From NCBI RefSeq assembly GCF_024679095.1, contig NW_026111822.1, positions 262,501 to 326,500 of the forward strand: DNA of 64,000 nucleotides, given 5' to 3'. The stretch is from Eriocheir sinensis (taxonomy: Eukaryota; Arthropoda; Malacostraca; Decapoda; Varunidae). Under the pieces are notes generated by a model that saw only the letters and a program-made list of their open reading frames with translations, was not told the DNA's origin and searched no databases. A program made the position numbers and the translations under genes. Below are positions 1 to 64,000 of the stretch, in pieces. Numbering within the stretch: the first letter of the stretch is position 1; each line of letters opens with the position of its first letter.

Positions 1-214
1 GCATGAGGGAGAAATGAAGGAAAGGAGGTTTAGAGGAGGAAGAGTGGCCGGGGGAAAGGATCAGAGTTAAGAAACATCCAGAAAAGACGGAATGTTTTCA
101 CTTTATGGATAAGTAATACTATAAGGAGATGTGTGTTGACCACGTTTAGTGTGTTAAAACTAGCAAACGCAAGTCATGTTATGTATGAACTGGACTGCGG
201 TGCTATTCTTGGTT

Positions 215-320
215 AACAGTATTATTATCATTTTTTTTACTGCAGAGGAGACAGTGCAAGGGCGTAAAAAAAAAACAATAATGAAAAAAAAAAGCCCGCT
301 ACTTCCTGCTCCTAAAATTA
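215..320 (-). mobile_element. Poly(A)-ended retroposon 3' end
   Basis: The minus-strand reading is AGGAGCAGGAAGTAGCGGGC, then a T-rich stretch, CTTGCACTGTCTCCTCTGC and a poly(A)-like end. It belongs to the dispersed family also seen near 2.1, 12.6, 25.0, 32.9, 54.7 and 61.7 kb. Confidence 0.6.
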
Positions 321-480
321 TTACTATTACTATTAAACACAGTGCAATACGTAAAGCCGAAAGAGAAAAAAAGTAACAAAACAGTAATCCCATCTCAACT
401 AAGACTGACAATGATAAAAGCAATATGATAGAAGACAGGTAATTAAGATTTAAAAGATCAGGAGGAACGAGTTATTAAGT

Positions 481-483
<3 letters not shown>

Positions 484-567
<84 letters not shown>
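484..567 (+). repeat. (GT)n microsatellite, then (CCT)n at 630-664
   Basis: About 42 perfect TG dinucleotides, followed after 60 bp by about 12 CCT triplets. Confidence 0.95.
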
Positions 568-568
<1 letters not shown>

Positions 569-1044
569 CCTGCTTTGTTTCCTCCTCCCGTTTCTATTCA
601 CTCCTTCTTTTCCTTTGCCTTCTTCTTCAACCTCCTCCTCCTCCTCCTCCTCCTCCTCCTCCTTTGCTGTAAAAAAAAAAAAATGATGGATTACGCTCAG
701 CATCGTACTCTCCGGCGGCTGCTCAGGTGTGTCGGGCCGGGAGGGTGAAGGATCAGCTGAATGTACAGTAAAGATGCCTGAGGGAATGTATAGAAGTAAA
801 AAACCTCCTCATGTAGCCTCTGTGCCGCATGAACATTCCCAAACATGTGTAGGGATTAACATTTCCACATGGCTGCTCTCGTTCTTGGTACTTTCCCTCT
901 TCCCTCTCAATACCCCTCCCCACATCCTCATCAACCTTCGTGAACGGAAATCCAAGACCGATTAGTAACTTGGCCTGAAGGGTAAGGAGGAGAGGAGAGA
1001 GACAGGAAGAGGAGAAAGAGGAAGCAGAAAAGAAAAGAAAAACA

Positions 1045-1180
1045 ACGAAAACATAAGGAGTCTGTAGGAGGCTGAGTTTGTAGATAATCTGTAGTTGAGA
1101 GGCGAGGCCCGTCGTGGAGGGCGAGTTAGGGGCAACTACAAGATAATGACAGACTCGCGTGGACGATACAAACGCCTCAG
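1045..1180 (-). mobile_element. CR1 3'-end fragment
   Basis: On the minus strand this region encodes SLLQTPYVF-like residues and contains the tail motif (ACATAAGGAGTCTGTAGGAG on the plus strand). The intact-looking CR1 at 59.0 kb has the same motif next to its 3' end. Confidence 0.45.
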
Positions 1181-1357
1181 ATTGGGAAGCCGGCGTTTGA
1201 CCCTCATAACTCACTTAGCTCCCTCACGACCAGTCACTCAGCTGTCAGGGGGCGGGAGGGAGATGTGAGATGCGCCTCCCACAGCGTCTCTGGGAATACG
1301 AGTAGTCTGTCGTGGCGGCGCTGGTGTTGGTGGTGGTGGTGGTGTTTATTTATAGCT

Positions 1358-2030
1358 GTGGACGTTTATTGTGTACGAAACATATATACACAAAAGAAGC
1401 ACCACCCTCTCTTAGCGCCGACATTTCCTGGATTGGCTTGATGTTTTGTATTAGGTGACATGTTGTAGCTTTGAACGTTTATTGTATACGAAACATTTAT
1501 ACACAAAGGAAGCACAGCCCTCTCCTAGCGCCTACATTTCCCTGGATTGCCTTGATGTTTTGTATAAGGTGACATGTTACCGTACGAGTATTTTACAGGG
1601 ATAAGATTATTACAGCTCTACGTTATAAAGAAGATGCTAATACATTTCTGAGGATATGCACTTGATTATAAAAGTGAATCAGATTAAAGCGCCTAACTGA
1701 TATTGTGTTGCTTAGGTTAACTTTGCGGGGGTTGCCGAAATGAAGCCGTTTTGATGTTTAATGCCGAGGAAATGTGGGCGGGAGATAAAAAAGAGTAGAA
1801 TTAGACAGTTTTAAGCCACTGTGTGTAAGATCGAGGAAGTTTTAGCGGTGATTAACTTAGGTAAGATTTTTTTTGCTTTGGTTAGGTCAGGATTGCGGTG
1901 GTGGTGGTTTTGATGTTTAATACCGAGAAAATGTGGGCGGGAGATGAAAGAGAGTACAATTAACCAGTTTTAGTCGCTGTGTGGGGGATAGTGGCAGCTT
2001 TAGCGGTTAATTGTTAAGTTACGTTAGTTA
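1358..2030 (+). repeat. Two sets of local direct repeats
   Basis: Set one is about 118 bp (1360-1470 and 1478-1590: GTTTATTGTGTACGAAAC, GATTGGCTTGATGTTTTG). Set two is about 175 bp (1750-1850 and 1912-2015: GATGTTTAATGCCGAGGAAA, TGTGGGCGGGAGAT). A third partial copy of set two resumes after the LINE fragment at about 2446. No gene is seen. Confidence 0.65.
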
Positions 2031-2069
2031 GAATAAGGTTGCAGCGATCACCTAGATGAAGCCGTTGTG

Positions 2070-2445
2070 ACGTTAACTTTTTTTTTTACAACAAAGGAGA
2101 CAGCTCAAGGGCACAAAAAAAAGGAAACAAAAATAAGAAAAAAGCCCGCTACTCGCTGCTCCTAAAAAGAATCCAAGGAGGTGGTTGAAAGAGGGGTCAA
2201 TTTCGGGAGGAGAGGTGTTCTGATACCCTCCTCTTGAAAGAGTTCAAGTCGTAGGCAAGAGGAAATACAGATGAAGAAAGATTGTTCCAGAGTTTACCAG
2301 CGTGAGGGATGAAAGAGTGAAGATGCTGGTTAACTCGTGCGTAAGGGATTTGGACAGTAAAGGAATGAGCATGAGAAGAAAGTCGTGTGCGGGACGGAGA
2401 AAACGTAAAAGGGAGATCAAGCAAAGTAGAACAAACCAATTTTTA
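2070..2445 (-). mobile_element. Non-LTR retrotransposon 3' end with C-terminal ORF
   Basis: The minus strand encodes an 80-residue open frame with IPYARVNQHLHSFIPHAGKL, WNNLSSSVFP and FKRRVSEHLSSRN, then the family 3' UTR (GGAGCAGCGAGTAGCGGGC ... GAGCTGTCTCCTTTGTTGT) and poly(A). The HSFIP...WNxL pattern is the usual C-terminus of LINE ORF2 proteins. It sits inside the third copy of a local direct repeat. Confidence 0.7.
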
Positions 2446-2883
2446 GCCCCTGTGATATCGAGGCAGCTTCAGCGGTGGTTTGGGAGGCGGTGATCGCTGG
2501 GGAAGAGGCAGTTTTGAGGGCAAATACCAAGGAAGCGGGGCTCATATCGTAACGCCGAGGTCATTTGAATATTCTTTGAACTACGAATAATATAACCAAG
2601 AAAAAAAAGGGAAAGTATCGTTGGCTGCAGCTGAAGATGGTTCGTTCAGAGCTATAAGGAAGCAGTGTTGGGAGGGGGAGAGAAGGGTAAAGAGGGTGCA
2701 GGCGATGGAGTCAGCAGGCCACCGCGGAGAATCAGGTAGTCTTGAAGGGATCACGACCCTCCTCCTCATGACCGTTGATCCGCTTGTTTTAAAAGTCGAT
2801 AGTCTTTTTTTTTTACTCTTTCGTTTTTCATATTTGTTTGTTCATTCTTTTGCATCTCAATTTTCCTCGTTTTCTTTCTCTTC

Positions 2884-2943
2884 TTCCTCCTCCTCCTCCT
2901 CCTCCTCCTCCTCCTCCTCCTCTTCCATTAATGTTATCATCAC

Positions 2944-3003
<60 letters not shown>

Positions 3004-3121
3004 TATTTTCATTGGTAGTAAGTAGTATATTATAGTAGTTGTTCTTGTTCTTGTTGATGTTAAGGTAGTGGTATTTTTCGTCACAGAAGTAATGTTGTTG
3101 TTGTTGTTGTTGTTGTTGTTG
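2884..3121 (+). repeat. (TCC)n, (ATT)n and (TTG)n cluster
   Basis: Three trinucleotide tracts stand in succession at 2884-2924, 2948-2999 and 3092-3121. Confidence 0.9.
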
Positions 3122-3954
3122 TAATGACAAGTAGGAAAACACAAATAGTATCTCTTATATAATCACTATCACAACTTTCTCTGATATTACTCACCTTCAT
3201 GTTAAATATATCAGTCACTTGATTATAAGTTACATACGTCACCCCCCCCTCCCCCCTCGTCTCTCCCCACCTACACTACTCACTTGACGTGTACTTAAAC
3301 ACCATCATACTTATACTTAACGTTTTCATTACCGTCATTTACGCACTTAATCATCTACATTGTTGTCGTCGGCGTTTTGAACACCTACCTTCCATCGTCC
3401 GCCGTGGTTGTGGCCGCGGGAAAGGAAACCCAATTAATTAGAGCAAAGTGTTCATTAATGACCTCCAGGTGCTATCAAATATACCTCACCTGACCACGGT
3501 CTCGAGCCCACCTTTTCCATATGCGGAAAGGAAAAGGAAAAAAGAAGGTAGACAGCAAATGGATATCGTGGGAGAACCAACACAAAAAAAAGGAAAATGA
3601 GAAAAGGAAAGTAGACTGAGAAAGAAAGTCGTAGAAACAGTAACACATTCAAAAAGTAGACGCAGAAAAAGAAGATAGACAGGGAATGGAAGACAAGGCA
3701 ACATATACAGGAAAGGAAAAAAAAAAAGATACATGCAAAATACAGTCCGTTGTTCCAGTCTATATATGTCTCTTCAGGTGAGAGTTAATAAAAGGCAGGT
3801 ATATCCGCCGACAAGGGGCTGAAGGAAGCGATGAGTAACGCGTTTAAAGGGCCAAGATCTAACCTTTGCTTGCTGAAAAAAACGTTGACTTGGGTTGAGT
3901 GGTGGACGCATCAGATGAAAAAAGAGGAAGGGGAGGAGGAGGAGAAGGTGGGAA

Positions 3955-4259
3955 GAGGAGGAGGAGGAGGAGGAGGAGGAGGAGGAGGAGGGAGAGGATG
4001 GTGCTTTGGAGGTGAGGAATGAGAAGATGAGGGAGGGGAAGAGTAAATGTTTAGAGTGAGAAAACAGAAAAAAGATTAAAAAGTGTGAAGAGGAAAAAGA
4101 AAAAGAAAAAGGAGATGGAAAAGAAAAGACAGGAATCGGCTCTGAAGAAAATGGGAGAGGGAAGAGAGCGAGATGATGTGTCGTACTTTACTAATATTAC
4201 TTTGTTAATCAATTTATGTATTTACTTTTGAATCCGTGTGTCTTTTACGACTGTGTACT

Positions 4260-4307
<48 letters not shown>

Positions 4308-5144
4308 GGGGAGGTTGTCTGTGTGTCGTTAACCCCTCTTGTCGCATCAAACACAACCCATCAACAACAACATTAAGAGCCAGCTATCAGTGTACAGCGC
4401 TCGCCTATGAGGGAAGGCACGAGGGCCTGATTCACTGCGCCGCGCTCTCATTCCCTGCCCCGCTGATTGCCACTCTCTGCCTCTCACGACCCCCGAAACA
4501 TGTGCCTCGCGACGCTGACGGCCAGAGGAACGCTACTCAAGGGAATCAGGGACCCGCGGACACCACTCAAGGGAGGATCAAGTAGCGGTGTGAGGAGATT
4601 GTCGGGTCATGGAGAGGCTGTTGACGGTACTGCTCGGTTGTTAACAGCAAGTGAGGGATGGGGATTGATGATGATGATGATTGTGATGGTGACGATGATT
4701 GTGATGATGATGATGAAGGTGTGGATAATAAGGAGGAGAATTGTTAGAGAAAATGAAAAAGAAGAAGGAGAAGGAGAAGAGGGAGAAGAAGAAGGAGAGG
4801 GAGAAGAAGAAGGAGAAGAAGAAGAAGAAGAAGACAAAGAAGAAGAAGAAGAAGAAGAGGAGGAGGAGGAGGAGAAGGATAAACGTAGAAGCGATATTAT
4901 CAGTGGTGGTCGTTGTGTTTTATTATCGTTGTAACAATAATAACGATAAAAACAGTAAACAAGAACCAGCACCCTTAGCAACAGCATCAATAGTAGTAAT
5001 AGTAGTAGTAGTAGTAGTAGTAATAGTTGTAGTAGTAGGGGTAAATGACTAACAAACAATGCAACAAAAAAAAAATCAAACAAACAACATTAACAAGCAA
5101 ACAAAAGGCGCATCGTTGCACCACCACCACCACGACGACCTTGG

Positions 5145-5193
<49 letters not shown>
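3955..5193 (+). repeat. Microsatellite cluster: (GGA)n, (GT)n, GAA/GGA tract, (TAG)n, (CA)n
   Basis: The tracts are at 3955-3990, 4264-4301, 4745-4880, 4995-5022 and 5145-5193. No gene is seen between them; 4440-4620 is GC-richer but has no recognisable product. Confidence 0.9.
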
Positions 5194-5197
<4 letters not shown>

Positions 5198-5689
5198 CCG
5201 TCGTGGCCCTCAAGGTCGTACGATGCGCATAGTCTAGTCTGCTTCTCCACTTCTTCCCTTCACCTCCACCCTCCTCCACCTTCATCTCCTCCTCCACCTC
5301 AATCTCCTCCTCCTCCTCCTCCATCACCTCAGCCTCTCCGCCCGATTGCCCGGAGCTCCCACGGGCGGCATGGCATCAAAAAGGCTTAACGGGCAGACTT
5401 AATTGTTTTCATCAAGGTTCGCTTCCTGCCGTGAAAGCCCGGTGTGGCGTCCTGAAGGTGATTGGTGGGCCACTGGGACGTCATCTCCACGTAATGGGCG
5501 CGGCGGGCCAATCCAGGGGGCGTAGGGGAGGCGAGGAGAGGCGAGGCGAAGAGAGGCGAGGAGAGGCGAGGAGAAGCATGAAGAGGCCGTGAGCAAAGCG
5601 CCTGCCTGGGTCGGTATTCCCTGACGCATCCACCTCACACCAAACATTTCCACAGGCCGAAAAAGAGATTAGTCTGGTTCTGGTGAGTG

Positions 5690-6320
5690 TCTGTATAGGT
5701 TCGTGGTACAGAAGAAGGGTCAAACTACTACCAGGGTCATAAGAGTACCCATGGAAATGCCGGGAACGCCTACGAAAGCCTTGTCAAATGTGTGTTTCTT
5801 TAGGTTCACGGTACAGAGGAAGGGTCAAACTACCACCAGGGTCATAAAACTACTCCTGGAAATGCCCACAACTCTTACGAAAGCCTTGTCAAATGTGTGT
5901 TTCTTTAGGTTCACGATATAGAGAAAGGGTCAAACTACCACCAGGGTCATAAGAGTACCCATGGAAATGCCCGGAACTCCTACGAAAACCTTGTCAAATG
6001 TGTGTTTCTTTAGGTTCACGGTACAGAGGAAGGGTCAAACTACCACCAGGATCATAAAACTACTCCTGGAAATGCCCACAACTCTTACGAAAGGCTTGTC
6101 AAATATGTGTTTCTTTAGGTTCACGATACAGAGGAAGGGTCAAACTACCACCAGGGTCGCCGGGAACGCCTACGAAAGCCTTGTCAAATGTGTGTTTCTT
6201 TAGGTTCACGGTACAGAGGAAGGGTCAGACTACCACCAGGGTCGCCAGGAACGCCTACGAAAGCCTTGTCAAATGAGTGTGCTGTGTAGGGCGCCGAAAT
6301 GTTTAGGTATATGGCTCCTG
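5690..6320 (+). mobile_element. MITE-derived tandem array (about 6 units)
   Basis: The repeated phrases GAAGGGTCAAACTACCACCA, GGGTCATAA and CTTGTCAAATGTGTGTTTCT recur roughly every 100 bp, alternating CCCATGGAAATGCC and CTCCTGGAAATGCC. It ends GGCGCCGAAATGTTTAGG like the MITE right end. Confidence 0.75.
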
Positions 6321-6469
6321 GCTGTCTGCTGGTGGCGCTAAAAATAGACAGTGCGCGGCCGAGATAGATAACGTAAGTACATTCGCGCCTACGTTGGTTA
6401 CGACTCAAGGAACAGTGACCCAAGAACACGTAAAAGGCTTCTTTATCATAATGGCGATGATGATGGTGG

Positions 6470-6682
6470 CGAAGGCGATGATGACGGTGATGAAGGCGAT
6501 GATGATGATGATGGTGATAAGGATGATGAGGATGAGGATGATGATGAGAAGGAGGAGGAGTATAAGGAAGAGGGTGTAACGAATATTATTATAGAAGAAG
6601 GAGAAGAAGGAGAAGGAGAGGGAGAAGAAGAAGAAGAAGAAGAAGAAGAAGAAGAAGAAGAAGAAGAAGAAGAAGAAGAATG
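6470..6682 (+). repeat. (GAT)n and (GAA)n tracts
   Basis: Degenerate GATGAT blocks at 6470-6545 are followed by about 20 GAA triplets at 6617-6680. Confidence 0.9.
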
Positions 6683-6860
6683 GCTGTCTGCTGGTGACGC
6701 TAAAATTTAATACAGTGTGCAATCGAAATACATAACATACATCCCCGCTTACGTTTGTTACAGATTAAATAACCGTACCAGAATAATACGCTATGTTCCC
6801 TTGTCTATCATATTACGGCCCTCTGATAGTGACGATAAATAGTCGGGGTCGCATCCTTAT

Positions 6861-7356
6861 CCCGGTAGCAGCGACGGGCCAAATTTGTGGCTTTACCGTG
6901 TAGCAGCGACGGGCCAAATTTGTAGCTTTACCGTGTAGCAGCGACGGGCCAAATTTGTAGCTTTACCGTGTAGCAGCGACGGGCCAAATTTGTAGCTTTA
7001 CCGTGTAGCAGCGACGGGCCAAATTTGTAGCTTTACCGTGTAGCAGCGACGGGCCAAATTTGTGGCTTTACCGTGTAGCAGCGACGGGCCAATTTTGTAG
7101 CTTTACCGTGTAGCAGCGACGGGCCAAATTTGTAGCTTTACCGTGTAGCAGCGACGGGCCAAATTTGTAGCTTTACCGTGTAGCAGCGACGGGACAAATT
7201 TTTGCCACGATATAACCCCAAAAAAACAGATGATTCATAAACTGATCACAAATGCGTTGATATATATAATGAAATGGTTTACGTGAGTGATGATTTTTTT
7301 CTCATTTTTCTCGCTTAGAGGGGCCTTTAAGAAACATGATCCCCGCAGCTACCAGG
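6861..7356 (+). mobile_element. TTAA-flanked (piggyBac-like) MITE with ten 35-bp internal units
   Basis: The termini are CCCGGTAGCAGCG and, on the opposite strand, CCTGGTAGCTGCG. They are flanked by TTAT and TTAA respectively. TTAA target sites and tips starting with C residues are hallmarks of piggyBac-type transposition. The left subterminal unit (TAGCAGCGACGGGCCAAATT, ending CTTTACCGTG) is repeated about ten times at 35-bp spacing. No transposase ORF. Confidence 0.75.
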
Positions 7357-7764
7357 TTAAAATTTCGTGAAGTCGGACTCGGGGTCGATTTTTTTTATAT
7401 ACGACTCCACACCCCAGAAAAAAAAAGAAACGAGATAACAGCTATCCATTTAACATATATCCATTTGCTTACACATGTCACGAGGAAGCGGACTGCAACT
7501 TGACACGAATCTCTTGACACGAATCTCTTGTCTGCTACACTGATGATGACTGAGATATGTGTAAGTGAGATAACACCCTCTGCTGTGTACATACATCAAC
7601 ATACATAACTAGCGGCTACGTTGACTGCAAGGGGATACGCTACACTCCCCGTCGTCTTGCTCTGCTTATAATGTGAGATGAAGGTGCGTGATTCCCCATA
7701 CCAGGAGACAGCTGACGAATACGACGCAGTTCTGCTACTCTGTTTAGGCTGTTAGTGGTTCCTC

Positions 7765-8270
7765 GTTATGAATAAACAAACTAAAACGAGGATGCAATGC
7801 TTTCTGTTACTGAGCTGAATTTGCTTGTGTTGGAGTGATTTCTCGCACCGAATTTAAAATGACTAACAAAAGGCGCAGTGCTTTCTGTTACTCAGCTGAA
7901 TTTGCTTGTGTTGGAATGATTTCTCGCACCGAATTTAAAATGACTAACAAAAGGCGCAATGCTTTCTGTTACTCAGCTGAATTTGCTTGTGTTGGAATGA
8001 TTTCTCGCACCGAATTTAAAATGACTAACAAAAGGCGCAATGCTTTCTGTTACTCAGCTGAATTTGCTTGTGTTGGAGTGATTTCTCGCATCGAATTTAA
8101 AATGACTGACAAAAGGCGCAATGCTTTCTGTTACTCAGCTGAATTTGCTTGTGTTGGAGTGATTTCTCGCACCGAATTTAAAATGACTAACAAAAGGCGC
8201 AGTGTTTTCTCTCTTTTACTTAGTTTATGCTGTATTGAGTGGGTTTTCGTTGTAAATAAACTATAACACG
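7765..8270 (+). repeat. 81-bp minisatellite, open frame of 27-residue repeats
   Basis: Five near-identical units encode MISRTEFKMTNKRR(S/N)AFC followed by YSAEFACVG. Degenerate copies flank them. The single open frame spans 7835-8266. No homologue is recognised, and the open frame is expected whenever an 81-bp unit lacks stops. Confidence 0.9.
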
Positions 8271-9420
8271 ACACAATGCCTTCTCTTTGTATATGTTGGA
8301 GTGATTTCTCGTACCAAATATAAACTGACTAAGACCACGCAATTCTTTCTCTCTGTTCCTCTGTTTATTTGGTCGTCAGAGGTTTCTCGATACGTATAAG
8401 CAAACTAACAAGACGCAGTGCTTTTTCTCTGACACTCTCCTGATCCTGTTTATGTTAAAGTGATTTCTCGTACCGAATATATACTGACTAAGACCACGCA
8501 ATTCTTTCTCTCTGCTCCTCTGTTTATGTTTTGGTTAAATGTGACGCCACTACGATGCTCTGTTACTCTGATAAAGATGATTATTAAGAGTGATTTCCCG
8601 TTACGAACACGCTGCTATAATAACGCGCTACACTAAACGAACCATATCACTGTAATACGTGATGCTTTCTGATCTCTTATGCTGACGCTGACGCTAAAAC
8701 AACAACAGGCATTGAAGCGAGATAACGAGATGGAATTTTTTTTATCATTAGTGACTTCTTTTCGCCCTGCAACTGAATCTCCCAGGTAACGATGACACAG
8801 GTGACGCGTGTTGTTGCCTGCGCCTCACACTGTTTGATAGATAGATAGATAGATAGAAAAACCACGGTGTCTGTGTGGTCTGATTTTCTATGATACACAG
8901 CACCTTCCTTCTGGTAGTGTGTGTTAGTGTGTGTTAGTGCGCCCGCGTCTCCCAGGTAACAACACAGGTGATGCATGTTGTTGCCAGCGCCTCACACTCC
9001 CTCGCTCAAGAAGTGTTGCTTGGGCGGAGACGAGATGGGCTTGTTTACACTTTGAGCCGGTCACTCCACCCCGCCCCCACCGTCGCCGCCGCCACCGCCA
9101 TCACCGTCGCCGCCTTTCCTCCCCTTGCCCACGCACACACACACTCACACAGGCACGGGGCAGCGAGACTTGAAACCTCTCCATTTGAGCTTCAGGCCAT
9201 TAATTACTTCACCTCCGCTGTCAGGTGTCGTGTTAGAGCCTATTGGTTACCCCGACGCGAGTGTTTGTTCCTATTTTCTTTCTTCTTTTTTCTCCCTTTT
9301 ATTTTCTTCGTGTTTTCCCTCTTCCTCTTCCTACATGTATATATGGGTTTTGAAAGCTTGTTATGCTTGTTAATGTTCTTTCAGAGTCGGTGTTTTCCAG
9401 GTCAAACTTTATGATCATTT

Positions 9421-9455
<35 letters not shown>

Positions 9456-9832
9456 ATAGTAATAGTAGTATCACTTGTTATTTTTACTATTTTACAGCAA
9501 GGCTAACTTCAACCCAGCCCGTGAACTGCTCCCCTCTCCTACTTGGGACCAAATAAACCACCCCAACGTCAGTACAGTCGACAGCTTCAGGAATTAGCTC
9601 GTGGAAGTGGAGAGGTCGGCAGTGACTGTGAACTCCAGGTGAGTGAATGGTGTTGTCCCACCGTGACGACCACAGAGATCCAAGGGCAATAAACTAAAAA
9701 AAAAGGAAATAGCTCTTTTGAAAATCGCATCGACTGCTACCTCGTTGCAACAGGAACAAACTGAACACATGCACCGAAGTGTTCATAGATCTGTTGTGCA
9801 GGCATGAGGTGACTGTTGAGCAGAACATATCA
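8270..9832. other. No gene seen; degenerate repeats and GC-rich patch
   Basis: 8270-8570 holds decayed relatives of the 81-bp unit. CTCCCAGGTAAC with TGTTGTTGCC and GCGCCTCACACT is duplicated at about 8787 and 8949. 9050-9130 is GC-rich. (TAG)n is at 9421-9457. No exon could be supported. Confidence 0.55.
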
Positions 9833-10640
9833 CTATAATCGGTTTCACGAGAGCTGGCGGAGATTTTCCTTCAGGGGTGGACTCGCGGACTTGGCGTCAT
9901 TGCTTGAGTGACGGTTTCCGCGCCGCTCATTGCCTGTTATTTACTAGATCGAAGCTGCGCCAATTTCGTTTGCCTTGACGTCGCCTACTACCTCTCGCTC
10001 TCTGCTACCTCTTGAAATCAACACTATTGGCATGTAAATGTAGTTATTCTTATAATCGGTCTTCCTTATGGCTATTTATTAGTTTATTACCCACAAATAT
10101 TATAAACATTTTTCAGGAATAATGACAGGACGATGCAAGAAAAGAGAAGGTTCTTGCCTCAGGCCAATGTTTCCGTTATGACTCCGTGGCATCACTGCAC
10201 ATTATGACTGAGCCAGGCCTAAAAATGTACCAAGAAATCCTACAATAAATGAGTTAATTAGACTGTAGCCTGGCCCTTTGTTGTAGTAAAAAGTTGTGAA
10301 AAAAGTCTAGCCTCAACAGTCGCTTCAGTCGCTGGACATTGTCCGTTTACGTGCAGTTTTGACTTAGTTTTGTTGTGAATGTCGTTTCAGATTAATCTAT
10401 AATAGTTCAAAGGGCACATACTTATCAATAAAGATATTATTGCATTAGTTTTTATCGGTGCAATTTGTTACAGCTCACAAACCGTTTTGGCAGAAATACA
10501 AAGTCAATTTTATGCGCATCAGAACAAGTTAAGAATTCGCCAATGAGCGCGCAGTGCCATCACCCATGCGAGGATACCAAGTTCGCGAGTCCACCCCTGA
10601 AGGAAAATCTCCGTGGAATCTCTCGTGGAACCGACTATAG
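9833..10640. mobile_element. 808-bp element with about 100-bp terminal inverted repeats
   Basis: The left arm starts CTATAATCGGTTTCACGAGA and the right arm, reversed, CTATAGTCGGTTCCACGAGA. Both share GGAGATTTTCCTTCAGGGGT and GGACTCGCG, and extend to CTCATTG(C/G)C about 100 bp in. No transposase frame is visible inside. The target-site duplication is unclear, so the superfamily is not assigned. Confidence 0.7.
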
Positions 10641-11058
10641 AGCGGGCAACCTCGTCAGGAGCTTATAGACTTCCTGTTGCCTGACTTTCCATGTTTCCAT
10701 TTACTCCTCCCACTTCTTCTTCTTCTTCTTCTTCTTCTTCTCCTTCTAAGTTGCCACCACGATTAGCATCACCCAACTATCACCTCACTGATGCCACGAA
10801 CTGAAAACAAATTACCGAGGAAAACAAACTCGAGTTGTTGGGGATTTGATTTACGACGCCGCGAAGCCTTTTTTTCAGCGGTAGTAAAATTAGACAACGA
10901 TCCTCAGATAACACAACAAACAACGCTCTCCACAAACGCTGCTCGCCCGACAGACATCTAATTGCCGGTCATTAAGCAGCCTGATGATTTCTTGGGACCT
11001 TGAATGTTAATCTCATAGTCTCATTAGCATACATGTTTTTTACCCCCCGAGAGAGAAT

Positions 11059-11099
<41 letters not shown>

Positions 11100-11559
11100 T
11101 AAAACAGGAACAAGAAAAACATGTAGACAGACAGATAGACACAGAGAGGAAGAACAAGATATAGTGAAAAAAAGACATTAAGATAGAAACAGACAGACAG
11201 ATTGAGGTAGAGACAGACAGACATATGAAGGTATAGACAGACAGACTGAGGTATGAACAGACAGTAATTGAGGTAGAGACAGGCAGAAAGAGATAGGGAT
11301 AGCGACAGACACGGAAACAGAAACACAAACACAGACACAGATACACACACACAGAGAGAAAGAGCGAGATAGAGAGAGATATTATTGCCTTCGATGTTGC
11401 AAATGTTTTTCTTCTTCCCGCCGCAAAACACCGCACCGGCCGGCCTCATTAGGGGAAACAGGAAACAGGCCGAATGGAGGCTTAATGTTCACTGCAATAC
11501 GGTTTGCCCACTTCAGGGTTGAGAGCCAATGAGGAGTTGTACGCGGAAACACATCAAAC

Positions 11560-11960
11560 GAGCGAACCCCTTCCTTGATCAATACGTTTTGCTTTGTTTG
11601 TGAGTTGTTTCTGATGGCAGCGCAGACACATCGACCAGAGAATGACGAAAATGATCTAGGTCTTTGAATCTTATCATTAGGAAGGACACAACAGATACGA
11701 GGCTTCCTTCCTTGATCAATACGCTTTTGTTTGTTTGTGTGCTGTGTTGAAGGCAAAGCAGACAATCCGACCAGTGAATGACGAAAATGATCTAGGTCTT
11801 TGAATCTTATCATTAGGAAGAACACAACAGATACGAGACTTCCTTCCTTGATCAATAAGTTTCTGGTTTGTTTGTGTGTGTGTTGTTTTTAAGGCAAAGC
11901 AGACAGTCCGACCAGAGAATGACAGTAATTACTCGGGCCTTTAAAATTTACCATACACAG
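11560..11960 (+). repeat. About 134-bp tandem repeat, 3 copies
   Basis: CTTCCTTGATCAATACG, AATGACGAAAATGATCTAGG and CTTTGAATCTTATCATTAGG recur. The third copy decays after 11,940. Confidence 0.8.
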
Positions 11961-12504
11961 AAGCATTTCAAGTAGCTCGCTGTTCATTTTTCGGAAAGGG
12001 CGTTGACTGCCTGGTAATTTTGTTGTTGGGTAAATGCAGCTAGCAAAGATGATGTTAATAAAGGATGTAATGACCTGTATCAATGGTTATATACACGTGA
12101 TCAGTTCGAGTTCAGGAAGATAGACACAGATCGGTTTAAAAATAGAGTCCTCCGATGTTCATATTTTCGGGGCTGGCTTTTGCAACGCCCACCTCCCACT
12201 ACCTGATGCATCCCTCTTCACTTTCACTCATTACTGGCCTACCTTACCACTTTCCTTTACAATCTTATCTACCCCATTATTCCACTTAACCAACTTACAC
12301 TTTGACTCATCTCTAGTCGAAGTTTTCACACCAATTCCAGTTTTGGTTTCCTTTCTCTTATGTTCCAGAAGTTGTGTGGTTTTGCTTTAATATTCTCTGC
12401 CTTGTGGGTGAGGTAAACAAATCAAGCGGGTGCCTATGTAGCAAATGCAAATAAGACTGAATATTTAAAATGGAGGTTATGTAAATTTGTGGGTGGAGAG
12501 CCAG

Positions 12505-12657
12505 GAAGGTATCAGGACACCTCTTTTCACGTGACTGACTGCTCTTTCGGCCACCTCTTCGGATTCTTTACAAGCGAGTAGCGGGCATTTTTTTTATTTT
12601 TATTGTTGTGTACTTTTTTATGCCCTTGTGCTGTCTCCTCTGCTGTAAAAAAAAAAA
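12505..12657 (+). mobile_element. Retroposon 3' end with poly(A)
   Basis: The plus strand reads CTCTTTCGGCCACCTCTTC, GCGAGTAGCGGGC, then GTGCTGTCTCCTCTGCTGTA and 13 A residues. It is the same family as the 2.1 and 32.8 kb copies. Confidence 0.65.
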
Positions 12658-12904
12658 AAGAATGACTTGTTTTTAGCAGCCATTGTGTATAATAGCTGCC
12701 TGGCCTCTTGTAGTTGACCTGTATCCTTGTTTATCCTTGTGGAAAGAAAGAAAACCTGTAGAAGAATCGTTCCTATTAAGAGAACATAAAAAAAAAAGTG
12801 ATTCCGAAAAGTATGACCACACATTGTTATTATTTTACCGTTAAGCTGCTAAGATTAAGATGTGTATGTGGGTCAGGTCAGGTAAAGAGTTAAATTGTTA
12901 CGCA

Positions 12905-13142
12905 TATACTCCCAACGCTAATGTTCTTGTCTTCTGAGAGTTATATTGTTACGCATATACTCTCAACGCTAATGTTCTTGTCTTCTGAGAGTTATATTGT
13001 TAAGCTTATACTCTCAACGCTAATGTTCTTGTCTTCTGAGAGTTATATTGTTAAGTATATACTCCCAACGCTAATGTTCTTGTCTTCTGAGAGTTATATT
13101 GTTAAGCTTATACTCTCAACGCTAATGTTCTTGTCTACTGGT
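12905..13142 (+). repeat. 51-bp tandem repeat, about 5 copies
   Basis: The unit ACGCTAATGTTCTTGTCTTC, TGAGAGTTATATTGTTA is 51 bp (17 codons). It is open in the frame MFLSSESYIVKLILSTL. Probably non-coding. Confidence 0.85.
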
Positions 13143-13739
13143 TTCTGTATCGAGCATTAGCCCTACGTGTGCCTCATCCTCCCCTATACATTCATCATTC
13201 TCGACCTCGTTAATGGTATCCCTCTACGAGCCCATAACTCATCCTTGGCCCGTTGCTGCTCCATGGCATTAAGTGTACCAGGCTTGTATTAGGTCCTCAC
13301 GATCACTGTTATTTAGCCTCAAACGTAACCTTGTCTTCAATTACGTCTCTCTCCATTAGCATTCGTGATTCTAAACCTTCCTTTCAAAATAACATCCCTG
13401 GAAGAGTCGTCGTATTATTTTTTTTTTTTTATCCACCAAGCTGATTTTCACGTTTTTGTTTTTGTTTTATTTACGTCGAACATAAGCCTGTTATCTTCCG
13501 GTTTTTTTTCTTCGTCAGCATTCCAACATTGCCAGTATTTCTTCGTAGAGTCCGTATGTCATTAATGATATTACGCGCTTTTGCCCACAGAGCTGATTTT
13601 CACTATTTTTTTAGCATTAAACTTAAATTGGCTTCTCCTCTTGCATTTTTTCACTTCAGCAGCGTTCAAGATTCCCACCAATCCTTTAGTCCATACGTCA
13701 TTTACAGCATTATACTTTGCTACCCGCCAAAGAAATACT

Positions 13740-14100
13740 CTCTTTTTTTTCACATCAAACATCCTTCTCCTCTTACATTTTATTTTCCTTCAGCATCCTC
13801 AGCCTTCCCTTGAAATAAAACCATTTCTCCATAAACTCCTTACGTCATTTCAAGTCTATCCTCTCTTTTTCACATCAAACATCCTTCTCCTCTTACATTT
13901 TATTTTCCTTCAACATCCTCAGCCTTCCCTTGAAATAAAACCATTTCTCCATAAAGTCCTTACGTCATTTCAAGTCTATTCTCTTTTTTCACATCAAACA
14001 TCCTTCTCCTCTTACATTTTTTTTCCCTTCGTCAACATCCTCAGCCTTCCCTTGAAATAATAAAAACATTTCTCCATGAAGTCTATACGTCATTCCTAGT
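13740..14100 (+). repeat. About 120-bp tandem repeat, 3 copies
   Basis: CACATCAAACATCCTTCTCC recurs at about 13751, 13871 and 13990. Each copy is followed by CAGCCTTCCCTTGAAATAA and ACGTCATT. Confidence 0.85.
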
Positions 14101-15232
14101 CTAGTGTAAGAAATTAAAAAGTGAGGGGCGTACGCTGTAGCTGCGCGCGGCCTCGGTACTCATCCCCGTTACATGGAATTCCCTGTCCGTGTATGTAGAT
14201 AGGCCTCGTGTGCCCGTGTCTGTACTGCCCCGCCCTGGTTTGGTGCATCTGGTAACACTGTCATTACGTGGGGTGGAGAGAAGACCATTAATACTGTCCC
14301 TGCTATGCCCCTTTCCACCGGCTCGCTCCCCTCCCCAGCTCCCTCCAATCCCCTCCCCAGCTCCTTCCTCCGCCTTCCCATTCCTCCCCCAAGCTCTCTC
14401 CCCTCCCCATCTCCCTCCACTCCCCTCACATTCCTTCCCCCAACTCACTCCCATCCCCAGCTTACTCCACCCCCCTCCCATTCCTTCCCCAAGCTCTGTC
14501 CCCTCACCCGCTTCCTCCACTCCCCTCACATTCCTTCCCCCAACTCACTCCCATCCCCAGCTTACTCCCTTCCCCCAGCTCTGTCCCCTCCCCCAGCTCT
14601 CTCACTCCTCCCCCTTTACCCCCACCCCCCACCACACACACTAGCGCCCTCTCTCTCTCCATCTCACTGACAAAGCTGCGTCATTTCTGCTCTCCCCGCT
14701 GTGACTGGTCTGACTTACCCCAAAAACCATGACCTAGAGTAGAGATCAAGGTTATTCGTGTCTTCCCGCTTCTCTCTCTCTCTCTCCTTCCCCTTCATCC
14801 AAGTCCCCTCCCTCCCCTTCCCTTTCCTTCCCATTAGCAGAACTATATGCAAAAAGAAGATACTGGAAAAATAATGAAGGGGAAGAAATAATGATGTACC
14901 CTTTTGGACCCTCTTGTATATCAGTTGCCCTCCTTGTTAGTGTTTGTCCTGTCAGATGTTTACGCCTGTGCTGTTATGGTCATTCCTCTGTTCGTCTTCT
15001 GGGTCCCGACACCTCTGGATACCGATCTGCTATCTTCTAACCACCTGGCAGTATTCCCTGTGCGTTCGTTGGCGTCTTCTAGTTTTTGTCGCCAGTGTTC
15101 AAGGTTCCGTCTGCCATAAGTAAGATAGCAAGGTGTTTCGTGCAGGTAGTGCGTCCGAATATGAACTTTGCGTCAGTGTGCGTCGAATATATAAAAATAA
15201 AAAAATAAACATAAGGAACATTGGTACTATAA
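14100..15232. other. No gene seen; C/T-rich tract
   Basis: 14300-14670 is C/T-rich with approximate repeats of CTCCCCTCACATTCCTTCCC. 14700-15230 is unique AT-balanced DNA with no recognisable product. Confidence 0.55.
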
Positions 15233-15487
15233 AGGAGCTATCACACTGGGCATGTTTTCCGTGGATCTTCAGTCAAACCACGATTTCCGCTAACGTGGTT
15301 CTCAATTGTTTCTTGTTATTGCTGATGATGATGATGGTGAGTAATACCGTCGTCCTTTAGTGAAATCTACCGTAGCTTTGGAAGATCGTGGACACGCCAG
15401 AAAACCACGGAAATATGAGAACCACGCCAGCGGATATCGTGGTTTGACTGAAGATCCACGGAAAATTTGCCCAGTGTAATAGCCCCT
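15233..15487. mobile_element. PIF/Harbinger-like MITE, 255 bp
   Basis: Terminal inverted repeats of about 75 bp start AGGAGCTATCACACTGGGC and AGGGGCTATTACACTGGGC. TAA is duplicated on both sides (15230-15232 and 15488-15490). A 3-bp TWA duplication is the PIF/Harbinger signature. The arms share TTCCGTGGATCTTCAGTC. Confidence 0.75.
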
Positions 15488-15698
15488 TAACGCAGCCCAA
15501 ATTATGGATTCTTGGATGACACGCCCCCCTTCTATTAATTGCATAGTTAATGAGCCATGAAATCATATTATCAAGGACGTCAAAATTACATTCATATATA
15601 TTTGAAAAACCTGTATCGTGTCAGGCGCCTCTTCAGGGTCATATTTCGCGGTCAAGTTGTGTATTACTGTCACGAGGGATTTATCAGCATAGGTGTAT

Positions 15699-15818
<120 letters not shown>

Positions 15819-15819
15819 G

Positions 15820-16432
15820 ACAACCATGTGTCACACTGAGGTAATGGATTTTATGGCTCAGGATGAAGTGGCGAGGATCCGGGGTCGCGGGTTCACCCCT
15901 TTCACTGGCTTAATCAAATATCGCCCGCTTTCACGTCCCCGAACCCCCACTTTCACCCCCTCCCGCCCCCCGCCGCCACGCATATCTATTTCCATCGCGG
16001 CCCGAGTCGAGAGGCCGTGCGGTGGGCGGGCAGCGTGGACATTTTACTTTGCCACGCCAAACACAGTGCTTCACGGTGGTGGACATGCAATCGAACTGTG
16101 CCCCATGACTCTCTTTGAGCACCACGAGGTCCAAGTAAGTCTTCACCCGGTCCTGGGGGGGGGAGGGGGGGGGAGGGGGGGGGCCACGTGGGCACTACAC
16201 TCCGCCGCAACAAACATTATCACGTCCGGGCCCATTACGGGGTTCAAGAGCCAGACGCCATAAAATGAGCACTTCGGGAGAGGCGCCGCCTGTCCTGGGC
16301 TCCCCGGCAGCTGCCATCGCCAAGCTCAGCTGATGGCCCCCGCGGAACCCTCACTCAGGTCAACACTCAGTGTCACATCGGACCACACCCCACACCAAGG
16401 CTACTCACTCCTTCCCCCCTCTGGCTACTCAC
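15820..16432. other. Unassigned GC-richer sequence downstream of the signal-anchor exon
   Basis: An open frame on the plus strand (about 15830-16136, ending before GTAAGT) and one on the minus strand (16146-15931) both lack recognisable domains. G-runs at 16155-16182. It is most likely intron of the signal-anchor gene. Confidence 0.4.
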
Positions 16433-16549
16433 CCTCCTCCGCTGCTTCCTGACGCCGCCATGGACGCTGCTGTTGAGCAGCACGAAGGCGGCGAGGGTGG
16501 TCACGGCGGCAGTGAGGGCGGCGAGTCGCAGCGCCCGACGCGGCCTCAT
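16433..16549 (-). CDS. First coding exon of an unidentified type II (signal-anchor) membrane protein
   Basis: ATG at 16549-16547 has G at -3. It opens 39 codons that run in phase 0 into a consensus donor (GTGAGT at 16432). The peptide begins MRPRRALRL, followed by a hydrophobic Ala/Leu/Val/Thr segment (about residues 9-26), then a short polar, Arg-rich stretch. A basic cytoplasmic tail plus a single N-terminal anchor is typical of Golgi glycosyltransferases and sulfotransferases, but no catalytic domain is visible, so no function is assigned. The surrounding 16.3-17.0 kb is GC-rich and begins about 480 bp after the predicted 3' end of the dehydrogenase transcript, which suits a promoter. I could not find the following exons at lower coordinates. 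Confidence 0.45.
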
Positions 16550-17020
16550 GGCGCCCGGGGAGACTCTTCACAGACAAACCTGTTCGTTGAATATCCCTTC
16601 CACCAGCCCGGACGCTTAAGAATGTGCTACGAGCGACAACAGTCAGCGTCAAGCCTCGGGGACATGCCGGGCCGCGTGTGGGCACGAGCCGCAAGCACGT
16701 GTTGCATGTGGCCAGCGTGCGCCAGTCATGCCTCGCGGAGCCTCGGCCGCCACACCCTTCCTCCACCACCTCGTGCGACACACTGTTGTGCTGAGGCCGC
16801 CGCCCGCCAGCCAGACGTTGAGGGCTGAGGCTGACCCGCGCCCATCGCGGCGCAGTCCCCCCCGCCCTCCTGGGGAAGCCTCCCTCCAGCCTCAGGATCC
16901 TCCTCCCTCCCTCCCTCACTCCCTCACACTCTCACCATTCATTCCCAGGCCGGCGTCGTCTTCACCCGCCGCCTCGCACCGGAAATTCACGTCGTCTAGC
17001 CGCGGCTGTTTGGTTCAGAA
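16550..17020 (-). promoter_or_regulatory. GC-rich probable promoter / 5' UTR region
   Basis: This CpG-rich stretch separates the predicted polyadenylation site of the dehydrogenase (near 17025) from the signal-anchor exon starting at 16549. The base composition contrasts with the AT-rich, microsatellite-rich surroundings. No definite TATA box or initiator was assigned. Confidence 0.3.
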
Positions 17021-17042
17021 AGAAAACAATCTTCTTCACTTA

Positions 17043-17061
17043 TTTATTTTTATCTTTTATT
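17043..17061 (-). promoter_or_regulatory. Polyadenylation signals of the dehydrogenase gene
   Basis: Two AATAAA hexamers read on the minus strand at 17061-17056 and 17048-17043. They lie about 110 and 125 nt after the TGA stop at 17170-17168. The spacing gives a short 3' UTR and places the transcript end near 17020-17035. Confidence 0.6.
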
Positions 17062-17167
17062 TTCACATTTCTTGCAAACAAGTCAGGCTGTTGCGATTAT
17101 TCTCGTCACAGTTGACCGAAGGCTCATCACTGCCACTCGTAAGCCTCCCTCGGCGGTGCGCGGCGCC

Positions 17168-20083
17168 TCAGTACACCACCCGCTCCATCTTGCCCGAGAC
17201 CACGGACTTTTCGAGCGTCGAGGCGATAGTGGACACCCTGAGCGTGTTGTCGCCGTTTACGCTGAGGTCGTCCAGGCCTGCGGAGACAGAGCGGGGTGGG
17301 GTTACCATGGCTCGGGGCGCGGCGGGGCGGGGCGGGGCGGGGCTAGAATTAACATGGTGCAGAACAGGAAGTGGCTGGCAGATGCGTGGATTATGATAAA
17401 AAATAAAATCCAGTATTACAGATGTCTACGTTTCATATTTTTCAAAAGTACAAACAGCTTGATGATGTAAGAGTTCCAGGCACACCAACGCAACCGAAAA
17501 ATCGAGACCGTCGTTTCCAGATTGTCGTACTCCTCATCTTATGTTTGCCGATTTTCGACCTAAAAACTGTCCCCTTCACCCCCAAAACTGGCTTCATATA
17601 AAATTATCGATAAAATGGTTAATTACTGGTGTTTCTTGACAATTGTTGTGGCTCAGAAACCGGTAAATACGATGCTCTGAGTACGATAATCCGGCAATGG
17701 GGAATTTGAGATATTGACAATCCGGGCTGACTCTACGGGGTGTGAACGCTTAGTCTGAGGTGCTGTGAGAATGTGCTGCGACAAAAGTGTTCCTCGCGCA
17801 GTGCTGGGAAAAAAGGGCACAAATGTCTGAATAAGTGAAGATAAGTGACTTTCAGGTTAGAAAATAACGTAACACTGAAAAGGAAAGTGTGGGAATGAGA
17901 AAAAGGGAGGAACGAGAGGAGGAGGAGAACCTAAGAAGCGATACAATGCGTTACAGGTCAAAAGGAGAAGAAGACTCGACCTCGTGTGTGTGGTGCATCG
18001 TGTCGTGTCGCCCCGTCTCACCCTGATAAAGAAACACCTTGTCTCAGCCTCTTAGTGCCCCGTCTCACCCTGATAAAGAAACACCCTGTCTCAGCCTCTT
18101 AGTGCCCCGTCTCACCCTGATAAAGAAACACCCTGTCTCAGCCTCTTAGTGCCCCGTCTCACCCTGATAAAGAAACACCCTGTCTCAACCTCTTAGTGCC
18201 CCGTCTCACCCTGATAAAGAAACACCCTGTCTCAGCCTCTTAGTGCCCCGTCTCACCCTGATAAAGAAACACCCTGTCTCAGCCTCTTAGTGCCCCGTCT
18301 CACCCTGATAAAGAAACGCCCCATCTCAGCCTCGTAGCGCCTCGTCTCACCCTGAAGAAGCGTTTTGTCTAACCCTCTCAGTGCCCCCTCTCACCCTCCA
18401 AGTGCCCCGTCTCACCCTGAATAACGTCGCAGAAGTGGTCGAGCTCCCTGATGTAGCCTTGGTGGTAGCGGGACGGGAAGGAATGGTAGACTGGCGGCCT
18501 CGTCTCGCCCTGCGCCGTGGACGTCGTCATCGGGAAGGGCCGCTCGTTGCCCGCTGACACCATGCCCTTGGGCCCAAACACCTGAAGGAAGAGTGTCTCA
18601 ATGGGAAAGAATCAAACCCTAAGGCACTTAAGACTCGATATTACCAATCACCAACATCATCATCATCATAAGCATCCGCAGTCAGCCATCTTTACCAGAC
18701 TTCATGACAAATATACTTTTCCCAACGATCTTCACCTCTCTGCCTGATGTTATACTCCACCCAGCCCCGGCAAAGGTTTTAAACTCATGCCCCCACCTGC
18801 TTCTCTGTGTGCCTTGCCTTCAATAATTTCTGGTTTGCCATTTCGCTGTTTTGGTCGTTTATCAGTTCTACATTTGACCTGCCTAAGTCCACTTCCCATT
18901 CTTATTTGTCACTGTCATATCTTCAACTTTTGTCTTCTTCCTAATTCATGATCCTAGTTGCTCCCCGTCTCTCTGTCTTAACCTGCTGTATGTCACAACT
19001 AAGGTAAATAAAATAGGTCTGACATCTCCATAACCCGACACAATCGCCTAAGATCATTCATAATTCCTTGCTTAGCTCAACTGTTATACGAGATGGGCAA
19101 ATTTCCTTGACACCATTATATTAAACTAGTCGTCTTTTCTTAATCTTTAACCCCTTGACTACGGATTTCCTACCAGAAGACCTCACCAAGCTACAGGAAT
19201 GGAACAAAAAATGACTGCTACAATTCAATGAAAAAAATGTAAAGTCCTGCATCTTGGGAGGGGATATCCAGCATACCAGTACCACATGGGAAACACTCAG
19301 ATATCCAGCACAGAGGCAGAGAAAGACCTGGGACTATATGTTACCAGGCTACCAGTGAAGGCCAAGACAGTACCAATCGCAGCGGATGGGTTAACGCTTT
19401 CTCTAAATATTTCACGACGTGCCAAATTTTTAATCCGTATTACTAAAGAGGATTATAGAGACAGCATCAGCGAGCTACCTCCAGCCGTTGGTCATATCCG
19501 TAGGCTGCGTTGCGACTGATGTCCGTCATGGAGAGAGCCCCCGACGGGAACTTCATGGTGAACGCCACCGTGTCATGGTCGTTGAGGGCGGCCACCTCGG
19601 GCAGGAAGGTGGTGGCGGAGGCGAACACGTGCGTCGGGTATTCCCCCAACACCCAACACGTAAGGTCGATGTCGTGAACTGCGCAGTCGTGGAAGATGCC
19701 GCCTGGGAAGGGTTGTGAGTGAGTGGTGATTTTGTGTTTGCTTAGAGGAGGAGGAGGAGGAGGAGGAGGAAGACGACGACGAGAAGAAGAAACAACAAGA
19801 AGAAGAAGAAGAAGAAGAAGAAGGGAAAGAAAAATGAAAAAGAGAAAAAAGAAAAGAGAAAAGAAGAAAAAGAAAAGAGAAAGAAGAAAGAGAAATGAGG
19901 AAGATAAAAAAACAGAGAAAGAAAAAGAAGAAAATAGATAAAAACAAAGAGTGATTTCTAAGAGACATCATTATAAAGAAACAAAGAGGAGGAGGAGGAG
20001 GACAAGAGGAGATTAATTAGGAGAAAAAAAATATAAAACTAACATGAAAAACAAGACGATAAAGAAGACGAAAGAAAATAAAG

Positions 20084-20139
<56 letters not shown>

Positions 20140-22506
20140 GATATCTTGAGGTAGTCGATGCTAGGGAGTGGCGAATCCCTGGCCACCGTCTTGACCATAT
20201 GTACCTGACCCACTGTCCCCTTATGCACCTCCTCCCGCAAGTGGCAGAAGCTGGGGTCGAACCGGCGATTGAAGGCACAGAGCAAGGGCCGACCAACCTG
20301 AAGGGGGGGGGGGGGGGGGTTAAGCGGAGAACAGAGAAGAAGAGGAGGTATCAGCGTACAATGGTGACAGAAAGAACAGTAGTTGGTGAGGAAGAAGGAG
20401 GATGAGGATGAGGATGAAGAGTAGGAAAAGAAGGAGGAGAAGGAGGAGGAGGAAGAGGAAGAGAAATGAAAAGACGATTACTATTGGAGATAATTATAAG
20501 GAATCACAAACATAATGAAGGTTAAGAAAATATGAATGAGGGAGAAGGGAAAAAACAAGAACAAGGTCAAGAAGAACATGAACAAAAAGAAAAAAAACTG
20601 GAAAAACAAGAACAGGAAGAAAAACAGGATGTAGAAGAAGAAAAGAACAAGAAAAGAACAGGAAAAAGAACAAGAAAACAGCAGGAGGAAAACAGAACGA
20701 GGGGATATGAGAGGAGACACACCACCCACCCACCTGTTCCGCAAGCTGGTAGCAAAGTTTAGTGTCCTCGAAGTTCTCGGCAACAGGCTTCTCACAGAAC
20801 ACAGCCTTGCCCGCCTTGAGCCCGCGCATCACCAGGCCTTTGTGCATGAAGGTGGGGGTAGCGATAATGATGCCGTGCACGCTGTGGGGAGGCGTTACTT
20901 GGCCTTAGCACAGTGTCTCGTAGCCTGGGTAGTTGCGGCGTCATGGCGATACCCCACTCAGTCAATCAGCCACCGTGTTCCGTATGTGCTTTTCCCCCCG
21001 TCAAAGCACCGTTGCCAGATTGTCGTACTCAGAGCATAGTATTTACCGGTTTCTGACGCCTAACTATTGCCGAGAAACATCAGGAATTAACTATTTTAAC
21101 GATAATCATAAGCGGATCTCCTCATTGGGGTCCACGAGACAGTTTTTGTGTCGGAAGTCGGTAAATATAAGAGGCTGAGTAAGACAATCTCGCACCGTTG
21201 CGTTAAAGGACCTTATATCCCTTTATTTTCTTAACATCAGAAGTTTATACGGATATTTCAGTGTAGATTTTAGTCTACATCTACCAGAGCACCCTTAAAG
21301 AATGGAGTAGTAAGCACTTGAGCCAAATCACCACGCAATCTACTCCCTTTCAACCAATGCAGATTAAGCTTCTTTGATCTTTCTTTGCACGGTAAGATGC
21401 TAAGATTGGTATTGTTAAACGCTTCCGCCTCTCACATTAACCATTGCTAAAGACCGTAAAGGAGCTCAGTCGGGCTATAATGAGTGTTTCTTTAGGGTTC
21501 ACGGTACAGAAGAAGGATTACGCTACCGCCAGGGTCACAAAACTACCCCTGGAAATGCCCACAACTCCTACGAAAGCCTTGTCAAATGTGTGTTTTTCTA
21601 GGTTCGTGGTACAGAAGAAGGCTCACACTACCACCAGGGTCACAAAACTACCCCTGGAAATGCCCACAACTCCTACGAAAGACTTGTTAAATGTGTGTTT
21701 TTCTAGGTTCGTGGTACAGAAGAAGGCTCACACTACCACCAGGGTCACAAAACTACCCCTGGAAATGCCCACAACTCCTACGAAAGCCTTGTCAAATGTG
21801 TGTTTTTCTAGGTTCGTGGTACAGAAGAAGGCTCACACTACCGCCAGGGTCACAAAACTACCCCTGGAAATGCCCACAACTCCTACGAAAGCCTTGTCAA
21901 ATGTGTGTGCCTGTGTGTTGAAATCTTTAGTGATGCAGCCCTAAGACTTTACGTCAGTGAGGTCGGCGTGAAATTTACGTAGAGTTTCTTTCGGTTCGGG
22001 ATCTTTCACCGGGAGGCATGATAGAGCTCACCTGGAGTCATTTTGGAAGCTAATTTTGTATCATTAGAGGACTCTCGTGCAGCAGTAGCATCACAGAGCG
22101 CTAACCTTGGGTCCTTGAAGACGATCTCGTCCTGCTCGGGGGACAGCAACTGGTCCTTGGAGAGCCGCCACTCGTCGCCGACCTTCTGCAGCTTCTTCGT
22201 GTCGGGCTCCACGATGTACTTGAGATTCGTCCGCTGGCTGCTCATGATGTTGTTGAGGTGGATGGAGCCTGGGGAGGGATTGCAGAAGGGCGGTCAGGCA
22301 AGGCTCTCTGCAGACTGTTCAACCTCTTAATTTCTGCCGCAGTGTTGCTTGACTTGCCGTATTTAGCAGCCTCGGTAGAAATGATGGTATTGTTTTCAGA
22401 TTGGTGTTATTTTTTTATTTTTTTTTTTTTTTCCTAGCATATTAAAATTTATGCGGATGATTTTTTTTAATGTGTTTTTGATGTGTTCGCGTTTTGTGTA
22501 TGTTAG

Positions 22507-22556
<50 letters not shown>

Positions 22557-23876
22557 CTGTGCGTGTCTGTCACATCGAAATGACCAGTGGTGTTCCCTAA
22601 GAGTTATAATTATTCTACTTCAATCCCTCAATCACCTCCCCCTTCACCCGTCTCCCAATCCCCCCCTACCCCTTCTGACCTCCACTCTCCCCACCAACAC
22701 CGTCACCTAATCTCTACCTCCCTTCTACTCCCCCGCCCCACCTCCCGTCCCCCAACACATTCCCTCACCACCCCAAACACTAATCTTCTACTCTCCCTCC
22801 CTTCCAACCCTCCACCCACCCTCCACCCTCCCCTTCAACCGCACTTCTTCCAGTTCCAATTCTCTAATCTGTAACATCGTGTCGAGCTGCAGAAGGAAGT
22901 ATATAACGTTCATCGCGCGCCACATCTCACCTGCGCGGCCGAGAGCGAAGAGTGCCACGTTGACCACCTTGAGATCCTCCTGCACGGGGTTGTTGTACTT
23001 CTTGACGGCTGTGGTGAGACCCGCGCCGATGAGGTACCTGCGACCACAGCCTTGTTAGCGCGAGGGGAGAGGAGGAACAGAAAAGATAATCGGAAAGAGA
23101 AGGAGAAACAGAGACAGCAGAAAAAAGAGCGACAGAAGAAAAAGACAGAAGAAACAGATACATGAGCAGAAGAAACAGAGAGACAGCAGGAGAAACAGAG
23201 AGATAGAGCAGAAGCAGAGAGACAGAGGAGATGTGACGGATAGATAAGGGAGAAAAAGACAGGCGTTAGCAGTGGCGAACAGACGGAAGAAAAGAGTGAG
23301 TCGTGGAGCTGAGCGGACGTGTGTTGTCTTGCGCCGTGCGGAGAGTGCAAGGCCAGGGGCGTAAGGGATTTGTGTTACGTTGAGGATTGGATGCTGTTTG
23401 TGTCCTAAATGGTGTCAAGTGAAATGTGCTCACTTGTCTAGAATTGAGCAGAAGAATATACCTAAAATTAATTGGATCTGCGACCCATGCCTTCATAAAG
23501 CATCTCTGGCTACCAAAATTGTGGAGAAATTGGATGATGGAAAGCGCTGACAGACTGACCAGTGGGAAAGAAGAAAGATCATCCCACGAAGGAGATCATT
23601 GAAGCACAGAAGGAGTAACAGACAGACCAGGAAACTAGGAGATCCATCCCATCAAGCGCTGACAGACTGACCAGTGGGAAAGAAGAAAGACCATCCCACG
23701 AAGGAGATCATTGAAGCACAAGTCACAATAACGATAACAACAACAATAGCACCAACACCAAAACTTAAGTAATGAGGGTTCCCTGCTTACCCCTGATGCT
23801 TGTAGTCGGTGACGTGGGCAACCTGCTTCCCGCAATTGTACGGGGACGTCGTCTCCGCGAACTTAACCGTCGCCAT
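17168..23876 (-). CDS. Gfo/Idh/MocA-family NAD(P)-dependent dehydrogenase (inositol 2-dehydrogenase-like / YrbE-like), 8 coding exons
   Basis: Coding exons, in transcript order, are 23876-23791, 23037-22931, 22268-22106, 20881-20734, 20297-20138, 19702-19479, 18581-18416 and 17277-17168. All introns are GT-AG, phases join cleanly, and the total is 1164 nt (387 aa plus stop). The protein starts MATVKFAETT. After an extension of about 50 residues comes a Rossmann nucleotide-binding motif, VNVALFALGRAGSIH (residues 54-68). The family EKP motif is at 149-151. GGIFHDCAVHDID at 222-234 supplies the conserved Asp227 and His231, which with Lys150 match the Lys/Asp/His triad of inositol dehydrogenases. 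These enzymes oxidise a sugar or cyclitol hydroxyl with NAD(P)+. No signal peptide or membrane segment is seen, so it is probably cytosolic. The substrate is inferred; a glucose-fructose or other polyol dehydrogenase is possible. The first Gly of GxGxxG is Ala60. A CAG acceptor at 23890-23888 implies a noncoding 5' exon further upstream. MIOX lies divergently about 15 kb away. Confidence 0.92.
17509..17700. mobile_element. MITE (family GTTGCCAGATTGTCGTACTC) in dehydrogenase intron 7
   Basis: The left end CGTTTCCAGATTGTCGTACT and the reversed right end CATTGCCGGATTATCGTACT match the copies at 21.0 and 29.2 kb. Confidence 0.6.
18011..18420 (-). repeat. 47-bp minisatellite abutting the exon 7 donor of the dehydrogenase
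   Basis: Plus-strand units begin CCCCGTCTCACCCTGATAAA at 18011, 18058, 18105, 18152, 18199, 18246 and 18293, then degrade at 18340 and 18382. The final GTCTCACCCTGA (18409-18420) is the real exon-intron junction. On the transcript strand each unit carries TCAGGGTGAGAC, the same sequence as the functional donor. Confidence 0.9.
19160..19365 (+). mobile_element. LINE reverse transcriptase remnant in dehydrogenase intron 6
   Basis: The plus strand gives LPEDLTKLQEWNKK, a stop, LLQFNEKNVKSCILGG and, after a frameshift, MGNTQISSTEAEKDLGLYVT. This matches the thumb-proximal block of non-LTR reverse transcriptases (DLxxLxxWSxKWLLxFNxxKCKVMHLG ... EKDLGV). It lies in the sense opposite to the host gene. 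Confidence 0.65.
20087..20137 (-). repeat. (CA)n microsatellite forming the start of dehydrogenase intron 5
   Basis: On the transcript strand intron 5 begins GTGTGTGT and consists of about 25 GT units directly after the last exon base at 20138. Confidence 0.95.
21007..21202. mobile_element. MITE (same family) in dehydrogenase intron 3
   Basis: Arms of about 50 bp start CCGTTGCCAGATTGTCGTAC and reversed CGGTGCGAGATTGTCTTACT. Both run to ATTTACCGG/ATTTACCGA. Confidence 0.65.
21475..21920 (+). mobile_element. MITE-derived tandem array (4 units) in dehydrogenase intron 3
   Basis: Four units of about 105 bp contain AGAAGGCTCACACTACCACC, AGGGTCACAAAACTACCCCT and GTCAAATGTGTGTTTTTCTA. One frame stays open for 166 codons across them, but this reflects the repeat and not a gene. 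Confidence 0.75.
22511..22553 (+). repeat. (GT)n microsatellite in dehydrogenase intron 2
   Basis: About 21 GT units. A long C/T-rich stretch (22620-22850) follows, still within the intron. Confidence 0.95.
23540..23725 (+). repeat. Direct repeat pair in dehydrogenase intron 1
   Basis: GCGCTGACAGACTGACCAGT, then GGGAAAGAAGAAAGA and CATCCCACGAAGGAGATCAT, occurs at about 23546 and again at 23657. Confidence 0.7.
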
Positions 23877-24528
23877 GGCTGCTAAACCTGTGGACGGAAA
23901 AGGCGTTAAATCAGTCTAGAATGGCAACACTGCGTGGCCCCTGCTTGTCTGCCGTGTATAGTGTTTTTTCACTTCCTATCGCCCATCCACTCCGTCAGCT
24001 GTTGGTGGGGAGGGTGATAAGCTAAGCGAGAGAGGCAGTGTTCCTTGTCTCGTACGTATAAATGCTTCCACCCCTTGTCATACCTCTGAGTTAGCTGTTT
24101 GTTTGTCTCTCGGTCTCTGTGATTGTGGCCAGTGGAAGGTGGATCTGTCGTGGCCATAAGAGTTATCGATGGTATGGTGGTGGTGGTGGTGGTGGTGATG
24201 ATGGTGATATGAGAATCGTCTTAAATATGTATGATGATTGTGATGGTGTAGATCTCATCGTTATAATCTTTTATAGTCAGTAAATGTAGCGCTATAATGA
24301 TGATTGTGTCTTGTTCATCATTATCTTCGCCATCATCTTTGCCATCATCCTCATCATTACATCAACATCACTATCATCATCTCTATCATCATCATCGCCA
24401 CCACCATCATCATCATCATCATCATCTTTATCAACAAAATATTTTTCAGCCTTATCATTGGCAGACGTAGAAGCTTCATAAGAATGAGTATGTCATTATA
24501 AACACCATCATCACTAATATCAGTGTTA

Positions 24529-24730
<202 letters not shown>

Positions 24731-24984
24731 TGAATGTCATCATCCTTGCAGGCTATTGATTTACATAACTCTGTGGGAGAATTACCGGCCTTCATTATAT
24801 CAGCAATGTGGCGGAAAATGTTAGCGTTAAGGTAATAGGAAGTATCCATTTATCATCTCAAGTATTTTGTGAGTTCCGTGGACAAAACAAGAAACATGCA
24901 GATAATGAAAGTCAAAATATTCACCTTGGAAAAAATGGCCTATAAAGAGGCGTCTTAACGGTGAGGCTGAAAGCAGACGTCCGG

Positions 24985-25078
24985 TGGTTTTTCTTTTTTT
25001 TCTTCTTTTTTTCAACAGCAAGGGAGGCAGCTCAAGGGCAAAAAACAAAAAGCAACAAAAAAAGTCCGCTAAGTGCAA
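24985..25078 (-). mobile_element. Retroposon 3' end
   Basis: The plus strand shows a T-rich run, CAACAGCAAGGGAGGCAGC, TCAAGGGC and AGTCCGCTAAG, the reverse complement of the family 3' UTR. It directly abuts the palindrome at 25101-25290. Confidence 0.55.
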
Positions 25079-25100
25079 GGGCAGGGAGCGAGTGGTGGGA

Positions 25101-25290
25101 GCAGCGACAGAATCCGTATATGAAATTTGACAGCTGGCTTAATCTATACTCGTGTCACCTCAAGACGGATAATTGCTCGCAGGTGCAGTGAGCTCCTGGC
25201 CGGCGGGCAATTATCCGTCTTGAAGTGACGTGAGTATACATTAAGCCATACATGCACTTGTCAAATTTCATATACGGATTCTACCGCTGC
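25101..25290. repeat. 190-bp near-perfect palindrome
   Basis: The left arm 25101-25176 and right arm 25207-25290 pair through AATCCGTATATGAAATTTGA, CTTAAT and AAGACGGATAATTGC, with a loop of about 30 bp. Probably a hairpin-type MITE. Confidence 0.75.
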
Positions 25291-25499
25291 CTCGCCCACA
25301 CGTAGAGCTTCAGGCTGTTCGAGCACTGAGTGGATGTATTCACCTTGTCCAAGAATGGCGTGATGTGCATATCTTTATAGGCTATTTGTATTATTTGAAA
25401 ACTGAGTTATATAAATATTAGGTAGCTTTACATCGAACATAAAAGGAAGGAAAATTATAAATATATGGAAGAAAATATAACCTTTAAAAATGACGGCAA

Positions 25500-25767
25500 A
25501 GCTGTGGCATAGCCGAGCATAGCTGCGCCTGACCTCCGAGTGGCCTAAGACTGCCCACATGCTGTCCCGAAGACCACCCAGCAACCCGAACTCTAGAAGA
25601 AGCTGTGCAGCGCAAGTGAAATCAAGAATGATCTCCGGGGGGCACCATGAGCCAGTAATAATGGCGCCACTATAAACAATTGCCTGCGCCATGACGGGCC
25701 CGGGCCGACCATCAGGCCCCAATGTAATAGCCTACCGGCGCTATAGGCCAGATGTAAAAAAAAAAAA
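25500..25767 (+). mobile_element. SINE family A, 5'-truncated copy
   Basis: It shares ACATGCTGTCC, GAAGACCACCCA, ATGGCGCCACTATAAAC and CCTACCGGCGCTATAGGCC with the copy at 26.7 kb, and ends in 18 A residues. The tRNA-like head is missing or highly diverged. Confidence 0.7.
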
Positions 25768-26667
25768 AAAAAAAGACTGATTAGCAGCTTCCCCAGGTTC
25801 GTGTTTTCCCAGCGGCTGCACACACTCTCAGGCCTGGTCCACAGCCTTAACTTTCCCCTCAGCCAGCCGTGGCTACGTGGCCCTCGACGGAGTGCCTCAA
25901 GGCGCATTACTGTTCTGTTGAATTGTTTATGTTGCTCGGCACCTTACCTGAACGTCGCCGGGCAGGATCGTGGACTTATGTTCGGCTCTGAGTGTCGAGG
26001 AGCAGACTTGTGCGGCGTGAAAAGTGGCTGGTCACTGCGGCGAGCGGTGTGTGGCGTCTGGCCTCGTCACACATAATGTGGGCCTGTGAAACACAGCAGT
26101 CGCCTTGCACCTCCCTTCCGTGCCATATGCATGGCCCCACCCATCCCCTCCAACCCCCCACCACAACTTCTCAACTCCCTACAACCTCTAATATCCTGCC
26201 CCCTCCTTATTATATTCCTCACCCCGCCCACCTGATGGCCTTTTTGTAGCTGTTATATGCGACAGCTGTATATGCTGTCTGAAGACCAACGTCAGTAACT
26301 CCTGGATGTTTTCTTAAAGGAACACTTAACTAACAGTACATCTGAGCCCCCGGCCGGAACCTGATCCAAGGAGGAGAAAGGGAGTCTCTACAATCAGACT
26401 GCTGGTTTAATTTGTTTAGTTATTTGCTTTTGGATGCTGTGTTCCTGTGCGGTCGCCCTAACGCGGAGCTGTACCCACTTGGCGCCACAACTCGGGACAA
26501 CGACCCCACGAATGTCTGAGTCCCATCACGGGCGGCAGTAGGCTACCCTCGAAATGAAAGTATCCATTTACAATTACAGGCTAAAAAGCAATTAAACTGA
26601 ATATCAAGTGTTGCATTTGAACATACACCATCAGGTCGGTAGAGATTAAGCATCCATAAAGTAGGGT

Positions 26668-27000
26668 AGGCGGTGGCTGAGTGGTAGCGTGCTGGGCCCA
26701 CATTCACCGCGTGATTGACGACGCGGGTTCGAATCCCCACGCTACCACCTCGGATTTTTCAGTCACCGCCGAGTGGCTTAAAAGTACCCACATGCTGTCC
26801 TGAAGACCACCCATCAACCCGGATTCTAGAGGAAACCGTCCAAGTGAATCAAGAACGAGTTCCGGGGGGCAGCATGAGCCAAGAGAAGATGGCGCCACTA
26901 TAAACACTTGCCTGCGCCATGACGGGCTGGGGCCGACTACCATCCAGGGCCCTCAGGAAAGCCTACCGGCGCTATAGGTGTTCACGTAAAAAAAAAAAAT
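26668..27000 (+). mobile_element. tRNA-derived SINE (family A), full-length copy
   Basis: An A-box-like TGGCTGAGTGGTAGC begins at 26674, and a B box GGGTTCGAATCCC is at 26725-26737, at tRNA-like spacing. The body carries ATGGCGCCACTATAAACAC and GCCTACCGGCGCTATAGG, and it ends in a poly(A) tract with TAAATAAA. Partial copies of the body occur at 25.5, 34.6, 62.1 and 62.5 kb. Classed as a pol III retroposon and not a functional tRNA gene. Confidence 0.8.
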
Positions 27001-27512
27001 AATAAATAAACGATTACACAATCTTCTAAGACGCTTATCATCCGAGGTCTTCGTCGCCATAGCCTCCTGATATGAATTCCAGCGTAATGAAAATGCAAGC
27101 CACACCAGGTCGCCAGTGTCCACCCAGCGCTCCCAGAGAGGTGTCAGGTCAAAGGATTTACTCAGCTGAACAATGAAGAGAAATAGGTCCTGCTTGCCCT
27201 CGGAAAGGGAAGAGGAGCGGGCGACTCATGGATCAGGACGACATACGCGACCAGCATATGCGGGAGCTTCCTTCAGGAGCCTCCGTCGCCCGCTGACCAC
27301 GCCGGGGGGGCAGCACGAGGGGCGCGGCCAAGCCCTCCACGCCCCATCAGCACGAAATCACCGCACGGTTGTGTTCACTGAATGCGCCGTAACATGCAAA
27401 CAGTACAGGCGGCGAGGGAGCTGGCGAAGAGGCCCGCAGGGTACCTGAAAAATGACCACTCGATTTTATTTTAACTTATAAGAAGCGGCAGAACAATGTG
27501 GTGATGTTTTAT

Positions 27513-27577
<65 letters not shown>

Positions 27578-27690
27578 TGTAGTGAAGCCCGCTACAATAC
27601 TCCCCCTCAGCAAAAACGTCCCTCTTGCCCGAAATTGGAGAATAAATTACCGTTTTCACTTTAAATAGGAGCTATATCGCTTAACAAACA
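27001..27690. other. No gene seen
   Basis: A GC-rich patch at 27170-27450 contains an open frame of about 90 codons without recognisable domains. The rest is the (AAT)n tract and unique sequence. Confidence 0.5.
27514..27577 (+). repeat. (AAT)n microsatellite
   Basis: About 21 AAT triplets. Confidence 0.95.
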
Positions 27691-28222
27691 TAAACTGAAT
27701 AAACTTCGGCCAAATCCGCGGCGATAGGTCAAAATTTGGTGTTGCCTCGATGGGATTAAGTGCAAAAAAAAACTGAATAAACTTTAGCCAAATCCGCGGC
27801 GATAGGTCAAAATTTGGTGTTGCCTCGATGGGATTAAGTGCAAAAAAAAACTGAATAAACTTTAGCCAAATCCGCGGCGATAGGTCAAAATTTGGTATTG
27901 CTTCGATGGGTTTAAGGGCTGTATTTTAAGACACCATCGCTTCTCGCATCAACTATTTCTAAAGGTCAAAGAGGGGATCAATCTGTTTTTCATGAGTGTT
28001 TTTTAAGGTTCATGGCACAGAAGAAGGGTCAAACTACCACCAGGGTCATAAAACTACCCCTGGAAAGGCCTACAGCTCCTACGAAAGCCATGTCAAATAT
28101 GTGAACTTGGGCGACGAAATGTCTTAAAAATACGTCCCAAAGTGCAAAAAAAAAATGAATAAACTTCGGCCAAATCCGCGGCGATAGGTCAAAATTTGGT
28201 GTTACTACGATGGGTTTAAGTG
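27690..28222 (+). repeat. 76-bp minisatellite, split by a MITE
   Basis: The unit has GCCAAATCCGCGGCGATAGG, TCAAAATTTGGTGTTGCCTC and GATGGGATTAAGTGC. Three copies precede and one follows the 223-bp MITE. Confidence 0.85.
27916..28138 (+). mobile_element. MITE (family GGGCNGTATTTNTAAGACA), 223 bp, inside a minisatellite
   Basis: The left end GGGCTGTATTTTAAGACA and reversed right end GGGACGTATTTTTAAGACA are terminal inverted repeats. The body carries AGAAGGGTCAAACTACCACC, AGGGTCATAAAACTACCCCT and CTACGAAAGCC. It splits the 76-bp array at 27.69-28.22 kb. Confidence 0.7.
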
Positions 28223-28391
28223 CCTCAAATCTCACTTACAAACCCTCAGCCCTTAGGGTATTAATGTTATAGATAATATTAATAATAATAAATGGTTTAT
28301 TCACTTGTTGGCAACCATAAGGCTGAAAATACACAAAAAATACAATACAATGAGTTTATGTGATGAGTTATGGGGGAGGTGGGGAAGGGTG

Positions 28392-28392
<1 letters not shown>

Positions 28393-28440
<48 letters not shown>

Positions 28441-28640
28441 GGGATGGAGGCGTCATGTGATCATGGTGGTGTTGATTAATTAATGCCCCTCGCAAGTGTC
28501 GGTATCACGCTTAGCCGATATTTGTCCGTCCGAGCTCTGACAGGGACTAGAATATTGTGGTGTCTTGTGGGTCTTGTGGGGGAAGGGAGGGTGGGTGGGA
28601 GTAGGTCTCTTAAGGTGTGTGTGTGTGTGTGTGTGTGCGC
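28393..28640 (+). repeat. Two (GT)n tracts
   Basis: The tracts are at 28393-28439 and 28615-28638. Confidence 0.9.
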
Positions 28641-29209
28641 ATGTGATTTTTTGTGTATGTTTGTGTATGTGTGCGCGGGCGCGTGCGGCTGAATGCGTGC
28701 GTCCGCTCCTACAGTCACTTGAGTCAGGTATCACGTGACGCCTCATCCCCGCGTCCTCGCCGCGTGGGCAACTTTATCAGACGTGATAACCGCCGCTCAT
28801 CAGCTGTTTGCATTGGGTCGCGCTTCCCGCACCGTGCCTCCCCCACCCCCACCCCCCCTCCCCGGCCTGAGGGGCAGCAAGAGGCGACGGTTAATAATGA
28901 GCCAATACTTTGTTTTCATCAACAGGTGTTACGCAACGTCTCTTGACAACACCTGCAGCACCTCACCGATTCTCACTGGTACTTATGAAACACTTCACCG
29001 CGCTCCCTCGCCGCCCCTACAGCACGTGCGGCCAGCGTGGCGAACACCGCGGCACTGGAATGACTGACTTCACAAACAAATAAGACAACGTCCGCCGGAT
29101 CATGTCTGCGGTGTGGTCGACATAATGGCCTGTTCTTATGCACCGTGGAATTCCTCTCCCATACAGTGCAAGCGAGATTCACACCAGTTCGCTTCAGGCC
29201 AGCTCACCC

Positions 29210-29413
29210 CAGCGTTTCCAAATTATCGTACTCAGCGCATTGCATTTTCCTAGTTTCTGACCGATAACTCTAGCAAAAGAGAGCGAAAACCATCACTCTT
29301 TAACAGTTTCAACGATAACTTTAATTTTCTATCGTTGTTTGTGTGGTTACGACGGTCTTCAAGCCTAAAAAGGATAAACCCAGTGCTCAGAGTACGACAA
29401 TTTGGCAACGCTG
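29210..29413. mobile_element. MITE (same family), intergenic
   Basis: The ends are CAGCGTTTCCAAATTATCGT and reversed CAGCGTTGCCAAATTGTCGT, about 204 bp overall. Confidence 0.65.
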
Positions 29414-29746
29414 TCCACAACTCACAAAGGTGCTGAGTCCCGCCCATCCTCCTCTCGCATTTATCAGTCAACAAACTAATCCTAAATCATTGACGTGGAT
29501 CCGAAACCCAAAGTGTGGTATTCAATTTCCCTTCAATTCACCCTCAAGTGATGTGACAACAAGCCTGTGATGAGTTCCAAAGACACGGAGCCAGATGGAG
29601 GCGGGAATGGTCCGATGCTTTACCGGGGTGACAGTGAAGGTTGGGGCCTGGCCTGACACCCCTCCCTCCCCTCTTCATTATGCGGAGAGAGGCGGAAAGG
29701 ACAACGTTAAGGTGGCCGGGGAACTACGTGGAACAGGGAGGCAAAG

Positions 29747-29864
<118 letters not shown>

Positions 29865-29879
29865 CTATCGTGACCTTTC

Positions 29880-31954
29880 TTTATCTCTCTTACGTAAACT
29901 CAAGTAAACTGTTTTCCAGCCTCCTCCAACGTGGCGGCGGCGGACCTCCACCTGTCCCACTGCGCGTTGAGCCGCCTTCCCACACTCTGAACCCCTCCTT
30001 CCACTGCTCCTCAACCCCCCCCCCCCCCTCCCTTAGGTTCTCAGGCTGTCCCGTCTCCTCCATCCTCCGTCTCCTCCTCATTGGCTTCCTCCATCCTGCC
30101 CAGTCCCCCCTCTCCTTCCCAGTCTCTTATCCAACTGTTCTGATATAATTAACACGGTATGTTCCCTGCCCTACCCTATGGCCAACCCTGCCCACCTTCT
30201 GTATCCAGGGGAAGGGACGCCAGAGGGTAGGAGGTTGAGGGGGGTGAGTCTTGGGGAAGCTCTGCAGGGGATTCGCGGGGAGTGGTCAAGGGTACTGGAA
30301 GGGTGAGGGGCTGGAGGCTGCGAAGGTCAAACCGAGATAAACAAAACGCTGGAAATGGTGTCTTCCTTTCCCTGCCTCTCTCTCTTATCTTAACCGGCCT
30401 CTTGCAGACTCCTTACGTTCTTATGTTCTTGTGTTCTTATGTTCTCGTCAGCTGAACCTTATCTCCTACCCCCTCTCTTAAGATCGCTCCCTCTTATCCC
30501 TCTCTTCAAATCGCTCCCTCTCGTCACTGCAGTTTTCTTATCCCTCTCTTCAAACACCCTCTTCAGTCCTACCCCCCCTCTCTTCACTGCATCTTTCCTA
30601 TCCCCTCTCTTCAAGCCGCCTCTTCAGTCTTGTCCCCTCTCTTGAAGTCGCTCCCTCTCGCAAAACATCGTCTCCTTTTTCATTCTCCTCATATTGGTTC
30701 GAATCTCATCCCCTCCGTTCACATATCCACCTCTGCGCTTCCTCGCCTCTGTTTCCCCCTCTCTCTTCAGTGCGTTATCCCGTTCGTCTTGTATTCTATC
30801 TCTGAAATACCACTTTTTTATCCCTTTACGTTCCTCTTTCACCTGTCGTTCTCTTAATTCTGTTTCACGTTACCTATTTTTTCACCTTCCTTGCTCATCT
30901 TCTTCCCACGCCACGTCATCTTATTCCCTTTCATCCTCACCTTCATACACATCTCTAAATTAACTCACTACAACTACTCGTCTCCACCACACCGGTTGTT
31001 ACCAGGCCCTCGGATCGGCGGATAGCAGCTCTTCGATCTCCCCTTTGGACAGGAATTAACCGGGGTGCTGACTTGCGGCTATGAGGACTATACATATGTT
31101 TATAATCGTTGTTTATTATGCTGGTGAGGCGAAGTCGTGCAACTGACAAGCATCGCCTCATTAGTCTCCCTGCTTATACTGGTGCGCCTCCCTCATCTCT
31201 CCTTCGTCCCTCGCTTACCCTCGCTCTCCACGATTAAATTTCCCTGTTGCTCAAAGCTGCACTCACGTCATTAAGCTGTTTGTCTTGTCCCGCCAGCTCT
31301 GCCTCCGTATGCTATTATTTTTATTTTTCATCATTCGTTGATTGCAAAAGCTCACTCCTCCTTCTCCTTCCTCTAGACCAGTGGCTCTTAACCTGGGCTC
31401 GACCGAACACCACCGTCAGTAAACAGGTTAATACTGAATAAGGTGCCTCAAAACACGACTCAGCGCCATCCTGAGCTTGCAACGTGCTCGCGAGGGTAAT
31501 AGATAAACCCGAGTTGGATCTATACCCCCTCAATCTTCCCACACTCCTTCCTACCCGCTGGTACTAAGGTTAAGGGACAGTTTGTGCATGATCCTTGCCT
31601 TGTATGAATCCCATCACTGCCTCTACATTCCCTCACGTCCCTCCACATCCCTCATTCTTTCCCTTCACTCACTCACTCCACCTCCTCGCTCCCTCGTCTT
31701 CTATAACATTAACTTAGCTTCTCTACTATTGTGTAACCTTGCCAGCTGTTCACGAATGGAGAAAGAAGAGAGAACAGAGCTGCGGGTAATTACATCGGGA
31801 TAAAGTGGTGTGGGAACCCGCGCCCCGACCCTGAGGAACCAAGACACGCCGTGGAAAATAATGGAAAACACGTCGAGGAGAGATGAGGAACGTTGATATA
31901 GAGGAATTTAAAAACAGCTGAAGGACAATGTAAAACAGACCGAGTGGAGAGTGC
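29880..31954. other. Intergenic; C/T-rich stretches, no gene recognised
   Basis: 29920-30130 and 30440-30960 are C/T-rich with imperfect TCTTCAA(G/A)(C/T)CGCTCCCTC repeats. No coding exon is supported on either strand. Confidence 0.55.
30390..30440 (+). mobile_element. CR1 3'-terminal fragment with short terminal repeats
   Basis: The sequence CCTCTTGCAGACTCCTTACG followed by about four TTCTTATG/TTCTTGTG units matches the CR1 tail seen at 59.03 kb. CR1 elements characteristically end in short tandem repeats instead of poly(A). Confidence 0.5.
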
Positions 31955-32173
31955 TGGGCCGTATTTCTAGACATTTCGTCGCCAAAATTCACATATTTGA
32001 CAAGGCTTTCGTAGGAGTTATGGGCATTTCCAGGAGTAGTTTTATGACCCTGGTGGTAGATTGACCCTTCCTCTGTACGGTGAACCTAAAGAAACACTGA
32101 TTAGAACCCGATTGGTCCCCTCTTTGACCTTTAGAAATAGTTGTTGTGAGGAGCGAAACTGTCTTATAAAACC
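31955..32173 (-). mobile_element. MITE (same family), reverse orientation
   Basis: The plus strand starts GGGCCGTATTTCTAGACATT and ends AACTGTCTTATAAAACC. The body has the complement of the GGGTCAAACTACCACC unit. Confidence 0.65.
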
Positions 32174-32189
32174 GATCATCATAATAGGT

Positions 32190-32625
32190 CGGTATTATAA
32201 GAAGGGTCAATCTAGCACCAGGGTCATACGACTACTCCTGGAGGTCAAAGAGGGGGGCAATTGGGTTCTGATGAGTGTTTCCTTAGGTTCATGGTATAGA
32301 AGAAGGGTCAATCTAGCACCAGGGTCATACAACTACTCCTGGAGGTCAAAGAGGGGGGCAATTGGGTTCTGATGAGTGTTTCTTCAGGTTCATGGTATAG
32401 AAGAAGGGTCAATCTAGCACCAGGGTCATACAACTACTCCTGGAGGTCAAAGAGGGGGGCAATTGGGTTCTGATGAGTGTTTTCTTAGGTTCATGGTATA
32501 GAAGAAGGGTCAATCTAGCACCAGGGTCATACAAGTACTCCTGGAAATGCCCACAACTCCTACGAAAGCCTTGTCAAATATGTGAACTTGGGCGACGAAA
32601 TGTTTAGCGATACGGGCCTTGTTTG
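32190..32625 (+). mobile_element. MITE-derived array of about 92-bp units
   Basis: Four units carry GAAGGGTCAATCTAGCACCA, GGGTCATACAACTACTCCTG and GAGGTCAAAGAGGGGGGCAA. The last runs into the normal MITE right end (GGCGACGAAATGTTTAGCG). Confidence 0.75.
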
Positions 32626-32788
32626 GGGACCGGATGTGTGACAGATATGGAAGTGGGACAGGAAGTGATGGGAGGCGTATCCCTTGCGAGTCCTCTTTGG
32701 GTTATAGTATGGGTCAAGGCTCGCACGAGTTTTTTGGGATGGGTAGAGGGGCTTTGTAATGACTGTAATGGCGTGATGGGGATGGGGT

Positions 32789-32938
32789 ATCAGGACACCT
32801 CTCCTCCCGAAATTGACCTCTCTTTCGGCCACCTCTTTTGATTCTTTTTTGTAGGAGCAGCGAGTAGCGGGCTTTTTTTTATTATTGTTTCCTTTTTTGT
32901 GTACCCTTGAGCTGTCTCCTTTGTTGTAAAAAAAAAAT
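32789..32938 (+). mobile_element. Retroposon 3' end with poly(A)
   Basis: This is the best preserved 3' UTR copy. It has CTCTTTCGGCCACCTCTTTT, AGGAGCAGCGAGTAGCGGGC, a T-rich stretch, CTTGAGCTGTCTCCTTTGTT and a terminal A run. It follows the MITE-derived array at 32.2-32.6 kb. Confidence 0.7.
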
Positions 32939-33191
32939 ACGGTGCCGTTCTCGTGTCGATGGCAAGTTCACATAAGAAACTCTCTGTGGTGGCGTTTCCC
33001 TTCCGTCCCCAAAAAAATCGTAAAATGTTATGTTAGGCGCCAAGGTCCATCTCACATTACGTCTACCTTCATGAATCTCAGTCTCGTGATGCGTCCCAAG
33101 ATTGATGTTTTCTTCCCATCCAGCGTCGATACAAGATACAAGGGATGCAAGAAGCTCTTTAATTAAGGAAACACCGAACGGGAGAATTTAG

Positions 33192-33441
33192 GGCCGCTTA
33201 CACAGTCGTTTTGTTTGTTTTCATCGTTACCAAAGGGGGCGATTTATACGTTAAACTGGCCGATGGGGTAGTGGCGGCTGAGGTGTTAGCCTAGCCCCGC
33301 ACCTTACCACACACTCTCAACACCTCTCGTTTCCTCTGCAGCCCCCACTACCCCATAGACCAGTTTCACGTGGAAAATTATAGCGTCGATCCCCGCCATT
33401 GGTAACGATCAAAACAAACAGAGTGACTGTGAAAGCGGCCC
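33192..33441. mobile_element. PIF/Harbinger-like MITE, 250 bp
   Basis: The ends are GGGCCGCTTACACAGTC and GGGCCGCTTTCACAGTCAC, with long imperfect arms. TTA is on both sides (33189-33191 and 33442-33444). No coding capacity. Confidence 0.75.
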
Positions 33442-33698
33442 TTAATACCTTTGATCTTAGCACTAGAACCAAAGAAGGAAAAAAGGTTTATAGAGAGAAG
33501 TTAGAGATTCTAGAAGAGGTGATGATGCCGGCATATCGAAGGTATACCAAGTCGAAGCTCTGACCTTAGGATAGGACTCAAGTGTATTCAAGCCACACTC
33601 AGTTACGTCTGTATACTAGAGTTGCACTACAATCCGAGCTACAGCACACTACAATCTGCAGTTTAGGACGCGATTATAGTCTTCCAAATATATCGAGG

Positions 33699-33881
33699 CC
33701 GGTCTGGCGTAGGCTCCCGCGGGTCCTTTCCTCCCCTCTGCTCTGCCACACAGTCCCAACACCTATCTCCTCCTCTCATATGTAAGCTATAGGTAACATA
33801 TCAGAGGAAAAAATAGGTGTTGGGACTGTGTGGCAGAGCAGAGGGGAGAAATGGACCCGTGGGAGCCAACGCCAAAACGGA
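33699..33881. repeat. 183-bp palindrome
   Basis: The arms share CTCCCGCGGGTCC/GGACCCGTGGGAG and TCTGCTCTGCCACACAGTCC with its complement, around a loop of about 20 bp at 33780-33798. Probably a foldback MITE. Confidence 0.75.
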
Positions 33882-34124
33882 CTCAACAATTTGGTTTCAC
33901 GAAAATTACCTTTGAACTCCTCACTGGAATCGATTACATAAAGAACAAAGAAATAGGTTTATCGGTGAAAAAGTGGAAGTAATAAAAAGGACAAGAAGGT
34001 TCATCGCCGTCTTGCGTAACTGGGAGAAAAACGAGTTTGTTGGTACGTGGAAACCTGGAGTGAATCGCGTGTCTTAGGGAGCAGCAGGAGGAGAATTTCA
34101 CTAAGTTCACATGACACAGCCGGT

Positions 34125-34125
34125 T

Positions 34126-34162
<37 letters not shown>

Positions 34163-34810
34163 TTCATCATGACCTGATCACCTGTTGGAATCGTAATCGC
34201 CAGCAGGTACCCTCCCGACATGAGCAAGTGCTGTGTGTGTGTGTGTGTGTGTGTGTGTGCATGTGTATTGGCCCCGTCCAGCTTTCCCGCCCCCCCCGCA
34301 CCGCCCCCGCACCGCCCCTGGCTCCTGCCCCCTCCTGTCCCCCCCCCGCCCCCTCTTGCTGTCAGGTGAGGTTTAATCTTTGTATGATGACGAAATGCCT
34401 TGCTTGTTAATATACTCATCTATATATTGATTTATGAATTCGTGTATTTTTTTTTTTTTTCGTTCACTATCGGCCAGTATGTTGTTTTTTGTCCAGATGT
34501 TCCTTTATCAGCCCTTGCTTCAACGGCGTCACTCAAGGGGACCACCGCGGGGCAGCACGAGCCAGGCGTGAGTATAACATATCACAGAAGCAAGGAAATA
34601 AGAGTCCCCCGTGCCACTAACACCCGACCACCATAGACCCTCTAAGAAGCCTGGCGGCGCTAAAGGTTGCAAAAAGAAGAAGAAGAAGAAGAGGAAGGAG
34701 AAGAAAGAGAAGAAGAAAGAAGGAACAGAAGAAGAAAGGAGGAACAGAAGAGTAAATTCAAGAGAAAAGAGAAAAAAATGAAGAGAAGAGGAAAAATAAA
34801 GAAAGAGAAA

Positions 34811-34886
<76 letters not shown>
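34125..34886 (+). repeat. (GT)n at 34125-34160 and 34231-34259; (GA)n at 34813-34886
   Basis: Simple tracts in intergenic DNA. A C-rich stretch lies at 34285-34350 and a purine-rich tract at 34675-34815. Confidence 0.9.
34530..34675 (+). mobile_element. Diverged SINE family A fragment
   Basis: The phrases GGGGCAGCACGAGCCA, CACCCGACCACCATAGACC and GCCTGGCGGCGCTAAAGG resemble the SINE body. The match runs into an AAG-rich tract instead of a clean poly(A) tail. Confidence 0.45.
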
Positions 34887-34890
<4 letters not shown>

Positions 34891-35149
34891 AGTCGCATAT
34901 TCTTTAGGAAACATTTTAATAAGCCAATCGTTTATACTTCATGCTTTCTTTCATTCTTTATTAAACATTCACCTATTAATTCAAGCATACATCAGGGACG
35001 ACGGTTGCCAGAACTCACCCTGCAAAACTACATACATACGTTCATTTACTTGCTTATTTTTCTCTTTTTTTTCGTATTTTAGTGTTTTTATTCATTTTCA
35101 CACATTGGGAATTTATCGACTGGATGTGAAAGCTACAGGAACGCGAGGC

Positions 35150-35260
35150 AGAATGAGCGCGGTCTTCTCATTGGCCAATCAGAAGCTTACGTCACCACCG
35201 CGCTGACCATTCAGAAGTGAGATTACGTTACCAGCTGAGCGCCTCTTGTTAAGGTCCCGC
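35150..35260 (+). promoter_or_regulatory. Candidate promoter/enhancer: paired CCAAT boxes and CRE-like site
   Basis: ATTGGCCAATCAG (about 35171-35183) is an inverted pair of CCAAT boxes. TTACGTCACC follows at about 35189-35198. A GC-richer stretch to 35350 contains possible donor-like GATAAGTGAG. It lies about 3.7 kb upstream of the MIOX start codon. No transcript is proven. Confidence 0.25.
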
Positions 35261-35579
35261 CGGTTTTGTTCTGCGGAGATAAGGACGTCCAGGGGAGGCG
35301 CGGCGTGTCGTCTGCGGCAGCTGAGGCGTCGCTAACCCTGGGAGATAAGTGAGGAGTGTTGTTTTTTCGGTGTTTTCAAAGACTGACTCGCTATTTAATT
35401 AATCTAACTTTTTTCTTAGTCCAAATAAGGCTTGGGGTCAGGACACGCCAGAGATCAGGAGTTAGACTTTTTCTCGACAATAAAACTCAGGGGAGAGTGT
35501 GTCGCCGGAGGGAAACTGAGTCAAGATGGTTTGTGCATACTGAATTCCGTATCAAGTCTTGCTAGTGTGATTAGTCGTG

Positions 35580-36180
35580 GAAGTTTTTCTTTTTTTCTTC
35601 GTCAGTCTTATTTTTTCTTCATCTCATCGCTTGTTTTCCGTCATCAACGTTTCCTCTTCATTTTCTCCTTTTCTTCGTTTTCTTTTCCTCTCCCTCGCCC
35701 GTTCTCTGTTTTCCTCTCATCCCTTGTTTTCCGTCATCAACGTTTCTTCTTCATTTTCTCCTTTTCTTTTCTTCGTTTTCTTTTCTTCTCCCTCGTCTGT
35801 TCTCTGTTTTTCTCTTATCTTCTGTTTTCCTTCTACATTTCTTCTCTCTTTCTCCTCCGCATCTGTTTCCTCCTTCTCTCCAGTTCAGTTCTTTTATTCT
35901 TCCTTGTGTGTCTTCTCTTTTCTTCTCCCTATCGCATGTTTTCCTTCTCCTACGTTTCTTCTTCTTTTTAATCTTTCCTTTATTCTATTCTTTCTTATCT
36001 TGTTCCTCGTTTGTCTTCTCTTTTCGACTTCATATGCACCGTTTTCCATTTTCTACGTTTCTTCTTTTTTTCTCATTCTTCTCTTTATTCTTCCTTTTCT
36101 TTTCTTCTTCCTCGTCTTTTACATTTCTTCTTTTCCTCCTCCTCCGCTTTCCCTCTCTCTCTCCTCCTCTCCAATCCAAT
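35580..36180 (+). repeat. 600-bp polypyrimidine (TTC/TTTC-rich) tract
   Basis: It is almost entirely C/T with local duplication of CATCAACGTTTC(C/T)TCTTCA at about 35643 and 35734. Long open frames here (Ser/Phe/Leu-rich) follow from the base composition. Confidence 0.85.
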
Positions 36181-37549
36181 TCCTTACGGTTTGAATGAAT
36201 CTGCGTCGGTCATCACTCGCAGCCATAAAAGGAAGGTTGACATGAAGAAGCGGCTCACCTCACCGCCGCCTTACTGGGATACGAACCCACACAGCAAAAA
36301 GGGCCGCGAGTAAAGTTCAAAGATCCTCCTAAATTTGTTTACACGTGCGAGTTGAAGAGAACGTGGATTTGATATTTGTGGATTTTGCGTTGCGCTGATA
36401 ATGTTCGATCGAGTTTCTTTTTGTTGTTGTACCTGACTCGTGTTTAGTGTTGTTGTTGTTTAGAATTGAGTAGTATATGTAGATTGGTTTTTATTTTCGT
36501 AGAGGGAGAGGTAGGCTCGATCTGTTGGCCTTCATATTGATTGCTTTTTATTGTCGGTTAGGTCGTCAACTTTTTCCTCCATCTTCACATTCCTGTTTGT
36601 TGTGTGATAATTATACATATGACACCCAGGCTTTGAGAGTTTAACGTAACCTTCTATTATTGTTTGTGTTTAACTTGTAAGGTTATTGCGATATTTTTTG
36701 TTTGTGTTTGTGTTTGTTTGTGTTTTGATGACCCACAATTTGTCTGCTACATGTTTGTTTGTTTGTTTGTTTTCTTCAGTTGACGCTTCGCCCTCGTGTC
36801 ATTTTTTATTTTTTTTTTATTTTTACTGCGTTTAAATGCCCATAATTTTTCTTATCAGTTTTTCATTCCAGTTTACATTCCAGTTTTCATTTAGTCTACA
36901 TTCCAGTTTACATTTCAACTTTCCTTCTCTTGGCATTATTATTATTTTTTTTTTTACTGTACATGCCTGTTATTTTTACTGCGTTGGTATGCCTATCATT
37001 ATTGTTGTTGTCGTTGTTGTTGTTTGTTTGTTGTTGTTGTTGTTGTTGTTGTTTCTGCTGCTGTTTTGGGGTGGTGAGAACGTTGTTTAATTCGTACGCA
37101 TGTCTTTTATTTCTTTGAGAGAGAGAGAGAGAGAGAGAGAGAGGCTGCTCCGTCAATCTATTTGCATATTATCATTTATTCTATTTTTCATCAAGGCCAA
37201 GATTATGCCTTCTACTTTATACATTAATCTGATTTCTCTTTCTCTCTCTTTAAATATTGCAACTAAATACACTACCCTTTCTTTATTGTTTTGTATTGTT
37301 TATTCTTATCTTCCATATCCGCTCTCCTCTATTTGTATGGGGTCCGTATATGTGACCTTTGTGTATGGTTGCATAACTGATGACAGGCAGGCAAAGGACA
37401 TATCGCAACACTACAAAGACACCCGCTGAACGCCGCTTCCAAGGCCGCGATAAGATGAGACGCCACAACACACGACCTGAACCTCCTGAACGGGGTGTGA
37501 CGCTCCTTCCTTGATCCTCCCTTCTATATCCTGCATACCTTGACGAGTG

Positions 37550-38112
37550 GTAAAAGGAGGAAGAGAAAGACAGAAAGATGAATGGAAGGAAAGAAAGAAA
37601 GAAAACGAAAGAAAGACAGAAGAGAGAGAAAAGAGAGAGTAATAAAGGAAATAAAAAGAAAGGAAGAGAGAGAGAAAGAAAGATAGACGTAGGCCCTATC
37701 TGACAGGAATGAAAAGAGAAAGAACTGATGAATGAATGAAAGAATTATGATAGAGTAATAAAAGGAAGAAAAAAGAAACGTGGAAAAGAAAGAAAAAAGG
37801 AGAGAAGGACGGAAGAAGAAAAGGAAAGAAAGGAAAAATAGATAGGAAAAGAAGAAAGGAAGAAAACAATAAAAAATGAAACGAGAAAAAAGAAAAAGAA
37901 AGAAATAGAAAGAATGAAAAAAGAAAGAAAAGTAAAGATAGCCACAGGCGGGAAAGAAAAGAGAAAGAACAAAGAAATGAATGAAAGGATAAACAGAACA
38001 ATAATTAAAGAAAGAATGACTGAAAGAAAGAAAATGGAGTATTATAAGAAAGAAAAGGAAAGTAAGAAAATAAGAAAAAAAAAGAAAAAGAAGGAATATA
38101 AAGAGAAAATAG
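37550..38112 (+). repeat. 560-bp homopurine (GAAA/GGAA-rich) tract
   Basis: It is mostly A/G with motif GAAAGAAAG. It contains a duplicated phrase around GGCAGG/GGCGGG with GAAAGAAAAGAGAAAGAAC. It ends in a G run at 38146-38159. Confidence 0.85.
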
Positions 38113-38339
38113 ATAACACAATTCTCATGGCTCAAGGGGAGAGGAGGGGGGGGGGGGGGGCATGTTACCTTATATACCTGTGTCTCACCTGTTGGAGGAC
38201 ACTTATCTAATCCCTCAGTACCTACTATGAGTATTAGTATTATCAACATCATCATTATTATCACCAACGTCCCACCACATCCCTTACTTAACCCTATCCC
38301 ATCCGACGTTTTCAAATTCGGCCACCCTCGTTAACCTCA

Positions 38340-38632
38340 TGTGGCGTGGCAGGGGACCGGGAAAGCATGTTGCCCGCTGATGTTGGCTGTTATCGGTTAA
38401 TATTTGTTTTTTTGTTGTTGTTGTTGGTGGGTAGTTGGGTTCCCGCTGGCGTCACTCTCAAAACAACCTGACCTCGCCTAAACATTGTGACACCGAACCG
38501 GGGAAGCATGTTAACCGCTTATGTTGGCTGTTTTAGGTTAATATTTGTGTTTTTTTGTTGATGGGTAGTTGGGTTCCCGCTGGCGTCACTCAAAACAACC
38601 TCACCCCGCCTAAACATTGTGACGCCGAATGG
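38340..38632 (+). repeat. Tandem duplication (about 140 bp x2) upstream of MIOX
   Basis: Two imperfect direct copies (about 38350-38495 and 38496-38630) share the phrases AAGCATGTT, TTGGCTGTT, GGGTTCCCGCTGGCGTCACT and CCTAAACATTGTGAC. They lie 0.45-0.75 kb upstream of the MIOX start codon. The second copy lacks most of the GTT microsatellite of the first. A regulatory role is only conjecture. Confidence 0.6.
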
Positions 38633-39033
38633 AGCGTCTATTGCGGCCTAAACTCCACACATTCCTATGCTACATAATACTTATAAATGTGCCTTACAAG
38701 CAAGAGAGCAGGAAACATCACGGGAGGAGAGCGAGGAAGATGGGGAAGAAAAATAGTTCGTGTGCGTATGAATCGTGCCTCTGACGCTTTCGTTGTTGTT
38801 ATGTCGAAGTTTATTAGTGTGTGTGTATGTGTGTGTGTATGTGTGTGTGCGGAAGGGTCATGACAAACGTTGGGGAAGAGGAGGTGGTAGGGTTGGGGGA
38901 AGGGGAGGCATGTGGGGTGCAAGGGTGGCGGTGTGAGGCGGTGTTGGAGGAGGGGTAGGGATGGTGCAGACGCGATAGGGGGTGGAACTTGGGTGACGCG
39001 CTGGCTGATGGAGAGGAGGAGGGGGGCGTTGCA

Positions 39034-39070
39034 GTATTTAAGATGGGACCCAAAGCTGTCCCCTGCCAGA
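39034..39070 (+). promoter_or_regulatory. Probable core promoter of MIOX
   Basis: A TATTTAA motif at 39035-39041 lies about 57 bp upstream of the MIOX start codon. That would place transcription initiation near 39065 and give a short 5' UTR. No clear arthropod initiator motif is visible, so the exact start site is unproven. The reading frame is open upstream to an ATG at 38912, but protein length favours the ATG at 39098. Confidence 0.4.
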
Positions 39071-39097
39071 ATCCCCCCTGAAGTCAAGGCGTTCACA

Positions 39098-45782
<6,685 letters not shown>

Positions 45783-46166
45783 CGGCCTCCCCCTCTGCCT
45801 CGCCCCTGGCATCCTCACCTCCCTCCTCCTCCCCTGCACCAAAGAGAGGCAGATACAGGCTGGGTGGGGGCTCGTCGGATGAGGATCAGCTGTGACGTGT
45901 GTTCTTTGTGGAGTGTTTGGGAGAAAGATGATTTATGGGACTCGAGGAGCTTTGGGACAAGAACCTGTGGGCGGCGGAGGAGGGTAGAGGTTGTCGGCTC
46001 AGCGCCCGCCCGCCCGCCCGCCCTGCCCCGCACCCACCCGTGACTAGTGTATCATTAGTCGCTTGTTTATCTCGAGTGTCGTGTTGTTTCGTGTAGTTTG
46101 CTTGACTGCGCTGGTTGTTGTTGTCCCGCACTGTGGTTCGTACAAACACTAAAGTGCTTCTGGATT
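45783..46166 (+). other. Probable MIOX 3' UTR
   Basis: The sequence after the TAG stop (45780-45782) has no AATAAA in the first 380 bp. An ATTAAA at about 46459-46464 is the nearest candidate poly(A) signal, which would place the 46.2 kb TIR element inside the 3' UTR. Confidence 0.35.
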
Positions 46167-46318
46167 CAGTGGCGTACCTAGGGATCTACATATGGAATTA
46201 TCCGATTTGCCATATTTCCTTGCATTTTCTTTATTTCAAAATCTCGTATGGTGGCCTATGGGGGAGCAGGTTCTTGACCCCCCAAACCCCCGTTACCCCG
46301 TCGCTACGCCTCAGTCTG
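46167..46318. mobile_element. Short TIR element downstream of MIOX
   Basis: The ends CAGTGGCGTACCTAGGG and reversed CTGAGGCGTAGCGACGGG are imperfect inverted repeats of about 17 bp enclosing about 150 bp. It may lie in the 3' UTR region or just beyond. Confidence 0.45.
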
Positions 46319-46847
46319 GATCTCGAGTCTTGCGGTAGTCAGCCCTAAAGTGGTGTGTCTTGTGCTGCGTTTTCTTTCGTCCGTGCCGTGTGCACCAATT
46401 TACCTGATTTTCTTAGATGTTGGCAGTGTAGGAACCAAAACTATGTTGCTTATGATATGATTAAAATAACAGAACGCGATTTTGATCATCTTTTATTGTC
46501 TGCCTGCCTTGAGGCGCCCACACCCTAGTAAATGGTTTTCAAAAGGCTGTTGTTCAGGCCAGTGCGTCACGAAGGTGTCTCGATATTTTTTTTTCAGGTG
46601 AATTCTGTCCTCAGTCCACAAGCTTATGACCAGGTAATTGGATTGGGGTAACAGGGAATCCGGAAGCTCGCCACCTGCCGACACATCCCGACGCTTGGCC
46701 CGGGACAGCCTGGGATGACACTCACGATGCGCGTAGTGACTGTTTGGGCTTTTTTTTATTAGGCAAGGAGAGTGTACGAAGGAAAGGTTCGGAAAAGAAT
46801 GGTACGAAGGTGAAAAAAAAGATCAGTGAAAGTTGAAGGCCATTCTG

Positions 46848-46850
<3 letters not shown>

Positions 46851-46890
<40 letters not shown>

Positions 46891-46980
46891 GATCGGAGTG
46901 TGGCATTATGATAACAACCATTGCGCATGCAGTAAAGTATCAGATGGAATTATAAGAATTCGTCCCGACAAAGTCTTGGA

Positions 46981-47023
<43 letters not shown>
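46851..47023 (+). repeat. Two (GT)n tracts
   Basis: The tracts are at 46851-46887 and 46984-47023. Confidence 0.9.
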
Positions 47024-47025
<2 letters not shown>

Positions 47026-48059
47026 CTATAAATGTTGCATTTTTCCGTTAAGTCACTGGGGGCGAGAGGGAAGGGGCTTGTTGTATTGGACTACTTATTA
47101 GGAGGAACCAATAACGTTTCGAGTTCACACCCGGCACTGTAGTTTGATAATCACAGAGGTGGACTCGTTATCATCACTCGCTTCTCCTGCTAAAGGCGGT
47201 ATCTAACTTGACAGGTGCCGAGCCCAGTAGTTACATAATCCTTATAATGCATCGTTTGGTTTATTTCAACATTCCAGTCCCTACAAGGGCTTGCATGCGG
47301 GGTTTCTTCTCGTAGGACTGATGAGGAGTTCGGAACTTTTTTCGATCCTGTGTAGCGTGTTCGAAGCCCTTCACAATGTAGACTACACTATACACTGTAC
47401 ACTAAAAAGGTGAGTACAGTGGAAGATTTCGCTGCACAATGTGAAATGTAAACTTGAAAGGCAATGGTTGATGCATTTATTTGTTTGTCTTGAGACTTCC
47501 CGCTGCTGTATTCGGTGGTTCAAGTTTCAGTGGTTCAGCTTCAGCCACTCGCACCGGCGGCCGGCGACTCAGTAACAGTCAGACGCCAGCGTGAGCAGCA
47601 TGGCCGTGCCTGCTGGTGGCTGCCTGCTGACGATTCCTCTCTGAATCCGGGGAGCAGTTTTTGCCTTCAGGTGAGGTGAGGACTTGGTGCACTGTTCTCA
47701 GTTTCATAACAGGAGAAACACACGAGGTTGCTAGGCATTTAACGGAAGCCAGAAACGGGCCAGCATGGCTATAGACCAGTGGGTTTAAGCTGGGGGCGTT
47801 AAGAATTTTGAGGGGGATGCGAGCTTAGGAGGAAAAGTTGGAATTTCTGTTGTTGGAGCGTTCGGTATTAACTATACTATTGCGATGTTTATGGGGAAAA
47901 AAAGGCATGAATGCCTTTATAAAATTTAGTTTTCTAAAGTCTGGTTTTAAATAAGTCTAGGAGCGAATTTTACCTTCAGATGCAAGTGGGGCGCGGAGGG
48001 AAGGGTCCATTCCTAGAGGTGGCGTGGTAGAAAAAAAGATTAAAGAACAGCAAAATATA

Positions 48060-48069
48060 TTAGTTCCCC

Positions 48070-48150
<81 letters not shown>

Positions 48151-48345
48151 CACAAAGTCAAAATATATTAGTTCCCCTATGCCTAGAGAGAGAGAGAGAG
48201 AGAGATATCCCACAAAGTCAAAATATATTAGTTCCCGATGTCTAGAGAGAGATTTACATAGAAAATCAGACCACACAGAGATGAGAGAGAGAGATATCCC
48301 AGTCAAAAATATATAGTTCCTGATGTCTAGAGAGATTTTATATAG
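48060..48345 (+). repeat. Repeats built around (AG)n and TATATTAGTTCCC
   Basis: Four degenerate units of 60-110 bp combine an AG tract of varying length, ATCCCACAAAGTCAAAATAT and TTAGTTCCC. Later units carry GATTTACATAGAAAATCAGA. Confidence 0.7.
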
Positions 48346-48443
48346 AAAAATCAGACACAGACCACGGCCCAGACTTGGTGGTCTGTCTTAAACCTAAGTG
48401 ATTTTACATTAATCAGAAGACTCCAAAACGTTGCGTTTCTACT

Positions 48444-48866
48444 CTAGTTGATATTAAGTTGAAGGAAGTGACGGTCGAGCTTATTTTTGAAGGAGTCAAT
48501 CGTGTTACACTGGACCACTGATGATGGGAGCTTATTCCATTCTCGCACTACAACGTTGGTGAAGAAAAATTTGGTGCAGTCTGAATTTACTTGTTTACAT
48601 CTGAGTTTTACGCCATTGTTCCTCGTGCGCAAAGTGTCATCGATCATAAACAATGTTGATCTGTCTACATTCGTGAAACCATTAAGTATTTTAAGATATT
48701 CGATCAGTTTTCCTCGGAGGCGACGTTTCTCAAGAGAGAACATGTTAAGGGTAGAAAGCCTTTCTTCGTAGGATTTGTTGCGCAAGGAAGGGATAATTTT
48801 CGTTGCCCGACGCTGAACACCTAATTTAGCAATATCCTTTGCATGGTGGGGAGACCAAAACTGTAT
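48444..48866 (-). mobile_element. CR1-like LINE 3' fragment
   Basis: The minus strand encodes QFWSPHHAKDI, VQRRATKIIPSLRNKSYEER, then SLEKRRLRGKLIEYLKI, VREWNKLPSSVV and NTIDSFKNKLDRHF. These are the C-terminal signature blocks of CR1-clade reverse transcriptases. The frame is open for about 140 codons, but the polymerase core is absent. Confidence 0.75.
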
Positions 48867-50504
48867 TTAGTTTAGTTAGCTCAGACCAGGTTAGGTTATT
48901 TGATTAGGGTAGTTAGTTTGAATTGCGTTCAATGAATGTGTAATACTATGCTTCAGTTTGCCATTGCCAATGGAGCTTGGGAATAACAACAACAACACTA
49001 GACTTAGTCATTCACTTGTTCTTATTGGACTAACCTGCAGTTTGATGTAGCAGCAAGTAACAGCTAACACAGCACAACAAATAAGTAATTACTGAGAAAC
49101 CATGTATACAAGAAGGTAGTTGGTGTGGAGGAGAAATAGCTACTAACTCTGCCCTGTGCACAGGTGCCACAAAGAGACGCTGAGAAATGTAAATCAAGTA
49201 GGGGTGCATTACGGGTGCCCAAAGAAAGAGGGGACACGAAATGGGAAATTGGGACTGAGTGGCAAACAGAAGGGAGGAAAGGACCTGCAGAAGCCACTGC
49301 CTCAACAGACTATTGGAAATGGTCAGTAAGTAAGTCTGCTGGTCAACAGAAAAATACTCTTGATGTCGTGCCTGGCATGGGCACTCCTTAATTATGTTGG
49401 TTCATTATACCTCAAAGTAAAATTAATTGTTGATCACTTAAAGCAGAGAGTAAAATTAGTAGTTTATTTACCAAGTCTTATAAGGCACCGTTATCGCACA
49501 CAGGATTACCATCTGCCAAATAACATGGGCAGCGTGACTAAGAATATTACTTGAGGTAAATATAGAGATTCTGATGATGAACTAAGGGTCCAGGGACAGG
49601 ACTCAGCCATACAAGACTAAATCATAACACTTAGAACTTAGTCTAATTATAAACTAACATGTAAACACAAGAAACAAGTAGCACAAAGAACACCTATCAA
49701 GTGTTCCCACTAACATGGGGTGAAAAACCTGCTCACTCAGTCTCAACACCACTCATCACTTTCATTAAGCCTTGACTACAACTACTGAGTGTTTGCACTC
49801 CACCGTGGTGAGAGTGACACACACACACACACCATTTCTCCTTTTCCCTCTTTCCTCCTCCTCCCGCACACAGGGCATGCTGGCTTGGGTCCCGACAGCA
49901 GTCCAGACCGCCACAGGCTGCCGCACGCCGCCAGCAGGGCGACTTTGTCCTGCCTTCACGGGGCGGCGGGGCTGGCTGTGGGTCACGGGGCAGCGTGTGT
50001 TAGCCAGGTTATTCTTCCAGACACAAGGAGGGCTGCTCACAGCGTGCGGGGGCGCGGGGTGCCCCGTCTGCTGCCTCAGCTGGGTCACGCGATGTCGTGA
50101 GCCGAGGTTTACTCGCCCCGTCCCCGTGAGTCCGTGGCTGCCTGGGTGCCTCGCGGGGCGGCCAGCTTTTGCTGTACGCGTAGTGTAGAAGCGGCAGCGT
50201 GTGTGGGGGGGGGGGCTGTGGTGCCCTTCTCCTTCTCTTTTTCTTATTCCTTTTTTTATCTTATTTATCTTCGTCTTCCTATTCCTCGAGATCCTCCTCC
50301 TCCTCCTTCATTTTCTTCCATATATTAACTTTGTCCTTTATTTCTCCTCTTCCTCCTCTCCTCCTCCTCCTCCTCATAGTGAGTCCCCTTCGTCTGGTCA
50401 ACCTCACACGCTTATACTTCCGCCCACGACAGGGCAGTAATGAGCTCTCTCTCTCTCTGGGTTATTCCAATTTTTTCTTTCTTCCTTCTTTTCCTGTGTA
50501 TCTG

Positions 50505-50841
<337 letters not shown>

Positions 50842-51052
50842 CCCGCGGTCCGTATGAAGATTAAAAATGAGGAGGCGGTATGAGAGATATTTCCTCCTCC
50901 TCCTCCTCTTCTGTAGTGGGCGTGTTGAGGGCGTAAGGGCTTTGTGTGTGTGTGTGTGTGTGAGTGTGTGTGTGAAAGGGGGAAGGCAGGCAGCGACTCT
51001 CCCAAGGAAAAACACACACACACACACACCATTACAATCTCGCTATATATCT

Positions 51053-51056
<4 letters not shown>

Positions 51057-51094
<38 letters not shown>

Positions 51095-51175
51095 GAGAAA
51101 GAAGAGGAGGAGTTTTGTTGTAGTAGTAGTAGTAGTAAGAGGGGAGGAGGAGTTTTGTAGTGTAGTAGTAGTAGT
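51057..51175 (+). repeat. (TAG)n tracts beside the COE exon
   Basis: The tracts are at 51057-51092, 51120-51137 and 51160-51178, just downstream (in transcript sense) of the COE/EBF exon. Confidence 0.9.
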
Positions 51176-51186
51176 AGCAAGACTTA

Positions 51187-51303
<117 letters not shown>

Positions 51304-52106
51304 TTACTGAACGAGAATAAGAGAACGACGAAGAGGAGGTGATAAACAAAGGGAGAGGAGAAGAAAAAGATGAAAGAAAGAAGAATATGGAAAGACAGAG
51401 AAAGAAGGAAGAGAAAGAGGAAGAAAAGACATAAGGAGATAAAAAAGATGAAAGAAAGAAGGAGATACAGAGAAATGATGAACTGTGAGGCAAAGACAGA
51501 ACACACAGAGATAAGAGAGACAGAACTAGACATAAGGTAACAATTATGAGATAGAGAGAAATAATGAACTGTGAGTTAAAGACAGAACACACAGAGAGAG
51601 ACAGAACTATTATAAAGAGGAGTGGGAGAAAGAATTTATATCAGAGTTGGCTGACGATTAGAAATGGATCTTGGTATGTACGGAAAATTGTGTACAGGTG
51701 TGTGAGGGCCCTATAAGGAACAGCTGGCTGGGATGATTAAGAGAGCGCGATCGAGGATTAATTAAAAAGACGAGAGGGCAATCAAGATATATATATATGA
51801 GGAAGAATGAATTAACTGTGAGGTAAAGACAACATTTGAAACATTTAAAACATTTCTTAATAGCCCATTAGGTACAGTTACATATGTTTTTGCATGTATT
51901 GTTAGAGGCCAGCCTTTACATAACACACAGAGATAAGAGAGAGACAGAACAAGACACAAGGCTATCTCGACCGGTAGGCGCTGTATCGCAATTTCGAGAC
52001 CAGAAATGGCTTTGCCGTGACGTGCTCTCTCAGGAAAGTCCCCATTTGCAAGGAAATAGCCCAAATAACAAAGATAGGATACAGTGCTGGGAGTGTTGGA
52101 GAGACT

Positions 52107-52455
52107 GGAGGTAGAAGGAAGGAGACCAGTTGGTAGACCTAGGAAAACATGGAGAAGGTGTGTACAGGAAGACTTGGCATTGATGGGACTGGATGAACAT
52201 TGGGCAGACGACAGAGTAGAATGGAGGTAGAAGGAAGGAGACCAGTTGGTAGACCTAGGAAAACATGGAGAAGGTGTGTACAGGAAGACTTGGCATTGAT
52301 GGGACTGGATGAACATTGGGCAGAAGAGAGTAGAATGGAGGTAGAAGGAAGGAGACCAGTTGGTAGACCTAGGAAAACATGGAGAAGGTGTGTACAGGAA
52401 GACTTTGGATTGATGGGACTGTACAAGCATTGGGCGTCCAACCGCTCAGGAAGAT
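52107..52455 (+). mobile_element. Triplicated LINE ORF2 C-terminal segment
   Basis: Three copies of about 115 bp encode MEVEGRRPVGRPRKTWRRCV, QEDLALMGLDEHWA. The GRRPxGRPRKxW...EDxxxxG...A pattern is a common C-terminal block of non-LTR reverse transcriptases. The last copy diverges into FGLMGLYKHWA and an Asn/Arg-rich end. The polymerase core is absent. Confidence 0.65.
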
Positions 52456-52660
52456 TGAATTAAATGGACCTTAACCTAATGAATGATGATGATAATGACA
52501 TTGTACTTACCAGGGACTGAGTGGTCATAGTAGTAGTAGTAGTAGTAGTATCAGCTGTCATGGAAGTACTATATAAGGGACTCAATAGTAGACATAGTAA
52601 CAGTATAGAGGATTTAATAGTACACATAGTAGTAATAATAGTAGTAGTAGTAGTAGTAGT

Positions 52661-52842
52661 CTCAGCGGTCTCCTTGAGTCCGTCGTCAATGTAGATGTAG
52701 TTTCCCCACCTCCACCATCTTAGTAACATTGATGTGGCCGAGGTCAACAACATCCGCCGAGCACATCTCACAGAACTACTTGTCCAGGGCGAGCTTGACC
52801 CGGCCGCCAACCTTCAGCCAGATCGATCTCCGCTGACGCTCC
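52661..52842 (-). pseudogene. Pyruvate kinase exon fragment (frameshifted)
   Basis: Read on the minus strand after a TTTCCCAG acceptor, pieces in different frames give AEIDL, then LKVGGRVKLALDK, an in-frame TAG, FCEMCSADVV, VTKMVEVG, and, after a one-base shift, YIYIDDGL. Together they correspond to the pyruvate kinase beta-barrel region that precedes the conserved VDDGL motif. At least two frameshifts and one stop make it nonfunctional. The retained splice acceptor argues for DNA-level duplication rather than a processed copy. The match runs into a (TAG)n tract at about 52630-52660. Confidence 0.6.
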
Positions 52843-52977
52843 CTGGGAAAGGTCAGGTCAGGTTAGGTTAGGTCGCGAGAGGTCATGGTGGGGTCAAACG
52901 AGGGTGGGTTATGTTTTAGGAGGCAAGTAAAGAAATGGAAAAATCACTGGGCTCTTTTTTTATATATATTTTTTTTT

Positions 52978-53018
52978 TGTGTGTGTGTGTGTTTGCGTGC
53001 GTGTGCGTGTGCGTGTGC

Positions 53019-53077
<59 letters not shown>
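52978..53077 (+). repeat. (GT)n microsatellite with GC interruptions
   Basis: About 100 bp of GT with CGTGCGTGTGCG interruptions near the 5' side. Confidence 0.95.
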
Positions 53078-53078
<1 letters not shown>

Positions 53079-53597
53079 TGGAAGGCAGGGTACAGGGCTC
53101 CTCTTCTTACTAAAACCTTGATTAAAAGGAAATAAACAAATATATATAAATCCTGGGAGCTATTTTATTCTTATGTTATGTAAATGGTATGTCAATTAGT
53201 GTTTCCTATCCATGACTTTTATATGCAGATGACACAGTATATATATATTAGCTGTAACACACAAGGATGCCAATTAAGGAAGTTTCAGGCAAGCAGGGAA
53301 AAGAACTGGACTCCTGTAACAAACGGATGCCAGAGAACAAGTTATCACTTCACTCAGGAAGAACTGAAGCCTTGTTAGTAGCTAGGCTCAAATAGAAAAC
53401 GAGGGAAAGGGAAAAAAAACTCAGTCACATGTAATAACCATACTATTGAGCCAATCTGTGGATTTATTTTCTTCAACAATGACACCTAGTCTTTCCATAT
53501 GGTCTAATTCCTTCTTAAGTTTATCCCTCAGAGCAACAGGTATTTCTCTAGGAGGGTGAGCCACAGGGACAACACTTGGACCAAACTGTAATTCAAC

Positions 53598-54150
53598 TGT
53601 TGGAAAGTTGGAAAGTTTTGTTTAGTGGGTGCAACATCTGTGGTCATATGCCGGAGAGAGACAGAAGGGGAAGGAAGGAAAGTTTTGTTTAGTGGGTGCA
53701 ACATCTGTGGTCATATGCCGGAGAGAGACAGAAGGGGAAGGAAGGAAAGTTTTGTTTAGTGGGTGCAACATCTGTGGTCATATGCCGGAGAGAGACAGAA
53801 GGGGAAGGAAGGAAAGTTTTTTTTTAGTGGGTGCAACATCTGTGGTCATATGCCGGAGAGAGACAGAAGGGGAAGGAAGGAAAGTTTTGTTTAGTGGGCG
53901 CAACATCTGTGGTCATATGCTGGAGAGAGACAGAAGGGGAAAGAATTATAGGAGAAGGGAACAGACCCCAGGAGACGGGACACAACCCCCGATTAATACC
54001 TGGTACCCATTCACTGCTGGGTGGACAGGGGTGTAGGGTATCAGAAAAGCTGCCCAAATTTTTCCACTCTGCCCGGGAATTGAACCCGGGCTCTCTCAGT
54101 TGTGAGCCAGGTAATTTACCTGTACCATCCAGCAGGCATCCCAGTCCCTC
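53598..54150 (-). mobile_element. tRNA-derived SINE (family B) with amplified 3' tail
   Basis: On the minus strand a tRNA-like head has B box GGGTTCAATTCCC (54090-54075). The body contains AGCAGTGAATGGGTACCAGG and GGGGGTTGTGTCCCGTCTCC. The 3' tail (TCTCTCTCCGGCATATGACC, ACAGATGTTGC, AAACAAAACTTTCC) is tandemly repeated five times at 67-bp spacing (53598-53945). Such body sequences recur in invertebrate SINEs. Confidence 0.7.
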
Positions 54151-54202
54151 CAATACATCAAAGAATTCCTCCAACATACCATTTGCACCATGAATTGTAG
54201 GC

Positions 54203-54280
54203 AATGTCCAGCGCACGCCTGTGGTCGACGCATGTGTAGGCATTGGCACCCATCAGCTGCATGGGCGGAACCTTAGACAT
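54203..54280 (-). pseudogene. Pyruvate kinase 5' exon fragment
   Basis: Directly after a CAG acceptor (54283-54281), an ATG opens MSKVPPMQLM, then a short stretch and TCVDHRRALDI. This resembles the N-terminus of arthropod pyruvate kinases, where the match normally continues DSP. Here similarity stops after ALDI (about 54203) and unrelated sequence leads to a stop near 54161. The orientation is the same as the other pyruvate kinase fragment, about 1.4 kb downstream. Probably a truncated duplicate; an alternative product is unlikely. Confidence 0.5.
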
Positions 54281-54375
54281 CTGTGGGAGAGAGAGAAAGA
54301 GAGATTGACAAATAATATAGAGGGAGAGGAAGATAACAGTGAGATACAGGGATTTTAACACGATAATGAGGTTAA

Positions 54376-54588
54376 CCCGGTAGCAGCGACGGACTAAATT
54401 TGTGGCTTTACCATGTAGCAGCGACAGGCCAAATTTGTACCATGATATAAACCCTCAAAAATAGATGATACATAATCTGATCGCAAATGCTTTGATATAT
54501 ATGAAATGGTTTGTGTGAGGGGTGATTTTTTTCTCATTTTTCTCGCTTGGAGGGACCATTAAGAAACATGATCCCCGCTGCTACTGGG
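54376..54588 (+). mobile_element. Complete TTAA-flanked MITE (same family), 213 bp
   Basis: Perfect TTAA sits on both sides (54372-54375 and 54589-54592). The terminal inverted repeats are CCCGGTAGCAGCG and CCCAGTAGCAGCG. Only two 35-bp units are present. The core shares GATGATACATAATCTGATC and TCATTTTTCTCGCTTGGAGG with the other copies. Confidence 0.85.
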
Positions 54589-54604
54589 TTAATATCTGTG
54601 TTTT

Positions 54605-54712
54605 TATGAGCGTTTTTACAAGTTCATTGCGCAGAGGAAGGGTCAGACTACCACCAGGGTCATTAAACTACCCATGGAAATGCCCCAAACACCTATGAAA
54701 GCCTTGTCAAGC
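54605..54712 (+). mobile_element. Single MITE unit truncated by a retroposon
   Basis: GAAGGGTCAGACTACCACCA, CATGGAAATGCCCC and AAAGCCTTGTCAAG match the family. The right end is missing. Confidence 0.6.
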
Positions 54713-54803
54713 ATTTTTTTTCTACAACAAAGGAGACAGCTTAAGGGCACACACAAAAAACGGAAACTATATTTAAAAAAAAGCCCGCTACTCGCTGCTC
54801 CCA
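54713..54803 (-). mobile_element. Retroposon 3' end interrupting a MITE
   Basis: The plus strand reads a T run, then CTACAACAAAGGAGACAGC, TTAAGGGCAC and AAGCCCGCTACTCGCTGCTC. The T run begins exactly where the MITE unit at 54605-54712 is cut off after GCCTTGTCAA. Confidence 0.65.
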
Positions 54804-55085
54804 AATACCACGTGTCAACTCCTGTGCAGATGACAAAAACTTGGATCTTCAAGTCCCTCCCTGTCTTAGCCTGTGGGGGGAGTCTCAACGCCCTGCCCCT
54901 GCTGTGGGTGGTGTGTGGGGGTGTGTGGGGGTCTGGTGCAGGGCCCACAGCTCCACCGTCAGGCTCAGGAGGGAGTCTCCAGGGCCGACGGGTGCTGGGG
55001 GAGGGGGAAGGCACCATATCAGAACACTCCTTACCCTGAGAGCATGTCAAGATATGTAACACAGCAACATTCAGTAGATATGTAC

Positions 55086-55548
55086 CATTAAAACCTCTCT
55101 TGAACCCAGCTATTAAAACCTCTTGTAAGCCCAGCCATTAAAACCTCTTGTAAACCCAGCCATTAAAACCTCTTGTAAACCCAGCCATTAAAACCTCTTG
55201 TAAACCCAGCCATTAAAACCTCTTGTAAACCCAGCTATTAAGACCTCTTGTAAGCCCAGCTATTAAAACCTCTTGTAAACCCAGCCATTAAAACCTCTTG
55301 TAAACCCAGCTATTAAAACCTCTTGTAAACCCAGCTATTAAGACCTCTTGTAAGCCCAGCCATTAAAACCTCTTGTAAACCCAGCCATTAAAACCTCTTG
55401 TAAACCCAGCCATTAAAACCTCTTGTAAACCCAGCCATTAAAACCTCTTGTAAACCCAGCCATTAAAACCTCTTGTAAACCCAGCTATTAAGACCTCTTG
55501 TAAGCCCAGCCATTAAAACCTCTTGTAAACCCAGCCATTAAAACCTTA
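55086..55548 (+). repeat. 25-bp minisatellite, about 18 copies
   Basis: The unit ATTAAAACCTCTTGTAAACC plus CAGCC repeats without gaps. Variant units (ATTAAGACC with TAAGCCCAGC) recur at intervals, suggesting multi-unit duplication. Confidence 0.9.
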
Positions 55549-56639
55549 CCTTATCGCTTGTGTGAGTCCTCCCCTGCATAGGAACAGCTGCGTCATCCAG
55601 GGGTAAACCAGGGAATCAACCACTCATATCCACAGTAGACCAGGCAACCGACCACTCCTCCAGGGGCGGGTAGACCAGGAATTCAACCACTCAGCGGATG
55701 ACCAGTGTTGTGTAGCTTTCCAGTCTGAAATCGAGGGAGTTCGTAACCTAACCGATCATGGATATTAATCAGTGTTTCTACTCAAAGACAAACTGTGTGC
55801 GATGAACATTCAACGAGTCGGAAATAATCACTGGATATTTACGACACAATAACAAAAATATCTGACATCAAACCTGATCCATTGGAGACCTGTGACATTA
55901 TCAGTAAAGGCAATTAGGGCACTCACTCACCAGGACGTCTCAGAATAAGTGCGCCGAGGACTATTATCGAGGCTAACATGGCTGTGGTCCGGGGCGTGGA
56001 GCCTCATCAACGGTGACGAGGTGTTCTGTTGTTGAAGCTCGGCCGTGGAGGTTTCTTGTTACCTGTTCTTTACTAACTAGAGAGAGAGAGAAAGACACAG
56101 AGAGATTGAGAGATAGAGAGACAGACAGAGAGAGACAGAGACAGAGAGAGAGATTGAGAGAGAGAGAGAGAGAGACAGAGACAGAGCAACACACACACAC
56201 AGACGTACGCACAGTGCAGTGAGGGAGAATTAAGACAAACACACACACACACACACACACGCACAGACGTACACAGTGCTGGGAGGGAGGAAGGACAGGC
56301 AGCATGGCGGTACATTGTTTATTACGGAACGAAATTCGCGTTACAGCTGCAAGGTGCTCTCAACCACAATGCCTTACAAAACCAGCAGTAGTTACCTCCT
56401 CCTGCTGCAGCGACCTCCCCAAGACGGAGGGCCCCCAGACCCCGCCCAGCGAGGATGCGCCTCCCCGGCCACCTGGTCAAAGCCTGGTCAACCAGTCAGC
56501 CAGAGAGGTGCGCCCCCGCCGACAGGGCCCAGAAGCCTTCCGCATCGGGCGGGTCACCACAGCCGCCTCTTCTTGCTGCTCAGGAACACAACAGGCTAAA
56601 AGGCAACAGTTACACACACGGACATATAAAAAAAAGAAA
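55549..56639. other. No gene recognised
   Basis: (GA)n/(CA)n-rich at 56080-56270. 56380-56600 is GC-rich and may be the interior of the repeat element whose 3' end is at 56640-56755. Confidence 0.45.
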
Positions 56640-56755
56640 TCCTAACCGACATCTCAGAGGGAGACGCCCAAAGGCGGCAGACTCAAACGCAGAACGGAAC
56701 ACACCCGTTCTGTGAAAGAGCCAACCGTCGTACCCCTAACACCCTAGGCCCCACC
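56640..56755 (+). mobile_element. 3' end of an unidentified repeat element (copy 1)
   Basis: It shares with copy 2 (58275-58400) the order ACATCTC(A/G)GAGGGAGAC, AGACTCAAACGCAGAACGGA, a short stem (CAGAACGG...CCGTTCTG), GTGAAAGAGCCAACCG and an end in CCTAACACCCTA. Confidence 0.6.
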
Positions 56756-58274
56756 AGCCTCCTCCTGTGAGGAAAACTGGTCCTCAGTTTGGGCAGCTCG
56801 TAAGGAGCTACCCTGGCGGCAGAGCTGTAACACAGACTGGCCCGCGTACAACCCCGCCGCCTAAACTAACACCTTGCCAGACCTCCCTACGGGAGAATCT
56901 GACATCTATCTGCGCGTCTTTCAAGCGTTGCTCCGACTCCCTACCCGCCCGACCACCCGTCCGCCCGCCCGTTCCCACGTACGCCCGCCCGTCCGCCCAT
57001 CCGCCCCCCGCCCCCAACCCGCCCGCAAGCGTGCGAGCAGAGGTACGACGAGCGTCAGTGCGGCGGAACGTAGCGTACGGGTTCCGTGCGTTCGTACGTG
57101 TGGCCGTACGGTTCAGCGTAGACGCTGCTGCCTGCCTACCTGACCGAGGGTGGGGTGCCCGCCCGACAACCCGACCGCAAGGTGGCCTGCCTACCTATCT
57201 GATGGCCCGACTGACAGCCTGACCACCAGATAGCTTGCCTGTCACCTGCTAGCCTGACTGCCAGGTGGCACACCCGCCCGTCGGCCTGATGGACAGACGG
57301 CCACGCCCATGCCTTCCTGACACAGTGATTAGCTAAGTCCCCCGCCAACACCCCACACAAAAAAAAGACACTCACACAAAAAAAAAACTCACACACCCTA
57401 CATAACCTGCACCGTAGTGCTACCCAAACCTCAGCAGCTCCCGCGTTGCACACCGCCACCGCCGTTGGTCGCCCGGCAGCATCCACCCAGCGCCTCGCCA
57501 GGGACAACAGCTAAAGAGCTAGGGAGGAAGGGGGTTATGGGGAAAAAAACATACATAGAAATGAAATCCTAGCAGTCACACAGCAACACACAGCAAAAGG
57601 TCAAACACACGGCAGGCCTGCCATCACACACACAAACACACACAGCACACTAAACCAAATACCGTGGATATACCGTAGTGACGTGATGTGATGTCCTCGC
57701 TGCACGCGCCTCCGGACTGCCACACACACACACGCTAGCTATTGGGTATAAACACACGGGAAAAAGGCATAGAAAAAAAAGACATCCTAAATAAAATAAC
57801 ACACACAAGCACTCAGCGGGGGTTTGGGGAGGCAGACGGAGGAGGGCCAGTTAGCATGGGAAAGGGGAATCGCCCTGCCCAGGAGATGGATATAGTCTTG
57901 GCACCCCCCCCCTGGCGTGAAGGTGTACCCAACACACCAGGCGGTAAGGCTCGACACAACCCAAATCCCAGGAGGTTCATCCCCCAACCCACTTCCAGCC
58001 CACCAACCATTCTACCCCACCCGCCCTTACCCACTAAGCACCCACAGACATACACCAAAAAAAAGACTCCACTCCCATCAGACTCCTTGGAAGAAGGCAG
58101 CCTGATCCACCTAATAAAAAAGCCAGGCTCAACCTTACGGAAGAGTCTGGCAAAACTTCGGCGGAGACAACGCGAAAGGCAACGCCTGGCCAAGCAGAGC
58201 CCGACCGCTCTGACCCCCGGAAGAGAGGCCAGAGTAGCTAGAGTCGGCTTCCTCCTACGGAGAAAACCGACAAA

Positions 58275-58420
58275 AAAACTTCAGACATCTCGGAGGGAGA
58301 CCGTCTGAAGGTGGAAGACTCAAACGCAGAACGGAATCACACCCGTTCTGTGAAAGAGCCAACCGTTGTTACACCTAACACCCTAACACCCTAACACCCT
58401 ACACCAGCTAAACAAACACC
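58275..58420 (+). mobile_element. 3' end of the same element (copy 2) with (ACACCCTA)n tail
   Basis: The same hairpin-bearing block is followed by CCTAACACCCTAACACCCTA repeats. The open frame at 57742-58308 immediately upstream (Arg/Lys-rich C-terminus with LRRRQRERQRLAKQSP) may belong to this element; its function is unknown. Confidence 0.55.
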
Positions 58421-58861
58421 CTACACCCTGACGTGCTGCTCCCGCGCTGCGCCGATGCTCTCCACTTACGCGCCTCTGAAAGAACAAGACCGACTTAGAC
58501 ACAACCCAGGAGACTGACGGAGAATTAGACACACTATGAAAATTATACAAGAGCAACAGTATTTAATGATCTCGTTATTTGACCGACTATCATTTCATTA
58601 CTATTATTGGTATTGTTATATTCATTACTATTATTGGTATTATTATATTCATTACTATTATTGGTATTATCATAATCATTATCATTGTTTACCTGGACGC
58701 CAGAGGATACAGGCAAGGGACGACACACGCAGCCGCCTCCATCAACGTGTCTCTCCAGCCGGGGCAACACGCTGGAAGTACAGGGAGACTCAGACATGCG
58801 GAGAGGCAGCGGCGGAGACATCCAGACATCTTGGCTCAGACACAGGTGGCTGCTCCATTAA

Positions 58862-59009
58862 CCCGGCAGCAGCGACGGGCCAAGTTTGTGGCTTTACCGT
58901 GTAGCAGCGATGGGCCAAGTTTGTGCCATGATATTTAAACCCCCCAAAATAGATGATGCATAATCTGATCACAAATGCTTTGATATATATTATGAAATGG
59001 TTTGTGTGT
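58862..59009 (+). mobile_element. 5' part of the TTAA-type MITE
   Basis: It starts CCCGGCAGCAGCGACGGGCC after TTAA (58858-58861) and runs through the core to GAAATGGTTTGTGTG. There it is replaced by the 3' end of a CR1 LINE. Confidence 0.75.
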
Positions 59010-60282
59010 CCAAACTCCTTATGCAAGAGTTAAGAACATAAGGAGTCTGCAAGAGGCTGGTTAGGCTATACAAGGCCATGGCTTTATCTAACCTCTTCTT
59101 GAATGTATCTATGGTATTGGCACCCACAACATGGCCCCCAAGCCTGTTCCACTCATCCACCACTCTGTTAGTAAACCAATTCTTGCCTATGTCTTTGTTG
59201 AATCTGAATTTGTCTAACTTAAAACCATTTCCATGCGTCCTACCTGGCTCTTTCACTCTCAAAATCTTATTGACATCCCTTTATTAAATCCTTCATCCAT
59301 TTACAGACTTCGATCAAGTCTCCTCGCAACCTTCGCCTTTCTAGCGAGTGTAGATTTAACTGCTTCAGCCTGTCTTCATAAGGCAAGTTTCTCACCCCCT
59401 GAATCATCTTTGTCATCCTCCTCTGTACAGATTCTAACACCTTGATATCCATTCTATAGTATGGGGACCAGAACTGCACTGCATAATCTAGGTGAGGTCT
59501 AACTAGTGCTAAGTAAAGTTTGAGGATGACTTCAGCGCTCCTATTGCTTACGCTCCTTGAGATGAAACCAAGTACTCTGTTGGCACGATTTTTGGCCTGA
59601 ATGCATTGAGCCCTAGGACGGAGGTCAGCGCTCATTAGGACTCCTAAGTCTCTCTCACGCCCAGACCTGCTTAGAGGAGTGCCATTTAAGGAGCAATTGT
59701 GTAAGGGGTTATTCCTACCTACACTCAAAATGCTACACTTCCCGACATTGAATTCCATCTGCCACTTCCCCGCCCAATCATATAGTCCGTCAAGCTCATC
59801 CTGGAGAACGGTAGCGTCCCTGTCTGATTGGATTACTCTACCGACCTTGGTGTCATCTGCGAACTTGTTGACATCACTACTAATTCCTCTGTCCAAGTCA
59901 TTGATGTAAATAATAGAAAGCAGAGGACCCAGCACCGACCCCTGAGGGACTCCACTCGTAACACTGCCCCATTCAGATTTCCTACCATTGATTTGCACTC
60001 TCTGCTTCCTACCACTGAGGCACGCCCTGATCCAGTTCAAAACTTTACCAGCTACGCCGTGAGCCTGTAATTTTAGTAATAGCCGGTGATGGGGAACTTT
60101 GTCGAACGCTTTACTGAAATCTAGATACAATATGTCACAGTTTTCATCTCTGTCAACCGCCTCGATTACTTTAGTGTAGAAGGACAACAGGTTAGTAAGG
60201 AGGAGGAAGACCTTTGTGAGCCCATGCTGTGAATCATGAATTAAATTATGCTTTTCTAGATGGTCCAGAATGCTCCCGGCTA
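59010..60282 (-). mobile_element. CR1-type LINE, 5'-truncated reverse transcriptase
   Basis: An open frame of about 340 codons (ending at 59267) carries reverse transcriptase motifs in order: LYLDFSKAFDKVPH, SGVPQGSVLGPLL and the catalytic FADDTK. A C-terminal region has RMTKMIQGVRNLPYEDRL and SLERRRLRGDLIEV, typical of CR1-clade elements. A frameshift then leads to VVDEWNRLGG...ANTIDTFKKRLDKAM (59262-58990). The apparent first dozen residues come from the flanking inverted-repeat element, so the LINE itself is cut off at about 60282. The endonuclease domain is missing. The 3' end carries the family tail (TCTTGCAGACTCC and ATGTTCT on the minus strand). Confidence 0.85.
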
Positions 60283-60555
60283 TAATTTGTGGCTTTACCG
60301 TGTAGCAGCGACGGGCCAAATTTGTGGCTTTACCGTGTAGCAGCGACGGGCCAAATTTGTGGCTTTACCGTGTAGCAGCGACGGGCCAAATTTGTGCCAT
60401 GATTGAAACTCCCCAAAATAGATGATACCTAAACTGATCACAAATGCTTTGATATATATTATGAAATGGTTTGTGAGCGGGGTGATTTTTCTCATTTTTC
60501 TCGCTTGGAGGGACCATTAAGAAACATGACCCCTGCTGCTACCACCACCACCGGG
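60283..60555 (+). mobile_element. 3' part of the TTAA-type MITE, with three 35-bp units
   Basis: It begins inside the first 35-bp unit at the 5' breakpoint of the CR1 LINE. It has three units, the shared core and a right end CTACC(ACC)nGGG before TTAA (60556-60559). The right terminus carries a small ACC expansion. Confidence 0.75.
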
Positions 60556-60825
60556 TTAAGGTCAACAAAATTGTAATGCCAAAATTTAATTAAGTACGGG
60601 AAAGATAGAAATTAGGGAGGATAAGTAGTTTTAAGTATTTTTAAGAATGTATAAATTCCATCGCTATCTCTCACGTACTTAACTGAATTTTTCTTAACTA
60701 AAAATGGTCAAATCATCACTTATCTCCTCTATTATGCATATATAATCATTTTTGCAATTACTAACATTATATACTCATTTAAATCAATTTTCACACGTAT
60801 ACAAATATTGTTACATGTACCCTGT

Positions 60826-61552
60826 ACTGTCCAAACCCCTTATGTAAGAGTTAACCAGCATCTCCACTCTTTCATCCCTATACTGTCCAAACCCATTATG
60901 CAAGAGTTAACCAGCATCTTCATTCTTTCATCCCTGTGCTGTCCAAACCTATTATGCAAGAGTCAACCAGCATCTCCACTCTTTCATCCCTATACTGTCC
61001 AAACCCATTATGCAAGAGTTAACCAGCATCTCCACTCTTTCATCCCTATACTGTCCAAACCCCTTATGCAAGAGTTAACCAGCATCTTCATTCTTTCATC
61101 CCTGTGCTGTCCAAACCCATTATGCAAGAGTCAACCAGCATCTCCACTCTTTCATCCCTATACTGTCCAAACCCATTATGCAAGAGTTAACCAGCATCTT
61201 CATTCTTTCATCCCTGTGCTGTCCAAACCCATTATGCAAGAGTCAACCAGCATCTCCACTCTTTCATCCCTATACTGTCCAAACCCATTATGCAAGAGTC
61301 AACCAGCATCTCCACTCTTTCATCCCTATACTGTCCAAACCCATTATGCAAGAGTTAACCAGCATCTTCATTCTTTCATCCCTGTGCTGTCCAAACCCAT
61401 TATGCAAGAGTCAACCAGCATCTCCACTCTTTCATCCCTATACTGTCCAAACCCATTATGCAAGAGTTAACCAGCATCTCCACTCTTTCATCCCTATACT
61501 GTCCAAACCCCTTATGCAAGAGTTAACCAGCATCTTCATTCTTTCATCCCTT
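60826..61552 (+). repeat. 56-bp tandem array (13 units) derived from a LINE C-terminal ORF
   Basis: Thirteen units, each starting CTGTCCAAACCC(C/A)TTATG, repeat every 56 bp. Two sub-types alternate: CTCCACTC...CTATA and CTTCATTC...CTGTG. Because 56 is not a multiple of 3, three successive units cycle through all frames, and frames stay open for up to 221 codons, giving repeats such as YARVNQHLHSFIP. That phrase equals the LINE ORF end near 2.3 kb. Confidence 0.95.
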
Positions 61553-61715
61553 ACACTGGTAAACTCTGGGGCACCCTTCCTGTGTCTATATCTCCTCCTG
61601 CCTTCGACTTGAATTCTCTCACGAGGAATGACTTATCGAGACGCCTCTCCTCCCGAAACTGACCTCCCTTTCAGCCGCTCATAACTTTTGTTTCTGAAGG
61701 AGCAGCGATTAACCC
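61553..61715 (+). mobile_element. LINE 3' end following the 56-bp array
   Basis: After the last 56-bp unit the sequence encodes TGKLWGTLPV, AFDLNSL and RRLSSRN, parallel to the 2.2 kb LINE end (AYDLNSFKRR...LSSRN). It then has the 3' UTR fragment AGGAGCAGCGATTAACCC. The poly(A) end is missing. Confidence 0.6.
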
Positions 61716-62096
61716 AAGAACATCGGCAGACCCTTTTCTGGGGTTTCACAAGTCATGGCTGTGGTACGGTGGACCCTAAAATGGGCTTGCCATAAAACCC
61801 ACAATTCGAGCTAATTCTAGGCGATGGTGGCACAGCGCAACCCACCATGCATGCCCCGGGTCATTGTGGTGGGTGAGTGATCTTGAGGTGGGCTTTTTGT
61901 CATGGGTGGTGCTGTAAGGTCATGGCAGACTGAATTAGCTATCCACACAGTAACCACTTGTCAAATTCTCTGCATTTGACAAGTGACTCTCGGCTAGATG
62001 CCACAAGACTGTTTATTTTGTGACAAACACCACACAAACAGAATGGAGTTTGAGCAGAAGGAAATATTCTTAATGGCTTTGTGGTTATGAGAGGAG
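61716..62096. other. Unassigned sequence
   Basis: No ORF or repeat family is recognised. TTTGACAAGTG and its complement at about 61962-61983 form a small palindrome. Confidence 0.5.
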
Positions 62097-62232
62097 CAAG
62101 ATGGCGCCACTATAAACACTCGCCTGCGCCAGAACGGGCTGGGCCGACCATCAGGCCCCACCAGGAAGATGCCTACCGGCGCAACAGGCAACGATGTAAA
62201 AAAAAATAAAAATAAATAAATAAATAAAAAAA
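62097..62232 (+). mobile_element. SINE family A, 3' fragment
   Basis: It contains AGATGGCGCCACTATAAACA, GGCCGACCATCAGGCCCC and GCCTACCGGCGCAACAGGC, then a poly(A)/TAAA tail. Confidence 0.7.
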
Positions 62233-62447
62233 GGTACTCTGATGTACGTTCCATGCTCTTTTCTGTGTCTCAAAATGCAGTGTAATGTTGACTTTTCTCG
62301 GCCACTTCTCGGCTTTCCCGTTGCCGACGCCCACGGGTTAAGGCCTTCCCGGCAGAGGATCTATATAGTGACGTTTGGAAATTGGGACTTTTTGTCGGCG
62401 CGTCAGTGTATAGACGTTTGCTCTCATTTGCCCACATTAGATAGCAG

Positions 62448-62573
62448 CATGGCGCCACTATAAACACTCGCCTGCACCAGAACGGGCTGGGCCGACCATC
62501 AGGCCCGACCGGGAAGATGCCTGCCGGCGCAATAGGCAGCAACGTAAAAAAAATAATAAATAGAATAAAGAAA
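62448..62573 (+). mobile_element. SINE family A, 3' fragment
   Basis: It contains ATGGCGCCACTATAAACACT, GGCCGACCATCAGGCCCGAC and TGCCGGCGCAATAGGCAGC with an A-rich tail. It lies about 350 bp after a similar fragment in the same orientation. Confidence 0.7.
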
Positions 62574-62763
62574 TAGACGATTCCTTACTACTGACAAAAT
62601 TAACAAAATAAATCGCCATTGGGCATCTCAACCCCCTGGACACTTGCCGACATTGCCTCTGAAGGACAGTCACCCTTGTGCCTTGTGGGATATGCAACGC
62701 ACATCAGCTGACACCGGGAACTTTTGCATTTTTTCCTAGTTTCTTTTATTATCATAGTCTATC

Positions 62764-62922
62764 ATGTCAGGGAGAAAGAGACCTCTTGAGCCGGAGGAAA
62801 TGACTCCTTTGGTAGCCGAGGATATAGGTGCTGATTTTTTGGATGATTTTGATGATCCTGACTCATGTACCATCAGTGGTTACACTCTAAACCTTCATTT
62901 GAATGTATCAATATACATATAA
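62764..62922 (+). CDS. Short acidic ORF, possible transposase N-terminal remnant
   Basis: A 52-codon frame opens MSGRKRPLEPEEMTPL and is followed by an acidic run (ADFLDDFDDPD). It stops just before the TTAA-flanked element. Basic-then-acidic N-termini of this kind occur in piggyBac-like transposases, but the stretch is too short to assign. It may equally be chance. Confidence 0.25.
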   Translation: MSGRKRPLEPEEMTPLVAEDIGADFLDDFDDPDSCTISGYTLNLHLNVSIYI

Positions 62923-62936
62923 CCAGTCTAACTTAA

Positions 62937-63549
62937 CCCTTTCATTGCTAAACGCTTGCAGCGGGCGTTAGGCGTCTTTGCTGGTGGTGCTAAACGCTCA
63001 CTGCGACATTCAGCCGCACTCAAATCTCCCGCGTATGAGTGTGTTCAAACACTAATTCTCACAACACAGGATTGCCAATTGAGTGTGTTTTATACTAAAC
63101 TTGGTGGAAAATCATGTCAGCCCAGCGCGGCAAATCTACGGACGAGCAACTGGTGGATGTTCTTGTCCAATATAGCGACATTTTTACATAGCTTCACCTG
63201 ACGGATTCTTTGACCAAATAGTTGTACATTTTTCAGCTGTCAATACTGCCCTGCCAGCACCCCGTCATCAAGAGATCTACAGTAGTTGCCTTACGGCTGA
63301 CCGTCGCGCACGTAGAAATGTACGTCTTCACAGGCAACACCCCCTGAACGTGCCTGTATGTTCGCAGGAGAGGCTTACATTACTGAATCTTATAGATCTT
63401 GGCCTCTTCTTTCCAATGAAAGTTTTGTTTTGAAACTGTGATGAATAGTTTGTGAGATACAGCGGTTAAGAGAGATTCCCTTCCCCTGCTGGGGTGTCCG
63501 AGCGCGCCTGAGGGGATAGTCTCGTTGCGAGCGCTTAGCAACGAAATGG
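62937..63549 (+). mobile_element. Second TTAA-flanked nonautonomous element, 613 bp
   Basis: The left end CCCTTTCATTGCTAAACGCT and the right end, read inversely, CCATTTCGTTGCTAAGCGCT form imperfect terminal inverted repeats. TTAA lies on both sides (62933-62936 and 63550-63553). The interior has no long ORF. This is a different family from the CCCGGTAGCAGCG element. Confidence 0.7.
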
Positions 63550-63759
63550 TTAAATAACATCTATATATAGATGTAAATGTTTGTTCAGTTTTGCGGCAGA
63601 GTCGATATAGAAACGTCACTCTGGAATGCCCACTTGCGGGGAATCTATATACACATATGGATGTTTAATGACGAGATTTTCTATTCTCTTTTTTCTATTA
63701 CTCTCTCGGTCCCACACGTCCTCTGCGTGTATCGAAACACACGGGAAATTAATCACAAC

Positions 63760-63870
63760 AGGGAGAGGGTATTCCCCGGCTGCCTGGGATTGAACCCGCG
63801 ACCAGCGTGACGGGAGAGCCACTCCTTACCGAGTCGGCCAAAGAGGTACCCCACTGGCTAAGTGGGTTAT
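63760..63870 (-). mobile_element. tRNA-like SINE head (family C)
   Basis: On the minus strand GGCCGACTCGGTAAGGAGTG resembles an A box and GCGGGTTCAATCCC (63799-63786) a B box. No acceptor stem pairs cleanly, so a retroposon head is preferred over a tRNA gene. The remainder is not recognisable. Confidence 0.45.
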
Positions 63871-64000
63871 GGGAGGCTCGTTCATCAGGCCGCACTACAG
63901 ATGAACATCAACAGCGTCTATACAGAGACTATTTTTTGGGGGGGTTGTACATACATCTCCCCTGCCGCCGGGAAGGGGTTAACAGGCTATTTTTAAACCT

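What the first reader, a model, noticed from the sequence alone, without database searches (positions are those of the whole stretch)
18011..18420. Minisatellite built from the splice donor: eight decoy 5' splice sites after exon 7
The 47-bp unit contains, on the transcript strand, TCAGGGTGAGAC, identical to the real exon 7 junction (CAGG|GTGAGA). About eight extra copies lie in tandem at 47-bp steps just inside the intron. Retaining intron to any decoy adds about 10 codons and then a stop, removing the last 35 residues. This is a natural array of competing donors whose copy number could tune splicing.
Basis: seen in the sequence. Interest (0 to 1): 0.75.

Follow-up and report, generated by a model that had tools for sequence, protein, structure and literature searches.

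The report
Splice-donor minisatellite in a crustacean gene
A short DNA repeat that includes copies of a gene's splice signal sits right after one exon of a crab-like animal's metabolic gene; it is real, but the same kind of repeat is already known in human genes and the correct splice signal is the one seen in use.

Summary
On the minus strand, the penultimate exon (exon 7) of an inositol-2-dehydrogenase/YrbE-like gene, probably of a decapod crustacean, ends at 18416 with CAGG|GTGAGAC. Just inside intron 7 a 47-bp minisatellite (18010-18397, 8.3 copies) repeats that border. CAGGGTGAGA occurs 9 times in the 64 kb, all here: the real donor plus 8 decoys at +65, +112 ... +394. Corrections: the first exact decoy lies 65 nt, not 47 nt, downstream. 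A tenth donor of equal computed strength at +21 (18395) was missed; it adds 7 codons in frame with no stop, in a loop of the modelled protein. Farther decoys give 11 new codons and a stop, losing 35 residues. A database protein that reads as a spliced transcript joins exon 7 to exon 8 at the real donor; no decoy isoform was found, a weak test. Human ABCA7 is the same kind of locus: its array starts at the donor, and unit retention (about 2%) does not depend on length. I judge this a recent, mostly tolerated repeat expansion from the exon border with low leak to the nearest decoys: a new member of a known kind. Copy-number tuning is untested and not favoured.

The parts
18010..18397 (-). 47-bp minisatellite (21-bp donor half + 26-bp half), 8.3 copies, in intron 7
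   Evidence: TRF; units listed; 6 internal units: 4 identical, 2 with one substitution each
18368..18418 (-). 21-bp tandem copies that include the real donor (perhaps the older part)
   Evidence: TRF period 21, 2.4 copies; half-units
18416..18581 (-). Exon 7 (penultimate), 166 nt, ends ...GTTATTCAGG
   Evidence: residues at the junction compared with homologues
18414..18415 (-). Real splice donor GT of intron 7
   Evidence: junction agrees with protein P0001
18393..18394 (-). Nearest decoy donor GT (exon end would be 18395, +21): in frame, adds ETGHLEG, no stop
18020..18350 (-). Eight exact decoy donors; exon ends would be 18351, 18304, 18257, 18210, 18163, 18116, 18069, 18022
18378..18380 (-). 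Premature TGA met by read-through to any of the donors at +42 and beyond
17278..18415 (-). Intron 7, 1138 nt
17168..17277 (-). Exon 8 (last), ends in TGA; encodes the last 35 residues
17168..23876 (-). Inositol-2-dehydrogenase/YrbE-like gene (Gfo/Idh/MocA), coding part, 8 exons
   Evidence: Pfam; PDB relatives; decapod homologues; exon 1 ATG at 23876

Best explanation
It is an intronic minisatellite that arose by tandem duplication of the exon 7/intron 7 border, probably first as 21-bp copies and then as a 21+26 = 47-bp dimer that recently expanded to about eight copies. It works like the human ABCA7 and CBS exon-border VNTRs. The spliceosome still uses the first donor, the one that ends the real 166-nt exon, in nearly all transcripts. 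The copies leak at a low rate, mainly the nearest (+21 in frame, +65 with a late stop), and leaks to more distant copies make RNAs with an early stop. Array length by itself probably does little to donor choice. Shown: array, homology to the border, equal donor sequence, coding consequence of each donor, one transcript-like protein with the real junction. Inferred: tolerance, leak rate, order of events, transcript origin of the protein.
For: Array and border homology. The exon side is coding and largely conserved: the junction Gly is present in 16 of 16 sequences read, P0001 included, and Gln-Gly in 14 of 16; Gly in 24 of 25 aligned (P0024 has Asn). So the exon is the likely source and the array the copy. 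P0001 (387 aa; longest contig 2087 bases; open across all 8 exons of a 6.7-kb span) reads VIQG|LDDL, i.e. uses the donor at 18416. None of the 25 aligned proteins (chosen from 120 listed) has the insertion that the +21 donor would give; P0016 has one extra residue. A search aimed at the read-through tail returned 4 proteins, each covering 73% of the region and none the tail. The six internal units carry 2 substitutions in 282 bp, i.e. recent expansion or homogenisation. ABCA7: unit retention not length dependent.
Against: No RNA reads could be examined. P0001 stands for a 90% cluster of 14 member sequences, so minor isoforms could be hidden, and RNAs with early stops may be decayed. P0001 differs from the window at one residue, so it may come from another individual or a close species with another array. 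Computed RNA accessibility does not favour the real donor: 0.0098 against 0.0073-0.0492 for the ten other sites. Equal donor strength means the preference for the first donor must come from context, which was not tested. For a duplicated intron 7/exon 8 junction in human CBS (844ins68) the more distal copy is strongly favoured (passage). Recalled, from no call: in vertebrate extracts the intron-proximal of several equal donors is often preferred.
Confidence: 0.7

Rival explanations
1. Copy-number-tuned donor competition: U1 binds many copies, and more copies divert more transcripts to truncated or unstable isoforms, setting enzyme level.
For: Eight exact decoys plus the +21 site with the same computed U1 pairing as the real donor; donors at +42 and beyond truncate the protein and remove the last predicted helix, residues 360-379.
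Against: Real junction in the one transcript-like protein found; no decoy isoform found, a weak test; in ABCA7, with about 12 to 427 copies, unit retention did not depend on length.
Confidence: 0.1
2. The array acts as an intronic splicing enhancer: its many GGG runs help recognition of the upstream donor, so it supports rather than competes with correct splicing.
For: 25 runs of GGG or longer in the first 420 nt of the intron (the array) against 2 in the other 718 nt. Mutating G triplets near the 5' end of human alpha-globin intron 2 is said to reduce splicing (passage seen in PMC6193652).
Against: Reported in vertebrates; no evidence here for arthropods. The G runs come with the repeated border, so they need no function.
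Confidence: 0.1
3. Ratchet-like array: each unit joins an acceptor-like TTTCTTTATCAG to a donor, so the intron could be removed stepwise or units spliced out as mini-introns.
For: In the 4 of 8 units examined the tract before the AG has 9-10 pyrimidines of 17, like the real acceptor of the exon at 20881 (10 of 17); the other five real acceptors tested have 12-17.
Against: Drosophila ratchet points are AG|GT (passage, PMC8605326); here it is AG|G|GT, one base off, so each step would shift the frame. A single-unit intron would be 46 nt, and the whole intron is only 1138 nt.
Confidence: 0.03
4. Copy number in this assembly is an artefact (collapsed or expanded array).
For: Near-identical 47-bp units are hard to assemble; nothing here checks the count.
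Against: Two variant internal units and distinct end units argue for a real array, though not for its exact length.
Confidence: 0.05

Closest known systems
Human ABCA7 intron 18 25-bp VNTR (PMC5954066; passages, section 21 read)
   Same: Tandem array immediately inside the intron; its first GT is the real donor of the exon; use of a copied donor retains one unit and leads to a stop.
   Different: Unit 25 bp there, 47 bp here; copy number known to vary there (about 12 to 427), unknown here; the downstream exon can be skipped there, here it is the last exon; here the nearest decoy is in frame.
Human CBS 31-bp VNTR c.1444_1467+7(16_21) (PMC2630376, passages)
   Same: By its name the unit spans the exon/intron border (24 exonic + 7 intronic bases), so each copy would carry a donor.
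   Different: Shorter unit, more of it exonic, 16-21 copies, polymorphic in people.
Introns formed from tandem arrays (Zhuo et al. 2007, PNAS; not held; only its title in reference lists was seen; content recalled)
   Same: Tandem units that carry splice signals.
   Different: Here the exon 8 acceptor is not part of the repeat; unit matches in the window lie only at 18010-18419.
Recursive-splicing ratchet points, Drosophila (PMC8605326, passages)
   Same: Acceptor-like tract next to a donor in each unit.
   Different: One base between AG and GT; short intron; tandem array.

Membership tests
Exon-border VNTR with repeated donor (ABCA7/CBS kind) | Tandem array adjoins or includes the real donor | tested here: met
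   21-bp array 18368-18418 includes the donor; the 47-bp array follows
Exon-border VNTR with repeated donor (ABCA7/CBS kind) | Units carry copies of the donor | tested here: met
   8 exact CAGGGTGAGA copies besides the real one
Exon-border VNTR with repeated donor (ABCA7/CBS kind) | Minor isoform that retains one or more units | tested here: inconclusive
   None among the 4 proteins returned by a targeted search of 90% clusters; no RNA reads available
Exon-border VNTR with repeated donor (ABCA7/CBS kind) | Copy number varies between individuals | not testable with these tools
   One sequence only; the genome search gave no answer
Recursive-splicing ratchet point | Acceptor AG directly followed by donor GT | tested here: not met
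   TTTATCAG|G|GTGAGA, one base between
Intron gained from a tandem array | Both ends of the intron lie in repeat units (recalled definition) | tested here: not met
   Unit matches only at 18010-18419, not at the acceptor at 17278
Gfo/Idh/MocA oxidoreductase, inositol-2-dehydrogenase-like | PF01408 and PF22725/PF02894 domains above the cut-off | tested here: met
   66.1, 90.1 and 62.2 bits against cut-offs 24, 27 and 22.9; the enzyme activity itself was not testable

The most novel reading that the evidence does not exclude
The array is a heritable dial: decoy number sets a steady fraction of alternative 5' splicing, with two outputs, a tolerated isoform with 7 extra residues in a loop (+21 donor) and truncated or unstable RNAs from the other decoys, so that array length tunes enzyme level between individuals.
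Probability: 0.07. Interest if true: 0.6.

Novelty: new member of a known kind. Interest (0 to 1): 0.33.

Why it matters
It offers a natural competition test of about ten donors of equal computed strength in an invertebrate gene, free of the disease setting of ABCA7. If the first donor wins, exon context rather than donor strength decides; if not, repeat length would be a simple way to vary expression. It also raises the question how often arrays seeded at exon borders occur in repeat-rich crustacean genomes.

Tried and rejected
Chance: rejected, all 9 CAGGGTGAGA sites of the 64 kb are here. RNA structure hiding the decoys: not supported, computed accessibilities of the decoys lie on both sides of the real donor's. 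A special link between donors and repeats in this gene: 2 of 6 donors tested (exons 2-7; exon 1 not tested) adjoin a tandem repeat, but 24.6% of positions in the gene span have a repeat within 10 nt on that side, so about 1.5 are expected. Ratchet points and tandem-array intron gain: defining features not met. Search of the window's own genome: no answer in six tries of the same request. Papers: ten searches on CBS, tandem arrays, donor competition, VNTRs, G triplets, crab genomes, recursive splicing and tandem repeats with crustaceans; no listed title or abstract start described a crustacean case, but the library holds open-licence papers only and the lists were capped. One search listed no study of many equal donors by title.

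Full report
What is there. The window is probably from a decapod crustacean: the best named relatives of the gene's protein are Chionoecetes opilio (76%), Cherax quadricarinatus (73%) and Petrolisthes cinctipes (71%). The gene lies on the minus strand, coding part 23876-17168, and encodes a Gfo/Idh/MocA oxidoreductase of the inositol-2-dehydrogenase/YrbE-like kind (Pfam; PDB relatives such as 4hkt and 3ezy). Seven exons were placed by consensus splice sites and give one open frame of 339 residues.

The array. TRF gives a 47-bp period at 18010-18397 with 8.3 copies and a 21-bp period at 18368-18418 with 2.4. In transcript sense the unit is CAGGGTGAGACGGGGCACTAA + GAGGCTGAGACAGGGTGTTTCTTTAT, a 21-nt half and a 26-nt half whose starts resemble each other. 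Four of the six internal units are identical and two carry one substitution each, which points to recent expansion or homogenisation. The donor is intact in all 8 exact copies. In the seven 26-nt halves the matching place reads CT instead of GT in 6, and GGTTGAG in one.

Origin. The real border aligns with the nearest 47-bp unit over 12 exonic bases (one gap, one mismatch) and 31 intronic bases. The exonic bases encode D-V-I-Q-G. The Gly is present in 16 of 16 sequences read and Gln-Gly in 14 of 16; in the larger alignment Gly is kept in 24 of 25. Conserved coding sequence is therefore the likely source and the intronic units the copies. This order is an inference.

Donors. The real donors of exons 2-6 range from -5.6 to -12.7; exon 1 was not tested. 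Local RNA accessibility does not set the real donor apart: 0.0098 against 0.0073-0.0492.

Consequences. The +21 donor inserts ETGHLEG in frame. The donors at +42 and beyond meet a TGA at +36 to +38, giving 11 new residues and losing the last 35. In the AlphaFold model of P0001 (mean pLDDT 84.3, 25 sequences) the junction residue Gly352 follows helix 334-350 and lies before the last helix 360-379. The +21 isoform would thus lengthen a loop, and the others would lose the last helix; whether either is stable was not tested. Distances from the stop to the exon 7-8 junction are 4 and 27 nt for +42 and +65, and 74 nt or more for the rest. By the 50-nt rule for nonsense-mediated decay (recalled, mammalian) the first two would escape and the rest would be targets; arthropods may differ.

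Which donor is used. P0001 (source tag 'lgn', 3 contigs, longest 2087 bases, cluster of 14) is open across all 8 exons, whose genomic span is 6.7 kb, so it must come from spliced RNA (inference). It reads VIQG|LDDL, the real junction. It differs from the window's translation at one residue (KVGGEW for KVGDEW), so it is the same or a very close species. A search with the read-through tail found only P0001 and three relatives, each covering 73% of the region and none the tail. This is weak evidence: clustering at 90% could hide minor isoforms and decay could remove them.

Known cases. Human ABCA7 has a 25-bp VNTR whose first GT is the exon 18 donor. Retention of one unit exists, at about 2% if the paper's two frameshifting isoforms are given in the order it lists them, and is not affected by VNTR length; skipping of exon 19 is. 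Human CBS has a 31-bp VNTR named c.1444_1467+7(16_21), which by that name spans a border. The present locus is the same kind in an invertebrate. On the other side, for a duplicated intron 7/exon 8 junction in CBS the same paper says the more distal site is strongly favoured, so duplicated splice sites need not favour the original. No title or abstract start listed in my ten paper searches described a crustacean case.

Verdict. The most testable new point is the missed +21 donor, which would give a stop-free isoform with 7 extra residues.

Noticed in passing
20086-20138: The donor of exon 5 runs straight into a (GT)26 microsatellite: ATATCAG|GTGTGTGT. Each GT is a possible shifted donor; a second donor in this gene that adjoins a repeat, though 22% of the window is tandem repeat.
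   Followed up: partly
5696-6280, 21496-21908, 28006-28103, 31990-32088, 32201-32584, 54632-54710: A dispersed minisatellite family with a unit of about 105 bp, in single copies and arrays and on both strands.
   Followed up: partly
17640-17700, 21009-21069, 29222-29268: A short dispersed element; the two other copies are 85% and 81% like the first and in the opposite orientation.
   Followed up: no
18497-18512: Inside exon 7, CAGGGCGAGACGAGGC (coding QGETR) resembles the donor repeat, with C for T at the GT; chance or an older copy.
   Followed up: no
17278-18415: 25 runs of three or more G in the first 420 nt of intron 7 (the array) against 2 in the other 718 nt.
   Followed up: partly
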